From positions 1 through 46,819 of the forward strand of contig JABDKH010000058.1 in the NCBI GenBank assembly GCA_013002345.1: a stretch of DNA of 46,819 nucleotides. Direction: 5' to 3'. Positions 1 through 46,819 of this stretch are shown here, one piece after another. Below the pieces are notes generated by a model. It was not told the DNA's origin. It saw nothing but the letters and a program-made list of their open reading frames with translations, and did not search any database. Made by a program: the position numbers and the translations under genes. Source of the DNA: Rhodothermales bacterium. GTDB lineage: Bacteria; Bacteroidota; Rhodothermia; Rhodothermales; JABDKH01. Each line of letters begins with the position of its first letter. The stretch's first letter is position 1.

Positions 1-452
1 GCCAGCGGTTCGAGGGTGCTCACGAAACGATGAATACGACGGCCCTGATACATGAGGTGTACCTCAAATTCGACCGGGCCGGCAATCTCGTTGCCAACGA
101 TCGAAGCCATTTCCTGCTCATAGCCAGCCGTGCGATGCGCCAGCTACTGATCGGCTATGCAAGAAGACGGAAGCGGCAGAAACGAGGGGGCGGTGAACCC
201 ATCGTGACCTTCGGACCGGACGCGGAACGGGATGCTCTCGTAGAGCAGCAGGGAGCTCGGCTGGTAGATATCAACCGGGCGCTTTCGAGGCTCGAGTCGA
301 TGGACGAAAGGCTCGGCAAGGTAGCCGAATTACTCCTGTTCGGAGGACTCACGTATGAGGAAGCCGCTGAGGTACTCGATGTCGGGCGAGCAACCGTCAG
401 CCGCGACTGGAGAGTCGCCAGGGCACTGCTGACGAAGGAGCTAGAGGCGTAG
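1..452 (+). CDS. ECF-type RNA polymerase sigma factor (5' end outside window)
   Basis: This is the 3' portion of a sigma-70 family ECF sigma factor, a protein that directs RNA polymerase to a special promoter set. The reading frame is open from the left edge. An ATG exists at position 30, but the residues before it (RFEGAHET) continue a normal region-2 start, so the gene begins outside the window. Region 2 is recognisable from the segment TTALIHEVYLKF, followed by a basic stretch (YARRRKRQKRGGG). Region 4 follows, with the helix-turn-helix near its end (LTYEEAAEVLDVGRATVSRDW, shown here in part). The lineage resembles the sigma-70 X6 / ECF43-like type, which is usually encoded near Ser/Thr kinases rather than anti-sigma factors. 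Here a large Ser/Thr kinase lies at 5258-7768 with the SusCD genes between. Family assignment is strong; the regulatory link is inference. Confidence 0.9.
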   Translation, partial: QRFEGAHETMNTTALIHEVYLKFDRAGNLVANDRSHFLLIASRAMRQLLIGYARRRKRQKRGGGEPIVTFGPDAERDALVEQQGARLVDINRALSRLESMDERLGKVAELLLFGGLTYEEAAEVLDVGRATVSRDWRVARALLTKELEA

Positions 453-468
453 TGACAGTACCTCTACT

Positions 469-501
469 GCGAGCCGTTTGGGAACCCGCGAGGTTCGCTT
501 T
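469..501 (+). terminator. Probable hairpin terminator after the ECF sigma gene
   Basis: GCGAGCC (469-475) can pair with GGTTCGC (492-498) with one G-U pair. The loop contains a self-complementary GGGAACCC, and a short T-rich stretch (TTTGT) follows. It lies between the convergent sigma factor and susD genes, so it could serve either strand. The T run is short, so confidence is moderate. Confidence 0.4.
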
Positions 502-529
502 GTGACCATCGGAATCGCTGCATCGGCCT

Positions 530-2054
530 TCACGGCAGCATTGGGTCCTGCATGACGAGGCCCCGCTCCACCGCAAGTATCCTGTTCATATCGTGCAGAA
601 TCGTGACCTGCGTCGTGAGCAAACTATCACCCTCATACAACTGCACTGGGCTGTAGAGGTCCAGTTCGTTGGCCGGCGGGATATAGTCTGGCACAAAGAC
701 GCGTGTGCCGGTATCGCCGTCGGTGATGTTCGGGTTCGTGTCCACCTCCCTCTGCATCATCGGAAGCCTGATTCCCAGGTCATGCATTCTCCTCCCTTCA
801 AGAAACAGAATCTCCTGTCTGAGAAGAAAGAGCAGGCGGGTCAGTGATCCGACGTCAGACGCAGCCTCCACGTCTTCAGCCGTCAAAGATGATCCTGACA
901 CAACCGGAGTGTCGATCGTTCCCGGGCGGTCCAGAAGCACACCCTCCCGGAACGGACCGGTTGCATCGTCTCGGACTTTGATGCCGCTGTTCCGGGGTCG
1001 GATCTGCCCAAGTATCGCATCATCTCTCGTGTCCTTGTCATCAAAGCCCACTCTGGGTCGGTCCGAGGCGCGCTCAATCGATTCGATCATCCGGTTCTTC
1101 GCGTCGTCAAGATTCCCGATACTCAGAGCGTACTCTGCAAGGATCAGGAGCATCTCTTCAGCCTTCGATACAGGAATACCTTGCTCCTCTTCGAAATACT
1201 TCGGGTCCAGGAAGTCCAGTCGGGGGTAGAGGCTGCATCGTCTGAAGTTGAATGGCTAGATGCCAGGCAACCTCGTTCCGAATCGAAGTCCTGTCAAACT
1301 CCTGGAAGAACAAGAAGTCAGTCCCCCCGGCGACGAGTGCTTCGTTCGCAAACTGAGCAGCAGCATCGGCGTTGCCACTGGCTCGAGACGCACGCGCGAG
1401 GGCTGCAGTCGAAGGGACAACAAAGCCGAGTCTTCGCCCCTCGACCAGGTCGGCTACGGCTCGTTCAAGTAACTGGCGAGATTTGACAGGTATCTCGTCG
1501 ACTCCGGTCGGTACGGCAACAAAGTTCTCGCCGAGGATGAGGTACGCCATGCCACGATAGTAGTGCGCCTCCGCCAGGTCAAGGTCTTCGGCTCCGGCAT
1601 ACGCCGGAGCAACCTCATCGAGAACGAAATCGCAGAGTCCACGTAATTCCTGCAGGTTCCAGTAGATGTCGGTTCCCTCGCCATCGCCGCCGATAAGAAA
1701 CGAGGTGCTACGGATGTCGCGGGGGTAATCCGGATGGACCACGTCGGTGGATGCCACGTTGTCGCTGACGTACTCCGTCGTCAACACGGTAGCGGATAGC
1801 GCGCTCGCAAACAGCCGCCGAAGCCCGGGAAGCAATGCCTTCGTCGGGTCGTCTGAAGCGGCCAGCTCCTCAATCGTCGTTCGGGGATTATCGGTCTTTC
1901 CGGGATTAAGAAAATCACAGCGAATACCTAGAATGCATAGCAGGGCGAGAACCCACGGCATGCGCCGATATCGGAGGCGATGACCTCGTGTGGACCGGAC
2001 TTCTGCGACATCCACACTGCCCGCCCATCGCATATTTTCGTTTGAACCGGTCAA
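530..2054 (-). pseudogene. susD: SusD/RagB-like outer-membrane lipoprotein, split by a frameshift
   Basis: SusD-type proteins are surface lipoproteins that form the lid of the SusC importer and bind glycans or peptides. Two abutting reading frames together encode one. The N-terminal part (to 1158) has a hydrophobic signal segment ending at a Cys (LGIRC) and helical TPR-like repeats. The C-terminal part (1153-530) carries the family-like ending with TILHDMNRIL. The join is explained by one extra base in a C5 run on the coding strand (GGGGG at 1222-1226 on the plus strand). With four C the protein reads LQTMQPLPRLDFLDPKYF without interruption. The TTG at 2054 overlaps the susC stop; ATG at 2033 or 1961 are other starts, and 1961 lies closest to the signal segment. 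The gene follows susC directly. It may be a real pseudogene, a recoded gene or a sequencing error. Confidence 0.85.
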
Positions 2055-4954
2055 AACACAATCTCGAAACCGAATCTGATCTGTCGAGGTGGAGAGAGCG
2101 TATGGAGCTGCTCACCGCCCAGCTCCAGCGTACTCTCACCCCCATTGTATAAAGCTGCCGCCCAACTCAGGCCGGCCAATTCCGGATCGACGAGGTCCTG
2201 TCGGACGAAGGTGACCAGATTCCGAACCGACGAGAAGACGACGGCCGAATGAAGTCCAAGCAATTTCGTGACACGACTCGGAAGTGAGTAACGAGCCGAT
2301 ACCTCGCGGATCTTGAGAAAATCTCCATTCTGCAGGATGAACACACCTGCTCCTTCGGTATTGTAATTCCCGACGGAATTGCCATCCGTGTCGAAGCGTT
2401 CTGGAAGGACTGCCCGCTCAAGCCCGAATATCTCCGAAACCCAGACTGTGTGATCCGCTGTTCGCGCTCCGAGACTCCAATCCGCTGTCGCGAACAGCGA
2501 CAGATTCCGATACACCGACAGGTTAGCCGAGAGCGACCCGAACTGGGTCGGATAGGGCGTGGATCCGGCGAACTGATACTCGAACGCGTCCTGCAATCCG
2601 TCGCCGTTGCTGTCAATCGGAGTGCTGGCATACCATTCTCCGACCGGGTGTCCAACTGCGACTCGGGAAATTGCAGAAATTCCATCGCCGGCAACAGAGA
2701 ATTCGGGGCCGTCGCCGATATCGGTGACTTCGTTCCGCAACCAGGAATAGGTAAGACCAAGCGACAACGATACTGCTTTTGACCAGTGCACGTCGGCGTC
2801 AAGCCCAAGTTCGATTCCCTTGTTTTCAATCTGGCCCAGGTTGCGGAGTTGCAGACCTCTGCCGGTAGAAGGCTGCTCCGGAACAAGGAACAATGCGTCA
2901 GAAGTCGTAGCGCTAAATGCAGTCAACCTGATGCCGATGTTGTCCGACAAGAGCGCTGCGTCAAACCCACCCTCGACCGTTCTCGTTCGCTCGGGCTTCA
3001 AATCCAGATTACCAGGATTCTCAAAGAATGGAGCACTCTCTCCACGGAAAGAATCCCCACCGAAGGTCACGTCCCTGTCAAAGGGTTTCGGAAACCTTCC
3101 TGTTTCGCCGTACGAAATCCGCAGTTTCATATGGCTCCAGGTGTTTCCAAACCAGCGTTGGAAGACAGCGTTATCCGAAAGTGTATATGCAAGACCAAAA
3201 CTCGGATAGCCCTGCAACCCAACATCTCCACCGAAAGACGTACTGCCGTCCAGCCGCAACCCTGCGTCGGCATAGAGGCGATCCCGGAATCCAACCTGTT
3301 CGCGAACGAAGATCCCGCCGTTGAACACCTCGCTGCGAGTCTCCGAAACATCAACCTCACCCGCCTGGCTGATATCCTCGGTACCTGGAAGAGCGAACGT
3401 CTGTGCAACCACCTGTATGTAATCCGAATCCTCACGGAAGCCCTGAACGCCAAACGTCAAATCAGATTTGATTCGACCTTCTCTCGGATAGCTGATCGTG
3501 CCGACATACTCCACGGTCATGGCGAGAAAGTCCCGATCGAACCTTCGAATCTCACCCCGCTCTCTGTCCGAAACTGCGTCGTATTCGATTGGAAGGAAAA
3601 CGCGTTGATGGCTTGTGCGCGAGTCGAGTCCCACGGTCAGACCGGACTTGAAAAGCCGGCTTGGTTCGTACCTCGCTTTGGCCGAGATCGTGAATCGGTC
3701 AACTTGTTCAGTGACTTCGGGAAGGAGTTGAAGTCGAAGCGCTTCGTCGAAGGTATCGGCGCCCGTAAGCACCAGCGCCGCGCCTACCCCGAAAGTGGAG
3801 TATGGGTCGAAGATCGCATTGCCGGCGTGAAGCCGTTCGAAACCAGATCTTACATAACTGCCGCTGAAGCCGACGTTCAGTGCTCTCCCCAATCGTGATT
3901 GTACGTTGCTCCTCAACGCATAGATAGTCGACTCGTTGGAAGGCTGGATCCCTGTTGAATTCTGAACGCGGCCACTCACGTTGTACGTCGCGGCATCGCC
4001 GCCGCCAGAAACTCCGACGTAGTAGTTCTGGAAATGGCCAGTCCTCAAGAACACATCCCTGAGGAAACTGCCCTGACCAAAAACTGCGCTGCTCGGGTCC
4101 GTCACCATCTCTGCATAGGCGAAATCCGTATCCTGAACAAACTTCGTATCAGGGACGTCGATGCCCTGTTCGCTACGAATAACAACCCTGTTTTGACCGG
4201 GAGTACCCTGCTTCGTAAAAATCTGAATGACACCGTTGGCGGCCTCAGATCCGTACAAAGTGCTCGCCGCCCCTCCCATGGCGATCTCGATCCTCTCGAT
4301 GTCGCTGGTTAGCAACTCCGAAAGAGCGGATGTGCGTTGCCCCCCCAAGCTCAGACTCGTGTTTGAGTTGTTGTCGACACGGACACCGTCGATGTAAATC
4401 GCGGGTGTTTGATCGGCGGAGACGCTCTTGACACCTCGAAAACTGATCACACTTCCCAGACCCGGCTGAGCCGACTGCATTCTCACCGACGCACCAGGCA
4501 CCCGCCCCTGCAAGAGCTGCCCGACAGTCATGACGGGAGCCGTCTCGATTTCCCGAAGATGCAGCACCTCGACGTTCGCCGACAGCTTCCGCCGTTCCAC
4601 GCTGGTGCCGAGACCGGTGACGACAAGTTCGTCCAGCAGGAGGCGGTCTTCTTCCATCTCGAAGTTCAGCACTGCCGTCGCGCCGGCACTGACGGTCGTA
4701 GTAATCGTCTCTGTCTTGAAACCGACAAAGCGAGCGACGATCGGGTATGCGCCCTCAGCCAGATCGGAAATCGAAAACGCGCCGTCGATGTCCGTTGCGG
4801 TACCGCGGTTGAGTCCGGCAATGACGATGTTGACCCCGACGAGCGGCTCCAGTGTCCGTTTCGCCACCACTCGTCCCTCCACTCCGCCTGAACCCTGCCC
4901 AGACGCCGGCGCAACCAACACAACGATGGCAGTAATGACGAAGGTAAGTCGCAT
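2051..4954 (-). CDS. susC: SusC/RagA-family TonB-dependent outer-membrane transporter
   Basis: This 967-residue protein is an outer-membrane importer energised by TonB, working with the SusD lipoprotein encoded just downstream. A signal peptide (about residues 1-19, ending near ASGQG) is followed by a carboxypeptidase-regulatory-like beta-sandwich (about 22-95, GGVEGRVVAKRTLEPLVGVN). A plug domain comes next (about 105-230, with DELVVTGLG at its start and AIYIDGVRVDN inside), then a long beta-barrel ending in a terminal Phe (FEIVF), as expected for BAM-inserted proteins. Its length is at the short end for SusC proteins. The gene reads towards its susD partner with overlapping ends, and away from the Ser/Thr kinase gene. 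The substrate cannot be told from sequence; no glycan-degrading gene lies beside it. Confidence 0.93.
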   Translation of the reverse strand: MRLTFVITAIVVLVAPASGQGSGGVEGRVVAKRTLEPLVGVNIVIAGLNRGTATDIDGAFSISDLAEGAYPIVARFVGFKTETITTTVSAGATAVLNFEMEEDRLLLDELVVTGLGTSVERRKLSANVEVLHLREIETAPVMTVGQLLQGRVPGASVRMQSAQPGLGSVISFRGVKSVSADQTPAIYIDGVRVDNNSNTSLSLGGQRTSALSELLTSDIERIEIAMGGAASTLYGSEAANGVIQIFTKQGTPGQNRVVIRSEQGIDVPDTKFVQDTDFAYAEMVTDPSSAVFGQGSFLRDVFLRTGHFQNYYVGVSGGGDAATYNVSGRVQNSTGIQPSNESTIYALRSNVQSRLGRALNVGFSGSYVRSGFERLHAGNAIFDPYSTFGVGAALVLTGADTFDEALRLQLLPEVTEQVDRFTISAKARYEPSRLFKSGLTVGLDSRTSHQRVFLPIEYDAVSDRERGEIRRFDRDFLAMTVEYVGTISYPREGRIKSDLTFGVQGFREDSDYIQVVAQTFALPGTEDISQAGEVDVSETRSEVFNGGIFVREQVGFRDRLYADAGLRLDGSTSFGGDVGLQGYPSFGLAYTLSDNAVFQRWFGNTWSHMKLRISYGETGRFPKPFDRDVTFGGDSFRGESAPFFENPGNLDLKPERTRTVEGGFDAALLSDNIGIRLTAFSATTSDALFLVPEQPSTGRGLQLRNLGQIENKGIELGLDADVHWSKAVSLSLGLTYSWLRNEVTDIGDGPEFSVAGDGISAISRVAVGHPVGEWYASTPIDSNGDGLQDAFEYQFAGSTPYPTQFGSLSANLSVYRNLSLFATADWSLGARTADHTVWVSEIFGLERAVLPERFDTDGNSVGNYNTEGAGVFILQNGDFLKIREVSARYSLPSRVTKLLGLHSAVVFSSVRNLVTFVRQDLVDPELAGLSWAAALYNGGESTLELGGEQLHTLSPPRQIRFGFEIVF

Positions 4955-5257
4955 ACCGTCACGCCTACTAGTTCAGTTTCGACGCTGGTTTAGTACTGAT
5001 TCCTGACGTCGTTTGCAAGCGGACGCAAATCAGCATGCCCCGAATGACCCGAATTATGACCGAGACAAAGGACTATTCTCTCGGACCCTCCTGCACAAAC
5101 AACTATGGGTTGCGTCGCGAGAAGTTGGAGATGGTTGCGAAGGGTACGGACTTGAACGGTGGACATCGACGAACAACTGCAATGATCCACTAATCTTGTT
5201 TATTCGGGCGATACCGTCTATTTATGAGTTCTTTGACGCTTCCTTTGTACGGATCTA
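4955..5257. other. Divergent intergenic region between susC and the Ser/Thr kinase
   Basis: About 300 bases without a convincing gene. It must hold the promoters for susC (leftward) and the kinase (rightward). I see a 6-bp inverted repeat, CCGAGA (5060-5065) with TCTCGG (5079-5084), and an AT-rich stretch at 5190-5250 just before the kinase, but no sequence I would call as a promoter with confidence. An open frame of 81 codons across it has no recognisable features and is probably chance. Confidence 0.5.
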
Positions 5258-7768
5258 GTGGTCGGCCAGACAATATCTCATTACCGGATAACCGAGAAGC
5301 TCGGTGAGGGCGGGATGGGAGTTGTCTACCTGGCTGACGACGTGAGCCTGGGTCGGAAGGTCGCGCTCAAGTTTTTGCCGCCGCATCTCACAACAGACGA
5401 AGAAGCCAGTAAGCGGTTCGTCCTGGAGGCTCAGGCTGCCTCGGCACTAAACCATCCGAACGTCTGTGTGGTGCACGAGATCGGACGCACGGAGGAGGGT
5501 CAACAGTACATCGCAATGGCCCATTACGAGGGTCAAACGCTCAAGGATCGGATACGCAGCGGCGCGATTTCCAGAGACGAGGCCCTGGATATCGGTCGGC
5601 AGGTTGCAGAAGGCCTGGCTGCGGCCCACGATAAGGAGATCATACATCGGGACATCAAGCCCGCCAACATCTTCGTCACCAATCGGGGTCGTGCCGTCAT
5701 CCTGGACTTCGGACTGGCGAAACTTGTAGGCGGGCTGGACTTGACGAAAACCGGCTCAACGATGGGCACGACATTCTATATGTCGCCAGAGCAAATCCGA
5801 GGTGAGCTGACCAACCACCAGAGCGACCTGTGGTCTCTGGGTGTAGTGTTGTACGAGATGCTCGCCGGTCGAAAGCCATTCGAAGGCGAATACGAGCAGG
5901 CAATCAGCTACTCGATCCTCAACACGGACGCGCCTCCGTTCGATGCTGAGAGTGACGCGGAAAGTGCGCTCCTTGCGGCGGCTCTTACGAAGAATGCGGG
6001 GGACCGTATCCCAAACGCCGCCCAGATGGCCGAACATCTTGCGGCCCTGTTGGGGACGGGATCGGCGCCGAGCATCAAGGTGGTTCGGAAACGAGCCATG
6101 CGTCGTCCCTTGATTGCTGCGGCATGCATAGTCGGATTGGTCGCGGTGGTATCGGTCGTAAAATATTGGCCTCAACCCGATGCACCCCGACTGGTTGTGC
6201 TCCCTTTCAAGACCCTTGGTGCGGAAGGCTTCGAGCATCTGGAAACTGGCATAGCGGATGACATCTCTACTCGGTTGATGGCGGTTAAGGGACTTAAGAT
6301 CATTGCTGTTTCCAGCGGAGCGCGGTTGGTGAACGAAGGCCTCTCGCTCACGGACATCGGGCAGCGGCTCAATGTCAACCACGTATTGGAGGGCAACCTG
6401 TACGTCACTGATTTGGAGGGCGAGGTGCAGATTCGGATTTCACCGAAGCTGATCCGATTGTCCGACGAATCACAGGTCTGGGCCGAGGCGTTCGAGGGTG
6501 ACGGACTCGACTTCCAGCCGGATGTGGCGAGAAAGGTGGTACAGGCGCTGAACGTGGTTCTCGGCGAGTCGGAGCGTGCCGCGCTTGAACTACAGCTGAC
6601 CGACAACGACGAGGCCTATCAGGCGTACCTGCGTGGAGAACTACAAGCAACACTGGATCACACACAGGCCGCTCACTATGAGCGAGCCTGCGAGTTGGAT
6701 CCCGATTTCGTGAAATGCCATAGTGCCCTCGCACGGGTTTACTCTGCAATGATCTTTTTTGGCCGCGCGGATTCTGTTCGTGCTATGCGCAAGCGTGCCT
6801 CGGTGGCGGCCAAGCGGGTTGGGGTGCTGGCGCCAGGCTCGGTCGACGATTATCTTGCATCTGGATACATCAGCTACTACGCGGACCGCGATCTCGAGGC
6901 TGCTCTCGAATCGTTCAAGGCTGCGGATAGACTCGGACTCGCCGACACGGACCTGCTGCGTGCGATAGGTTACACCAGCCGTGGGCTAGGCAAGATTGAC
7001 GAGTCCATGAAGGCACTTCAGCGCGCGCTTGAGCTTGATCCAACCGATCCTCTGGTGATGTACAATTTCGCCGAGTCGTATCAAGCGCTCGGCCAGTATG
7101 ACGAGGCGCTCGAATGGGCGGATCGGTCGATCGCGGCTGCTCCACTCCATAACGGTCCCTATACCAGCAAGGCGTATTTCCTCACAGAGACAGGGGAGTT
7201 AGGAGAGGCTCGAAAGCTGCTAGAGTCAGCCCCGGCCTTCGACAGTCCGGTTGATGAGGCTTTGGACTGGATCAAGATTGTGCACTGGGGCGAGCGCGAC
7301 TTTGAGTCAGCGTACGAGAAACTCGAAAATCTCGACATGGCCTCTCTCGAAGGTCGAGACAAGCTAGAGGTGCAGACGATGTATGCCCGCTTGCATGATA
7401 TTACCCGTCGGGGCTCGATCCAGACGGCTGATGCGTGGCAGCGGGCACTGGATCTAACTGCTCCGGATGACGCGAGAGGCAAAATGGAGGCTTATGCGGG
7501 CCTTGGACAACCTGACAGCGTCATAGCTCTCGCAACGAGACTCAGGACATCGCTCGGAAACGAACAGTTCCATAGCTCTGCGACGCTGTGGAGAATCGCG
7601 GCGGCATTTGCCCGCGTGGGTGAAGTCGAGAGAGCAATTGACATGCTCGAGGAGATAATATCGCTCAGATTCTCCTGGCACCGAGCTCCCTATGTCTTCG
7701 AGTCTCCAGAACTGGACTGGATCCGCGAGCATCCACGGTTCAAGGCACTTGTCGAACGAACTCGGTAA
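5258..7768 (+). CDS. Membrane Ser/Thr protein kinase with TolB-N/FlgO-like domain and TPRs
   Basis: An 836-residue Hanks-type Ser/Thr kinase, starting with GTG. The kinase domain spans about residues 9-265. It has the glycine loop GEGGMG (16-21), the ATP-binding lysine K38 (VALKFL), the catalytic loop HRDIKPAN (130-137), DFG (150-152) and an activation segment ending in SPEQ, so it should be active. One transmembrane helix follows (about 284-303). Beyond it lies an extracytoplasmic domain of the FlgO/TolB-N kind (about 308-430, starting RLVVLPFKTL), then a long run of tetratricopeptide-like helices to the C-terminus. This layout is common in Rhodothermota and myxobacteria. It likely senses an envelope signal and phosphorylates cytoplasmic targets. 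The nearby ECF sigma factor is the obvious candidate partner, but that pairing is inferred from position and family habit. Confidence 0.93.
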   Translation: MVGQTISHYRITEKLGEGGMGVVYLADDVSLGRKVALKFLPPHLTTDEEASKRFVLEAQAASALNHPNVCVVHEIGRTEEGQQYIAMAHYEGQTLKDRIRSGAISRDEALDIGRQVAEGLAAAHDKEIIHRDIKPANIFVTNRGRAVILDFGLAKLVGGLDLTKTGSTMGTTFYMSPEQIRGELTNHQSDLWSLGVVLYEMLAGRKPFEGEYEQAISYSILNTDAPPFDAESDAESALLAAALTKNAGDRIPNAAQMAEHLAALLGTGSAPSIKVVRKRAMRRPLIAAACIVGLVAVVSVVKYWPQPDAPRLVVLPFKTLGAEGFEHLETGIADDISTRLMAVKGLKIIAVSSGARLVNEGLSLTDIGQRLNVNHVLEGNLYVTDLEGEVQIRISPKLIRLSDESQVWAEAFEGDGLDFQPDVARKVVQALNVVLGESERAALELQLTDNDEAYQAYLRGELQATLDHTQAAHYERACELDPDFVKCHSALARVYSAMIFFGRADSVRAMRKRASVAAKRVGVLAPGSVDDYLASGYISYYADRDLEAALESFKAADRLGLADTDLLRAIGYTSRGLGKIDESMKALQRALELDPTDPLVMYNFAESYQALGQYDEALEWADRSIAAAPLHNGPYTSKAYFLTETGELGEARKLLESAPAFDSPVDEALDWIKIVHWGERDFESAYEKLENLDMASLEGRDKLEVQTMYARLHDITRRGSIQTADAWQRALDLTAPDDARGKMEAYAGLGQPDSVIALATRLRTSLGNEQFHSSATLWRIAAAFARVGEVERAIDMLEEIISLRFSWHRAPYVFESPELDWIREHPRFKALVERTR

Positions 7769-7799
7769 GAACGCTCTTGAGCTCAGCACCCGCCGCAGA

Positions 7800-8494
7800 C
7801 GCCAAGTCGAACGCCACATTCACTCATGCCAAACAGTCGCGGCCCAGGGATCACAAGAGGGTAGCCGTGTTCCTGACGCCGTCTCAGCTCCAGCTTCTAT
7901 TCAGGGCCATCGATGCAGACCATGAAATGAAGCGGCAGTCGGGACGTGTGAAGGAAGGGAAAATTCTGTGGATCAAGGATCTCATCTTGGCAGCTGTCTC
8001 AACCGGACTGCGCAGGTCAGAACTGTGGGATATACGCTGGTCGCACGTCGACTTCGATTCCGGCTTCATTAACGTGTGCAACGACCGAGACTTCATCACC
8101 AAGTCGGGCAACGAGCGTTCGATTCCGATGGTCGGTGACGCGCTCTCCGTCCTGACCCGAATGCGGCACGCCGGGGCGGGAGAAACGGACGGTTACGTGT
8201 TCAGAGGCGTCAAGGGCGGCAAGCTGGACGGCACCTTCGCGTCCAAAACCTTCAAGCGGTATGTGCCTCGCGATGCTGCCGGAGAACATCCGCTTCCACA
8301 GCCTCTGTCACACCTGCGCGAGCTGGCTCGTCCAACGGGGAGTCGCGCTCCCCGTCGTGCAGGCGATATTGGGCCACTCCAGCATCCAGGTGACCCAGCG
8401 ATACGCTCACCTTGCACGAGACGTGTTGCAGAGTGCGACGCAGTCGGCCTTCGGATCCGGCGTTGCCATTGCCGCAATATTGCCGACTCAATGA
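7800..8494 (+). pseudogene. Tyrosine recombinase (phage-type integrase) remnant
   Basis: The catalytic domain of a tyrosine recombinase survives in two frames. The first carries FLTPSQLQLLF, the box I arginine in TGLRRSELW and the lysine in TKSGNERSIP. The second, from about 8265 on, carries IRFHSLCHTCASWLVQRG, LGHSS and the tyrosine in TQRYAHL. A one-base shift near 8265-8280 separates them. The usual HxxR of box II reads HSLC here, because codon TGT at 8306-8308 replaces an Arg codon, probably by a C-to-T change. The N-terminal core-binding domain is absent; upstream sequence belongs to the kinase gene. Frameshift, lost catalytic arginine and missing domain together mark a dead gene. Its place next to the 3' end of tRNA-Lys fits the leftover of an integrated element. 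Confidence 0.85.
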
Positions 8495-8544
8495 CATCAG
8501 GCTGCATGGCTTTGCAATTTCGACGCCCCTGGCTGGAAACAGCA

Positions 8545-8585
8545 AACGCCCCGGAATCCATCCAAATAATTGATTCTGAGGCGTT
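8545..8585 (-). terminator. Hairpin terminator downstream of tRNA-Lys
   Basis: On the minus strand AACGCC and GGCGTT (8580-8585 with 8545-8550) form the outer stem. An inner stem pairs GAATC (8572-8576) with GATTC (8554-8558). The transcript continues TTTGCTGTTTCC. It lies 8 bases past the tRNA 3' end, the right place for the tRNA terminator. Confidence 0.55.
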
Positions 8586-8593
8586 CTTAAGGG

Positions 8594-8666
8594 TGATCCC
8601 GCCTGGGTTCGAACCAGGGACCCTCTGATTAAAAGTCAGATGCTCTGCCAACTGAGCTACGGGATC
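8594..8666 (-). tRNA. tRNA-Lys (anticodon TTT)
   Basis: A 73-base cloverleaf reads on the minus strand. The acceptor arm is GATCCCG with CGGGATC and discriminator A; D-arm GCTC/GAGC; anticodon arm TCTGA with loop CTTTTAA and TCAGA, giving anticodon TTT (Lys). The T-arm is CCTGG TTCGAAC CCAGG. The 3' CCA is not encoded. A small inverted repeat, CCCCTA-AAA-TAGGGG, sits just upstream (about 8672-8686). The 3' end faces the integrase remnant, typical of a tRNA used as an integration site. Confidence 0.97.
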
Positions 8667-8791
8667 AGGTTCCCCTAAAATAGGGGGTCGGCCGTACGCG
8701 TTCCAACCACCCGCGGTTTCCCGGCAGACTCCTTTGCAGCTTCACACGGTCGCAGACGCAAGATGTGCTCAACATGCGCCTGCGCCCATTA

Positions 8792-8831
8792 CAAAAAGAA
8801 AGGGCCCGCACACATGCCGATGCAGGCCCTT
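8792..8831 (-). terminator. Rho-independent terminator of the HEAT-like secreted protein gene
   Basis: On the minus strand AAGGGCC (8831-8825) pairs with GGCCCTT (8806-8800) across an 18-base loop, and is followed by TCTTTTTGT. A strong GC stem plus T run, 34 bases past the stop codon of the gene at 8866. Confidence 0.85.
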
Positions 8832-8865
8832 CCCTGGACAGTACCCTGATGAAAACGCTCGCCCA

Positions 8866-9303
8866 TCAGGCGTCCGATAATACCGCCAGCATAGTTCGCT
8901 TCACGCAGTCCGATTTCTCAAACTCAACATGCAGACGCAGGTAGTTGGCGGCGAGTCGGCTTCCGCTCGACCCGAGTGTCACAACGGCCAATCGCCGAAC
9001 GTTGACGTCCTTGTGATTACGGTAGATGCGCATCAGATCGTTCAGCGCCGGGCTGATATCTACCTGGTCCGGATACTGTAAGGCAAGGCGCATCGCTCCG
9101 TTCTGCAGTCCGTCGTGATGAGAGGCGAGAGCCTCAACGAGTCGGTCACCAAAGGCATCCCATTGCTCGAGTGTCATCGTGGCGGCCGGTGCCGGCATTT
9201 CCAGAAGTTTCTCGGTCCCATCCGCACGAGCCGACGTTGAGATCGTGGCGGCAAAGAGGGACGCAACGAGGAACCCTTTGAAAACATGAGTGGACTTGAA
9301 CAT
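8866..9303 (-). CDS. Small exported HEAT-repeat-like protein
   Basis: A 145-residue protein of unknown function. I chose the ATG at 9303 over one 33 bases upstream because a strong ribosome site (AGGGGG) sits at the right distance before it, and because it gives a clean signal peptide (FKGFLVASLFAATISTSARA, cut before DG). The mature part is about 120 residues and mostly helical. The segment VNVRRLAVVTLGSSGSRLAA looks like a HEAT-type repeat helix pair, so a protein-binding role outside the cytoplasm is plausible. It has its own terminator and is divergent from the next small exported protein gene, with about 230 bases between. No enzyme motif is visible. Confidence 0.7.
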   Translation of the reverse strand: MFKSTHVFKGFLVASLFAATISTSARADGTEKLLEMPAPAATMTLEQWDAFGDRLVEALASHHDGLQNGAMRLALQYPDQVDISPALNDLMRIYRNHKDVNVRRLAVVTLGSSGSRLAANYLRLHVEFEKSDCVKRTMLAVLSDA

Positions 9304-9536
9304 CTTGTTTCCCCCTGTAGGAATTTCGAGGAGCACTTATCGACCAGTACGGTGATCGCGATTTACGTTGCGGTACCTGTTCGACATAGCGCTCGAATGG
9401 TCCCTCATCGATGCCGAACCGCGTACCCCGCTCGCCGAACGGTGGAATAGGCCGGCCGGATGCCGATTTGCCGGAACGTCGCCGCCGCCAGCTGAGTTTA
9501 ATTTCTTTATGTATCATCTTGCGCCAACGGTCCCTG

Positions 9537-9935
9537 ATGGCGAAAAAGCTCCTCCAAGTCCTCCCGCTCCTTCTGTTGGCCGGCTTCGCCAACGCCCAGA
9601 CAGCCACCGTTTTCGGCACGGTAAACGAAATCGTCGGCGATCAGTACTTCCCCATACCCTTCGCCCGGGTGACGCTCACCGGCGACCAGCATAAGCCGCT
9701 GCGGCCCGTGGTACCGGACATAGAAGGCAAGTTTACCCTGCACCTCGTGGCAGCAGGTGCCTATGACCTTACCGTGTCAGCCGTCGGCTTCGACCCGCTG
9801 AGTACGGAGATCGAGGTAGCGGATGGCGACAGCCTTCACGTTAGAATTCGCATGGGCGACAAGGAGATAGCTGGAATAATGATCGAGAGCGAGCATGGCG
9901 ATTCGCCCGGTCAACACCTTGGAGGTCACGACTGA
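9537..9935 (+). CDS. Small secreted carboxypeptidase-regulatory-like domain protein
   Basis: A 132-residue protein. The ATG at 9537 is preferred because it opens a typical signal peptide (AKKLLQVLPLLLLAGFANAQ); an in-frame ATG 126 bases upstream would put a long polar stretch before it. After the signal the chain is a single beta-sandwich domain like those at the front of SusC proteins (TVFGTVNEIVGDQYFPIPFA, then EGKFTLHLVAAGAYDLTVSA and VGFDPLSTEIEV). Such domains usually act as binding or stability modules attached to larger proteins; here it stands alone. No partner gene is obvious. The ribosome site is weak. Function unknown. Confidence 0.7.
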   Translation: MAKKLLQVLPLLLLAGFANAQTATVFGTVNEIVGDQYFPIPFARVTLTGDQHKPLRPVVPDIEGKFTLHLVAAGAYDLTVSAVGFDPLSTEIEVADGDSLHVRIRMGDKEIAGIMIESEHGDSPGQHLGGHD

Positions 9936-10076
9936 GGGCCGGCGCGACCGTCTACAAAACCGGAATCCCGTCACCGAACCAGAGATTCCCCGTCAGCCGG
10001 AAGCGTGCGCGGGTCGTAGCATATCCGGCCAGCCAGCCCGGCTGATAGCGGTTGTCACACAGCTGAGGATATGACC

Positions 10077-10493
10077 ATGTTCATCTCGCTCTTGATCGTG
10101 ACTTTCCTCGTCGCGATCGTCGTGTCGTTCCTCGTCGCCAGGCTCTTCAGCAATCCGATCCATAGTATTCTCGCGCGGATCGTGATTGAAGACATCAGCT
10201 CCGCGTGGCAGCGGTACATCATGTTTGCCATCTACGTCGTGGGGATCGCCGGTGGTGTTCGTGTGCACCAGCTGGAGCGCTACATCGTGTCGAACGCTCC
10301 TGATCAGGAGCCCCTTCTTCTAACGGGGGAACGGTGGACCCTCGAGATCTACCGGACCATCATCGAGACCCTGTCGAGCATCGCGTGGATGCTGCTTGTC
10401 TTCTTCGTGTTCGCGCTTATCGCCTTCGTCGTCGTTCGCGGATTCGAATTGAAGCACGGCAAGAAAGAGGTATCGGGCACGGACAGCAGCTGA
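10077..10493 (+). CDS. Small inner-membrane protein of unknown function
   Basis: A 138-residue protein with three predicted membrane segments: about residues 3-23 (a strongly hydrophobic N-terminal helix), 45-60 and 103-120. I prefer the ATG at 10077 over the one at 10071, because the GAGG ribosome site is 8 bases from the former and only 2 from the latter. The loop between helices 2 and 3 (about 60-100) contains charged residues and is likely outside or at the membrane face. The C-terminus is short and basic. I recognise no family. It is convergent with the lipoprotein gene that ends at 10515. Confidence 0.65.
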   Translation: MFISLLIVTFLVAIVVSFLVARLFSNPIHSILARIVIEDISSAWQRYIMFAIYVVGIAGGVRVHQLERYIVSNAPDQEPLLLTGERWTLEIYRTIIETLSSIAWMLLVFFVFALIAFVVVRGFELKHGKKEVSGTDSS

Positions 10494-10514
10494 CCGAACG
10501 GCGTCCCCGTGACA

Positions 10515-10940
10515 CTACAGATCGATGATGTTCGAAACGATCGCACCGGGTACACGCTCGCCGTCGCGGATCTCCGCCTTCCACCACCAGAAGACCGCCT
10601 GCGTCTCATTTTCCTCCATCATGATATCGCCGTGGTCTATGGTTCTGGACCGGCCCGCAGCCACGCTCTGGCTGTCATCGAGGTGGGGAATCCAATCGAT
10701 GAGCGTCGCCAGCTCACTCCCGACGAGGAAGTAATAGATACGGTCCCCGGTTTCGTTCTTGACGGTCACCCTCAGGCCGTCCGAGCGGGCGGTGACCGTA
10801 TTGCTTTCGCTCTCGAACAGGGCACATCCCGCAAGGAATATCACGGTCAGAAGTGACAGAATGACGAGGTTCACACGGCGGGCGCTTTTCGCAGTGCCGG
10901 GTCGTGGGCAATGGTTGGGTCGGTTCTTATCGAGAGGCAT
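10515..10940 (-). CDS. Small lipoprotein of unknown function
   Basis: A 141-residue lipoprotein. A ribosome site (AAGGTGA) precedes the ATG at 10940. A basic N-terminal region (residues 1-22) leads to a hydrophobic segment and a lipobox, FLAGC, with C39 as the lipidated cysteine. The mature part is about 100 residues, rich in polar and acidic residues, with strand-like stretches (GLRVTVKNETGDRIYYFLVG) and a Trp cluster (VFWWWKAEI). No catalytic motif or known family is apparent. It is convergent with the small membrane protein gene; about 285 bases separate its start from the EEP-fold lipoprotein gene. Confidence 0.7.
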   Translation of the reverse strand: MPLDKNRPNHCPRPGTAKSARRVNLVILSLLTVIFLAGCALFESESNTVTARSDGLRVTVKNETGDRIYYFLVGSELATLIDWIPHLDDSQSVAAGRSRTIDHGDIMMEENETQAVFWWWKAEIRDGERVPGAIVSNIIDL

Positions 10941-11084
10941 CTGATCACCTTGCTTCCTGTCGACGTTCTTCCGGACAACCGCAGTCTACGGCAACCAAAT
11001 CCACGTGTCCATCGGTACGGATCGGTCCGCTCTACATGCCATCTCACCGGGCGATTCAGGCGTGTGGACCGGCAAGCAGCGATC

Positions 11085-11101
11085 CCGATCTGACAGATCG
11101 G
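11085..11101. promoter_or_regulatory. Perfect palindrome upstream of the EEP-fold lipoprotein gene
   Basis: CCGATCT-GAC-AGATCGG is a 7-bp inverted repeat with a 3-base centre, the geometry of a dimeric regulator site. It lies 125 bases before the ATG at 11226, in the 285-base gap that begins at 10941. Nothing else in that gap looks like a gene. Confidence 0.3.
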
Positions 11102-11225
11102 ACATTGATGCAGGACAGATGGGACAATCCGTTATCCGATAGCTGAATGACGCGCTTTTCGACGCAGTCGGATGATATCCTGAGCCACGGACGATCAATG
11201 AACCATCATCTTCGTGGAGGTTGTC

Positions 11226-12395
11226 ATGTTGCACAGATCTTTTTTGAAGCTAGTCCCCATCGTGCCGGTTGTTCTTGTGCTGATGGTTGGCGCGGCCTGT
11301 GAGGACGCCGGTGTGATCACGGGCGATTCCGCGTCGTCGTCCATCGGCGCTGATTTACAGGCCAAGAACTCGGCCGTTGCGCGGCAGGGGCCGGGCGCCC
11401 TGACCGTGATGACTCGAAACGTCTACATAGGTGCCGGCGTCGACAACATTATTGCCGAACCGGATCCGAACAAGGTGCCGTTTCTCGTCGCTGAAGCGTT
11501 CCAGACGTTTATCGCGACGAACTTCGATGAGCGCGCAGAGGCGTTTGTGCGAGAGATCGCCGCGTACCAGCCACATCTTGTCGGACTTCAAGAGATAACA
11601 CGTATAAGATTGCAGTCACCGGGTGACCGTGTCGTCGGTGGTACGACGCCGGCCGAGGACGTATTCCTGGACCACATGGATGTGCTGATGAGCAAGCTGG
11701 CCGCTCATGGGCTCGACTACGTGGTGGCCGGCATCGTTCAGAATCTCGATGTAGAATTGCCGATGATCGTGAGCCTGGATCCGCTGGCTTTCGATGACGT
11801 GCGCGTCACCGATTTCGACGTGCTGCTGGCACGCGGCGACGTCGGACTGTCCAACGTTCAGGAGGTGAACTTCGCAGTGGGTATGCCCGTTCCGGGACTC
11901 GGAACGCTTGGACGTGGATACGTCGCGGCAGACGCGACGGTCAATGGCCGAACCTATCGCGTCGCCACGTCACATTTCGAGTCTGAAGTGCAGGAGATCC
12001 GAATGGCGCAGGCGCAGGAGCTCATGAGCGATCTTCAGTCGTCTCCGTATCCGGTGGTTGTGATGGGCGACCTGAACACGGAGGCGCCAGAAGGAGCGAC
12101 GTACGGAATGTTTATGGAAGACGATTTCATAGACACCTGGGATCGAAACCAGCTTCCACACGCCGGACCCGGGTTCACGTGCTGCCATCACGGAAGCCTG
12201 ATCGGTACGAGCCGCATACCCGACAAGAGGATCGACCTTGTTCTCTTCCGATCGACGAAGACGAAGCACGGAAATGGCGGCCTTGGTTCCGTCTTTGTGG
12301 AAGTGGTCGGTGAGTCGCCGGCAGATAGAACGCAATCGGGCATGTGGGCGTCCGACCACGACGGCGTAGTGGCGTCGCTGCGCGTTCCGAACTAA
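11226..12395 (+). CDS. Exported lipoprotein of the endonuclease/exonuclease/phosphatase fold
   Basis: A 389-residue metal-dependent phosphoesterase-fold protein. The ATG at 11226 follows GGAGG by 5 bases; a GTG 12 bases upstream lies inside that ribosome site and is not used. A signal peptide ends in a lipobox, VGAAC (C25), so the protein is probably anchored outside the cytoplasm. The fold's motifs are all present: TRNVYIG (N65), GLQE (E123), TSHFES (H250), GDLNTE (D282, N284), DKRIDLVL and SDHD (D377, H378). These match the family's metal and phosphate-binding residues, so it should be active. The substrate could be extracellular DNA, a phospholipid or another phosphodiester. Two cysteines and two histidines in a row (CCHH, 319-322) are unusual. 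Confidence 0.88.
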   Translation: MLHRSFLKLVPIVPVVLVLMVGAACEDAGVITGDSASSSIGADLQAKNSAVARQGPGALTVMTRNVYIGAGVDNIIAEPDPNKVPFLVAEAFQTFIATNFDERAEAFVREIAAYQPHLVGLQEITRIRLQSPGDRVVGGTTPAEDVFLDHMDVLMSKLAAHGLDYVVAGIVQNLDVELPMIVSLDPLAFDDVRVTDFDVLLARGDVGLSNVQEVNFAVGMPVPGLGTLGRGYVAADATVNGRTYRVATSHFESEVQEIRMAQAQELMSDLQSSPYPVVVMGDLNTEAPEGATYGMFMEDDFIDTWDRNQLPHAGPGFTCCHHGSLIGTSRIPDKRIDLVLFRSTKTKHGNGGLGSVFVEVVGESPADRTQSGMWASDHDGVVASLRVPN

Positions 12396-12410
12396 CGTCT
12401 GACAAGCCGC

Positions 12411-12445
12411 TGACGGGCCCACGAAAGCCGTCACGGGGCCCGTCA
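12411..12445 (+). promoter_or_regulatory. Hairpin 1 of a tandem pair with a repeated 10-bp motif
   Basis: TGACGGGCCC (12411-12420) and GGGCCCGTCA (12436-12445) form a perfect 10-bp stem with a 15-base loop, 15 bases after the stop codon of the EEP-fold gene. No T run follows, so it is not a standard intrinsic terminator. Confidence 0.55.
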
Positions 12446-12457
12446 ATGACACAAATT

Positions 12458-12490
12458 GGGTCCGTCACTGTATCTTTGAGTGACGGACCC
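12458..12490 (+). promoter_or_regulatory. Hairpin 2 of the tandem pair, just upstream of the hybrid kinase start
   Basis: GGGTCCGTCACT (12458-12469) and AGTGACGGACCC (12479-12490) form a perfect 12-bp stem with a 9-base loop (GTATCTTTG). Its outer 10 bases match hairpin 1 at 9 of 10 positions (GGGYCCGTCA). It ends 16 bases before the ATG at 12507 and covers a possible GTG start at 12480. Switching pairings between the two hairpins is possible. Confidence 0.6.
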
Positions 12491-12506
12491 TCACGGGGTG
12501 TCTCTG

Positions 12507-14867
12507 ATGGACGTCTCTACTGCACTTCTTTCGCTTCGCTCGCGTCTTGTCGGGCCTGCCTCCTGGGAAGCCGACGAGGGCTTCAAGGACGTTCTGCGCA
12601 TCATCAACCGGCGCGGAATGCTGGCGGCCGGCACGTTGACGGTTATTGCCGTCGCTCTGTATCTCGCCGTCAACGCGCTCGTGCTCGGCAAACAACCGGT
12701 GTGGGTCTATCCCAGCGATCCGGTCATTGCCGCGACAAGCATGATGTTGTGGGACAAACTGATGGTGTTGGCTTCCGGTCTTCTTTTTCTCTTTCTGTAT
12801 CGAGCGGACGCGGATCTGCGATGGGGACGTTTCGGAGCCGCAGCGGTTGTAATTGTGCTGTCAGTCGCAAGTGTTTTTGACGACGTCAGCGGCACGGGGA
12901 ATACTGTGACGTCCGCGGTCTATCCCACACTATTCCTGCTCGTGGCATCCGGCACGATTCCGTTTCGCCCTTTGCAAATGCTGTTTGTAGCGGTCGGCAC
13001 GTTCGGAGTTGTCACGGTCTCGGAGATCGTTTTCCCGGTGATGCTTGGTGTGTCCGTCACCGGAATGCCGGTGGAACAGGTTCCATTCATGGTCATCGCG
13101 GCCGCCATGCTGACGGGAATCACGATGCTCCTGTACGGCACGCGTTACGACCAGTATCGAGCGCGTGCAGCCGCGCAGCGTCTGACCTCGGAGCTCGAGC
13201 GCCATTCTCACGAACTCGAGGAAGCAAAAGCCCGTACCGAGGAACAGGCGGCCAGGCTGGTCGAAGTGGAGCACATGAAAGACCGTTTTTTCGCCAACAT
13301 CAGTCATGAATTTCGAACGCCGCTTACGTTGATCATGGGCCCCGTCGACGATGCGCTCGAAGGGGCTTACGGCGACGTTCACCCTCCTCTGGCGAGCATG
13401 CTAACAAGCGTCCGGAATAGCTCCCGGCGTTTACTCGGACTCGTCAACGACCTGCTCGACCTGTCAAAGGTCGACGCGGGTGCGATACGGCTTCGTATCG
13501 AAGAGCACGACCTGGTGTCTTTCCTGAAACCAGTCGTGCACAACTTCACAGATGTGGCGGGACGCCGGAAGATCATCTTGACCTGTGAGAGCACTGAAGA
13601 TGAACTGCCGGCGAGCTTCGACCCGGGCGCGTTGGAGAAAGTCATCTACAATCTCGTTTCGAACGCGATAAAATTCGCCCCCGATGGAGGAGCCGTCAAG
13701 GTCAGTCTGGACGCGCTACAGACGCGCAGGGGAAGGCAGGCGCGGGTGACCGTCAAGGACAACGGACCGGGGATTACTCGAGAGCAGGTCAGCCTGATCT
13801 GGGATCGCTTCCATCGGATTGAGAGGGATGGATCGTCAGAGGGAACGGGAATCGGGCTCGCGCTCGTCAAAGAGCTCGTCGAACTGCATGGTGGCGAAGT
13901 GGCCGTCAAGAGCGATGTCGGATTCGGAAGCGAGTTCACCGTCGATCTGCCACTGGCTTCGTACCCGGACGTCCGCAGAGCCGCCGACTCTACCTATGAC
14001 GTGGCGCCCGCGTCGGATCCGGATGAGATTGGATCATTTTCATATTCGGACGACTCTCCCGAAGCCTCTGCTACGGCGCCGATCGTTCTCGTTGTAGACA
14101 ACGACGACGAAATCCGGGCGTATGTGAGGAGACATCTGAAAGGTTTGTACCGGGTGCGAGAAGCGGAAGATGGTCTTCAGGCGCTGGAGTCTATTCACGA
14201 AGAACGTCCGGCACTGATCATCAGTGACGTGATGATGCCACGCATGGACGGTTTCGAGCTGTGTCGCAAGGTGAAGGGTGACGCGGAGTTCGCCGAGATT
14301 CCTGTCGTCTTGCTTACGGCGCGAGCGGACGAGGCCGGTCAGATGGAAGGTTTGCATGCGGGCGCTGACGACTATATCCCGAAGCCGTTTTCCTCGGCGG
14401 CACTTGTCGCGAGAGTCGAGAATCTTATCGAGATGCGGCGCATACTGCGTGTCCGTTACATGGAGGGCGTTGTCGAGCCGAGTCCGATCGACGTGCCGTC
14501 GGTTGATCAGTCGTTCATGGAGCGGGTCAAGAACACCGTCGAGGAGCACATAGGCGATACGCATTTTGGCGTTGACTGGCTCGCGGATGAGGTCGGATTG
14601 AGTGCGCGCCAGTTGCAGCGGCGAATTCGGGGTATCACGCGTCTGACGGCTGCGGGGTACATCCGGCTGATGCGTTTGAAGCGTGCGGCGCAGCTGTTCA
14701 GTCGGCAGGCCGGTAACGTGTCGGAGGTTGCATACGCCGTTGGCTACGGAGATGCCGCGTATTTCTCCCGTCTGTTCAAACAGACGTTCGGTGTACTCCC
14801 CTCGGAGTTTATCGAGCAAGAAGCGTTACGAGACCGCGAGCAGCCTGATACGACTCCCGTCGCCTGA
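12507..14867 (+). CDS. Hybrid sensor histidine kinase / response regulator with AraC-type DNA-binding domain
   Basis: A 786-residue one-protein two-component system. I chose the ATG at 12507, preceded by GGGGTG, over a GTG at 12480 that lies inside a hairpin. The order is about six membrane segments (residues 38-211), a coiled coil (about 219-259), then a HisKA domain with the phospho-accepting H267 in SHEFRTPL. The ATPase domain follows, with the N-box around N386 and DNGPG. A receiver domain has D574 (SDVMMP) and K626 (PKPF). An AraC/HTH_18 domain closes the chain (about 670-770, with LADEVGLSARQLQRR and VAYAVGYGDAAYFSRLFKQ). Unlike the SusCD-linked hybrid systems of Bacteroides it has no large periplasmic propeller, so it likely senses through its membrane part. 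Targets may include nearby genes or its own hairpin region. Confidence 0.93.
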   Translation: MDVSTALLSLRSRLVGPASWEADEGFKDVLRIINRRGMLAAGTLTVIAVALYLAVNALVLGKQPVWVYPSDPVIAATSMMLWDKLMVLASGLLFLFLYRADADLRWGRFGAAAVVIVLSVASVFDDVSGTGNTVTSAVYPTLFLLVASGTIPFRPLQMLFVAVGTFGVVTVSEIVFPVMLGVSVTGMPVEQVPFMVIAAAMLTGITMLLYGTRYDQYRARAAAQRLTSELERHSHELEEAKARTEEQAARLVEVEHMKDRFFANISHEFRTPLTLIMGPVDDALEGAYGDVHPPLASMLTSVRNSSRRLLGLVNDLLDLSKVDAGAIRLRIEEHDLVSFLKPVVHNFTDVAGRRKIILTCESTEDELPASFDPGALEKVIYNLVSNAIKFAPDGGAVKVSLDALQTRRGRQARVTVKDNGPGITREQVSLIWDRFHRIERDGSSEGTGIGLALVKELVELHGGEVAVKSDVGFGSEFTVDLPLASYPDVRRAADSTYDVAPASDPDEIGSFSYSDDSPEASATAPIVLVVDNDDEIRAYVRRHLKGLYRVREAEDGLQALESIHEERPALIISDVMMPRMDGFELCRKVKGDAEFAEIPVVLLTARADEAGQMEGLHAGADDYIPKPFSSAALVARVENLIEMRRILRVRYMEGVVEPSPIDVPSVDQSFMERVKNTVEEHIGDTHFGVDWLADEVGLSARQLQRRIRGITRLTAAGYIRLMRLKRAAQLFSRQAGNVSEVAYAVGYGDAAYFSRLFKQTFGVLPSEFIEQEALRDREQPDTTPVA

Positions 14868-14870
14868 GGT

Positions 14871-16160
14871 CTAGAGGAGAAAAACGACTCCGATCGCCGT
14901 GACGAGAGATGCAATGATGCCGGGAAGGATGACCTTTTTTAACCCTGGCGACCCGGCGCTCAGCACAATCGCGCCCTTCACGAGCGTATTGGAGGCGACG
15001 GCAAGGACGATGGCCCGGGCAGCCGTTTGTTCGTCGAGAACGCTCGCGTCGCGGCTGAGCTCGGCCATGGAGAGGGTGATCGCGTCAACGTCGGCAAACC
15101 CCGCGACAACGCTCGACAGGTAAATCCCGGTGTCTCCCAGGTACATGGTCGCCGCCTTGGATATCAACAGAACCACTGCAAAGAGCAATCCGAATCCGAG
15201 CGCCGGACCCAGTTCGAACGGGTTGGTGAAGCGGTCCTCTTCCTCCTGCTTTGCGACCGACTTGCTCCGGTACAAATAGATGCAGTACACCGTGGTCACG
15301 GCCAGTGCCGCGGCCATCGGTATCCAGACGATTCTCAGAAGCGAACGGTTCAACGCCGCCACCTCGACAAGCACGCGCACGAACATCACGCTCCACGAGA
15401 GCAGGATGGCGAGCGCGAACGGCTGATTGAGACCGTTGACCGACCGACTTCTCTGCGAGAAGCTGAGCGTAACCGCCGTGCTGGATGCCAGGCCACCAAG
15501 GATACCCGTCAGGCCCACGCCACGATGGGTACCGACCAGTTTGATCAGGATATATCCCAGAAAGCTGATACCGGAAATGAACACCACCATCAGCCAGATC
15601 TTGTAGGGAACCAGCACGCTCAACGGCTCCGGTCCGTATCCCGTGCGAGGCAGGAGCGGGAGTATGATGATCGTGATTACGGCGAACTGCAGCGTCGCGT
15701 AGACATCTTCCGGCTCCAGTTGCCGAATCAGTGCCCGGGTCTGAAGCTTGAGCGCGAGGAGTACGGTCACGGCGACACCGAGCGCTGCGGCCAGCCTCAG
15801 GTCCCCGAAATAGCAGAGGGCGCCGATCATGACCGTCGTCAGAGCGGCGACCTCGGTCGTGATGCCTCCGCTACCCGACCGGGCCTCGAAGTAGTAGGCG
15901 ACCGTCACGACAAGGCCCGCGGCCAGGATCGCCGCAACAAGGAGGAGCGGACTGCCCATCACGTCCGCCAGCAGTGCGGCTGTGCAACCGAACAGCGCCA
16001 GAAGGGGAAAGGTGCGGGCTCCGGCGAAGAGGCTTTCGCCCTCGTTCTTCTGGTGTTCCGACCAGTGCGCGTACTCGCGCTGAAGCCCTACAAGCAGCCC
16101 GACAGAGATTGCAACCCCGAATCGGTAGAAGAGCTCGATCTGGCTTGTGTCTTCAAACAT
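14871..16160 (-). CDS. MgtC/SapB-family membrane protein with DUF4010
   Basis: A 429-residue polytopic membrane protein. The N-terminal part has the MgtC/SapB signature (about residues 10-150: FGVAISVGLLVGLQREYAHW, later TTEVAALTTVMIGALCYFG). The C-terminal part matches the DUF4010 domain, with further membrane helices and the segment SSVVAGFADVDAITLSMAEL. MgtC proteins are tied to Mg2+ limitation and membrane energetics, but the role of the DUF4010 form is not established. The stop codon is 3 bases from the stop of the convergent hybrid kinase gene. A perfect 9-bp hairpin ends 5 bases before the ATG and there is no clear ribosome site, suggesting translational control. Confidence 0.85.
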   Translation of the reverse strand: MFEDTSQIELFYRFGVAISVGLLVGLQREYAHWSEHQKNEGESLFAGARTFPLLALFGCTAALLADVMGSPLLLVAAILAAGLVVTVAYYFEARSGSGGITTEVAALTTVMIGALCYFGDLRLAAALGVAVTVLLALKLQTRALIRQLEPEDVYATLQFAVITIIILPLLPRTGYGPEPLSVLVPYKIWLMVVFISGISFLGYILIKLVGTHRGVGLTGILGGLASSTAVTLSFSQRSRSVNGLNQPFALAILLSWSVMFVRVLVEVAALNRSLLRIVWIPMAAALAVTTVYCIYLYRSKSVAKQEEEDRFTNPFELGPALGFGLLFAVVLLISKAATMYLGDTGIYLSSVVAGFADVDAITLSMAELSRDASVLDEQTAARAIVLAVASNTLVKGAIVLSAGSPGLKKVILPGIIASLVTAIGVVFLL

Positions 16161-16165
16161 CGTGG

Positions 16166-16192
16166 TTTCGCGAGGCTGGGCAACTCGCGAAA
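16166..16192 (-). promoter_or_regulatory. Perfect 9-bp hairpin at the translation start of the DUF4010 gene
   Basis: TTTCGCGAG (16166-16174) and CTCGCGAAA (16184-16192) are perfect inverted repeats around a 9-base loop. In the minus-strand mRNA the hairpin ends 5 bases before the ATG (16160-16158), where a ribosome would bind. No T run follows. It may block ribosome access or act as an operator. Confidence 0.5.
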
Positions 16193-16284
16193 GGTACCGA
16201 TGCGCGACAACAGATTCACGGACCGACAGCGACTGCCGCGTCGGCCTTGATTCGTCGGCGTCCGACTACGGTGATGTTTCGTTG

Positions 16285-17388
16285 CTACCTGAGCAGCGTG
16301 ACGGACCGAGAGGTCGAGAAAGTTTCTCCCTGTGCCCGAATCACATACAGTCCCGTCGGTAGTTCGCGCGCGTCAAACTCCACAACCAGCGGCTGATTGG
16401 ACGTCGACTCACCGTCGTAGAGTGTCGCCACCTGCCGACCGGCCGCATCGACGGCGACGACCGTAACGTGCTGCGAGCGCTCTACCGTGAGTTCAAGGAG
16501 TGTGGTCGGGTTGAAGGGGTTCGGATATGCCGGCGACAGGTGATACTGCCCCGGAACGGCGATCGTAGTCTCGATTTGCGGGCTCGTGGTCGTGGTCCCG
16601 TCGAAGTCTATCTGCCGCAGTCGGAAGAAGTACTTGCCGGGCAATAGTCCGTCGACTTGATGCGAATAGTCGCTCCGCGATGACGTGGTACCGGTACCAT
16701 TCACGAACGCAATCGTTTTGAAGCGTGCATCGATACCGGGTTTCATCTGCTGGACCTCGAAACCTGCATTTTGAGATTCGGACGCTGTCCACCAGGTCAG
16801 CTCGACGTTGCTTCCATCAACGACGCCGGAGAACTCGGCCAACTCCACCGGCAGGGGAGCCAGGGACATCCCTTTGGTGGCCGTGTACACGTAGTCTTGC
16901 TTGTTTCCGTTGCCTCCGCTTCCCTCGACTCCAGCGGCGTATATCGTGACGCTGGCGGGAGGACCCGAAGCACTTGGTGTCCACTGGACGTTCCACGAGG
17001 TCTGCCCCGTATTTGCATGTGTCACGTAGTTCGCGTTGCCGTCCGCGTACTCCGTGTTTGCGTCGATCACTGTCGGGTTATCCAGTGCATGGAATCCGGA
17101 CCCGTCATGCACTGAAACCTCGAAGCCAAAGCTTGACGAGGCCTGTCCCGGGAAAGACACAGTAATTGATACGGGGACGCCTGCGGAGTAGGTGCCGGGG
17201 GAGGTGATTGAGAACGTCAGGCCACCTTCGTTGAGAGTGAACGTATTGTGGCAACCATCGAGGCATGTCTGATTGCCGGGAGCATTGGTTCGCTCAGCCG
17301 GCGCTCCGCCCCCGTTAAGAATGGCCGCTGTCAGAGTGACGAACACCACGGTCGCGAGTACAAATCGAGCAAGGGTAGCCATCATCAT
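16285..17388 (-). CDS. Secreted protein with choice-of-anchor-V-like domain and T9SS sorting domain
   Basis: A 367-residue exported protein. GGAG lies 6 bases before the first of three ATG codons in a row. A signal peptide (about 1-28) precedes TCLDGCHNTF, with C42, C46 and H47, a C-x3-CH motif seen in proteins of the choice-of-anchor-V kind. Beta-sandwich sequence follows (about 55-165), resembling reeler-type domains (PGTYSAGVPVSITVSFPGQ). A fibronectin-like region opens with LPVELAEFSGVVDGSNVELT (about 180-270). The C-terminal domain has YPNPFNPTT and ends LPTGLYVIRAQG...LLR, the type A sorting signal for type 9 secretion. The protein is therefore probably released or anchored at the cell surface. 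Whether the cysteine pair binds heme is unknown. Confidence 0.85.
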   Translation of the reverse strand: MMMATLARFVLATVVFVTLTAAILNGGGAPAERTNAPGNQTCLDGCHNTFTLNEGGLTFSITSPGTYSAGVPVSITVSFPGQASSSFGFEVSVHDGSGFHALDNPTVIDANTEYADGNANYVTHANTGQTSWNVQWTPSASGPPASVTIYAAGVEGSGGNGNKQDYVYTATKGMSLAPLPVELAEFSGVVDGSNVELTWWTASESQNAGFEVQQMKPGIDARFKTIAFVNGTGTTSSRSDYSHQVDGLLPGKYFFRLRQIDFDGTTTTSPQIETTIAVPGQYHLSPAYPNPFNPTTLLELTVERSQHVTVVAVDAAGRQVATLYDGESTSNQPLVVEFDARELPTGLYVIRAQGETFSTSRSVTLLR

Positions 17389-17700
17389 TCTTTCTCCGGG
17401 TCATCGAGTGGAAAGGGGCAACGGGTAATTCCGAACATCTGTAAGGAGCGCTTCACGTGTAATATCATCTGTGGGGAATATCCTATTAGTTGTGTAAGGT
17501 ATTGCCCGGCAACACGCGATAAATGACCTTTTTTGCTCTGATTCAAGGGTTGCCGGATGATCTGCTCGGCGGTCCGACTGTCAGGTGAGATGCGGAAGGA
17601 GTGTCGGCGTTGTGAGCCCGCGCGTTTTTTCCGTTCATAAAATGGGGATGAGTTGTCATCCACGGCTCACCGGCACATTTTCATCAAGAATCCAGCACCT
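17389..17700. other. Divergent intergenic region between the T9SS protein and multicopper oxidase genes
   Basis: About 310 bases with no convincing gene, holding promoters for both neighbours. It contains an 8-bp inverted repeat, CCGGCAAC (17506-17513) with GTTGCCGG (17549-17556), spaced by 35 bases. A short hairpin, GGATGA-GTTG-TCATCC (17646-17661), lies 39 bases before the oxidase ATG. The stretch between 17390 and 17530 is AT-richer than its surroundings. No promoter was called with confidence. Confidence 0.5.
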
Positions 17701-19137
17701 ATGTCCAAGAATCGTGACCTCCGCCGCCTGAATCGCCGAGACTTTGTTCGTGTAACCACCGTAGCGGCAGGGGCTGTCGCATCTGGAAGCCTGCTGTCAG
17801 CATGTGCAGACGACAGCCTACTGGTCGATCCAGAAGCCGGCGTCGGGGACGTACTGGCCAAGCGGCGGGCAGTCACGAGAAACCCGCTGAAGATCCCCGA
17901 ACTCATGCAGGGGACGGACCTGACGGTGGCGCCGGCAGTGGTCGATATTGGAGGTGAGGAGATGGTGGAAGCCTGGGCATACAACGGGCAATTTCCGGGT
18001 CCGACGTTTGAGCGCAGGCGGGGCGAGAGCGTGGGTGTGGAAATGGTGAACGGCCTCCAGGACGAGACGATCGTTCACTGGCACGGCATGATAGTGGATC
18101 GCGAGAACGACGGCCACCCCCAGGACGTGGTGGAATCGGGTGAGCACTATGGATATAACTTCGTCGTCAATCAGCGCGCCGCACTGAACTGGTATCACCC
18201 GCATCCGGATATGCTGACCGGTGAGCAGGTCAATAAGGGTCTCGCCGGAGCATTCATCATCCGAGACGACGAGGAGGATTTACTCGGACTTCCGTCGGGT
18301 AAATACGAGGTCCCACTGATCATTCGTGATGCGACGATCCGCAGGGGCCGCATGACGTACCGCGCCCGGAAGAGCGGCTTCTTTGGAAAGACGCCTCTTG
18401 TGAACGGGACGCGTAACCCGAAGCTCGACGTCGACCCGGCAGTCTATCGTTTCAGAGTCCTCAACGGTGCCAACGCACGCCACTTCAATCTATCCCTGAG
18501 CAATGGGCAGAACTTCATTCTGATCGGGAACGACGGGGGTCTGTTACCGATGCGCCACGATCTCGGTCAGATTCTCATGTCACCTGGTGAGCGCATAGAC
18601 ATCCTGGTAGACTTCCGGAACCTCCAGGGGACCTCATTGATGTTGCACGATCTCGAGGATGGCTGGGACCTTCTGGAGTTCAACGTCAACAGTGAGTCGA
18701 ACATCGACTACGCGTTCCCCGAGATCACGACCTCAACGATTACTGAGCTGTCCGAGGCGGATGTCGTCCAAACCCGTGTCTTCAGCTTTGACGGCATGAG
18801 CAAGATCAACGGGCGAGTCTATGGCATGGAAAGAATCGACGAGTACGTCCCGAAGGGTCAGACCGAAAAATGGATCTTTACCACCGGTGGAAGTGCGCCG
18901 CACCCGGTTCATGTGCACGCCGCACCGTTCAAGGTATTGTCGAGAACGGGCGGACGAGGAGAGGTCTTCCCGTGGGAAACGGGCCTGAAGGATACGGTTC
19001 TCCTTGAAGATGGCGAGACCGTCGAGGTTCTGATCCGCTTTGATGAGTTCGCCGGACTATTCCTTCTTCACTGCCACAAGCTGGAGCATGAAGACGCGGG
19101 CATGATGATGAACTTCGAGGTTGTCGACCCGACGTAA
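17701..19137 (+). CDS. Tat-exported multicopper oxidase (probable lipoprotein)
   Basis: A 478-residue multicopper oxidase, which oxidises metals, phenols or similar substrates while reducing oxygen to water. I chose the ATG at 17701 because it gives a compact twin-arginine signal (NRRDFVRV, R12-R13) ending in LLSAC (C35), a possible lipobox; an upstream in-frame start adds 16 unneeded residues. All copper ligands are visible: HWHG (H126, H128), WYHPHPD (H166, H168), HPVHVH, and HCHKLEHEDAGM near the end (H457, C458, H459, H463, with M468 as likely axial type 1 ligand). The sequence is closer to CotA/SufI-like two- or three-domain oxidases than to nitrite reductases. No methionine-rich copper-resistance insert is visible. 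It is divergent from the T9SS-sorted protein gene. Confidence 0.92.
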   Translation: MSKNRDLRRLNRRDFVRVTTVAAGAVASGSLLSACADDSLLVDPEAGVGDVLAKRRAVTRNPLKIPELMQGTDLTVAPAVVDIGGEEMVEAWAYNGQFPGPTFERRRGESVGVEMVNGLQDETIVHWHGMIVDRENDGHPQDVVESGEHYGYNFVVNQRAALNWYHPHPDMLTGEQVNKGLAGAFIIRDDEEDLLGLPSGKYEVPLIIRDATIRRGRMTYRARKSGFFGKTPLVNGTRNPKLDVDPAVYRFRVLNGANARHFNLSLSNGQNFILIGNDGGLLPMRHDLGQILMSPGERIDILVDFRNLQGTSLMLHDLEDGWDLLEFNVNSESNIDYAFPEITTSTITELSEADVVQTRVFSFDGMSKINGRVYGMERIDEYVPKGQTEKWIFTTGGSAPHPVHVHAAPFKVLSRTGGRGEVFPWETGLKDTVLLEDGETVEVLIRFDEFAGLFLLHCHKLEHEDAGMMMNFEVVDPT

Positions 19138-19151
19138 AGCCGGAATTTCGA

Positions 19152-19550
19152 TCACATCCACAACTCGCGCATCGGCCGGCGCAGCACAAGCTCGCCCTCC
19201 ATGAGTCGGCGATCGAAATTGATGAACCCGTTCACGAGGTAAATCTCGACGGGATCGCAATTGTACAGCAGCTTGAACTCGCGATCGAACTTTCGATAGT
19301 CCGCGGTGATGATCAGCCCGACCAGCCCGTTGTCGGCTGTCCCAACGAACACGTCTACGGCATGCCCGTCCGATGCTGTGGTGCCGGGGATGAAGCCGTA
19401 ATTTATCGGGTAGATGATCGATGGATGATCGGGATGCGCGGTACCCTTCGCGCGGTCGATCGTGAATCCGCGCTCACGAATCAGGTCTTCCCACTGGGTC
19501 CAGCGAAAACTCGCAGCTGTCGATTCCCTGATCATCGCGAGGCGTGCCAT
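19152..19550 (-). CDS. Divergent inorganic-pyrophosphatase-like protein, coupled to aspS
   Basis: A 132-residue protein that resembles the core of class I inorganic pyrophosphatases. The segment IIYPINYGFIPGTTASDGHA followed by VDVFVG matches the family pattern around NYGYI and DGDPxD. Compared from memory with E. coli Ppa, the first and third aspartates of that motif are kept but the middle one is His here. The Lys-Glu pair near the N-terminus and the arginine before the Tyr motif also seem missing. A later D-K region (DYRKFDREFK) is kept. It may therefore have altered or no pyrophosphatase activity. The start is in TGATG, where the aspS stop overlaps its ATG, so the two are translated together. 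AspRS releases pyrophosphate, so the pairing makes sense if the protein still acts on it. Confidence 0.75.
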   Translation of the reverse strand: MARLAMIRESTAASFRWTQWEDLIRERGFTIDRAKGTAHPDHPSIIYPINYGFIPGTTASDGHAVDVFVGTADNGLVGLIITADYRKFDREFKLLYNCDPVEIYLVNGFINFDRRLMEGELVLRRPMRELWM

Positions 19551-21400
19551 CACTCTTCCGGCACAACGGTCCGGATGTGCAGATCCTCTAGCTGACGGTC
19601 GTCGACGAGATCAGGCGAGTCCACCATAAGCTCCTGCGCCCGCTGCGTCTTCGGAAACGCGATCACGTCACGCAGGGACGGCGCACCGGCGAGCAGCATG
19701 ATGATGCGGTCGAATCCCATCGCGATACCGCCGTGAGGCGGGGCACCGAACCGGAACGCATCCAGCAGAAAGCCAAATCTCTGCTCGGCCTCCTCCTCAT
19801 CGATTCCGAGAAGCCGAAACATCTTGTGCTGAACCTCGCGCTGGTGAATCCTGATCGACCCGCCACCGATTTCACTTCCGTTGAGCACCAGATCGTAGGC
19901 CCGCGCTCGTGTCGATCCTGGTGATTCCAGCATAGTGTCGAAATCATCGGGGTGCGGCGATGTGAACGGATGGTGCATCGCGACGTGACGGCCCGCCTCG
20001 GCCGACCATTCAACAAGCGGAAATTCGGTGACCCAGAGAAAATTCCACGGCCCGAGGTCGTCACGCGTGATCAGGCCAAGCTCGTCCGCCATATGCAGGC
20101 GCAGGGCACCCATCTGCTCATAGACCTTGGGTGCTTCACCGGCAAGGACGAGCACGAGGTCACCTGCAGCTGCTCCCGCCGCCTGGACCGCCGCCTCAAC
20201 GTTCTCCGTCTTGAGCACCTCGGCCTTCACCGATGAGTAGGTCTCGGAGCCGTCGGACGGGAGCTTGAAATACACCAGCCCTCCAGCACCGATCCGTTTG
20301 CGCACGACGTCCTTGTCGAGCCGATCCATGGCGCCCCGGCCGCGATCTCCCTCACCCGGGACAACGATCGCTACGATCTTCCCGCCGGATTCGATGACAT
20401 TGTCAAACACGCGGAAACCGGAACCACGGAACGCGTCGCCAACATCGCAAAGCTCCAGCCCGAAGCGCGTGTCCGGCTTGTCGGATCCGAACCGGCTGAG
20501 TGCCTCGGCATACGAGATACGCGGGAAGGGAGTCGGCAGATCAAGATCGAAAACGCTTTTCCAGATAGACGCCATGAGACCCTCGATCAGCGCGTAGATC
20601 TGATCTTCCGTGGCGAACGTCATTTCGACGTCGATCTGCGTGAACTCAGGTTGACGATCTGCGCGGAGGTCTTCGTCTCGGAAGCACTTCACGATCTGGA
20701 AATAGCGGTCGAGTCCCGCGACCATCAGAATTTGCTTGTACGTCTGCGGCGACTGCGGAAGCGCGTAGAATTTCGCCGGATGAAGTCGGCTCGGCACCAG
20801 ATAATCGCGAGCGCCTTCAGGCGTCGACTTCATCAGCACGGGCGTCTCGACTTCGAGGAACTGTTGTTCATCGAAGTAGCGTCGCGTGATCTGATACACC
20901 TGGTGGCGAAGCAGCAGATTGCGCTGGAGCTCGGGGCGACGAAGGTCAAGGTACCGGTAGCGCAGCCGCAGGTCTTCGCCTGCCAGCTGCCGCTTTTCCT
21001 CATGCGCGGAGACAGGGAAGGGAAGTGGATCGGTTTTGCTAAGCAGCACGATCTCGTCGACGCGCACTTCCACCTCACCGGTGGGGAGTTTCTTGTTGAT
21101 CGTCTCGTCCGATCTCGGGGCGACCGTGCCCGCGACCGATACGACGTATTCACTGCGTAGTCCGTTCGCCACTTCCAGGGCCTCGGGGTCGTCCTGCGGC
21201 GACATGACGATTTGCGTCAGGCCGTAGCGATCCCGCAGATCGATGAAGATCAGGCCTCCAAGGTCGCGCCTAGTGTCGACCCAGCCTTTGAGCACGACGC
21301 GCTCGCCGATCTGATCTGGTCGCACTTCACCGCACGTGTGGGTGCGGGCGTTGGCAGCAGTTCGTTTGGCCGCGCCGTGAGATGTGTTGTCGGGACGCAT
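19550..21400 (-). CDS. aspS: Aspartate--tRNA ligase
   Basis: A 616-residue class II aminoacyl-tRNA synthetase that charges tRNA-Asp. The N-terminal OB-fold binds the anticodon (about 20-130, VVLKGWVDTRRDLGGLIFID). The catalytic core has LRYRYLDLRRPE, TPEGARDYLVPSR, PQSPQTYKQ and motif 2 (FRDEDLRADRQPEFTQID). The bacterial insertion (GAD) domain lies in the middle, and motif 3 is GIAMGFDRIIMLLAG near the end. The Leu in RRDLGG matches E. coli, where discriminating enzymes have Leu and some non-discriminating ones have His; this suggests a tRNA-Asp-specific enzyme but does not prove it. The length is normal for a bacterial AspRS. Its stop overlaps the start of the pyrophosphatase-like gene. Confidence 0.98.
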   Translation of the reverse strand: MRPDNTSHGAAKRTAANARTHTCGEVRPDQIGERVVLKGWVDTRRDLGGLIFIDLRDRYGLTQIVMSPQDDPEALEVANGLRSEYVVSVAGTVAPRSDETINKKLPTGEVEVRVDEIVLLSKTDPLPFPVSAHEEKRQLAGEDLRLRYRYLDLRRPELQRNLLLRHQVYQITRRYFDEQQFLEVETPVLMKSTPEGARDYLVPSRLHPAKFYALPQSPQTYKQILMVAGLDRYFQIVKCFRDEDLRADRQPEFTQIDVEMTFATEDQIYALIEGLMASIWKSVFDLDLPTPFPRISYAEALSRFGSDKPDTRFGLELCDVGDAFRGSGFRVFDNVIESGGKIVAIVVPGEGDRGRGAMDRLDKDVVRKRIGAGGLVYFKLPSDGSETYSSVKAEVLKTENVEAAVQAAGAAAGDLVLVLAGEAPKVYEQMGALRLHMADELGLITRDDLGPWNFLWVTEFPLVEWSAEAGRHVAMHHPFTSPHPDDFDTMLESPGSTRARAYDLVLNGSEIGGGSIRIHQREVQHKMFRLLGIDEEEAEQRFGFLLDAFRFGAPPHGGIAMGFDRIIMLLAGAPSLRDVIAFPKTQRAQELMVDSPDLVDDRQLEDLHIRTVVPEE

Positions 21401-21594
21401 TGTCGCGATCTGGATCTGCTCAATATCTACAAAAAAAGGCCTTAACGGCCCTCAGAATTCTGCTTCAAGAATATACGATTCGGTGTCTTCGCCCGCGTGC
21501 ACGTCGCCGAAAATTCGATTTGCTCCGGAACCAACGGCAAAATTCATTATCTTGGCGGCTTCAATTCTCTATCGCGCATCACGGAGCGACCCGA

Positions 21595-23106
21595 ATGACG
21601 AACGACCCACCGATGACCCCTGCTTCGGCGGCTGCCGCTCCGCAGGGCAAGACTTTCTTTGGCCACCCGCGCGGCCTCGCCACACTCTTCTTCACGGAGA
21701 TGTGGGAACGCTTCAGCTACTACGGCGGGCGCGCCATTTTGATACTGTTCATGACAGCGGCTGTCGCGACCGGTGGACTCGGGATGACCGCGGCGACTGC
21801 TGCAGCCATCTACGGAATCTACGTGGCGTGCGTTTATCTCTTCGCGCTGCCCGGTGGATGGATCGCGGACCGCATCACGGGTCAACGCAACGCGATCTTC
21901 TACGGTGGCATTCTGATCGCGGCCGGAAACTTCAGTCTGGCTGTGCCCGGGCTGACTACTTTCTACGCCGGTCTGCTGCTCATCGTCCTGGGTACGGGGT
22001 TGCTCAAACCGAACGTGAGCGCGATTGTCGGGGATCTGTATCCTGAGGGCGGGGCGCGACGCGATGCAGGGTTTTCGATTTTCTACATGGGCATCAATAT
22101 CGGTGCCTTCGTAGCGCCGCTCGTCTGTGGTTTTCTCGGTGAGACCATTGACTGGCACCTCGGCTTCGCCGCCGCCGGCGTCGGCATGGTTCTGGGATTG
22201 ATCCAGTACCGACTTGGATATCCGCACCTGCTCGACGCGGGCCATCTGAAAGAAGAGGCTCACGCCGGTCGGGGACAGGCGGTCAAGACCGTGTCGATGG
22301 GAGTAGGAGTGGTTGCTGTCATCGCGGCCATACTCTACGGCATTGACAATTCAGGGCTCGTCAACATTACGCTCGAAGGAGCTGCGTACGCGACAGGGTT
22401 CGTAATTCTCGGTCTCGCCGTGGCGTTCTTCGCCTTCGTTCTGACTTTCGGACATCTGGAGTCGGTCGAGAAGAAGCGCGTCATTGTGATCTTCCTGCTC
22501 TTCCTCGGTGCTGCGGTGTTCTGGTCCGGCTTTGAACAGGCCGCCAGTTCGATGAACCTCTTTGCAGACAGACTGACGGACCGCGTGTTCTTCGATTGGG
22601 AGATGCCTGCGAGCTGGCTTCAGTCGGTGAACCCGCTGTTCATCATTGCGCTGGCACCGGTGTTCGGTTGGCTGTGGGTCTGGCTCAATAACAAGGAGAA
22701 GGAGCCGTCCCTTCCAGCGAAGTTCGGTCTCGGCCTGCTGATGCTCGGAGTCGGATTCCTCGTTATTGCGTGGGGTGCCACGTACACGATGGACGGACAC
22801 ACCGTCAGCCCCATGTGGCTCGTGTCGACGTACTTCCTCCACACCTGTGGTGAACTCGCGTTGAGCCCGGTCGGACTGAGCAGCATCACGAAGCTGTCAC
22901 CGAAAAAGTATGTGGGTCAGATGATGGGCACCTGGTTCATGGGTGCTGCGCTGGGTAACCTGATCGCGGGACTCGTAGCGGGGCAGTTCGAAACGCTGCC
23001 GTTGCCGACGCTCTTCGTGACGGTCGCGGCCCTCGTCGGCGTCTTTGGTCTGATCTTCCTGGTCCTCGCGAAGCCGATCCAGAAGATGATGGGCGGAGTA
23101 CACTAG
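21595..23106 (+). CDS. POT-family proton-dependent oligopeptide transporter
   Basis: A 503-residue major facilitator protein of the POT/PTR2 group, which imports di- and tripeptides with protons. The ATG at 21595 is chosen because the chain then starts just before the family signature; the frame stays open upstream but without matching sequence, and a GGAG lies 10 bases away. The first helix has the ExxERFxYY signature (TEMWERFSYYG, E35, E38, R39). About 12-14 membrane segments follow, with LLKPNVSAIVGDLYPEG and FFYMGINIGAF-like motifs (here FSIFYMGINIGAF), as in DtpT-type carriers. It is followed after 21 bases by dut and then by a gamma-glutamyltransferase, all on the same strand, suggesting an operon. 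A link to peptide scavenging is inferred. Confidence 0.93.
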   Translation: MTNDPPMTPASAAAAPQGKTFFGHPRGLATLFFTEMWERFSYYGGRAILILFMTAAVATGGLGMTAATAAAIYGIYVACVYLFALPGGWIADRITGQRNAIFYGGILIAAGNFSLAVPGLTTFYAGLLLIVLGTGLLKPNVSAIVGDLYPEGGARRDAGFSIFYMGINIGAFVAPLVCGFLGETIDWHLGFAAAGVGMVLGLIQYRLGYPHLLDAGHLKEEAHAGRGQAVKTVSMGVGVVAVIAAILYGIDNSGLVNITLEGAAYATGFVILGLAVAFFAFVLTFGHLESVEKKRVIVIFLLFLGAAVFWSGFEQAASSMNLFADRLTDRVFFDWEMPASWLQSVNPLFIIALAPVFGWLWVWLNNKEKEPSLPAKFGLGLLMLGVGFLVIAWGATYTMDGHTVSPMWLVSTYFLHTCGELALSPVGLSSITKLSPKKYVGQMMGTWFMGAALGNLIAGLVAGQFETLPLPTLFVTVAALVGVFGLIFLVLAKPIQKMMGGVH

Positions 23107-23127
23107 ACCCTGCAGCGGGGCTGTCGG

Positions 23128-23580
23128 ATGGTCGACGAGATCGAGGTTCGAATTCGACGGCTCCCGCATGCGGCGGAACTGGACCTTCCGGCGTACGCTA
23201 CGAGTCACAGCGCCGGAATGGACCTGCGGGCCGCAATTACTGCAGCCGTAGCGCTGCCGCCCGGTGCGCGCGCTCTCGTCCCGTCCGGGATTCAGATCGC
23301 GTTGCCCGATGGCTGTGAGGCGCAGGTGAGGCCCCGCAGTGGTCTCGCGGTGCGCCACGGAGTCACAGTCCTGAACTCTCCGGGCACTATCGATGCGGAC
23401 TACCGCGGCGAAATCAAGGTCATCCTGATCAACCACGGCTCCGAAACATTCACTGTCAATCGCGGAGAGCGGATAGCCCAGCTCGTGGTTGCGCGCCACG
23501 CCCGTGTTCAGTGGAATGAAGAGACGGACCTCGACGAAACGGTCCGCGGGGAAGGTGGCTTCGGCCACACCGGCACGTGA
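23128..23580 (+). CDS. dut: Deoxyuridine 5'-triphosphate nucleotidohydrolase (dUTPase)
   Basis: A 150-residue trimeric-type dUTPase, which splits dUTP to dUMP and pyrophosphate, keeping uracil out of DNA and feeding dTMP synthesis. All five family motifs are present and in order: AGMDLRA (29-35), PRSGLA (69-74), [13 protein letters not shown] (86-98, with the catalytic Asp D89), RGERIAQLV (112-120), and the C-terminal GEGGFGHTG that closes over the substrate. The length is normal. It sits between the peptide transporter (21 bases upstream) and the gamma-glutamyltransferase (13 bases downstream), which is an odd place by function but fits a shared transcript. Confidence 0.98.
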
Positions 23581-23593
23581 ATCTGGACGAAGC

Positions 23594-25300
23594 ATGCAGA
23601 CTCGCTTGAAGGTCATTTTCGCGGCAATCTGCTGCGTAGTCATCGTGCCATCTGCGGGCGCGCAGTCGGGGCGCACACCTGCGCCGGCGCGGCACGGGAT
23701 GGTCGTCACCAATCACTACCTCGCGTCGGAGATCGGTCGCGACATGCTTGCTCGTGGAGGTAACGCGATAGATGCCGCAGTCGCCACGGCGTTCGCGCTT
23801 GCCGTCGTTCTCCCGTCGGCCGGAAACATCGGCGGCGGTGGGTTCATCGTCTATCACGGCGCCGACGGGTTCGTCACCAGCTTCAACTTCCGTGAGAAGG
23901 CCCCGATGGCCGCCACGGCTCGCATGTACCTCGACGAGAACGGGGAAGTCAAGAACAACTCAAATCACGATGGCATTCTCGCCGTCGGTGTGCCAGGCAC
24001 GGTCGCCGGACTTGCTCTTGCTCACGAACGACTGGGCACGATGAAATGGGCCGACCTCGTCAAGCCCGCCGTGCGTCTCGCCGACAAAGGGTTTACTGTT
24101 TCGTGGAACATGGAGAGATTCCTGAAACAGGTCGTACAGCGAGCGGATGATTATCAATACGCCTCGACGGCCCGCGTCTTCTCCAAAGACGGTCGGCCGT
24201 ATGTGCCCGGCGACGTGCTGCGACAGAAGGACCTCGCACGAACGCTCAAGCGCATTCAGAAGAAGGGCAAGGACGGTTTCTATGCGGGCAAGACCGCGGA
24301 GTTGATCGCGTCCTACATGCGCGAGCACGGCGGACTGATTACCGAGGAAGACCTTGCTCGATACGAGGCCGTCGAGCAGCCCCCGACACACGGGACCTAC
24401 CGCGGATATGACGTCTACTCGATGGCGCCTCCGAGTTCAGGCGGCGTGGTCCTGACGGAGATGCTGAACATACTGGAGGGTTATGATCTCGCGAGTCTCG
24501 GGCACAACTCGGCGGCCTATCTGCACGTGCTGACTGAGGCCATGCGGCGAGCATACGCAGACCGCGCCCGATATCTCGGCGATCCGGCTTTCAATCCTGA
24601 GTTGCCGATGGACAAGCTTGTCTCGAAGGAGTACGCCGAACAGCTGCGGAACAGCATCGATATGTCGCAGGCCTCCGTCAGTGACTCAGCGGATTTCAAC
24701 ATGGCCTTCGAAAGCCCTGAGACCACACACATCTCTATCGTCGACGGTCAGGGGAATGCGGTTGCACTCACGTACACGCTCGAATACAGCTACGGCTCGA
24801 AGATCGTTGTGGATGGAGCGGGCTTCTTGCTCAACAACGAGATGGGCGACTTCAACCCGATCCCTGGTCGGACCACATCTACGGGGCTCATCGGTACGGA
24901 TCCGAATCTGGTCGCGCCGGAAAAACGCATGCTGTCGAGCATGACGCCCACGATCGTCGCTCTAGACGGACAGCCACGTCTTCTCATCGGGAGTCCGGGC
25001 GGACGGACAATCATCAACACCGTCCTGCAGGTCATCCTGAATGTGATCGACCACGGCATGAACGTGGCACAGGCCGTTGAGGCGGGCCGCATTCATCACC
25101 AGTGGCTTCCGGACACTACGCGTTTCGAGACCTGGCAGATTTCCCCGGATACGCGACGGATGTACGAAGACATGGGCCACAGGGTCAGGCTCCGCAGCAG
25201 TCAGGGATCGGCGAACGGGATTCTCGTGGATCGCAAGAACGGCTTGCTCTACGGAGCAGCGGATTCGCGCGGCTTCGATTCCCGTTCTGCCGGATACTAG
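23594..25300 (+). CDS. ggt: Gamma-glutamyltransferase (exported)
   Basis: A 568-residue N-terminal-nucleophile enzyme that cleaves glutathione and other gamma-glutamyl compounds, usually in the periplasm. The ATG at 23594 opens a signal peptide (LKVIFAAICCVVIVPSAGAQ). An in-frame start further upstream would overlap dut and spoil it. The large-subunit part has GGNAIDAAVATAFALAVVLP and GNIGGGGFIVY. The precursor is expected to self-cleave before T377 in ETTHIS, making T377 the nucleophile of the small subunit, followed by DGQGNAVALTYTL, LLNNEMGDF and SSMTPTIV. GSPGGRTIINTV near the C-terminus is also typical. It ends 3 bases before the stop of the convergent barrel gene. Confidence 0.95.
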   Translation: MQTRLKVIFAAICCVVIVPSAGAQSGRTPAPARHGMVVTNHYLASEIGRDMLARGGNAIDAAVATAFALAVVLPSAGNIGGGGFIVYHGADGFVTSFNFREKAPMAATARMYLDENGEVKNNSNHDGILAVGVPGTVAGLALAHERLGTMKWADLVKPAVRLADKGFTVSWNMERFLKQVVQRADDYQYASTARVFSKDGRPYVPGDVLRQKDLARTLKRIQKKGKDGFYAGKTAELIASYMREHGGLITEEDLARYEAVEQPPTHGTYRGYDVYSMAPPSSGGVVLTEMLNILEGYDLASLGHNSAAYLHVLTEAMRRAYADRARYLGDPAFNPELPMDKLVSKEYAEQLRNSIDMSQASVSDSADFNMAFESPETTHISIVDGQGNAVALTYTLEYSYGSKIVVDGAGFLLNNEMGDFNPIPGRTTSTGLIGTDPNLVAPEKRMLSSMTPTIVALDGQPRLLIGSPGGRTIINTVLQVILNVIDHGMNVAQAVEAGRIHHQWLPDTTRFETWQISPDTRRMYEDMGHRVRLRSSQGSANGILVDRKNGLLYGAADSRGFDSRSAGY

Positions 25301-25303
25301 CGA

Positions 25304-26635
25304 TCAGAACGCCGGGATCAGGCGGAGCCAGAGCGACGGATCTTTCGAGCCTCCCCTGTCGGTGAGCGGAAACGCAAGGTCGAGTCGGACGCGCCGGTCG
25401 AACAGGCCAAGCCCTATCCCGGCCGACGTGAACACATCGCCTACGGTGAACGACTCGTTCGCCGGGCCATCTACCCAGCCCGCATCGAAGAACCCGGACA
25501 CCTGAAAGTTGTCAAGCAGATTTCCGACCAGTCCGAAATCCGAGACAGAGAATTCTGCATTGCCGACCCACATCGCGTGCCCGAAGAATGCATTCTGGGG
25601 GTAGCCTCTCACGGATCCGATGCCGCCTAGTGTAAAAGCTTTTTGTACGGGTGCGCTTTGCGCAGCTCGTCCTCCAATCATCCGGAGTCCGAGGCTGCTC
25701 TTTCGTGTGGTTCGAATGTAGACCCGACCGTCGGCCATCACGCGATTGAAGTCGAAATCACCACCTAACCCGTCTCCCAACTCCGCCTGAATGCGAAACA
25801 CCGCTCCGGACGGCAACGAGTGAAAGCGAGAGATGCTGCCGCCCTCGACGACAACCACGACAGACTGCATGTGGCCGTCACGAACCGGCGGGTTGAATCG
25901 GAAATGATCGCCTCCGAACAGAGACCAGCCCGTTTCTCGACCGACCGACCGGTAGTCTTCCGAACGGAATCCTGCCGAAAACTGGAGATACGGACTGATG
26001 CGAGCCGCCGAATAGACACTCCAGCCTTCTGTCTCGTAATAGTCGAAGATGTCGTGGTTGAAGAAGAACGCCCCGAGCGTATTCTCAGCCCAGCTTGATT
26101 TCCACAGGTCGTCCGTCGCGGTCATTCGGCGATACGATCCGCCGAACTTCACGTCGGCCCCCTCTTCGCCGTAGGGCTCGCCGAGGCGGGCTTCCGCACC
26201 GATCTCGTATTGAAGTCGTTTCGAAGCGAACGCATAGCCGAATTGGCCGTGCACGCCGGTTCGCTCGTAGGAATCCCATTCGAGAGGCCGCATGCGAATG
26301 CCAAGTACAACTCCGTCGACGCGGTTGTATCTCCATGCGGGCGTGGGCCGGTACACGGAGGTGGATCGGTAGGGCCATCGGTAGGCGAAGTCCCCGACGA
26401 ACGCGGTGAGGTAGTGGTCGTCGGCGGGCTCATGGCCCCCGTGGGTCAAACCCAGTCGGGAGACAGTTTGGTTGAGCCGGGCGAGGCCAAAATCACGCGC
26501 ACGTGTCAACAGGGAATCCGGCCGGAGGATGGTTTCCTCCTCATGCCTGTCTGTATGCAAAGCGTCGGCGCGGGCGACGGCCGGCGCAAAAGCAAAGGCG
26601 ATCAACAGAAGCGCAACAGGTTTCACTTTTTGCAT
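25304..26635 (-). CDS. Outer-membrane beta-barrel protein of the BamA/surface-antigen type
   Basis: A 443-residue outer-membrane protein. A signal peptide (about 1-24, ending VARADA) is followed by a barrel of alternating strands with many aromatic residues. The GIGSVRGYPQNAFFG segment (about residues 340-354) resembles the conserved VRGF/Y loop of the Omp85 superfamily, and the chain ends in Phe (LIPAF), as expected for BAM substrates. No POTRA domain is recognised in the short N-terminal part, so this is probably a barrel-only member rather than BamA or TamA. The role is unknown; it could be a surface antigen or lipid-linked assembly factor. Its gene is convergent with ggt and lies just beyond the end of the EPS operon, on the same strand. 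Confidence 0.8.
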   Translation of the reverse strand: MQKVKPVALLLIAFAFAPAVARADALHTDRHEEETILRPDSLLTRARDFGLARLNQTVSRLGLTHGGHEPADDHYLTAFVGDFAYRWPYRSTSVYRPTPAWRYNRVDGVVLGIRMRPLEWDSYERTGVHGQFGYAFASKRLQYEIGAEARLGEPYGEEGADVKFGGSYRRMTATDDLWKSSWAENTLGAFFFNHDIFDYYETEGWSVYSAARISPYLQFSAGFRSEDYRSVGRETGWSLFGGDHFRFNPPVRDGHMQSVVVVVEGGSISRFHSLPSGAVFRIQAELGDGLGGDFDFNRVMADGRVYIRTTRKSSLGLRMIGGRAAQSAPVQKAFTLGGIGSVRGYPQNAFFGHAMWVGNAEFSVSDFGLVGNLLDNFQVSGFFDAGWVDGPANESFTVGDVFTSAGIGLGLFDRRVRLDLAFPLTDRGGSKDPSLWLRLIPAF

Positions 26636-26733
26636 AACTCGACCGGCATCGTTTGACCCAAATACGATTTCGAAACGCGTCTGTTACAGCCAGCCATCGA
26701 TCCCTCCAGCTTCATTCCTAATTCCGTAGGCGA

Positions 26734-27771
26734 CTACGCGGTCGCGTCTTTCGACTGTGACAGCACGAAGCACGCTTGATCGCCATCGTACGCCAGGTTC
26801 AGCGTGGCTGCTTGCCTGGACCAGGCCTTCATCTGTGCGCGAGTGAACAAGCCATGCCTGCCGCTGTTCTGGTGCGATCGCGAGTCGCTCAGTGAGATAT
26901 CCATCCGATACTGTTCGCTGCCCCAGAATTGAAACGCATCCGAGTCATAGCGGACCGATTCAACCCGCATCCCGTTTCGATTCGCCAACAGCCCGATTGC
27001 CTTCGCACTGAACACGTGAGTGTGTCTCGGGGCGTCGAGCTGCACCCAGTCCGACGCGTAGTTTCGATACACAAAGCAGTCAGCCACCGGAGTCCGAATG
27101 AGAATCTTCCCGTCTGCACTCAAGCGATTCCTTGCTGCGGACAGATCGCGATCCGGGTCGGCGACATGCTCGAGAACGTGGTGCAACATGATCAGATCAT
27201 ACTCGCCATCGACATCATGAATGGTTGCCTTGCGGATTCGGATGTCGGAGTCAAGATTGACATCTTCGTCGATGTAGGGATCCACTCCGTGCAGATGGCG
27301 GAATCCGATATTTGCCAATTCCAATAGATTCTGTCCGGTACCCGAACCGACGTCGAGAATCCTATCGGCCAAATGTGCACCGGCCTGCTTCATCCATGTT
27401 GCGATCGGGGCAGGACCTGCAACACGTACAAGGGCTTTGCCGATGAGCGACGGCTGGTCGAGTGTCTCGCGTGCCCGAATTCGTTTGAGAAGTCGGACTA
27501 CTGCGTGCTGGTTCTCCGTGCTCTTCGAGTAGTATCCGTCGGGATAGTATTTGCCGACATCTTCGGGAGCATTCTCGACTTGAATCGTTCCACATTCCGC
27601 GCAGGCGTAGTAGGGAAACGCCTCGCGCAGGCCGAGCATCATTTCCCTGACAAGCAGTCGCTCATTCCCGGTGTCATTCCCGCAGATCCTGCAGGCGAAA
27701 CCGTGCCTGGCGTCCGGATCACCGCGACCCTCGAGCCGGGGATCAGCTGCACGTTGATCTGAATCACTCAT
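26734..27771 (-). CDS. SAM-dependent methyltransferase with N-terminal zinc-ribbon-like domain
   Basis: A 345-residue class I methyltransferase. The ATG at 27771 is chosen because it has AGGGAG just before it and overlaps the stop of the upstream glycosyltransferase by 8 bases (ATGAGTGA). The N-terminal part has two CxxC pairs (CRIC at 27-30 and CAEC at 57-60), which likely bind zinc, followed by KYYPDGYYS. The Rossmann domain has motif I ILDVGSGTG (D140-G145) and LIMLHHVLEHVADP, typical of the type that methylates sugars or sugar nucleotides. It is the last gene of the EPS operon, so it probably modifies a sugar of the exported polysaccharide, for example by O- or C-methylation. The substrate is inference from position. 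Confidence 0.9.
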   Translation of the reverse strand: MSDSDQRAADPRLEGRGDPDARHGFACRICGNDTGNERLLVREMMLGLREAFPYYACAECGTIQVENAPEDVGKYYPDGYYSKSTENQHAVVRLLKRIRARETLDQPSLIGKALVRVAGPAPIATWMKQAGAHLADRILDVGSGTGQNLLELANIGFRHLHGVDPYIDEDVNLDSDIRIRKATIHDVDGEYDLIMLHHVLEHVADPDRDLSAARNRLSADGKILIRTPVADCFVYRNYASDWVQLDAPRHTHVFSAKAIGLLANRNGMRVESVRYDSDAFQFWGSEQYRMDISLSDSRSHQNSGRHGLFTRAQMKAWSRQAATLNLAYDGDQACFVLSQSKDATA

Positions 27772-28693
27772 ACTCCCTGATGAACCACTGTGTAAGTCGC
27801 CGCGCCGCATCACCACGTAGCTGGTATTCGTCCGATTTGCCGGGTGAAATCCGTTTCAGGATCGCAAAGAAGGGAATGCGGATAGCGAATCCTGCAAGTC
27901 CCGACCATCGGTGGAGTTTCACCATCCATGAAGAGTGATGCCTGCGCAGAAACTGAGTTGCACTTCGCTGGTGAACAATCTGTTGCTCTGCGTAGTGCTC
28001 CATCGAGGCGGCGCCGCCGAGATGCGTGATGCTGGCCTCTCGCGCAAAGTAGTTTACAAACCCCTCGTGCAGAAGCCGATAGCACATCTCCGTTTCCTCT
28101 CCGTACATGAAGTACGACTCGTCCCAACCGCCGATCTTGTCGTATGTGTCTCGGCGAAGCGCGAGGGCACATCCCTTGACGATATCGACGGGCGATGTCC
28201 GATCGGGGACGCGATCGATACGCCGGTCTCGGCCGAGAATGAAAGAGCCAAGCGGCAGATGCTGTCTCAGTATTCCTCGTGCAGTGAGCAGATCGAACGT
28301 ACTCGGCTGGATGGTCCCGTCCGCATTAAGAACCAGCGGTCCAACGGCTCCGGCATCGGGGTGCTGATCGAGAAACGAGCACAGGACGGGAATTGCCGCT
28401 CCGTGGACAATCGTATCGGGGTTCAGGAAAAAAAGCACCCTGCCTGACGCTTCGGCGGCTCCCTGATTATTTGCCGCAGAGAACCCGGGATTATCATCGT
28501 TGATGATGACCTTCACGGGTGTGGGGGTGGTCTCAAACAGCCCGCGTAGTCGCTCTCCACTCCGATCCGGCGATGCGTTGTCCACGACGATGATTTCGTG
28601 GTCCAGCTCCTCGGCCGATTTCGCCGCAGACCGAATCGCCTCGACGGTAAGATCGAACGTGTTGTAGCTGACGATGATAGTTGAGCAGTCCAT
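27764..28693 (-). CDS. Family 2 glycosyltransferase (EPS operon)
   Basis: A 309-residue GT-A fold glycosyltransferase of family 2, which adds a sugar from a nucleotide donor to a growing lipid-linked glycan at the inner face of the membrane. The N-terminal strand STIIVSYNTFDL, then EIIVVDNASPDRSG (donor-binding Asp), and VLFFLNPDTIV (in place of a DxD) are clear. YGEETEMCYRLLHEGF is the acceptor-side motif seen in rhamnosyl- and WcaA-like transferases. No membrane helix is obvious. It is the only glycosyltransferase in the operon. It starts 6 bases after the flippase stop codon and its stop overlaps the methyltransferase start. The sugar it transfers cannot be told. Confidence 0.93.
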   Translation of the reverse strand: MDCSTIIVSYNTFDLTVEAIRSAAKSAEELDHEIIVVDNASPDRSGERLRGLFETTPTPVKVIINDDNPGFSAANNQGAAEASGRVLFFLNPDTIVHGAAIPVLCSFLDQHPDAGAVGPLVLNADGTIQPSTFDLLTARGILRQHLPLGSFILGRDRRIDRVPDRTSPVDIVKGCALALRRDTYDKIGGWDESYFMYGEETEMCYRLLHEGFVNYFAREASITHLGGAASMEHYAEQQIVHQRSATQFLRRHHSSWMVKLHRWSGLAGFAIRIPFFAILKRISPGKSDEYQLRGDAARRLTQWFIREYE

Positions 28694-28699
28694 GTGCGG

Positions 28700-29950
28700 T
28701 CACCGTTGCTCCATCCGGCCGAGCACTCCCCGCAGGCGCAGCAGCAGGGCGATGCACAACAACAACTCGGTCGTGACGGTAGCCCAGGCCGCTCCGTAGA
28801 AGGAGTAGCGTGGAATCATCACAAAATTGGTGACCACGTTGAAGAGTGCGGCGAATCCCATGATGATGGCCAGGCGCTTCTGGTCGTCGGCCGCGCTGAG
28901 TGCTGTTGCCACGGTGTAGTTCACAAACATCAGCGGCAGTCCAATGGCAAGTATCTGCAGCGCCAGCGTGGCACCGGAAAACACCGGGTCGCCGGAGAGG
29001 AAATCAATGATGTAGCGTCCACCCGCGGCGAAGATGACAGACATCACAAGAGCCGAGGCGAACAGCCCACCCGCGCCCGTCCTCGTCAGTCCAATCAATC
29101 GCGTCCGATCTCCGGTGGCGAAAACGGTGGACAAGCGCGGGTAGAGGACTGACGTTACGATCCCGGGAATCAGGTACGTGGCTTCAATGATCCGAAATGC
29201 GAGTCCGTACAGGCCGGCGGCCGACTCGCCGATCATGGCATCGACCATCACACCGTCGGTTCGCAGGTAGATCATAACGAACTGTGCCGCAAGCCCGAGC
29301 GGAATCGCGTGCGCGAGTGCCTTCCGAGTGAACGTCGTGTCGATTCGGTCGGGACGGTAGTCCGCAATGCGGTGGTTTATCCACAGCAGATTGCCCACGA
29401 AAGTGACGGCCATCGCTCCAGCCATTCCACCGAGGACCACAGTGGTACTGCGCGTGGCAAACAGAAGAACAGTACCGACGGCAACGACAAGTACCTTCTC
29501 CAGAATGACCGACGCGGCCTCCAGCTTCATGATCTCGATGGCTCGATAGAAGCCTCGGAGATGCGTCGTCAGCGACAGAAAGATCGTGTAGAGTGAGGCG
29601 AACACCAGCGCGCTCATCTTGGCGCCCTCGTAGCCGAGGACTCTTCCTACGAGCAGCGTGAGCCCGAATGAGACAACGCTGAGTCCGATCTGTAGCGTCA
29701 GCAGGTTGGACAGGAACGTTGATGCCTGATCCGGGCGCCGGCTGACCTCGCGAATCGTGTACTGCGTGAAGCCCCAGTCCGCAAACACATTGATAATGGC
29801 CGCCAGAAAAAGTGTGGCGGTCAGTACTCCGTAGCCCAGGTCCCCGAGTACGCGCACGCATAGGAAGATGATGAAGATCAGCCACAGCGGCTTGGACACC
29901 GCGTTGCCTACAGTGAGCCAACTGAGATTTCTCTTGATTGACTCAGCCAT
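28700..29950 (-). CDS. Polysaccharide flippase (Wzx-like, MOP superfamily)
   Basis: A 416-residue polytopic protein of the oligosaccharide flippase type, which moves lipid-linked repeat units across the inner membrane. The ATG at 29950 overlaps the stop of the polymerase gene by 8 bases (ATGGCTGA) and gives a normal N-terminus (MAESIKRNLSWLTVGNAVSK); a start further upstream would overlap the polymerase gene much more. About 12-14 membrane helices fill the length. The second region (LGDLGYGVLTATLFLAAIIN, FADWGFTQYTIREVSR) is typical of Wzx/PST proteins. It lies between the polymerase/ligase and the glycosyltransferase in the EPS operon. Confidence 0.9.
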   Translation of the reverse strand: MAESIKRNLSWLTVGNAVSKPLWLIFIIFLCVRVLGDLGYGVLTATLFLAAIINVFADWGFTQYTIREVSRRPDQASTFLSNLLTLQIGLSVVSFGLTLLVGRVLGYEGAKMSALVFASLYTIFLSLTTHLRGFYRAIEIMKLEAASVILEKVLVVAVGTVLLFATRSTTVVLGGMAGAMAVTFVGNLLWINHRIADYRPDRIDTTFTRKALAHAIPLGLAAQFVMIYLRTDGVMVDAMIGESAAGLYGLAFRIIEATYLIPGIVTSVLYPRLSTVFATGDRTRLIGLTRTGAGGLFASALVMSVIFAAGGRYIIDFLSGDPVFSGATLALQILAIGLPLMFVNYTVATALSAADDQKRLAIIMGFAALFNVVTNFVMIPRYSFYGAAWATVTTELLLCIALLLRLRGVLGRMEQR

Positions 29951-31394
29951 CCGTCTCTGGAGTGGTAGCGGGAATAGGATCGGTCCGCCGGATGTACTCA
30001 GTACAACCGGCTGCAGCCGCCGCGAGCACCGCAATAATGAGCGTTCCGTCGGCGATGAGGAAAGGATTCGATGTATTCGCGACGAGCATCTCAGCGATCA
30101 GACAAATCGCGACAATGAGTCCCACACTCCGGACGAGCGGCGACGCGCCTGCAGACCTGAAGAGTCTTGTGCCCAGAACTATGCCACGTACGAGCAGAAC
30201 AAGAACGGCGGTGATACCGATGATACCGTACTTGTACCACACGCCAGCGTAGGCGTTGTGCACGAACGCGTATCGAGCCGTCTTGTCCTCGATCAGACTA
30301 AAGTAATCGAACTCGGTCCCGATCCCGTAGCCGAGAATCGGATTGACTTTGATGTTATTCCAGACCGCCGCCGTCTCATACATGCGGTTGACCATGGAGA
30401 TATCGTCCGTAAACGATGTGGACAGCGACAAAAGGCGGCCGACGAGTCCGGCAACTATGAGGTCGATGATCCCGGGAAAGAACAAGAATCCGAGCACAAG
30501 CACGCTCAAGACGCCCGTGGCGCCGAGCACAATCAGGCGAAGCCGGTGCCTGTTTTCGATCAGAAGAAAGAGGACGATGGCGCCGACGCCAAAAGCTGCC
30601 CAGTAGCCGCGGCTCTGGGTAATAATGGTGCCAATGAAGAAGACCAGAAAGAGCGCCAGAGCGACAAGTTTGTCTCTGCGTTGGTCGCTAAACAGAAAGA
30701 AAACAAGCGCGCCGAGTGCAGGCACTAACTGCAGGACCTCATTCAGTGCGACGCGTCCTTTGGTGATCTCGTAGAGCTGTTCGGCGGAGGCCAGTGCGGA
30801 TCGATAAGTGAGTGCGTTTCGGAGAAACACGAACACTCCGAGCCACGCGACTACCAGAACCAGGGCTTTGAGAGCGCGCTCGGGATTGCGAGCGCAGGCC
30901 TCCTTGACGGGGAAGTAGAAGGCCATCATCAGCAGGACGAGCATCTCGCCGGCAATCACTTTCGGTTTCGCCCCGAAGAACACGGCCCAGGTGACGGAGG
31001 CGAGTGCGATCATCAAATATGCAGCGACAGCGAGATCTACGGGGTCCGTGATGAATCGGTTGCCGCCGATATAGAAACGCTTCCCGTACCACAAACCGAG
31101 AAAGGCGGCGAAGTACAGTCCATACACCACCTCCGTGAGCTGCAATCCCGCCTCGTAGTCGAGAATCAAGACGAAAAGCGCGATGGTGATCCAGAGGTTC
31201 GACCCTTCGCGCGCGAAGAGGGCCAAACCGACAAGAGATGCTGCCAGTAGCACCGGCACCGGCCAGATTCCCTCAGCCATTGTGACGCTGCCGACGAGCA
31301 GCAGAATCAGCGCGATTCCAAAGCCGGCCCAGAGCACAAATCGACCGAGTCGATCGAGTTGGTCCGGATCCCTTTCAATTCTAGCGAGCAGCAT
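29943..31394 (-). CDS. O-antigen ligase/polymerase-family membrane protein (Wzy/WaaL-like)
   Basis: A polytopic protein of about 483 residues with about 10-12 membrane segments. The ATG at 31394 overlaps the 3' end of the chain-length gene by 14 bases and has AGGCGG before it; a start 33 bases further upstream is possible. The Wzy_C-like region is around ITQSRGYWAAFGVGAIVLFL, after a long hydrophobic N-terminal half. A large outside loop with GYGIGTEFDYFSLIEDKTA and HNAYAGVWYKYG follows, a pattern seen in O-antigen polymerases and ligases. In this operon, with Wzz and Wzx beside it, it most likely polymerises repeat units (Wzy), but a ligase role cannot be ruled out. Confidence 0.88.
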   Translation of the reverse strand: MLLARIERDPDQLDRLGRFVLWAGFGIALILLLVGSVTMAEGIWPVPVLLAASLVGLALFAREGSNLWITIALFVLILDYEAGLQLTEVVYGLYFAAFLGLWYGKRFYIGGNRFITDPVDLAVAAYLMIALASVTWAVFFGAKPKVIAGEMLVLLMMAFYFPVKEACARNPERALKALVLVVAWLGVFVFLRNALTYRSALASAEQLYEITKGRVALNEVLQLVPALGALVFFLFSDQRRDKLVALALFLVFFIGTIITQSRGYWAAFGVGAIVLFLLIENRHRLRLIVLGATGVLSVLVLGFLFFPGIIDLIVAGLVGRLLSLSTSFTDDISMVNRMYETAAVWNNIKVNPILGYGIGTEFDYFSLIEDKTARYAFVHNAYAGVWYKYGIIGITAVLVLLVRGIVLGTRLFRSAGASPLVRSVGLIVAICLIAEMLVANTSNPFLIADGTLIIAVLAAAAAGCTEYIRRTDPIPATTPETDG

Positions 31395-32595
31395 GTCCGC
31401 CTGGGCGCGTTTCGTCCGGCGCGACAATTCGTGACCAGACGGTATGGTAGTTTCGGGACCACCAGTCGAGCAGGAGAACGAGCAGGACGGACAGTATCAA
31501 CGCCGAAGCAGTCGACGCCACGACGATGACACTCCGCAGCGGGCGGGCCTTCCGCTCCGCGGGATATGCCGGGTCGACGATCTGTACGGCTTCGGTCTCG
31601 CTGCGCTCACTGAAACGGGCTTGCTCCAGCACGGGTGCGACGACCTCGAGTATCCGCTCCTGAATGATGCGTTGAAGTTCAATGTCGGCGTACGTGCGTA
31701 CCACCTGTGGCATGCTGTCCTGGGCAACCGGGAACAGACGTTCGCTTCCAGCCAGCAGCTGCCGGTATTTGAGATCAGCGCTTCGAACGCCGTTCCTCAG
31801 TGACTTCACCTTCGGATTATCCTCGCCGAGGTCACGTTTCAGCGCTTCGTACTGGATTTCGAGTTCGAGAGCCCGGCCACGCATTCCTGCGATCTGGCCA
31901 AAGAACGCCTCGGTCTGAATCTCGATATCATAGACTCCATACTGTTCCTGGAATCGCTGGATCATGGACAGCAGGGAGTCGTGCTCCGCACGGGCGGCTC
32001 CGTACCTTTGCTCGACATATTTCCGAAACCCCGCAGCGTTGAGCGAAGACAGGTTGCCATTCACTCGATTCAACTCTGCGGCCATAAAATTCGCGATGTC
32101 GGCTGCGCGCTGCGGGTCTTTGTCCAGAATCGAAACCGACAGGAACTCGTATTCGTCATCGACGGTGATCTTCGTGTTCTCTCGCAGCATCTCGACGACG
32201 TCTTCGCGGGGCGATTTTGAATCTTCGAGATCGTACACTGCCAGAAGGTTGAATTCGTTCGCTACGCGCTCCATCACCGAGCGGCTTGTCAGGATGGCGA
32301 TGTAGCGGGTGTAGTCACCGACGGACGAACCGAGGAAGGACTTTGCTGCCGACGAAATATCGCCGAGCAGTGCGGCAGAGATACCGCCGCCAGCCCCCGA
32401 CTCGGGTATGAGCAGTCGCGTCGAACTCTGGTACCACTTGGGTAGCAGCAGGCTGATTACGATCGACAGCACTCCGACGATCGCCGTCATGGTCACAATG
32501 AACCGTCGCCGCCTGTAGATCGTGCGCAGCGCGTGCCACACGTCGACCTGACGTGCAGTTGATCCCGTATCGAACTTCTGTCGATTGTCGTCCAT
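31381..32595 (-). CDS. Chain-length determinant (Wzz/PCP-type) protein
   Basis: A protein of about 404 residues with the Wzz layout: an N-terminal membrane helix (RRRRFIVTMTAIVGVLSIVI), a long periplasmic helical region rich in coiled-coil sequence (about 90-330), and a second helix near the C-terminus (LRSVIVVASTASALILSVLL) after a Pro-rich segment (DPAYPAERKARPL). There is no kinase domain and no Walker motif after the second helix, so it is a polysaccharide co-polymerase without its own tyrosine kinase. It would set the chain length made by the polymerase next door. ATG at 32595 is preferred; a TTG at 32616 overlaps the end of the export protein gene and remains possible. Confidence 0.9.
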   Translation of the reverse strand: MDDNRQKFDTGSTARQVDVWHALRTIYRRRRFIVTMTAIVGVLSIVISLLLPKWYQSSTRLLIPESGAGGGISAALLGDISSAAKSFLGSSVGDYTRYIAILTSRSVMERVANEFNLLAVYDLEDSKSPREDVVEMLRENTKITVDDEYEFLSVSILDKDPQRAADIANFMAAELNRVNGNLSSLNAAGFRKYVEQRYGAARAEHDSLLSMIQRFQEQYGVYDIEIQTEAFFGQIAGMRGRALELEIQYEALKRDLGEDNPKVKSLRNGVRSADLKYRQLLAGSERLFPVAQDSMPQVVRTYADIELQRIIQERILEVVAPVLEQARFSERSETEAVQIVDPAYPAERKARPLRSVIVVASTASALILSVLLVLLLDWWSRNYHTVWSRIVAPDETRPGGHAAR

Positions 32596-32605
32596 CAGAG
32601 GCTCG

Positions 32606-34384
32606 CTATTTTCCAAGGCTTACGATGAGTGCGACCACCGTCCCAACCGCACTGATCGACTGAAGGACGATGCCGATCGTTCGGGAACGCGTCTCTGCAC
32701 GAAAACGCCGATCCTCCAGCAGGATTCGCTGAAGTTCGGCGGAGTCGGCCGTGTCCGCAGTGCGCGATACGAACACCATGTCGCCGGATTGTACGCTAAC
32801 GCCGTCACCCTCCCGAAATCGACGGGTACCGGCTTCCATCAAAAAGACCTTCTCGGCAGCATCGCCGAGGCCTCCCGCCGTCTGGATATAGTCGCTCGTG
32901 ACGTGCCCCGCGACGTACGGAACAAATCCCGGCATATTCACCTGCCCGAAGACGAACACAGTCCGGTCATCTCGCGGGATGTGCAGTCGGTCGCCATTCA
33001 TCAGGATGGTCCCGTCAGTTTCGGATTCGAGGTCGATCGAGACTCGATTCTGCAGGTGCATCTCCTGGGCGAGGTACGTTCGATTCAGAAAATCCAGATC
33101 GGAAAGGCGGACGCTGCGCAACGCCTCCTCCGATGGAGCTGTCAGCAGGTACGGCATCCAGAGCGGTTCCGCGGGAACGGCGGCAAGCGCAGATCCAGGT
33201 GAGCTGAGTGACGGAACATGCCGCGTGCTTTCGGTCTTCTGGGCTTCGGTGGGCAGATCCCGTACCAGATACGCACCACGCAGAAGCGCATCTTCCCTGA
33301 AACCGCCGGCCATCCGAACGAGCGCTGCGACTGATGTCTTTCCCTCGACGATTGGATACGACCCGGGAAATCGGACGCGGCCTTCCACATGGGCAAATCC
33401 CTCGGTCAACTCTTCCGGCAAGACAAACACATGGTCGCGAGCCCGAAGATAGTAGTCGCTGCCACCGCCGGCGTCGAGCGAGACGATCTCGTCAACAGTC
33501 TCTCCGGATACCCACCGTGAGACACGTACCTCTCCTGCCAACAGTGTCTTTTCAACACCGGTCGCGACCGTAACCAGATCTCGTACCGACTCGCCTTCGC
33601 GGTAGTCGTACGTACCGGAAAACGGTACATGGCCACTGATCGAAACGCTTTCCTCCTCAGGATTGTATGCCGGCACACTCACGATGTCGCCGTCCCTCAG
33701 GTATGGGTTGAGATCCGTGGTTCCCGCGGCGAGATACGCCATCAAGTCGGCCTGTACCTTCGACCCGTCTCGTCGATAGACAGTGACGTTCCGAAGTGCG
33801 GGTTGAAAATCGGGGTTGCCAACAGGGACCCTTGTCGTATCCATGTACGCAAAAGTCAGTGCATCCGAGACCCGGGAAACGGGCATCACGACATAGCGCC
33901 CTGGCGCTGTCACGGCACCCACAACATGTACGTAAAACTGACGTGGTGAGGCGAGTGATATCGAGACCTCGACGTTTCGGTAGCGCTGCTGCAACTTGGT
34001 CATGGCCGTCTCAATCGCACCTGCAAGTGTCGAACCAGCGACGTTTACGGCACCGGCGTCCGGGAGCATCAGATGTCCGTCTGCAGTGACTGGAATAGCG
34101 GCTGCTACGGACTCTATCGACGAGATGATGATGCTGAATACGTCGCCCGGACCGACGATGTATTCATTCGGATCGACCGGACCCTCCAGGGGCACGACGG
34201 TAGACGAGGCCGCGTTACGCTGTATGCGCTGTTGGAAGAGTTCGCTCGGACTGGACGAATCCCGTGACGAAGTGAGACCCGAAGTACCCACCTGGGCGAT
34301 AGCGTCGCTGTGCCATGATGCCACAGAAATGACGGCAAAAAGGCAGAGCGCAACTCTCAAGGAGCGAGAGAAAGCGAGCATCAA
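32606..34384 (-). CDS. Polysaccharide export protein with SLBB domains (Wza-like)
   Basis: A 592-residue exported protein, first gene of the EPS operon. A signal peptide (about 1-31, ending near DAIAQ) is followed by the Poly_export domain (about 70-150: DPNEYIVGPGDVFSIIIS, then ADGHLMLPDAGAVNVAGSTL). Several SLBB repeats come after (for example FYVHVVGAVTAPGRYVV, VSISGHVPFSGTYDYREGES, FAHVEGRVRFPGSYPIVEGK and VFVFGQVNMPGFVPYVAG). A single membrane helix lies near the C-terminus (GIVLQSISAVGTVVALIVSL). Wza-type proteins form the outer-membrane exit pore for capsule or EPS; the longer form with several SLBB domains and a C-terminal helix is usual in Bacteroidota relatives. There is no lipobox cysteine, unlike E. 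coli Wza. Confidence 0.92.
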   Translation of the reverse strand: MMLAFSRSLRVALCLFAVISVASWHSDAIAQVGTSGLTSSRDSSSPSELFQQRIQRNAASSTVVPLEGPVDPNEYIVGPGDVFSIIISSIESVAAAIPVTADGHLMLPDAGAVNVAGSTLAGAIETAMTKLQQRYRNVEVSISLASPRQFYVHVVGAVTAPGRYVVMPVSRVSDALTFAYMDTTRVPVGNPDFQPALRNVTVYRRDGSKVQADLMAYLAAGTTDLNPYLRDGDIVSVPAYNPEEESVSISGHVPFSGTYDYREGESVRDLVTVATGVEKTLLAGEVRVSRWVSGETVDEIVSLDAGGGSDYYLRARDHVFVLPEELTEGFAHVEGRVRFPGSYPIVEGKTSVAALVRMAGGFREDALLRGAYLVRDLPTEAQKTESTRHVPSLSSPGSALAAVPAEPLWMPYLLTAPSEEALRSVRLSDLDFLNRTYLAQEMHLQNRVSIDLESETDGTILMNGDRLHIPRDDRTVFVFGQVNMPGFVPYVAGHVTSDYIQTAGGLGDAAEKVFLMEAGTRRFREGDGVSVQSGDMVFVSRTADTADSAELQRILLEDRRFRAETRSRTIGIVLQSISAVGTVVALIVSLGK

Positions 34385-34583
34385 TCCTCTGGTTGTTGAT
34401 CGATTTACGTCAGTAACGGTTGGCGTCCACAGGACAGGCTACGGTGTGTGGAACAGCCAGCAGATGTAGCAGAGGAGATATACGCGCCCTGTCGAAATGA
34501 GATTGAGAGAGCATTGAACTGATCACGTAAATTAACGTTTTGGCGGTCCGTTCGCAATCAGTAGAGTCACACGGGGGAATCGA

Positions 34584-35438
34584 TTGAGGCACCTGCAGCG
34601 TCAAGCTCCGGCGAAGATCAACCTCGGCCTGCACGTCAAGCGAAAGCGAGCCGACGGTTTTCACGAGATTGAGACGGTTTTTCTGAGGATTGGCTGGTCT
34701 GATCGTCTGACGGTGGTGCCCGCTCCCGAACTCACGATTACGTGTTCTGACCCTGCGATTCCGGTCGACGACCGGAACACCTGTATGAAGGCAGCCCGAC
34801 TGCTGGCGACACAAGCCGGCACCACGTTGGGGGCACACATTGAACTCGAGAAGCGTGTTCCATACGGTGCCGGCCTGGGCAGTGGTTCGAGCGACGCAGC
34901 CACGACGCTTCAGTTGCTTGTCAACTTGTGGGGCCTGGAAATCAGGGAAGATGTGCTGATGGACGTTGCGGCCTCGGTGGGATCGGACGTGCCGTGTTTC
35001 CTGAAGGAGCCCGCCGCGTATGCGGAAGGCCGCGGTGAATTGCTTTCAGACCTGAAGTGTGGAGACGGACAGGCCTACGAATTTCCGTTCACACTGGTCG
35101 TGGTGGTGCCGCCGATTCACGTGTCGAGCGCCGATGCGTACCGGTCCGTGATTCCTCGCGACACAAGACGGCCGTCGCTGGTGTCACTCGTCTGCACGAA
35201 CGACCTCGCTCTCTGGAGAGAAAGGCTGAAGAACGACTTCGAGGCTTCCGTGCTGCGTCGGCACGCTGAGATCGCCGCCGTCAAGCAGCAGCTGATGGAT
35301 CTCGGAGCCGGCTATGCGAGTCTGTCGGGCTCGGGCTCGGCTGTCTATGGCGTGTTCGAATCTGAGTCGACTGCTGAGCTGGCCGCCGCCGCCGGTGTCT
35401 TCGCCGGGATGAAGGTGTGGCACGGAACCGCAGGCTAG
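34584..35438 (+). CDS. ispE: 4-diphosphocytidyl-2-C-methyl-D-erythritol kinase
   Basis: A 284-residue GHMP-family kinase of the MEP isoprenoid pathway, which phosphorylates CDP-methylerythritol at the 2-hydroxyl with ATP. It starts with TTG after a GGGGG ribosome site. APAKINLGLHVKRKRADGFH (residues 8-27) is the hallmark N-terminus, with the catalytic lysine K11. The ATP-binding loop is PYGAGLGSGSSDAATTLQLL, and the third GHMP motif is SLSGSGSAVYGVF near the end. The length is normal. The gene is divergent from the EPS operon with about 200 bases between, and convergent with the PBP gene. ispG of the same pathway lies 6 kb away on the same strand, not in the same operon. Confidence 0.97.
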   Translation: MRHLQRQAPAKINLGLHVKRKRADGFHEIETVFLRIGWSDRLTVVPAPELTITCSDPAIPVDDRNTCMKAARLLATQAGTTLGAHIELEKRVPYGAGLGSGSSDAATTLQLLVNLWGLEIREDVLMDVAASVGSDVPCFLKEPAAYAEGRGELLSDLKCGDGQAYEFPFTLVVVVPPIHVSSADAYRSVIPRDTRRPSLVSLVCTNDLALWRERLKNDFEASVLRRHAEIAAVKQQLMDLGAGYASLSGSGSAVYGVFESESTAELAAAAGVFAGMKVWHGTAG

Positions 35439-35462
35439 GCAGTACCAATTCCGAACCTCGGG

Positions 35463-37838
35463 TCACCAGCCGACCCTTCCACGCTCTCGACGCTGGTCCT
35501 TTCGATTGAGGTCGTTCTCGTCGCCATCCTCACCGATGGCACCCGTTGCTCCGATGGAGAGGCCAAGGTCGGCCGGCGTCGGGAAGCGCGCATTGGACAA
35601 CTGTGGGTCGTCTCCCATCAACGCGTTCTGCAGGAAATCACCCACAATAAACAGCGCATTGTGTGCACCCTGTCCCCACCAATCCGATCGAAACGCAATC
35701 CGGCGATCGTTGAAGCCGACCCATGCCCCCGTTACCAGTTCGGGATGCATCGCGACGAACCAGCCATCCGCGTTGTTCTGGGTCGTCCCGGTCTTTCCGG
35801 CCAGGTCAAACGCACCGAGTCCGAATTGGCCACGGAGGCGGACGCCGGTTCCGTAACGAATGACATCGCGCATCATATCGAGAACGGTATACGCGGTCTC
35901 CTGCGAGATTGCCATCTGCGGCTTCGGTTCGGCCTCGTACAGGACGTTGCCATAGCGGTCCTCAATGCGGGTTACCACGGTAGGCTCGTGATATTCTCCG
36001 CCGCTGGCGAGTGTCGAATACGAGCTGGTCAATTCCAGCAGCGTCACGTCGCTCGTTCCCAGTGCGATGGACGGCACTTCTTCAAGGCGGCTCTGGATGC
36101 CCATCCTTCTGGCGTAGAAGGCCACCTCTCGAGGAGAGACCAGCAGCACCAGGCGCCCCGTGACCGTGTTCTTGGAACGAGCTAAACCTTCTCGCAGGGT
36201 ATAGTATTGACCCGATCCGGTGCTGTCCAGCCGCGAGTTGCCCGGATTCCATTCGTTGCCAAGCCCATCCACATGTGTGAAGGTCGTGTCCTTCAACTCG
36301 TGGAGCGGTGAGTAGCCGTTGTCGATAGCAGCAGTGTACACGAACGGCTTGAAGGTTGACCCTGGCTGTCGCTTCGCGATCGCCACGTGATCAAACCAGT
36401 CCGTAGCTAGATCTCGTCCTCCGACCCATGCCTTGACGTACCCTGTGCGGGGTTCGATCGAGACGACGCCCGTTTCGAGTCTGGTCTTTGCTACTCTGAG
36501 CGAGTCCATAAACTCGCCGTTCTGACGAAGCGTTGCAACGGCCTCGTTACGTTCCTGGCCATCTCTTCTGAGCTTCCGGTACCGTTCGGTCTCACGAACG
36601 AACGAGTCGATAGTGCTGGGATTGGATTTCCAGTAGTATCCGAAGGGTTCGTAGTCGGCCGCTTCTTCGTACGCCGAGAGGTCGGTACTGAGCTCATAGC
36701 CCGATGCACGACTCCATTCGTAGTCGACCACTTTCTGGAGCGGCTGCATGTACCGGGCGACGGACTTCTGCGCAAGCTGCTGAAGTCTGGAATCCAGAGT
36801 CGTATACACGACGAGCCCGTCCGCGTAAATGTCGAAACCATTCTCGCGACCCCAGTCCGTCGTCCAGTTGCGCACGTATTCCGCGAAATATGGTGCGAGT
36901 CCCTGAGTGATTTCGGAGGACTGATAATTGGTCTTGACCGAGTCGTCTCGGTGCGCCTCATAGTACTCGCGAGTGATGGCCTCTCTTTTCACCATCTGGC
37001 TCAGTACCACGTTTCGGCGACGTTTCGCGTTCTCCGGGTTGCGGACAGGGTTATAGCGGGAGATCGCCTGCAGCATTCCGACGAGAGTCGCGCCTTCAAG
37101 TACGTCCAGGTCTGCCGGCGCCTTTCCGAAGAATGTCCGTGAAGCGGCGTCAATGCCAAACGCGTTGTTGCCAAACGCAACCGTGTTGAGATACATCTCG
37201 ATGATTTCGCGCTTGGTGTACCGTCGCTCGAGCTGCACGGCTGTGACCATTTCCTTCAGTTTTCTCGGCACCGTCACTTCACGTCCGATCTCTTCGTTGT
37301 AGAGATTTCGCGCGAGCTGCTGGGACAACGTGGATCCACCCTGCGGATCGCCACGAAGGACGTGGTACGGGATTGCCATCGTTCGGATGATGTCGATTCC
37401 CCAGTGGCTACGGAAGCGGTGATCCTCCGTGGAGACCAGGGCATCGACCACACTGGGTGAGATATCCTCATAGTGGGCCCACGATCTGTTCTGCCGGGCA
37501 TATCGCTGCAGCTCAATTCCGTCCGCCGTATAGGCGACGGTGGCAAGCTGGAAGTCCGGGTTCTCCAGCTGTTCGAGTGAGGGAAGGTCATCGCTCAGAG
37601 AAAGCAGATAGGCGCCCACGATCAGTGTTCCTGCGACGGCCAGAAAGACGATTATACCAAGCGCGTAGACGGCCTGGGACTGTTTCTGACTCGACGTACG
37701 CCTGCCGACAAACGCGCGGATCCGGCTGAGCCAGCCGTCGGGTGGCGTCTCGGATCCGTTGCTACCGGGCCCGTGCCGCCGGGACGGATCAGCAAAGTAC
37801 CGGCGCAGTTCGTCTTCGGTATACTGATACTCGCTCAT
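35463..37838 (-). CDS. Class A penicillin-binding protein (PBP1A-like)
   Basis: A 791-residue bifunctional peptidoglycan synthase. The cytoplasmic N-terminus (about 1-56) leads to one membrane helix (57-80). The glycosyltransferase-51 domain follows with STEDHRFRSHWGID (catalytic E138), GGSTLSQQLARNLY and RKLKEMVTAVQLERRYTKRE. The transpeptidase domain has the nucleophile S494 in PGSTFKPF, a second motif SKN (in LARSKNTVTG) and the third motif KTGTTQNNADGW. Both active sites look intact, so the enzyme should polymerise and cross-link glycan strands. The length is normal for the class. The N-terminal tail is rich in Arg, Gly and Ser. The gene stands alone between ispE (convergent) and an LpxH-like gene on the same strand. 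Confidence 0.97.
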   Translation of the reverse strand: MSEYQYTEDELRRYFADPSRRHGPGSNGSETPPDGWLSRIRAFVGRRTSSQKQSQAVYALGIIVFLAVAGTLIVGAYLLSLSDDLPSLEQLENPDFQLATVAYTADGIELQRYARQNRSWAHYEDISPSVVDALVSTEDHRFRSHWGIDIIRTMAIPYHVLRGDPQGGSTLSQQLARNLYNEEIGREVTVPRKLKEMVTAVQLERRYTKREIIEMYLNTVAFGNNAFGIDAASRTFFGKAPADLDVLEGATLVGMLQAISRYNPVRNPENAKRRRNVVLSQMVKREAITREYYEAHRDDSVKTNYQSSEITQGLAPYFAEYVRNWTTDWGRENGFDIYADGLVVYTTLDSRLQQLAQKSVARYMQPLQKVVDYEWSRASGYELSTDLSAYEEAADYEPFGYYWKSNPSTIDSFVRETERYRKLRRDGQERNEAVATLRQNGEFMDSLRVAKTRLETGVVSIEPRTGYVKAWVGGRDLATDWFDHVAIAKRQPGSTFKPFVYTAAIDNGYSPLHELKDTTFTHVDGLGNEWNPGNSRLDSTGSGQYYTLREGLARSKNTVTGRLVLLVSPREVAFYARRMGIQSRLEEVPSIALGTSDVTLLELTSSYSTLASGGEYHEPTVVTRIEDRYGNVLYEAEPKPQMAISQETAYTVLDMMRDVIRYGTGVRLRGQFGLGAFDLAGKTGTTQNNADGWFVAMHPELVTGAWVGFNDRRIAFRSDWWGQGAHNALFIVGDFLQNALMGDDPQLSNARFPTPADLGLSIGATGAIGEDGDENDLNRKDQRRERGRVGW

Positions 37839-37905
37839 TCGAAGGGGGGATCGATCGCTCCAGAGAGTCTAACGTTCGACGGGGCGAACTAGTATGCGGT
37901 CGCCT

Positions 37906-38673
37906 CTAGTGACCGGATCGGCTGTTTTCGGCGACGTGAAAGAGATACACGGAAACGACTTCGCCGTTCCATTGACGCAGCACAATTGACGACTTATCGA
38001 CGGTCGCATACGTCCGGTCTACGTGCCAGCTTCCGGTATTCACGTACACCCCCCGGCCGTGTTCAATGCACTGGGGCCGATGGGAGTGGCCCTGGACGAC
38101 GACGTCGGCCTCGCCTTCGAGGAGTTCCCTCGCGTGATGTTCCAGTCGCTCGATCGTCTGCGGTTCGACGGAGTCCGATCCAAACCGATTCTTCGTCCAT
38201 CTCGCAAGGCGGTGGGCGGCGTCGGCCGGAAGGAGAGTTCGGAACAGCGCGAAGGGAATCGGATGTCGGACAACCCGGCGCAACATTGCCGACATCTGAT
38301 CGATACCGGCCTCGTCCCCGTGTCCCAGGACAAAATTCCGGTCGAGGAACGGCACCGTAATGGGCTGCCGGTGTACGCGGACACCCAGTTCCTGCTCGAA
38401 ATGGTCGATATGCCAGGGGTCGTGGTTTCCTACCACGTAATGAACCGGTATTCCGCTGTCCGTCAGCTGCGCCAGCCTTCCTTGAAAGCGAACGAATCCC
38501 TTCGGGATGAGGTGACGGTACTCGACATACTGATCGGACACGTCCCCAAGCAGATACACGGCCTCAAGTTCGTCCTGCAGGCTATCCAGGAGTGCCAGTA
38601 AATCGGCTTCCTTGGCGCGCTCGGCGTTTCGGTCGGCCTTGCCGAAATGCATGTCGGAGACGATCAGGAGCAC
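37906..38673 (-). CDS. lpxH: LpxH-like UDP-2,3-diacylglucosamine diphosphatase
   Basis: A 255-residue metallophosphoesterase. All metal-binding motifs are present: SDMHFG (D7, H9), LLGDVSD (D44), GNHD (N83-D85), LGHGDEAG and GHSHRP near the C-terminus. The length and the sequence around EYRHLIP and HYVVGNHDPWHIDHF fit the Bacteroidota-type LpxH, which removes UMP from UDP-diacylglucosamine to give lipid X in lipid A synthesis, at the inner membrane. The symbol is given with moderate confidence, because related metallophosphoesterases with other substrates share these motifs. It is 67 bases upstream of the PBP gene on the same strand, so the two envelope genes may be co-transcribed. Confidence 0.8.
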   Translation of the reverse strand: MLLIVSDMHFGKADRNAERAKEADLLALLDSLQDELEAVYLLGDVSDQYVEYRHLIPKGFVRFQGRLAQLTDSGIPVHYVVGNHDPWHIDHFEQELGVRVHRQPITVPFLDRNFVLGHGDEAGIDQMSAMLRRVVRHPIPFALFRTLLPADAAHRLARWTKNRFGSDSVEPQTIERLEHHARELLEGEADVVVQGHSHRPQCIEHGRGVYVNTGSWHVDRTYATVDKSSIVLRQWNGEVVSVYLFHVAENSRSGH

Positions 38674-38805
38674 GTTCGCTGGTTCTATTGGTCGCGTTGG
38701 ATGTAATGACCCGGCAGGTTCGGCACCAGGACCCGGGGCTCACGACAACATATCGCATGGCTTGTGCGTATGCAGGCGTCGTCCACGCAATTACAGACGA
38801 ATTTG

Positions 38806-39504
38806 ATGAATCAGGATTATTACCGGGCGCCCACCCAACTATCAGTTTTTCCGCCGGTTATCAAGAATCTTCTGATTCTGAACGGCCTGTTTTATCTGGC
38901 GCAAATGGCTGTCGATCTGACACTCAGCAATGACCTCGCTCGGGTGCTGAATGGCATGGCGCTGTATCCGCTGGGAGCGCCCGACAGCGGCTATTCCATC
39001 TTTGGTCCCGGCATCGTTGACATCCCGGGATTCTGGCCCTGGCAGCTAGTTACGTACGGATTTCTCCATGGCGGTTTTGGCCACCTGTTCTTCAATATGT
39101 TTGCGCTGTGGATGTTCGGGATGAGGATCGAGAACGATTGGGGATCGCGACGATTCGCCATTTTCTACTTTGTATGTCTGGTAGGTGCCGGGGTAATTCA
39201 GATGTTTGCGATGTACGGCCAGCCGGTACCGACGGTCGGCGCCTCCGGAGGCGTCTTCGGGATCCTTCTCGCATTCGGCATGATGTATCCCAACGAGCCC
39301 ATCTATCTGTACTTCCTCTTCCCGGTCAAAGCGAAGTGGCTTGTGATCGGTTACGGTCTGTTTACACTGTACGCAGGCGTGACGGGAACTCAGGCCGGGA
39401 TTGCCCATTTCGCCCACCTGGGGGGCATGTTGTTCGGGTTTGTACTGATCCAGTTCTGGCGCGGAAAACTCCCGATACAGCCAGACAGTCGGATGTACTG
39501 GTGA
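38806..39504 (+). CDS. Rhomboid-family intramembrane serine protease (first of a pair)
   Basis: A 232-residue rhomboid protease. I prefer the ATG at 38806; a GTG 42 bases upstream is possible. Rhomboids cut membrane proteins within the bilayer. The features seen are about six membrane helices, the segment GFGHLFFNMFALWMFG (helix 2, with conserved H and N), the catalytic serine S147 in GASGGVFG, and the catalytic histidine H204 in HFAHLGG. Both catalytic residues are present, so it should be active. The N-terminal part has a polar stretch (residues 1-18) before the first helix. It is followed after about 90 bases by a second rhomboid gene on the same strand. The substrate is unknown. Confidence 0.92.
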   Translation: MNQDYYRAPTQLSVFPPVIKNLLILNGLFYLAQMAVDLTLSNDLARVLNGMALYPLGAPDSGYSIFGPGIVDIPGFWPWQLVTYGFLHGGFGHLFFNMFALWMFGMRIENDWGSRRFAIFYFVCLVGAGVIQMFAMYGQPVPTVGASGGVFGILLAFGMMYPNEPIYLYFLFPVKAKWLVIGYGLFTLYAGVTGTQAGIAHFAHLGGMLFGFVLIQFWRGKLPIQPDSRMYW

Positions 39505-39596
39505 CATTTTGCTAGAACAAGTCGACGGTCGATATCGTAATCGGCCTTAGCCATTTTATTCCAGGCAAACGCACTTTTGTGCCGGCAGGAGTTCAA

Positions 39597-40532
39597 TTGG
39601 ACATCTTGACTCGTTTTCGGATCTGGTACGCAGCCCAGCCGCGCGCGCTGCGGGCCCTGCTGACGATCAACGTCGTCGCGTACCTCCTGTGGCAGGTCAT
39701 TTTTCTTCACATCGGCGCGGTCAACGAGTTTGTCTTCGGATATCTCGCGCTCCATTCGGCCTGGCCCGGTGTAGCGCTCACTGCGTGGCAGCTCGTCACG
39801 TACAACTTCCTGCATCTTGATCCCGGCCTCGGTGGACTCTTCCACATTCTGTTCAACATGCTCTGGCTGGTGTGGATCGGGCGGGACTACGAAAACATGC
39901 ACGGAGCGGAACGGCTCCTTGCGATATACCTGCTGGCGGGAATAGGCGGTGGCTTGCTGACCGTCGCTTTTGATTTCATCACGCCGACGACGTTTGTGGT
40001 GTACGGGGCCTCGGCTTCGGTTCTCGGCGTTGTCGCGACCGTCGCATTCCTCTATCCGCACAAGGCGATCTCGCTTCTGTTCATCGGGAATGTTCGGCTG
40101 ATCTATCTGCTCGCTGCCGTGCTCGTCATTGATCTTCTTTTGATGGCTGGATCGAACACGGCCGTAGCTGCTCACTTCGGTGGCGCAGCGACGGGATTCG
40201 CGTTCGCCCAGGCCCAGAAGAACGGGATCGACATCTGGTCCTGGGCCGGCGTTTTCTTCGGGGGCAGAAGCCGGCAGAGAGGCGGAGGTACCCGATCGCA
40301 TGCACCCACCGACTCCGGATCTCCACTCGGTCGCATGGAGAACTGGCTGGCGAATCGCAACAAGAAGGAAACGGCCCGTATCACTCGTCTGGATACAGTA
40401 ATTCGGAAGGAAGAGTCCGAGACGAGCCCTCAGTCCGAGCTGGATCGGATTCTCGACAAGATCAGCGAGGAGGGTTTTGACGCCTTGACGGCAGGAGAAC
40501 GGCGCTTCCTCGACAAGGCCAGCCAAGATTGA
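39597..40532 (+). CDS. Rhomboid-family intramembrane serine protease with cytoplasmic tail (second of a pair)
   Basis: A 311-residue rhomboid. I chose the TTG at 39597 because AGGAG (39587-39591) lies 5 bases before it; a GTG at 39579 would place that site inside the gene. Six membrane helices span about residues 19-210, with LFHILFNMLWLVWIGR in helix 2, the catalytic S139 in GASASVLG and H193 in AAHFGG. Both are present. After the last helix comes a tail of about 100 residues, basic and polar at first (GGRSRQRGGGTRSH), ending in an acidic helical segment (LDRILDKISEEGFDALTAGE) seen in Bacteroidota rhomboids of this type. The stop codon overlaps the start of the next gene, so the two are probably translated together. 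Confidence 0.93.
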   Translation: MDILTRFRIWYAAQPRALRALLTINVVAYLLWQVIFLHIGAVNEFVFGYLALHSAWPGVALTAWQLVTYNFLHLDPGLGGLFHILFNMLWLVWIGRDYENMHGAERLLAIYLLAGIGGGLLTVAFDFITPTTFVVYGASASVLGVVATVAFLYPHKAISLLFIGNVRLIYLLAAVLVIDLLLMAGSNTAVAAHFGGAATGFAFAQAQKNGIDIWSWAGVFFGGRSRQRGGGTRSHAPTDSGSPLGRMENWLANRNKKETARITRLDTVIRKEESETSPQSELDRILDKISEEGFDALTAGERRFLDKASQD

Positions 40533-41632
40533 TCGGGAGTCCCTTGCTATTTCGTCGATTCGTAAAGTCGATTGCCTACGTCATCTATGCAGCGCTGATG
40601 GCGGCGTTTCTGGCAGGATATACAGCCAGATTCGTTCATCCCGGTACCTTCTGGTGGCTGCAGCTTGTCGCCATTCCGCTCCCGTACCTGAGCGCAGTGG
40701 TTGTTCTGGCAGCCCTGCCACTGTTGTTGGCTCGGCGCTGGAAGGCGCTCGTATTCAACGTGGCCCTGATGGTGCTCGTAGTCATCCGGTTCGCTCCGAC
40801 GGGCGGCGGTGCGGATCCAACCGAGTTCGCCATAGGCGAGCGGCTCTCGATCATGACGCTCAATTACCCGTCCCTGTATTCTCGCGACGGCGGAGCGCGT
40901 AGCCTGGCTTTGCTGAATCTTGTGCGTAAGGAGCGACCTGATGTGATCGGTCTACAGGAGGGATGGGCCCACTACAGCGAGGATGGGTCGCCGCTGAATC
41001 CACGCAGGGACATGACGGTCCTTACTGACTCTGCCGCCTACCTCACCCTGGGGCCGCAAGGGCGAGACCGGTCCGTATCTCACGTACCAATCTACAGCCT
41101 CTTCCCGCTCGACCAGGTGAACCAGTTCATTCTCGGCCCCGATCAGAGTGGAGTCGGCGCGGGAGTGACCCGTTCGGAAGTAACATGGCGGCGGCGCAAG
41201 ATCGTCATCTACAATATCCACCTTCAATCTTTCGGATCGAAGAAGCCGTGGAGGGAAGAGAATACGAGCTGGCTCAACCCGCGCACCATTATCAGATACC
41301 TGCGTCAGTATAGGAATGCGATCATACGTCGGTCGGGGCAGGCCGAGCAGTTAACAGCGATGCTGAAGGATGAAACCGATCCGGTGATCGTGATGGGCGA
41401 TTTCAACTCGACTCGTCACAACTGGGACTTCAATCATATTCGAGAGGGATTTCAGGACGCCTTCGCGATCGCGGGTTCAGGCCGGGGCGCCACCTATCAC
41501 GCACGATATCGCTTTGCCCGAATAGACTTCATACTTGCGTCGCCGGAATTTTTCGTCCTGTCGGCGCGTGTACCCGGAGTCGTGTTGTCGGACCACCGGC
41601 CGCTGATCGCATCAGTTGCGTGGCGAGAATAG
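40529..41632 (+). CDS. Membrane-anchored endonuclease/exonuclease/phosphatase-fold protein
   Basis: A 367-residue protein starting with TTG in an overlap with the rhomboid stop (TTGA); a second TTG at 40544 has GGGAG before it and is an equally good start. The N-terminal 90 residues hold three membrane helices. The rest is an EEP-fold domain with MTLNYPS, GLQEG, a histidine in YNIHLQSFG, GDFNSTRHNWD, RIDFILAS and SDHRPLIAS. The key metal and phosphate ligands are therefore present. Related proteins in Bacteroidota have the same three-helix plus EEP layout; their substrates are mostly unknown and could be phospholipids or nucleic acids. It is the last gene of the rhomboid cluster. Confidence 0.88.
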   Translation: MIGSPLLFRRFVKSIAYVIYAALMAAFLAGYTARFVHPGTFWWLQLVAIPLPYLSAVVVLAALPLLLARRWKALVFNVALMVLVVIRFAPTGGGADPTEFAIGERLSIMTLNYPSLYSRDGGARSLALLNLVRKERPDVIGLQEGWAHYSEDGSPLNPRRDMTVLTDSAAYLTLGPQGRDRSVSHVPIYSLFPLDQVNQFILGPDQSGVGAGVTRSEVTWRRRKIVIYNIHLQSFGSKKPWREENTSWLNPRTIIRYLRQYRNAIIRRSGQAEQLTAMLKDETDPVIVMGDFNSTRHNWDFNHIREGFQDAFAIAGSGRGATYHARYRFARIDFILASPEFFVLSARVPGVVLSDHRPLIASVAWRE

Positions 41633-41788
41633 GTCCTGTCCGCCTGGCGCCGACCGTGCGGGTCGCCTGGTCAAGGTTCGTCGAATACGAACGTCCCTTC
41701 CACACCGGTGGACCCTGCCTGAGACTCCGGTGTTTCAGGCGTCGTAGCTCACGCATCAGGTCACTCTATCCTATTTGAAGCAGCAGGC

Positions 41789-42877
41789 ATGCAACGCCCA
41801 AGACGTATATCGAGAGCAGTCAACGTAGGACCTGTGCAGATCGGAGGCGGTGCCCCGATCTCCGTGCAATCCATGACCGTCGGCAAGACCCACGACGTCG
41901 ACAAGTGTCTCGACGAGATTCGTGGATTGGCCGATGTCGGAGCTGACATCGTTCGAGTGGCTGTGCCTCGCCCGGAGGATGCAGATGCGCTGGCCGACAT
42001 CGTCGCCGGCTCACCTGTACCCATCGTTGCAGATATCCATTTCAATTATCAGTATGCACTGAAGGCGATCGAATCGGGTGTCGCGAAGGTTCGGATCAAC
42101 CCCGGTAATATCGGGAAACCCGAATGGGAGCACGAGGTGCTGCTGGCAGCAAAGGAAGCCGGAATTCCCATTCGTATCGGTGTCAATTCCGGTTCACTCG
42201 AGAAGGACATCCTTGACAAATACGGCTATCCGCAGCCGGAAGCTCTGTTCGAGAGCGCGATGCGTCACATCGAGATATGCCGGAAGCACGACTTCGAGGA
42301 TATCGTAATATCGGTCAAGCACTCGGATGTCTACTATATGATCCAGGCGTACCGACTACTGGCTGAGAAGACGGACTATCCGCTCCATCTTGGCGTGACG
42401 GAGTCGGGCAGCCTGACATCAGGCACCATCAAGAGCTCCATCGGGATCGGTGCTTTGCTTGCCGATGGGATCGGCGACACGATACGCGTTTCGCTGGCCA
42501 CCGAGTCAACGCACGAGGTGCGCGTCGGGCACGACATACTGAAGGCACTTCGTGTCGGACGTCCGGGCGTAAATATCATTGCATGTCCCACATGTGGCCG
42601 ACTTGCCGGCGATCTTTTTACGGTGGTCGAGGAGGTGGAGGCTGCCGTCAAGGCGCGCAACTTCACGAAGGATCTCAGCGTGGCGCTGATGGGCTGCGCC
42701 GTGAACGGTCCGGGAGAGGCAGCCGGTGCGGATCTCGGCGTGTCGCTGGGCAGGGGCCGTGCTCACCTTTTCAAGCGGGGAGAAATCGTCCGGACGGTGG
42801 AGCAGGATGAGATCGTGGCGGCCGTGCTTGAAGCGATTGAAGAGTGGGAGGACGAGGAGCCCGCCGCAGCAGAGTGA
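41789..42877 (+). CDS. ispG: 4-hydroxy-3-methylbut-2-en-1-yl diphosphate synthase
   Basis: A 362-residue enzyme of the MEP isoprenoid pathway that turns methylerythritol cyclodiphosphate into HMBPP with a [4Fe-4S] cluster. The TIM-barrel half starts with PVQIGGGAPISVQSMTVGKT and has VRVAVPRPEDADAL, KVRINPGNIG and TESGSLTSGTIKSS. The C-terminal cluster domain has C266 and C269 (CPTCGR), C303 (GCAVNGPGE) and E310, the expected four ligands. It is the short form, without the insert found in plants and in many Bacteroidetes. It lies about 150 bases after the EEP-fold gene. The gap between them shows no clear promoter or terminator. Confidence 0.98.
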   Translation: MQRPRRISRAVNVGPVQIGGGAPISVQSMTVGKTHDVDKCLDEIRGLADVGADIVRVAVPRPEDADALADIVAGSPVPIVADIHFNYQYALKAIESGVAKVRINPGNIGKPEWEHEVLLAAKEAGIPIRIGVNSGSLEKDILDKYGYPQPEALFESAMRHIEICRKHDFEDIVISVKHSDVYYMIQAYRLLAEKTDYPLHLGVTESGSLTSGTIKSSIGIGALLADGIGDTIRVSLATESTHEVRVGHDILKALRVGRPGVNIIACPTCGRLAGDLFTVVEEVEAAVKARNFTKDLSVALMGCAVNGPGEAAGADLGVSLGRGRAHLFKRGEIVRTVEQDEIVAAVLEAIEEWEDEEPAAAE

Positions 42878-43034
42878 CGCAGGCATCATCGCGGCATCGA
42901 CTTCTGACTGTTGCGCTCTTGACGCGTGCGTTGCCGGTCGATGCATCAGCCAGCAGCTTGATCCGAGTCGGTATCGCGGTCGGCGGCGTTCTCAGGTCTC
43001 CGTCGTAAATCTGCGTCGATGCTGGCGATCGCAC

Positions 43035-45011
43035 TCAGGATCCCGGAAGTGATGCAAGCAGCCGGCGTGTATCCTGATGCCCCGGATACAACTCGAGAAC
43101 ACGCGCACCCGTTTCTCGAGCTCGCACGAACTGTCCCGTGAGCGCATAGGCGCCTGCTAGGTTGTAAAGTGCTTGCAAACTCGACGGCTCGATCTGCACC
43201 GATCTCTCCAGGTGCGGAATGGCCTCTGCGTTGCGGCCGGCCTGGACTAGCAGACTACCCAGCATCCGCCTGCCGTCCGCCGAATCGAGGCGATCCAGCG
43301 ACGCCTCGCAATACTCTATCGCCTCCTGGTACCTGCCTTGTGCGATCATGATGTTCGCGGCGGCGAGATACGGATTGGGAAGAAACGGATACCGCTGAAT
43401 GATTGACAGCAGTGCCTTGAGTGCACCAACGTAGTTTCCGTTTCGGGTGTAGTGCTTCTGCAACTCGTCGAGCGCGTCCAGTTGACGCATCTCGCGCTCG
43501 AAGACGCGAAGGGCAAGACGACCCTCCTCCGTACTGGCTGCTATCGTGTCCAGTGGGAGCGGAGCGGCCCCTGCAGGTCGGAACGGCCACGAAGACATCA
43601 GTGACTGGATCCGATAGAGTCCCGCGATCGAGTCGATCGGGGTGACGAGTAACTCCCGGCGCGCAGTCTCCCGGGATATCGCACCAGCCCACTCGCCGAC
43701 GAAACGTCCGGATCTGAGTGCGTCGTAGAAGGAATCCGCGATATTGAAGTAGCCGTCGATATTCGGGTGAAGATGCTCCGTCATGACGTCGCTGCCCGGA
43801 ATCCCACCCGCGGAGACGGCTGCCAGAGCCTGCTCCGTTTCGACCACCGTCGCTCCGAACCGAGATGCCGTCTCTCGAATAATCCGATTGATTGCCTCCG
43901 GAGCCCGAAAACGGAGTTCGTCACGATCTTTTGCCATGACATAGGCACGCCGGGCAGCGGCAAATTGCTTTCGACCGTCGTACAGGCGCCCGATCAGATA
44001 GAACGGGTCAGCCGCCAGGGAATCAGTGCGGATCATTTCCTCCAGCGACCGAAGCGCCGCGCTGGAATCTCCGCGAGCGATCTGGTCTCGTGTCGAAGCC
44101 AATCTCGCTTGCCAGCGCTTAATGTCGGTCGCGGCCGCGGGGCGACTGATAAACGGAGGCTGGTCGCGAACATTGCTGGCTACTGTACCGATCAGCACTG
44201 GAATGCCGGCGTCCCGGTAACGCTCCAGTATGTCGCCGAGGTTGTACCGGAACTGCCGTAATCCATCACGGAAGATGCGGGAGTCGTACGGTATCCGCTG
44301 CCTGCCGACCATCCTCTCCATCAGAGTCGCGCCCGGCCTCTGTCCTCGCTCCCGACCCTGAAAAGCAGCGGCGGCACTGCTCAACAGCGACCGGAGGCCC
44401 TGTACGAGTCGCAGGTTCTGCAGCTTCAGATATGCGCGGACCACCACGGGTGAGCGACCGAGCGACTCCGACGATCCGACACCGAGCGCTCCGTAGTACT
44501 CGTTGTGCCCGGCGTAGATCAAAACCAGATCTGGCTCTTCTGCGATGATCTCGTCGGCCAGATCCGCCAGCGTGTAAGAACCAACAGCAGCCATCGCCGT
44601 GTTGACCACCTCGATGTTCCGCCCGGGGAAGCTCTGCAATAGTCGCTGCTCCAGCATGTCCGGGAAACTGCCGCTGAAGTAGAATGGGAATCCCGCGGCC
44701 GTCGATCCGCCCTGGACGAAGATTCGGAACGTGTTCGAGTCCTTCACGGCCCGGAACGAATCGAAAGGGATGCCCGGTACTTTCTCGATCGACGCGAAGT
44801 ACCTTCGGGCGACATCTTCGTTGGGCCGTTTGTAAGATGCGTACCCGGGGACCGGCTCGAACAGAGGGTAGTGCTCACCGTATCCTGCCAGGCGAAGGCC
44901 GACCTCGAGCAAGGCAAAGAACAGGATCGGTAGCAGAAGCATCATGACCACGAACACTTTACGCTTGAGTGGCGTGGCGCCCGTAACGATCTTTGTCTGT
45001 GCCTTATTCAA
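43035..45011 (-). CDS. Membrane-anchored SGNH/GDSL-hydrolase-like protein with TPRs
   Basis: A protein of about 658 residues if started at the TTG at 45011. ATG at 44945 would remove the basic KRK before the membrane helix, so the upstream start is preferred, though no ribosome site is clear. The N-terminal helix (FVVMMLLLPILFFALLEVG) is a signal anchor. The SGNH-like domain has GGSTAAGFPF (block I with Ser), VVNTAMAAVGSYTLADLAD (block II), YAGHNEYYGALG (block III) and EHLHPNIDGYF (block V with His), so catalytic residues seem present. The C-terminal third is TPRs (for example GRYQEAIEYCEASLDRLDSA). It may act on acyl groups of an envelope glycan, but the substrate is unknown. It is divergent from a GH13 gene. 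Confidence 0.82.
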   Translation of the reverse strand: MNKAQTKIVTGATPLKRKVFVVMMLLLPILFFALLEVGLRLAGYGEHYPLFEPVPGYASYKRPNEDVARRYFASIEKVPGIPFDSFRAVKDSNTFRIFVQGGSTAAGFPFYFSGSFPDMLEQRLLQSFPGRNIEVVNTAMAAVGSYTLADLADEIIAEEPDLVLIYAGHNEYYGALGVGSSESLGRSPVVVRAYLKLQNLRLVQGLRSLLSSAAAAFQGRERGQRPGATLMERMVGRQRIPYDSRIFRDGLRQFRYNLGDILERYRDAGIPVLIGTVASNVRDQPPFISRPAAATDIKRWQARLASTRDQIARGDSSAALRSLEEMIRTDSLAADPFYLIGRLYDGRKQFAAARRAYVMAKDRDELRFRAPEAINRIIRETASRFGATVVETEQALAAVSAGGIPGSDVMTEHLHPNIDGYFNIADSFYDALRSGRFVGEWAGAISRETARRELLVTPIDSIAGLYRIQSLMSSWPFRPAGAAPLPLDTIAASTEEGRLALRVFEREMRQLDALDELQKHYTRNGNYVGALKALLSIIQRYPFLPNPYLAAANIMIAQGRYQEAIEYCEASLDRLDSADGRRMLGSLLVQAGRNAEAIPHLERSVQIEPSSLQALYNLAGAYALTGQFVRARETGARVLELYPGHQDTRRLLASLPGS

Positions 45012-45048
45012 TGCGGGGGCGTGCTGATTGACAGAACCGGTAAAGATA

Positions 45049-46819
45049 ATGCCGACTTCGACGGCTCGTGAAACGTGTCTGCGTTCAGGATGGAATCGCC
45101 CGCTCAGCCAGTGTGGTACTGCAGCGATCGTCGTTCTTCTTCTAAGCCTTACAGCATGCACGGTGGTTCCACCGGCGCAGGATACAGATGCGGCGAGCGT
45201 TCCGGCCTGGGCGGAGGAGGCCGTATGGTACCAGATCTTCGTTGAACGGTTCGCCAACGGTGATTCGTCGAACGATCCTACGCTGAACGACATTGCTGGC
45301 TCATGGCAGGACGACCATCCCAGCGACTGGAAGGTTACGCCATGGACGCACAACTGGTACGAGCAGGAGGACTGGGCGAAGGCGACCGGACGCGACTTCT
45401 ACTATACCGTCCAGATGCGCAGATACGGCGGTGACCTGGCCGGCGTATTGAATCATCTCGACTACCTGCAAGATCTCGGCATCACCGCGATCTACTTCAA
45501 TCCGATCTACGACGCTCCGTCGCTGCACAAGTACGATGCGCGCAGCTATCATCACATCGATCGAAACTTCGGTCCGGATCCGATTGGTGACAGGGCGCTG
45601 TCGGCGACGGAAGATCCGGCCGATCCGTCGACCTGGGTGTGGACTGCGGCCGACAGTCTGTTCCTGCAACTGCTTGGCGAAATCCATGCTCGAGGAATGC
45701 GGGCAATCATGGATGTTTCGTGGAACCACACAGGCGTTACGTTCTGGGCATGGCGGGACGTGCTCGAGAAGCAGGCTCGGTCGCGATTCGCCAGTTGGTA
45801 TGACGTGGAACAGTTCGACGACCCGGAGACCTCGACGAACGAGTTCACCTATGACGGTTGGGCCGGCGTTGGCACGCTGCCCGCCTTTCGAAAAGTGGGT
45901 GTCCCGGAGGATTTTCACGGCGGTCCGGTCGATGGAGATCTGGTCGCTGGCGTTAAAGCTCATGTCTTCGCCGTGACCAGGCGCTGGATGGATCCCGACG
46001 GTGACGGCGACCCGTCGGATGGCGTCGACGGTTTTCGGCTCGACGTGGCGGACCAGGTCCCACTCGGATTCTGGCGCGACTATCGGATGCTTGTCAAGTC
46101 GATCAACCCGGATGCCTATCTGGTAGGTGAGGTGTGGTGGGAAGACTGGCCGGATCGCATGATGGACCCCCGTCCTTATCTGGGTGATGTCTTCGATGCC
46201 GTGATGAATTACCAGTGGTACATGCCGACGCGCAGTTTCTTTGCGAGTGCGCTGCCTCCACGGAATGCGACCGGCTACCTCGCTCATCTCGACTCCGTTG
46301 AATCTGGCATACCGCTCCGAAATTTGCGGGCGATGATGAATGTCGCGGCGTCTCACGATTCACCGCGATTGTCCACCTCGCTTCATAATCCCGGGAAGTA
46401 CAAGTTTGGTGTGAACCCGCGCGACAATCCGGGCTACAGAGTGAGCCGCCCGGGAGAGCGAACACGTCTGATGCAAAAGATGCTTCTGATGCAGCAGTTC
46501 ACGTACCATGGCGCCCCGCACATCTGGTACGGCGATGAGGTCGGAATGTGGGGAGCGGACGATCCTGATTGTCGCAAGCCGATGATGTGGTCGGGCCTGA
46601 ACTATGAGCCTGAAGATCAGGGGCCTGATGGTTCACCGCAACCACCCGATGAGGTGCAACCCGACACGGCGCTGCACAGGTATTACCGGGACCTCATCCA
46701 GCTACGCCGCTCGAAGAGCCGATTATTTGTCGGGGGCGATATCGACTATACGATCATGGATGACGATGCCGGACTTCTGTCGTACCGGCGTACGCTGCCG
46801 GGCGACAGTCTCACCATTG
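45049..46819 (+). CDS. GH13 alpha-amylase-family lipoprotein (3' end outside window)
   Basis: The frame stays open from 45049 to the right edge, giving 590 residues so far. The ATG is followed by a signal peptide with the lipobox SLTAC (C37), so the enzyme is probably anchored outside the cytoplasm. GH13 regions are clear: DVSWNH (region I, D222), GFRLDVAD (region II, nucleophile D332), VGEVWWED (region III, acid/base E361) and ASHDSPR (region IV, D437). The N-terminal AVWYQIFVERFANGD and YFNPIYDAPSLHKYD resemble neopullulanase/cyclomaltodextrinase-like and SusG-like enzymes. It should cleave alpha-1,4-glucans. No SusC/D pair or maltose transporter is adjacent in the window. It is divergent from the SGNH/TPR gene with at most about 100 bases between. 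Confidence 0.95.
   Translation, partial: MPTSTARETCLRSGWNRPLSQCGTAAIVVLLLSLTACTVVPPAQDTDAASVPAWAEEAVWYQIFVERFANGDSSNDPTLNDIAGSWQDDHPSDWKVTPWTHNWYEQEDWAKATGRDFYYTVQMRRYGGDLAGVLNHLDYLQDLGITAIYFNPIYDAPSLHKYDARSYHHIDRNFGPDPIGDRALSATEDPADPSTWVWTAADSLFLQLLGEIHARGMRAIMDVSWNHTGVTFWAWRDVLEKQARSRFASWYDVEQFDDPETSTNEFTYDGWAGVGTLPAFRKVGVPEDFHGGPVDGDLVAGVKAHVFAVTRRWMDPDGDGDPSDGVDGFRLDVADQVPLGFWRDYRMLVKSINPDAYLVGEVWWEDWPDRMMDPRPYLGDVFDAVMNYQWYMPTRSFFASALPPRNATGYLAHLDSVESGIPLRNLRAMMNVAASHDSPRLSTSLHNPGKYKFGVNPRDNPGYRVSRPGERTRLMQKMLLMQQFTYHGAPHIWYGDEVGMWGADDPDCRKPMMWSGLNYEPEDQGPDGSPQPPDEVQPDTALHRYYRDLIQLRRSKSRLFVGGDIDYTIMDDDAGLLSYRRTLPGDSLTI

Follow-up and report, generated by a model that had tools for sequence, protein, structure and literature searches.

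Four copies of the 10-bp motif GGGYCCGTCA lie within 80 bases between the stop codon of a nuclease-family gene and the ATG of a hybrid sensor kinase gene, and their arrangement raises the question of whether they are binding sites in the DNA, arms of hairpins in the RNA, or both. The window analysed is the whole stretch of 46,819 nucleotides in which they are found. The features at the locus are as follows.

11214..12395, + strand: upstream gene, endonuclease/exonuclease/phosphatase family; its stop codon precedes hairpin 1.
12411..12420, − strand: copy 1, reading GGGCCCGTCA on the − strand; makes up the left arm of hairpin 1.
12428..12433, + strand: extra (fifth) copy of the core CCGTCA, within the loop of hairpin 1.
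12436..12448, + strand: copy 2, GGGCCCGTCAATG, first half of a direct repeat with a period of 22 bp; 12436-12445 forms the right arm of hairpin 1.
12458..12470, + strand: copy 3, GGGTCCGTCACTG, which completes the direct repeat and matches copy 2 at 11/13 positions; 12458-12469 is the left arm of hairpin 2.
12471..12478, + strand: TATCTTTG, within the hairpin 2 loop; matches TAnnTTTG and is no more than a candidate promoter element.
12480..14867, + strand: hybrid sensor kinase (HTCS), longest frame, from GTG 12480; alternative start ATG 12507.
12481..12490, − strand: copy 4, reading GGGTCCGTCA on the − strand; lies in the right arm (12479-12490) of hairpin 2.

All four copies were found where the first-pass annotation had placed them, at 12411, 12436, 12458 and 12481, in the orientation order −, +, +, −. 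The two perfect stems it had described were also present, one of 10 bp with a 15-nt loop (12411-12420/12436-12445) and one of 12 bp with a 9-nt loop (12458-12469/12479-12490), as were the direct repetition of copies 2 and 3 (period 22) and the gap of 16 bases between the second stem and the ATG at 12507. Counted from the final base of the stop codon upstream, hairpin 1 starts 16 bases on. Some shorter repetition is overlaid on this layout: TCACGGGG is present twice, at 12431 and 12491, and CCGTCACGGGG (12428-12438) and CCCTCACGGGG (12488-12498) form a 10/11 direct repeat with a period of 60, which includes the flush TCACG flanks of 12436-12490.

The product of the downstream gene contains the Pfam domains HisKA, HATPase_c, Response_reg and HTH_18/HTH_AraC, all above cut-off, the last being a C-terminal AraC-type HTH at about residues 690-785. 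On this predicted domain content the gene encodes an HTCS, a membrane hybrid kinase with a receiver and an AraC-type DNA-binding domain. The kinase start is uncertain because the in-frame GTG at 12480 sits inside the second stem; if it is used, hairpin 2 overlaps the start of the gene. Among the genes predicted and domain-scanned, no adjacent regulator gene was found besides the HTCS. In contrast to typical HTCS loci, there were no polysaccharide-utilisation genes among the scanned neighbours of the kinase, which include genes for a MgtC/DUF4010 membrane protein (14871-16160) and a multicopper oxidase (17653-19137).

TAnnTTTG is the -7 box of Bacteroidota promoters. It is matched by TATCTTTG, and no TTG was present at the usual distance. 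Upstream of genes in 587 kb of the genome, TAnnTTTG was found 10 times in the sense and four times in the antisense orientation (shuffle mean 4.9), which is a weak enrichment, and in the first 218 kb it was not enriched (3 versus 1.4 expected). A literature search on Rhodothermota promoters gave no direct answer.

In the genome searched (4.10 Mb, 381 contigs), there are 20 exact copies of GGGYCCGTCA, compared with 14 for a reversed control pattern, and four of the 20 fall within these 80 bases. The genome search for further pairs that the first-pass annotation had suggested returned 16 copies elsewhere, none making such a pair. All 16 were examined, on both strands; 12 are inside predicted coding sequence, and the only two with a partner no more than 45 bases away (up to two mismatches) are both coding. 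When a 112-base query was compared with the genome no other copy was found, the four matches at E≤10 being two at the locus itself and two of 14 bases. A dispersed palindromic repeat, MITE or transposon relic was rejected, as there is no second genomic copy. The site is real, unique to this locus within the genome and locally unusual, yet a known kind of thing, and its restriction to one locus is in line with a regulator's private operator. As a separate observation, two identical 33-base stretches (L205, 1501-1533 and 1686-1718; G000:C173) lie 185 bases apart in similar surroundings and are an intergenic tandem duplication.

The most likely function of the four copies, to which we give an even chance, is as an autoregulatory operator for the downstream HTCS gene. 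The AraC-type domain of the HTCS would bind the four copies, and the kinase would thereby regulate its own transcription. A dimer would sit on a single helix face at the central pair (12436-12448 and 12458-12470), and the inverted outer copies (12411 and 12481) may be additional sites. Occupation of the central pair would be likelier to repress than to activate, because a possible promoter element is found at 12471-12478.

In the available part of PMC3878776, the HTCS motifs predicted for Bacteroides thetaiotaomicron are all direct repeats with sites 21 bp apart on average, and one example has two 12-bp sites and a 9-bp spacer. That pattern of two direct sites about 21 bp apart is present here: when extended, copies 2 and 3 become sites of 13 bp that match at 11/13 positions, separated by a 9-bp spacer and at a period of 22, or about two helical turns. 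A direct repeat matching it occurred in a fraction of 0.01 of 150-bp shuffles. A literature search for HTCS autoregulation returned no other HTCS paper. The suggestion in the first-pass annotation of an operator for the AraC domain of the kinase stands in part. The AraC-type domain at the end of the kinase, the direct repeat of copies 2 and 3 and a similar repeat with the same 8-base core in one distant relative all point to it. However, the inverted outer copies, which form perfect inverted pairs, differ from the described HTCS architecture and are unexplained by it, the four sites can also form very stable stems in RNA, for which an operator has no need, and in 16 of 18 relatives even the loosest criterion used picks out no comparable repeat.

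For the comparison with relatives, 36 places were considered, of which 29 had loci and were examined and seven had none. The N-terminal domain of the kinase was matched in 26 of 113 other genomes of the order and in none of five other genomes of the family; no genome from the same genus turned up. The repeat tests used 18 loci from AraC-output relatives that were picked for long frames (one step used 17). In one of these relatives, G032 (locus L158), the kinase is 39 % identical to the window kinase over residues 14-783, and the upstream region contains TGTCCGGTCCTTC N10 TGTCCGGTCCGTC, a direct repeat 12/13 alike with a period of 23. Its second copy ends 57 bases before the ATG, a position similar to that in the window, the core 8-mer GGTCCGTC is identical in the two, and an inverted near-copy is found farther upstream. 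A direct repeat of at least 11/13 that includes the core with up to one mismatch was absent from all 1774 of the 150-base background tiles, giving P ~0.01 over the 18 regions and ~0.017 over the 29; however, we note that the repeat-conservation tests are post hoc, as they were framed once the G032 match had been seen.

A weaker repeat of a related unit, TGTCCGGCCCTTC / TGTCCGACGCCTC (10/13, period 22), was found in relative G054 (L147). By these post hoc tests, a strong repeat with the exact core precedes one of the 18 related kinases (G032), and two of 18 are counted under a loose criterion that admits G054. For the loosest criterion (at least 10/13, one mismatch), also post hoc, P was 0.03 at 250 bp and 0.16 at 150 bp, and 16 of the 18 AraC-output relatives lacked a comparable repeat. 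Five loci tested separately, L156 and L157 (long frames outside the 18) and three others, were all negative. Two further observations concern G032. A pair of GGTCCGTC 15 kb from its kinase gene was dropped as chance, as it is inside a cytochrome-type reading frame, and at L260-L263 (G032:C1:911390-911489) 23-base units run head-to-tail with GGTCCATCTGTATA.

The hairpins, for which the first-pass annotation had looked to conservation in relatives, were not conserved in the 29 loci examined: stems of at least 8 bp were found in the 330 bases upstream in seven of 29, none with related arms, and in the 150 upstream bases a stem better than shuffles was found only at L138, whose frame length does not fit an AraC-output protein.

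Other targets for the putative operator were also sought. Inverted CCGTCA pairs numbered 28 and 25 genome-wide versus 28.5 expected, and a genome-wide operator of this form was rejected, with counts at expectation, most of the examined pairs coding and the rest without a common extension. Direct CCGTCA pairs with a period of 19-25 numbered 19 genome-wide versus ~15 expected, which is no clear excess. By these counts, the motif does not mark a genome-wide regulon. A second direct CCGTCA pair with a period of exactly 22 is located within the window at 9968-9995, in intergenic DNA upstream of an ORF at 10071 that encodes 140 aa and has no match in Pfam. It is possibly a second target of the HTCS regulator, but we treat it only as a lead because ~0.025 such pairs would be expected in the window by chance for one exact period, and 0.18 over the seven periods searched.

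The alternatives to an operator centre on the RNA. The predicted fold of a 112-base stretch has an energy of -53.8 kcal/mol (z = -4.35), and none of 200 shuffles was equally stable. The first-pass annotation had envisaged that arms could swap partners, as in attenuators, and had called for the leader to be folded with alternative structures; arms 1 to 4 would change partners and so switch read-through into the kinase gene. Arms 1 and 3, and arms 2 and 4, are 9/10 complementary. However, forcing these pairings gave -34.9 and -31.9 kcal/mol, respectively, compared with -53.8 kcal/mol for two adjacent hairpins, a gap of 19-22 kcal/mol that leaves a partner-swapping switch without a competing state, and no mutually exclusive fold of comparable stability emerged. 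Hairpin 1 is formed already in every transcript prefix tested, a short outer stem closes both hairpins, and neither stem has a T run after it. Attenuation via arm swapping was rejected on the fold energies, and we regard it as extremely improbable.

The chief rival, unlikely in our judgement but a serious possibility, gives the stems a simpler role in RNA: they would terminate or protect the RNA of the upstream nuclease-family gene at its 3′ end, insulating the kinase gene, whether as a T-less terminator, an exonuclease block or a Rho-assisted end, these forms being judged jointly. The position of hairpin 1, so soon after the stop codon, and a fold far more stable than shuffles favour it. So does the enrichment of long stems between genes: among 18 perfect stems of at least 10 bp in a 587 kb sample (the window and 32 stretches), 12 were in the DNA between predicted genes, which makes up 17 % of the sample. 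The 12-bp stem is joint longest with two others in this survey, and no second pair of the 18 stems lies within 100 bp of each other. Against this role, the stems are followed by ATGACACAAA and TCACGGGGTG, with no T run after either, though long stems with T runs do exist in the genome (L208:3638 and L219:11928, the latter read on the − strand), and a terminator has no need for two hairpins to share the same arms or for a core that recurs in G032. The earlier statement that simple termination is unlikely applies to intrinsic terminators that have a T run and does not extend to a T-less 3′ hairpin. No Rfam match was found at the repeat site, the only match in the window at gathering score being a tRNA (8594-8666). 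Overall, the RNA hairpins look more like a side effect than a switch.

Another dimeric regulator could instead read the inverted pairs, whose half-sites are centred 25 and 23 bp from each other. The inverted arms are perfect in both pairs, but inverted core pairs are not above expectation genome-wide and the HTCS is the sole adjacent regulator gene found, and we consider such a regulator distinctly unlikely. That 12436-12490 is the relic of a small inserted element is very improbable. It has 10-bp ends (9/10) and TCACG flush on either side (12431-12435 and 12491-12495); however, it is only 55 bp long and has no other copy in the genome, and, with several possible end pairs to choose from, a flank match of 5 bases counts for little. 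A broader form of the operator reading is improbable too, namely a compound class of operator in Rhodothermales-like self-regulating HTCS, in which a 22-23 bp direct GGYCCGTC repeat would serve the AraC domain and inverted copies would fold the leader RNA, the sites acting as both DNA and RNA.

If the four copies are an operator of the HTCS gene, they would extend binding-site prediction for HTCS beyond the well-studied gut Bacteroides and beyond polysaccharide loci, and would provide a concrete, testable model of autoregulation. They would also illustrate that operator sites repeated in alternating orientation can pass for an RNA switch.

Among known systems, tandem intergenic hairpins and intrinsic terminators present two G+C-rich stems right after a stop codon. 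The window resembles them in having two G+C-rich stems just past a stop codon, but, unlike intrinsic terminators, its stems have no T run and their arms are identical. AraC-type operators such as araO/araI consist of several half-sites near the regulator's own gene, some of them direct repeats at about two helical turns. The window likewise has several sites by a regulator gene, some directly repeated about two helical turns apart, but two of its four copies are inverted and looping is not in evidence. Compared with the B. thetaiotaomicron HTCS operators, as far as they are described in the available part of PMC3878776, the window repeat differs in preceding the HTCS gene itself, with no polysaccharide genes seen adjoining, and in being flanked by two inverted copies that form perfect stems. 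It is like those predicted operators, as set out in the same part of that source, in the direct repetition of sites (12-16 bp, ~21 bp apart) and in the AraC-type output of a membrane hybrid kinase.
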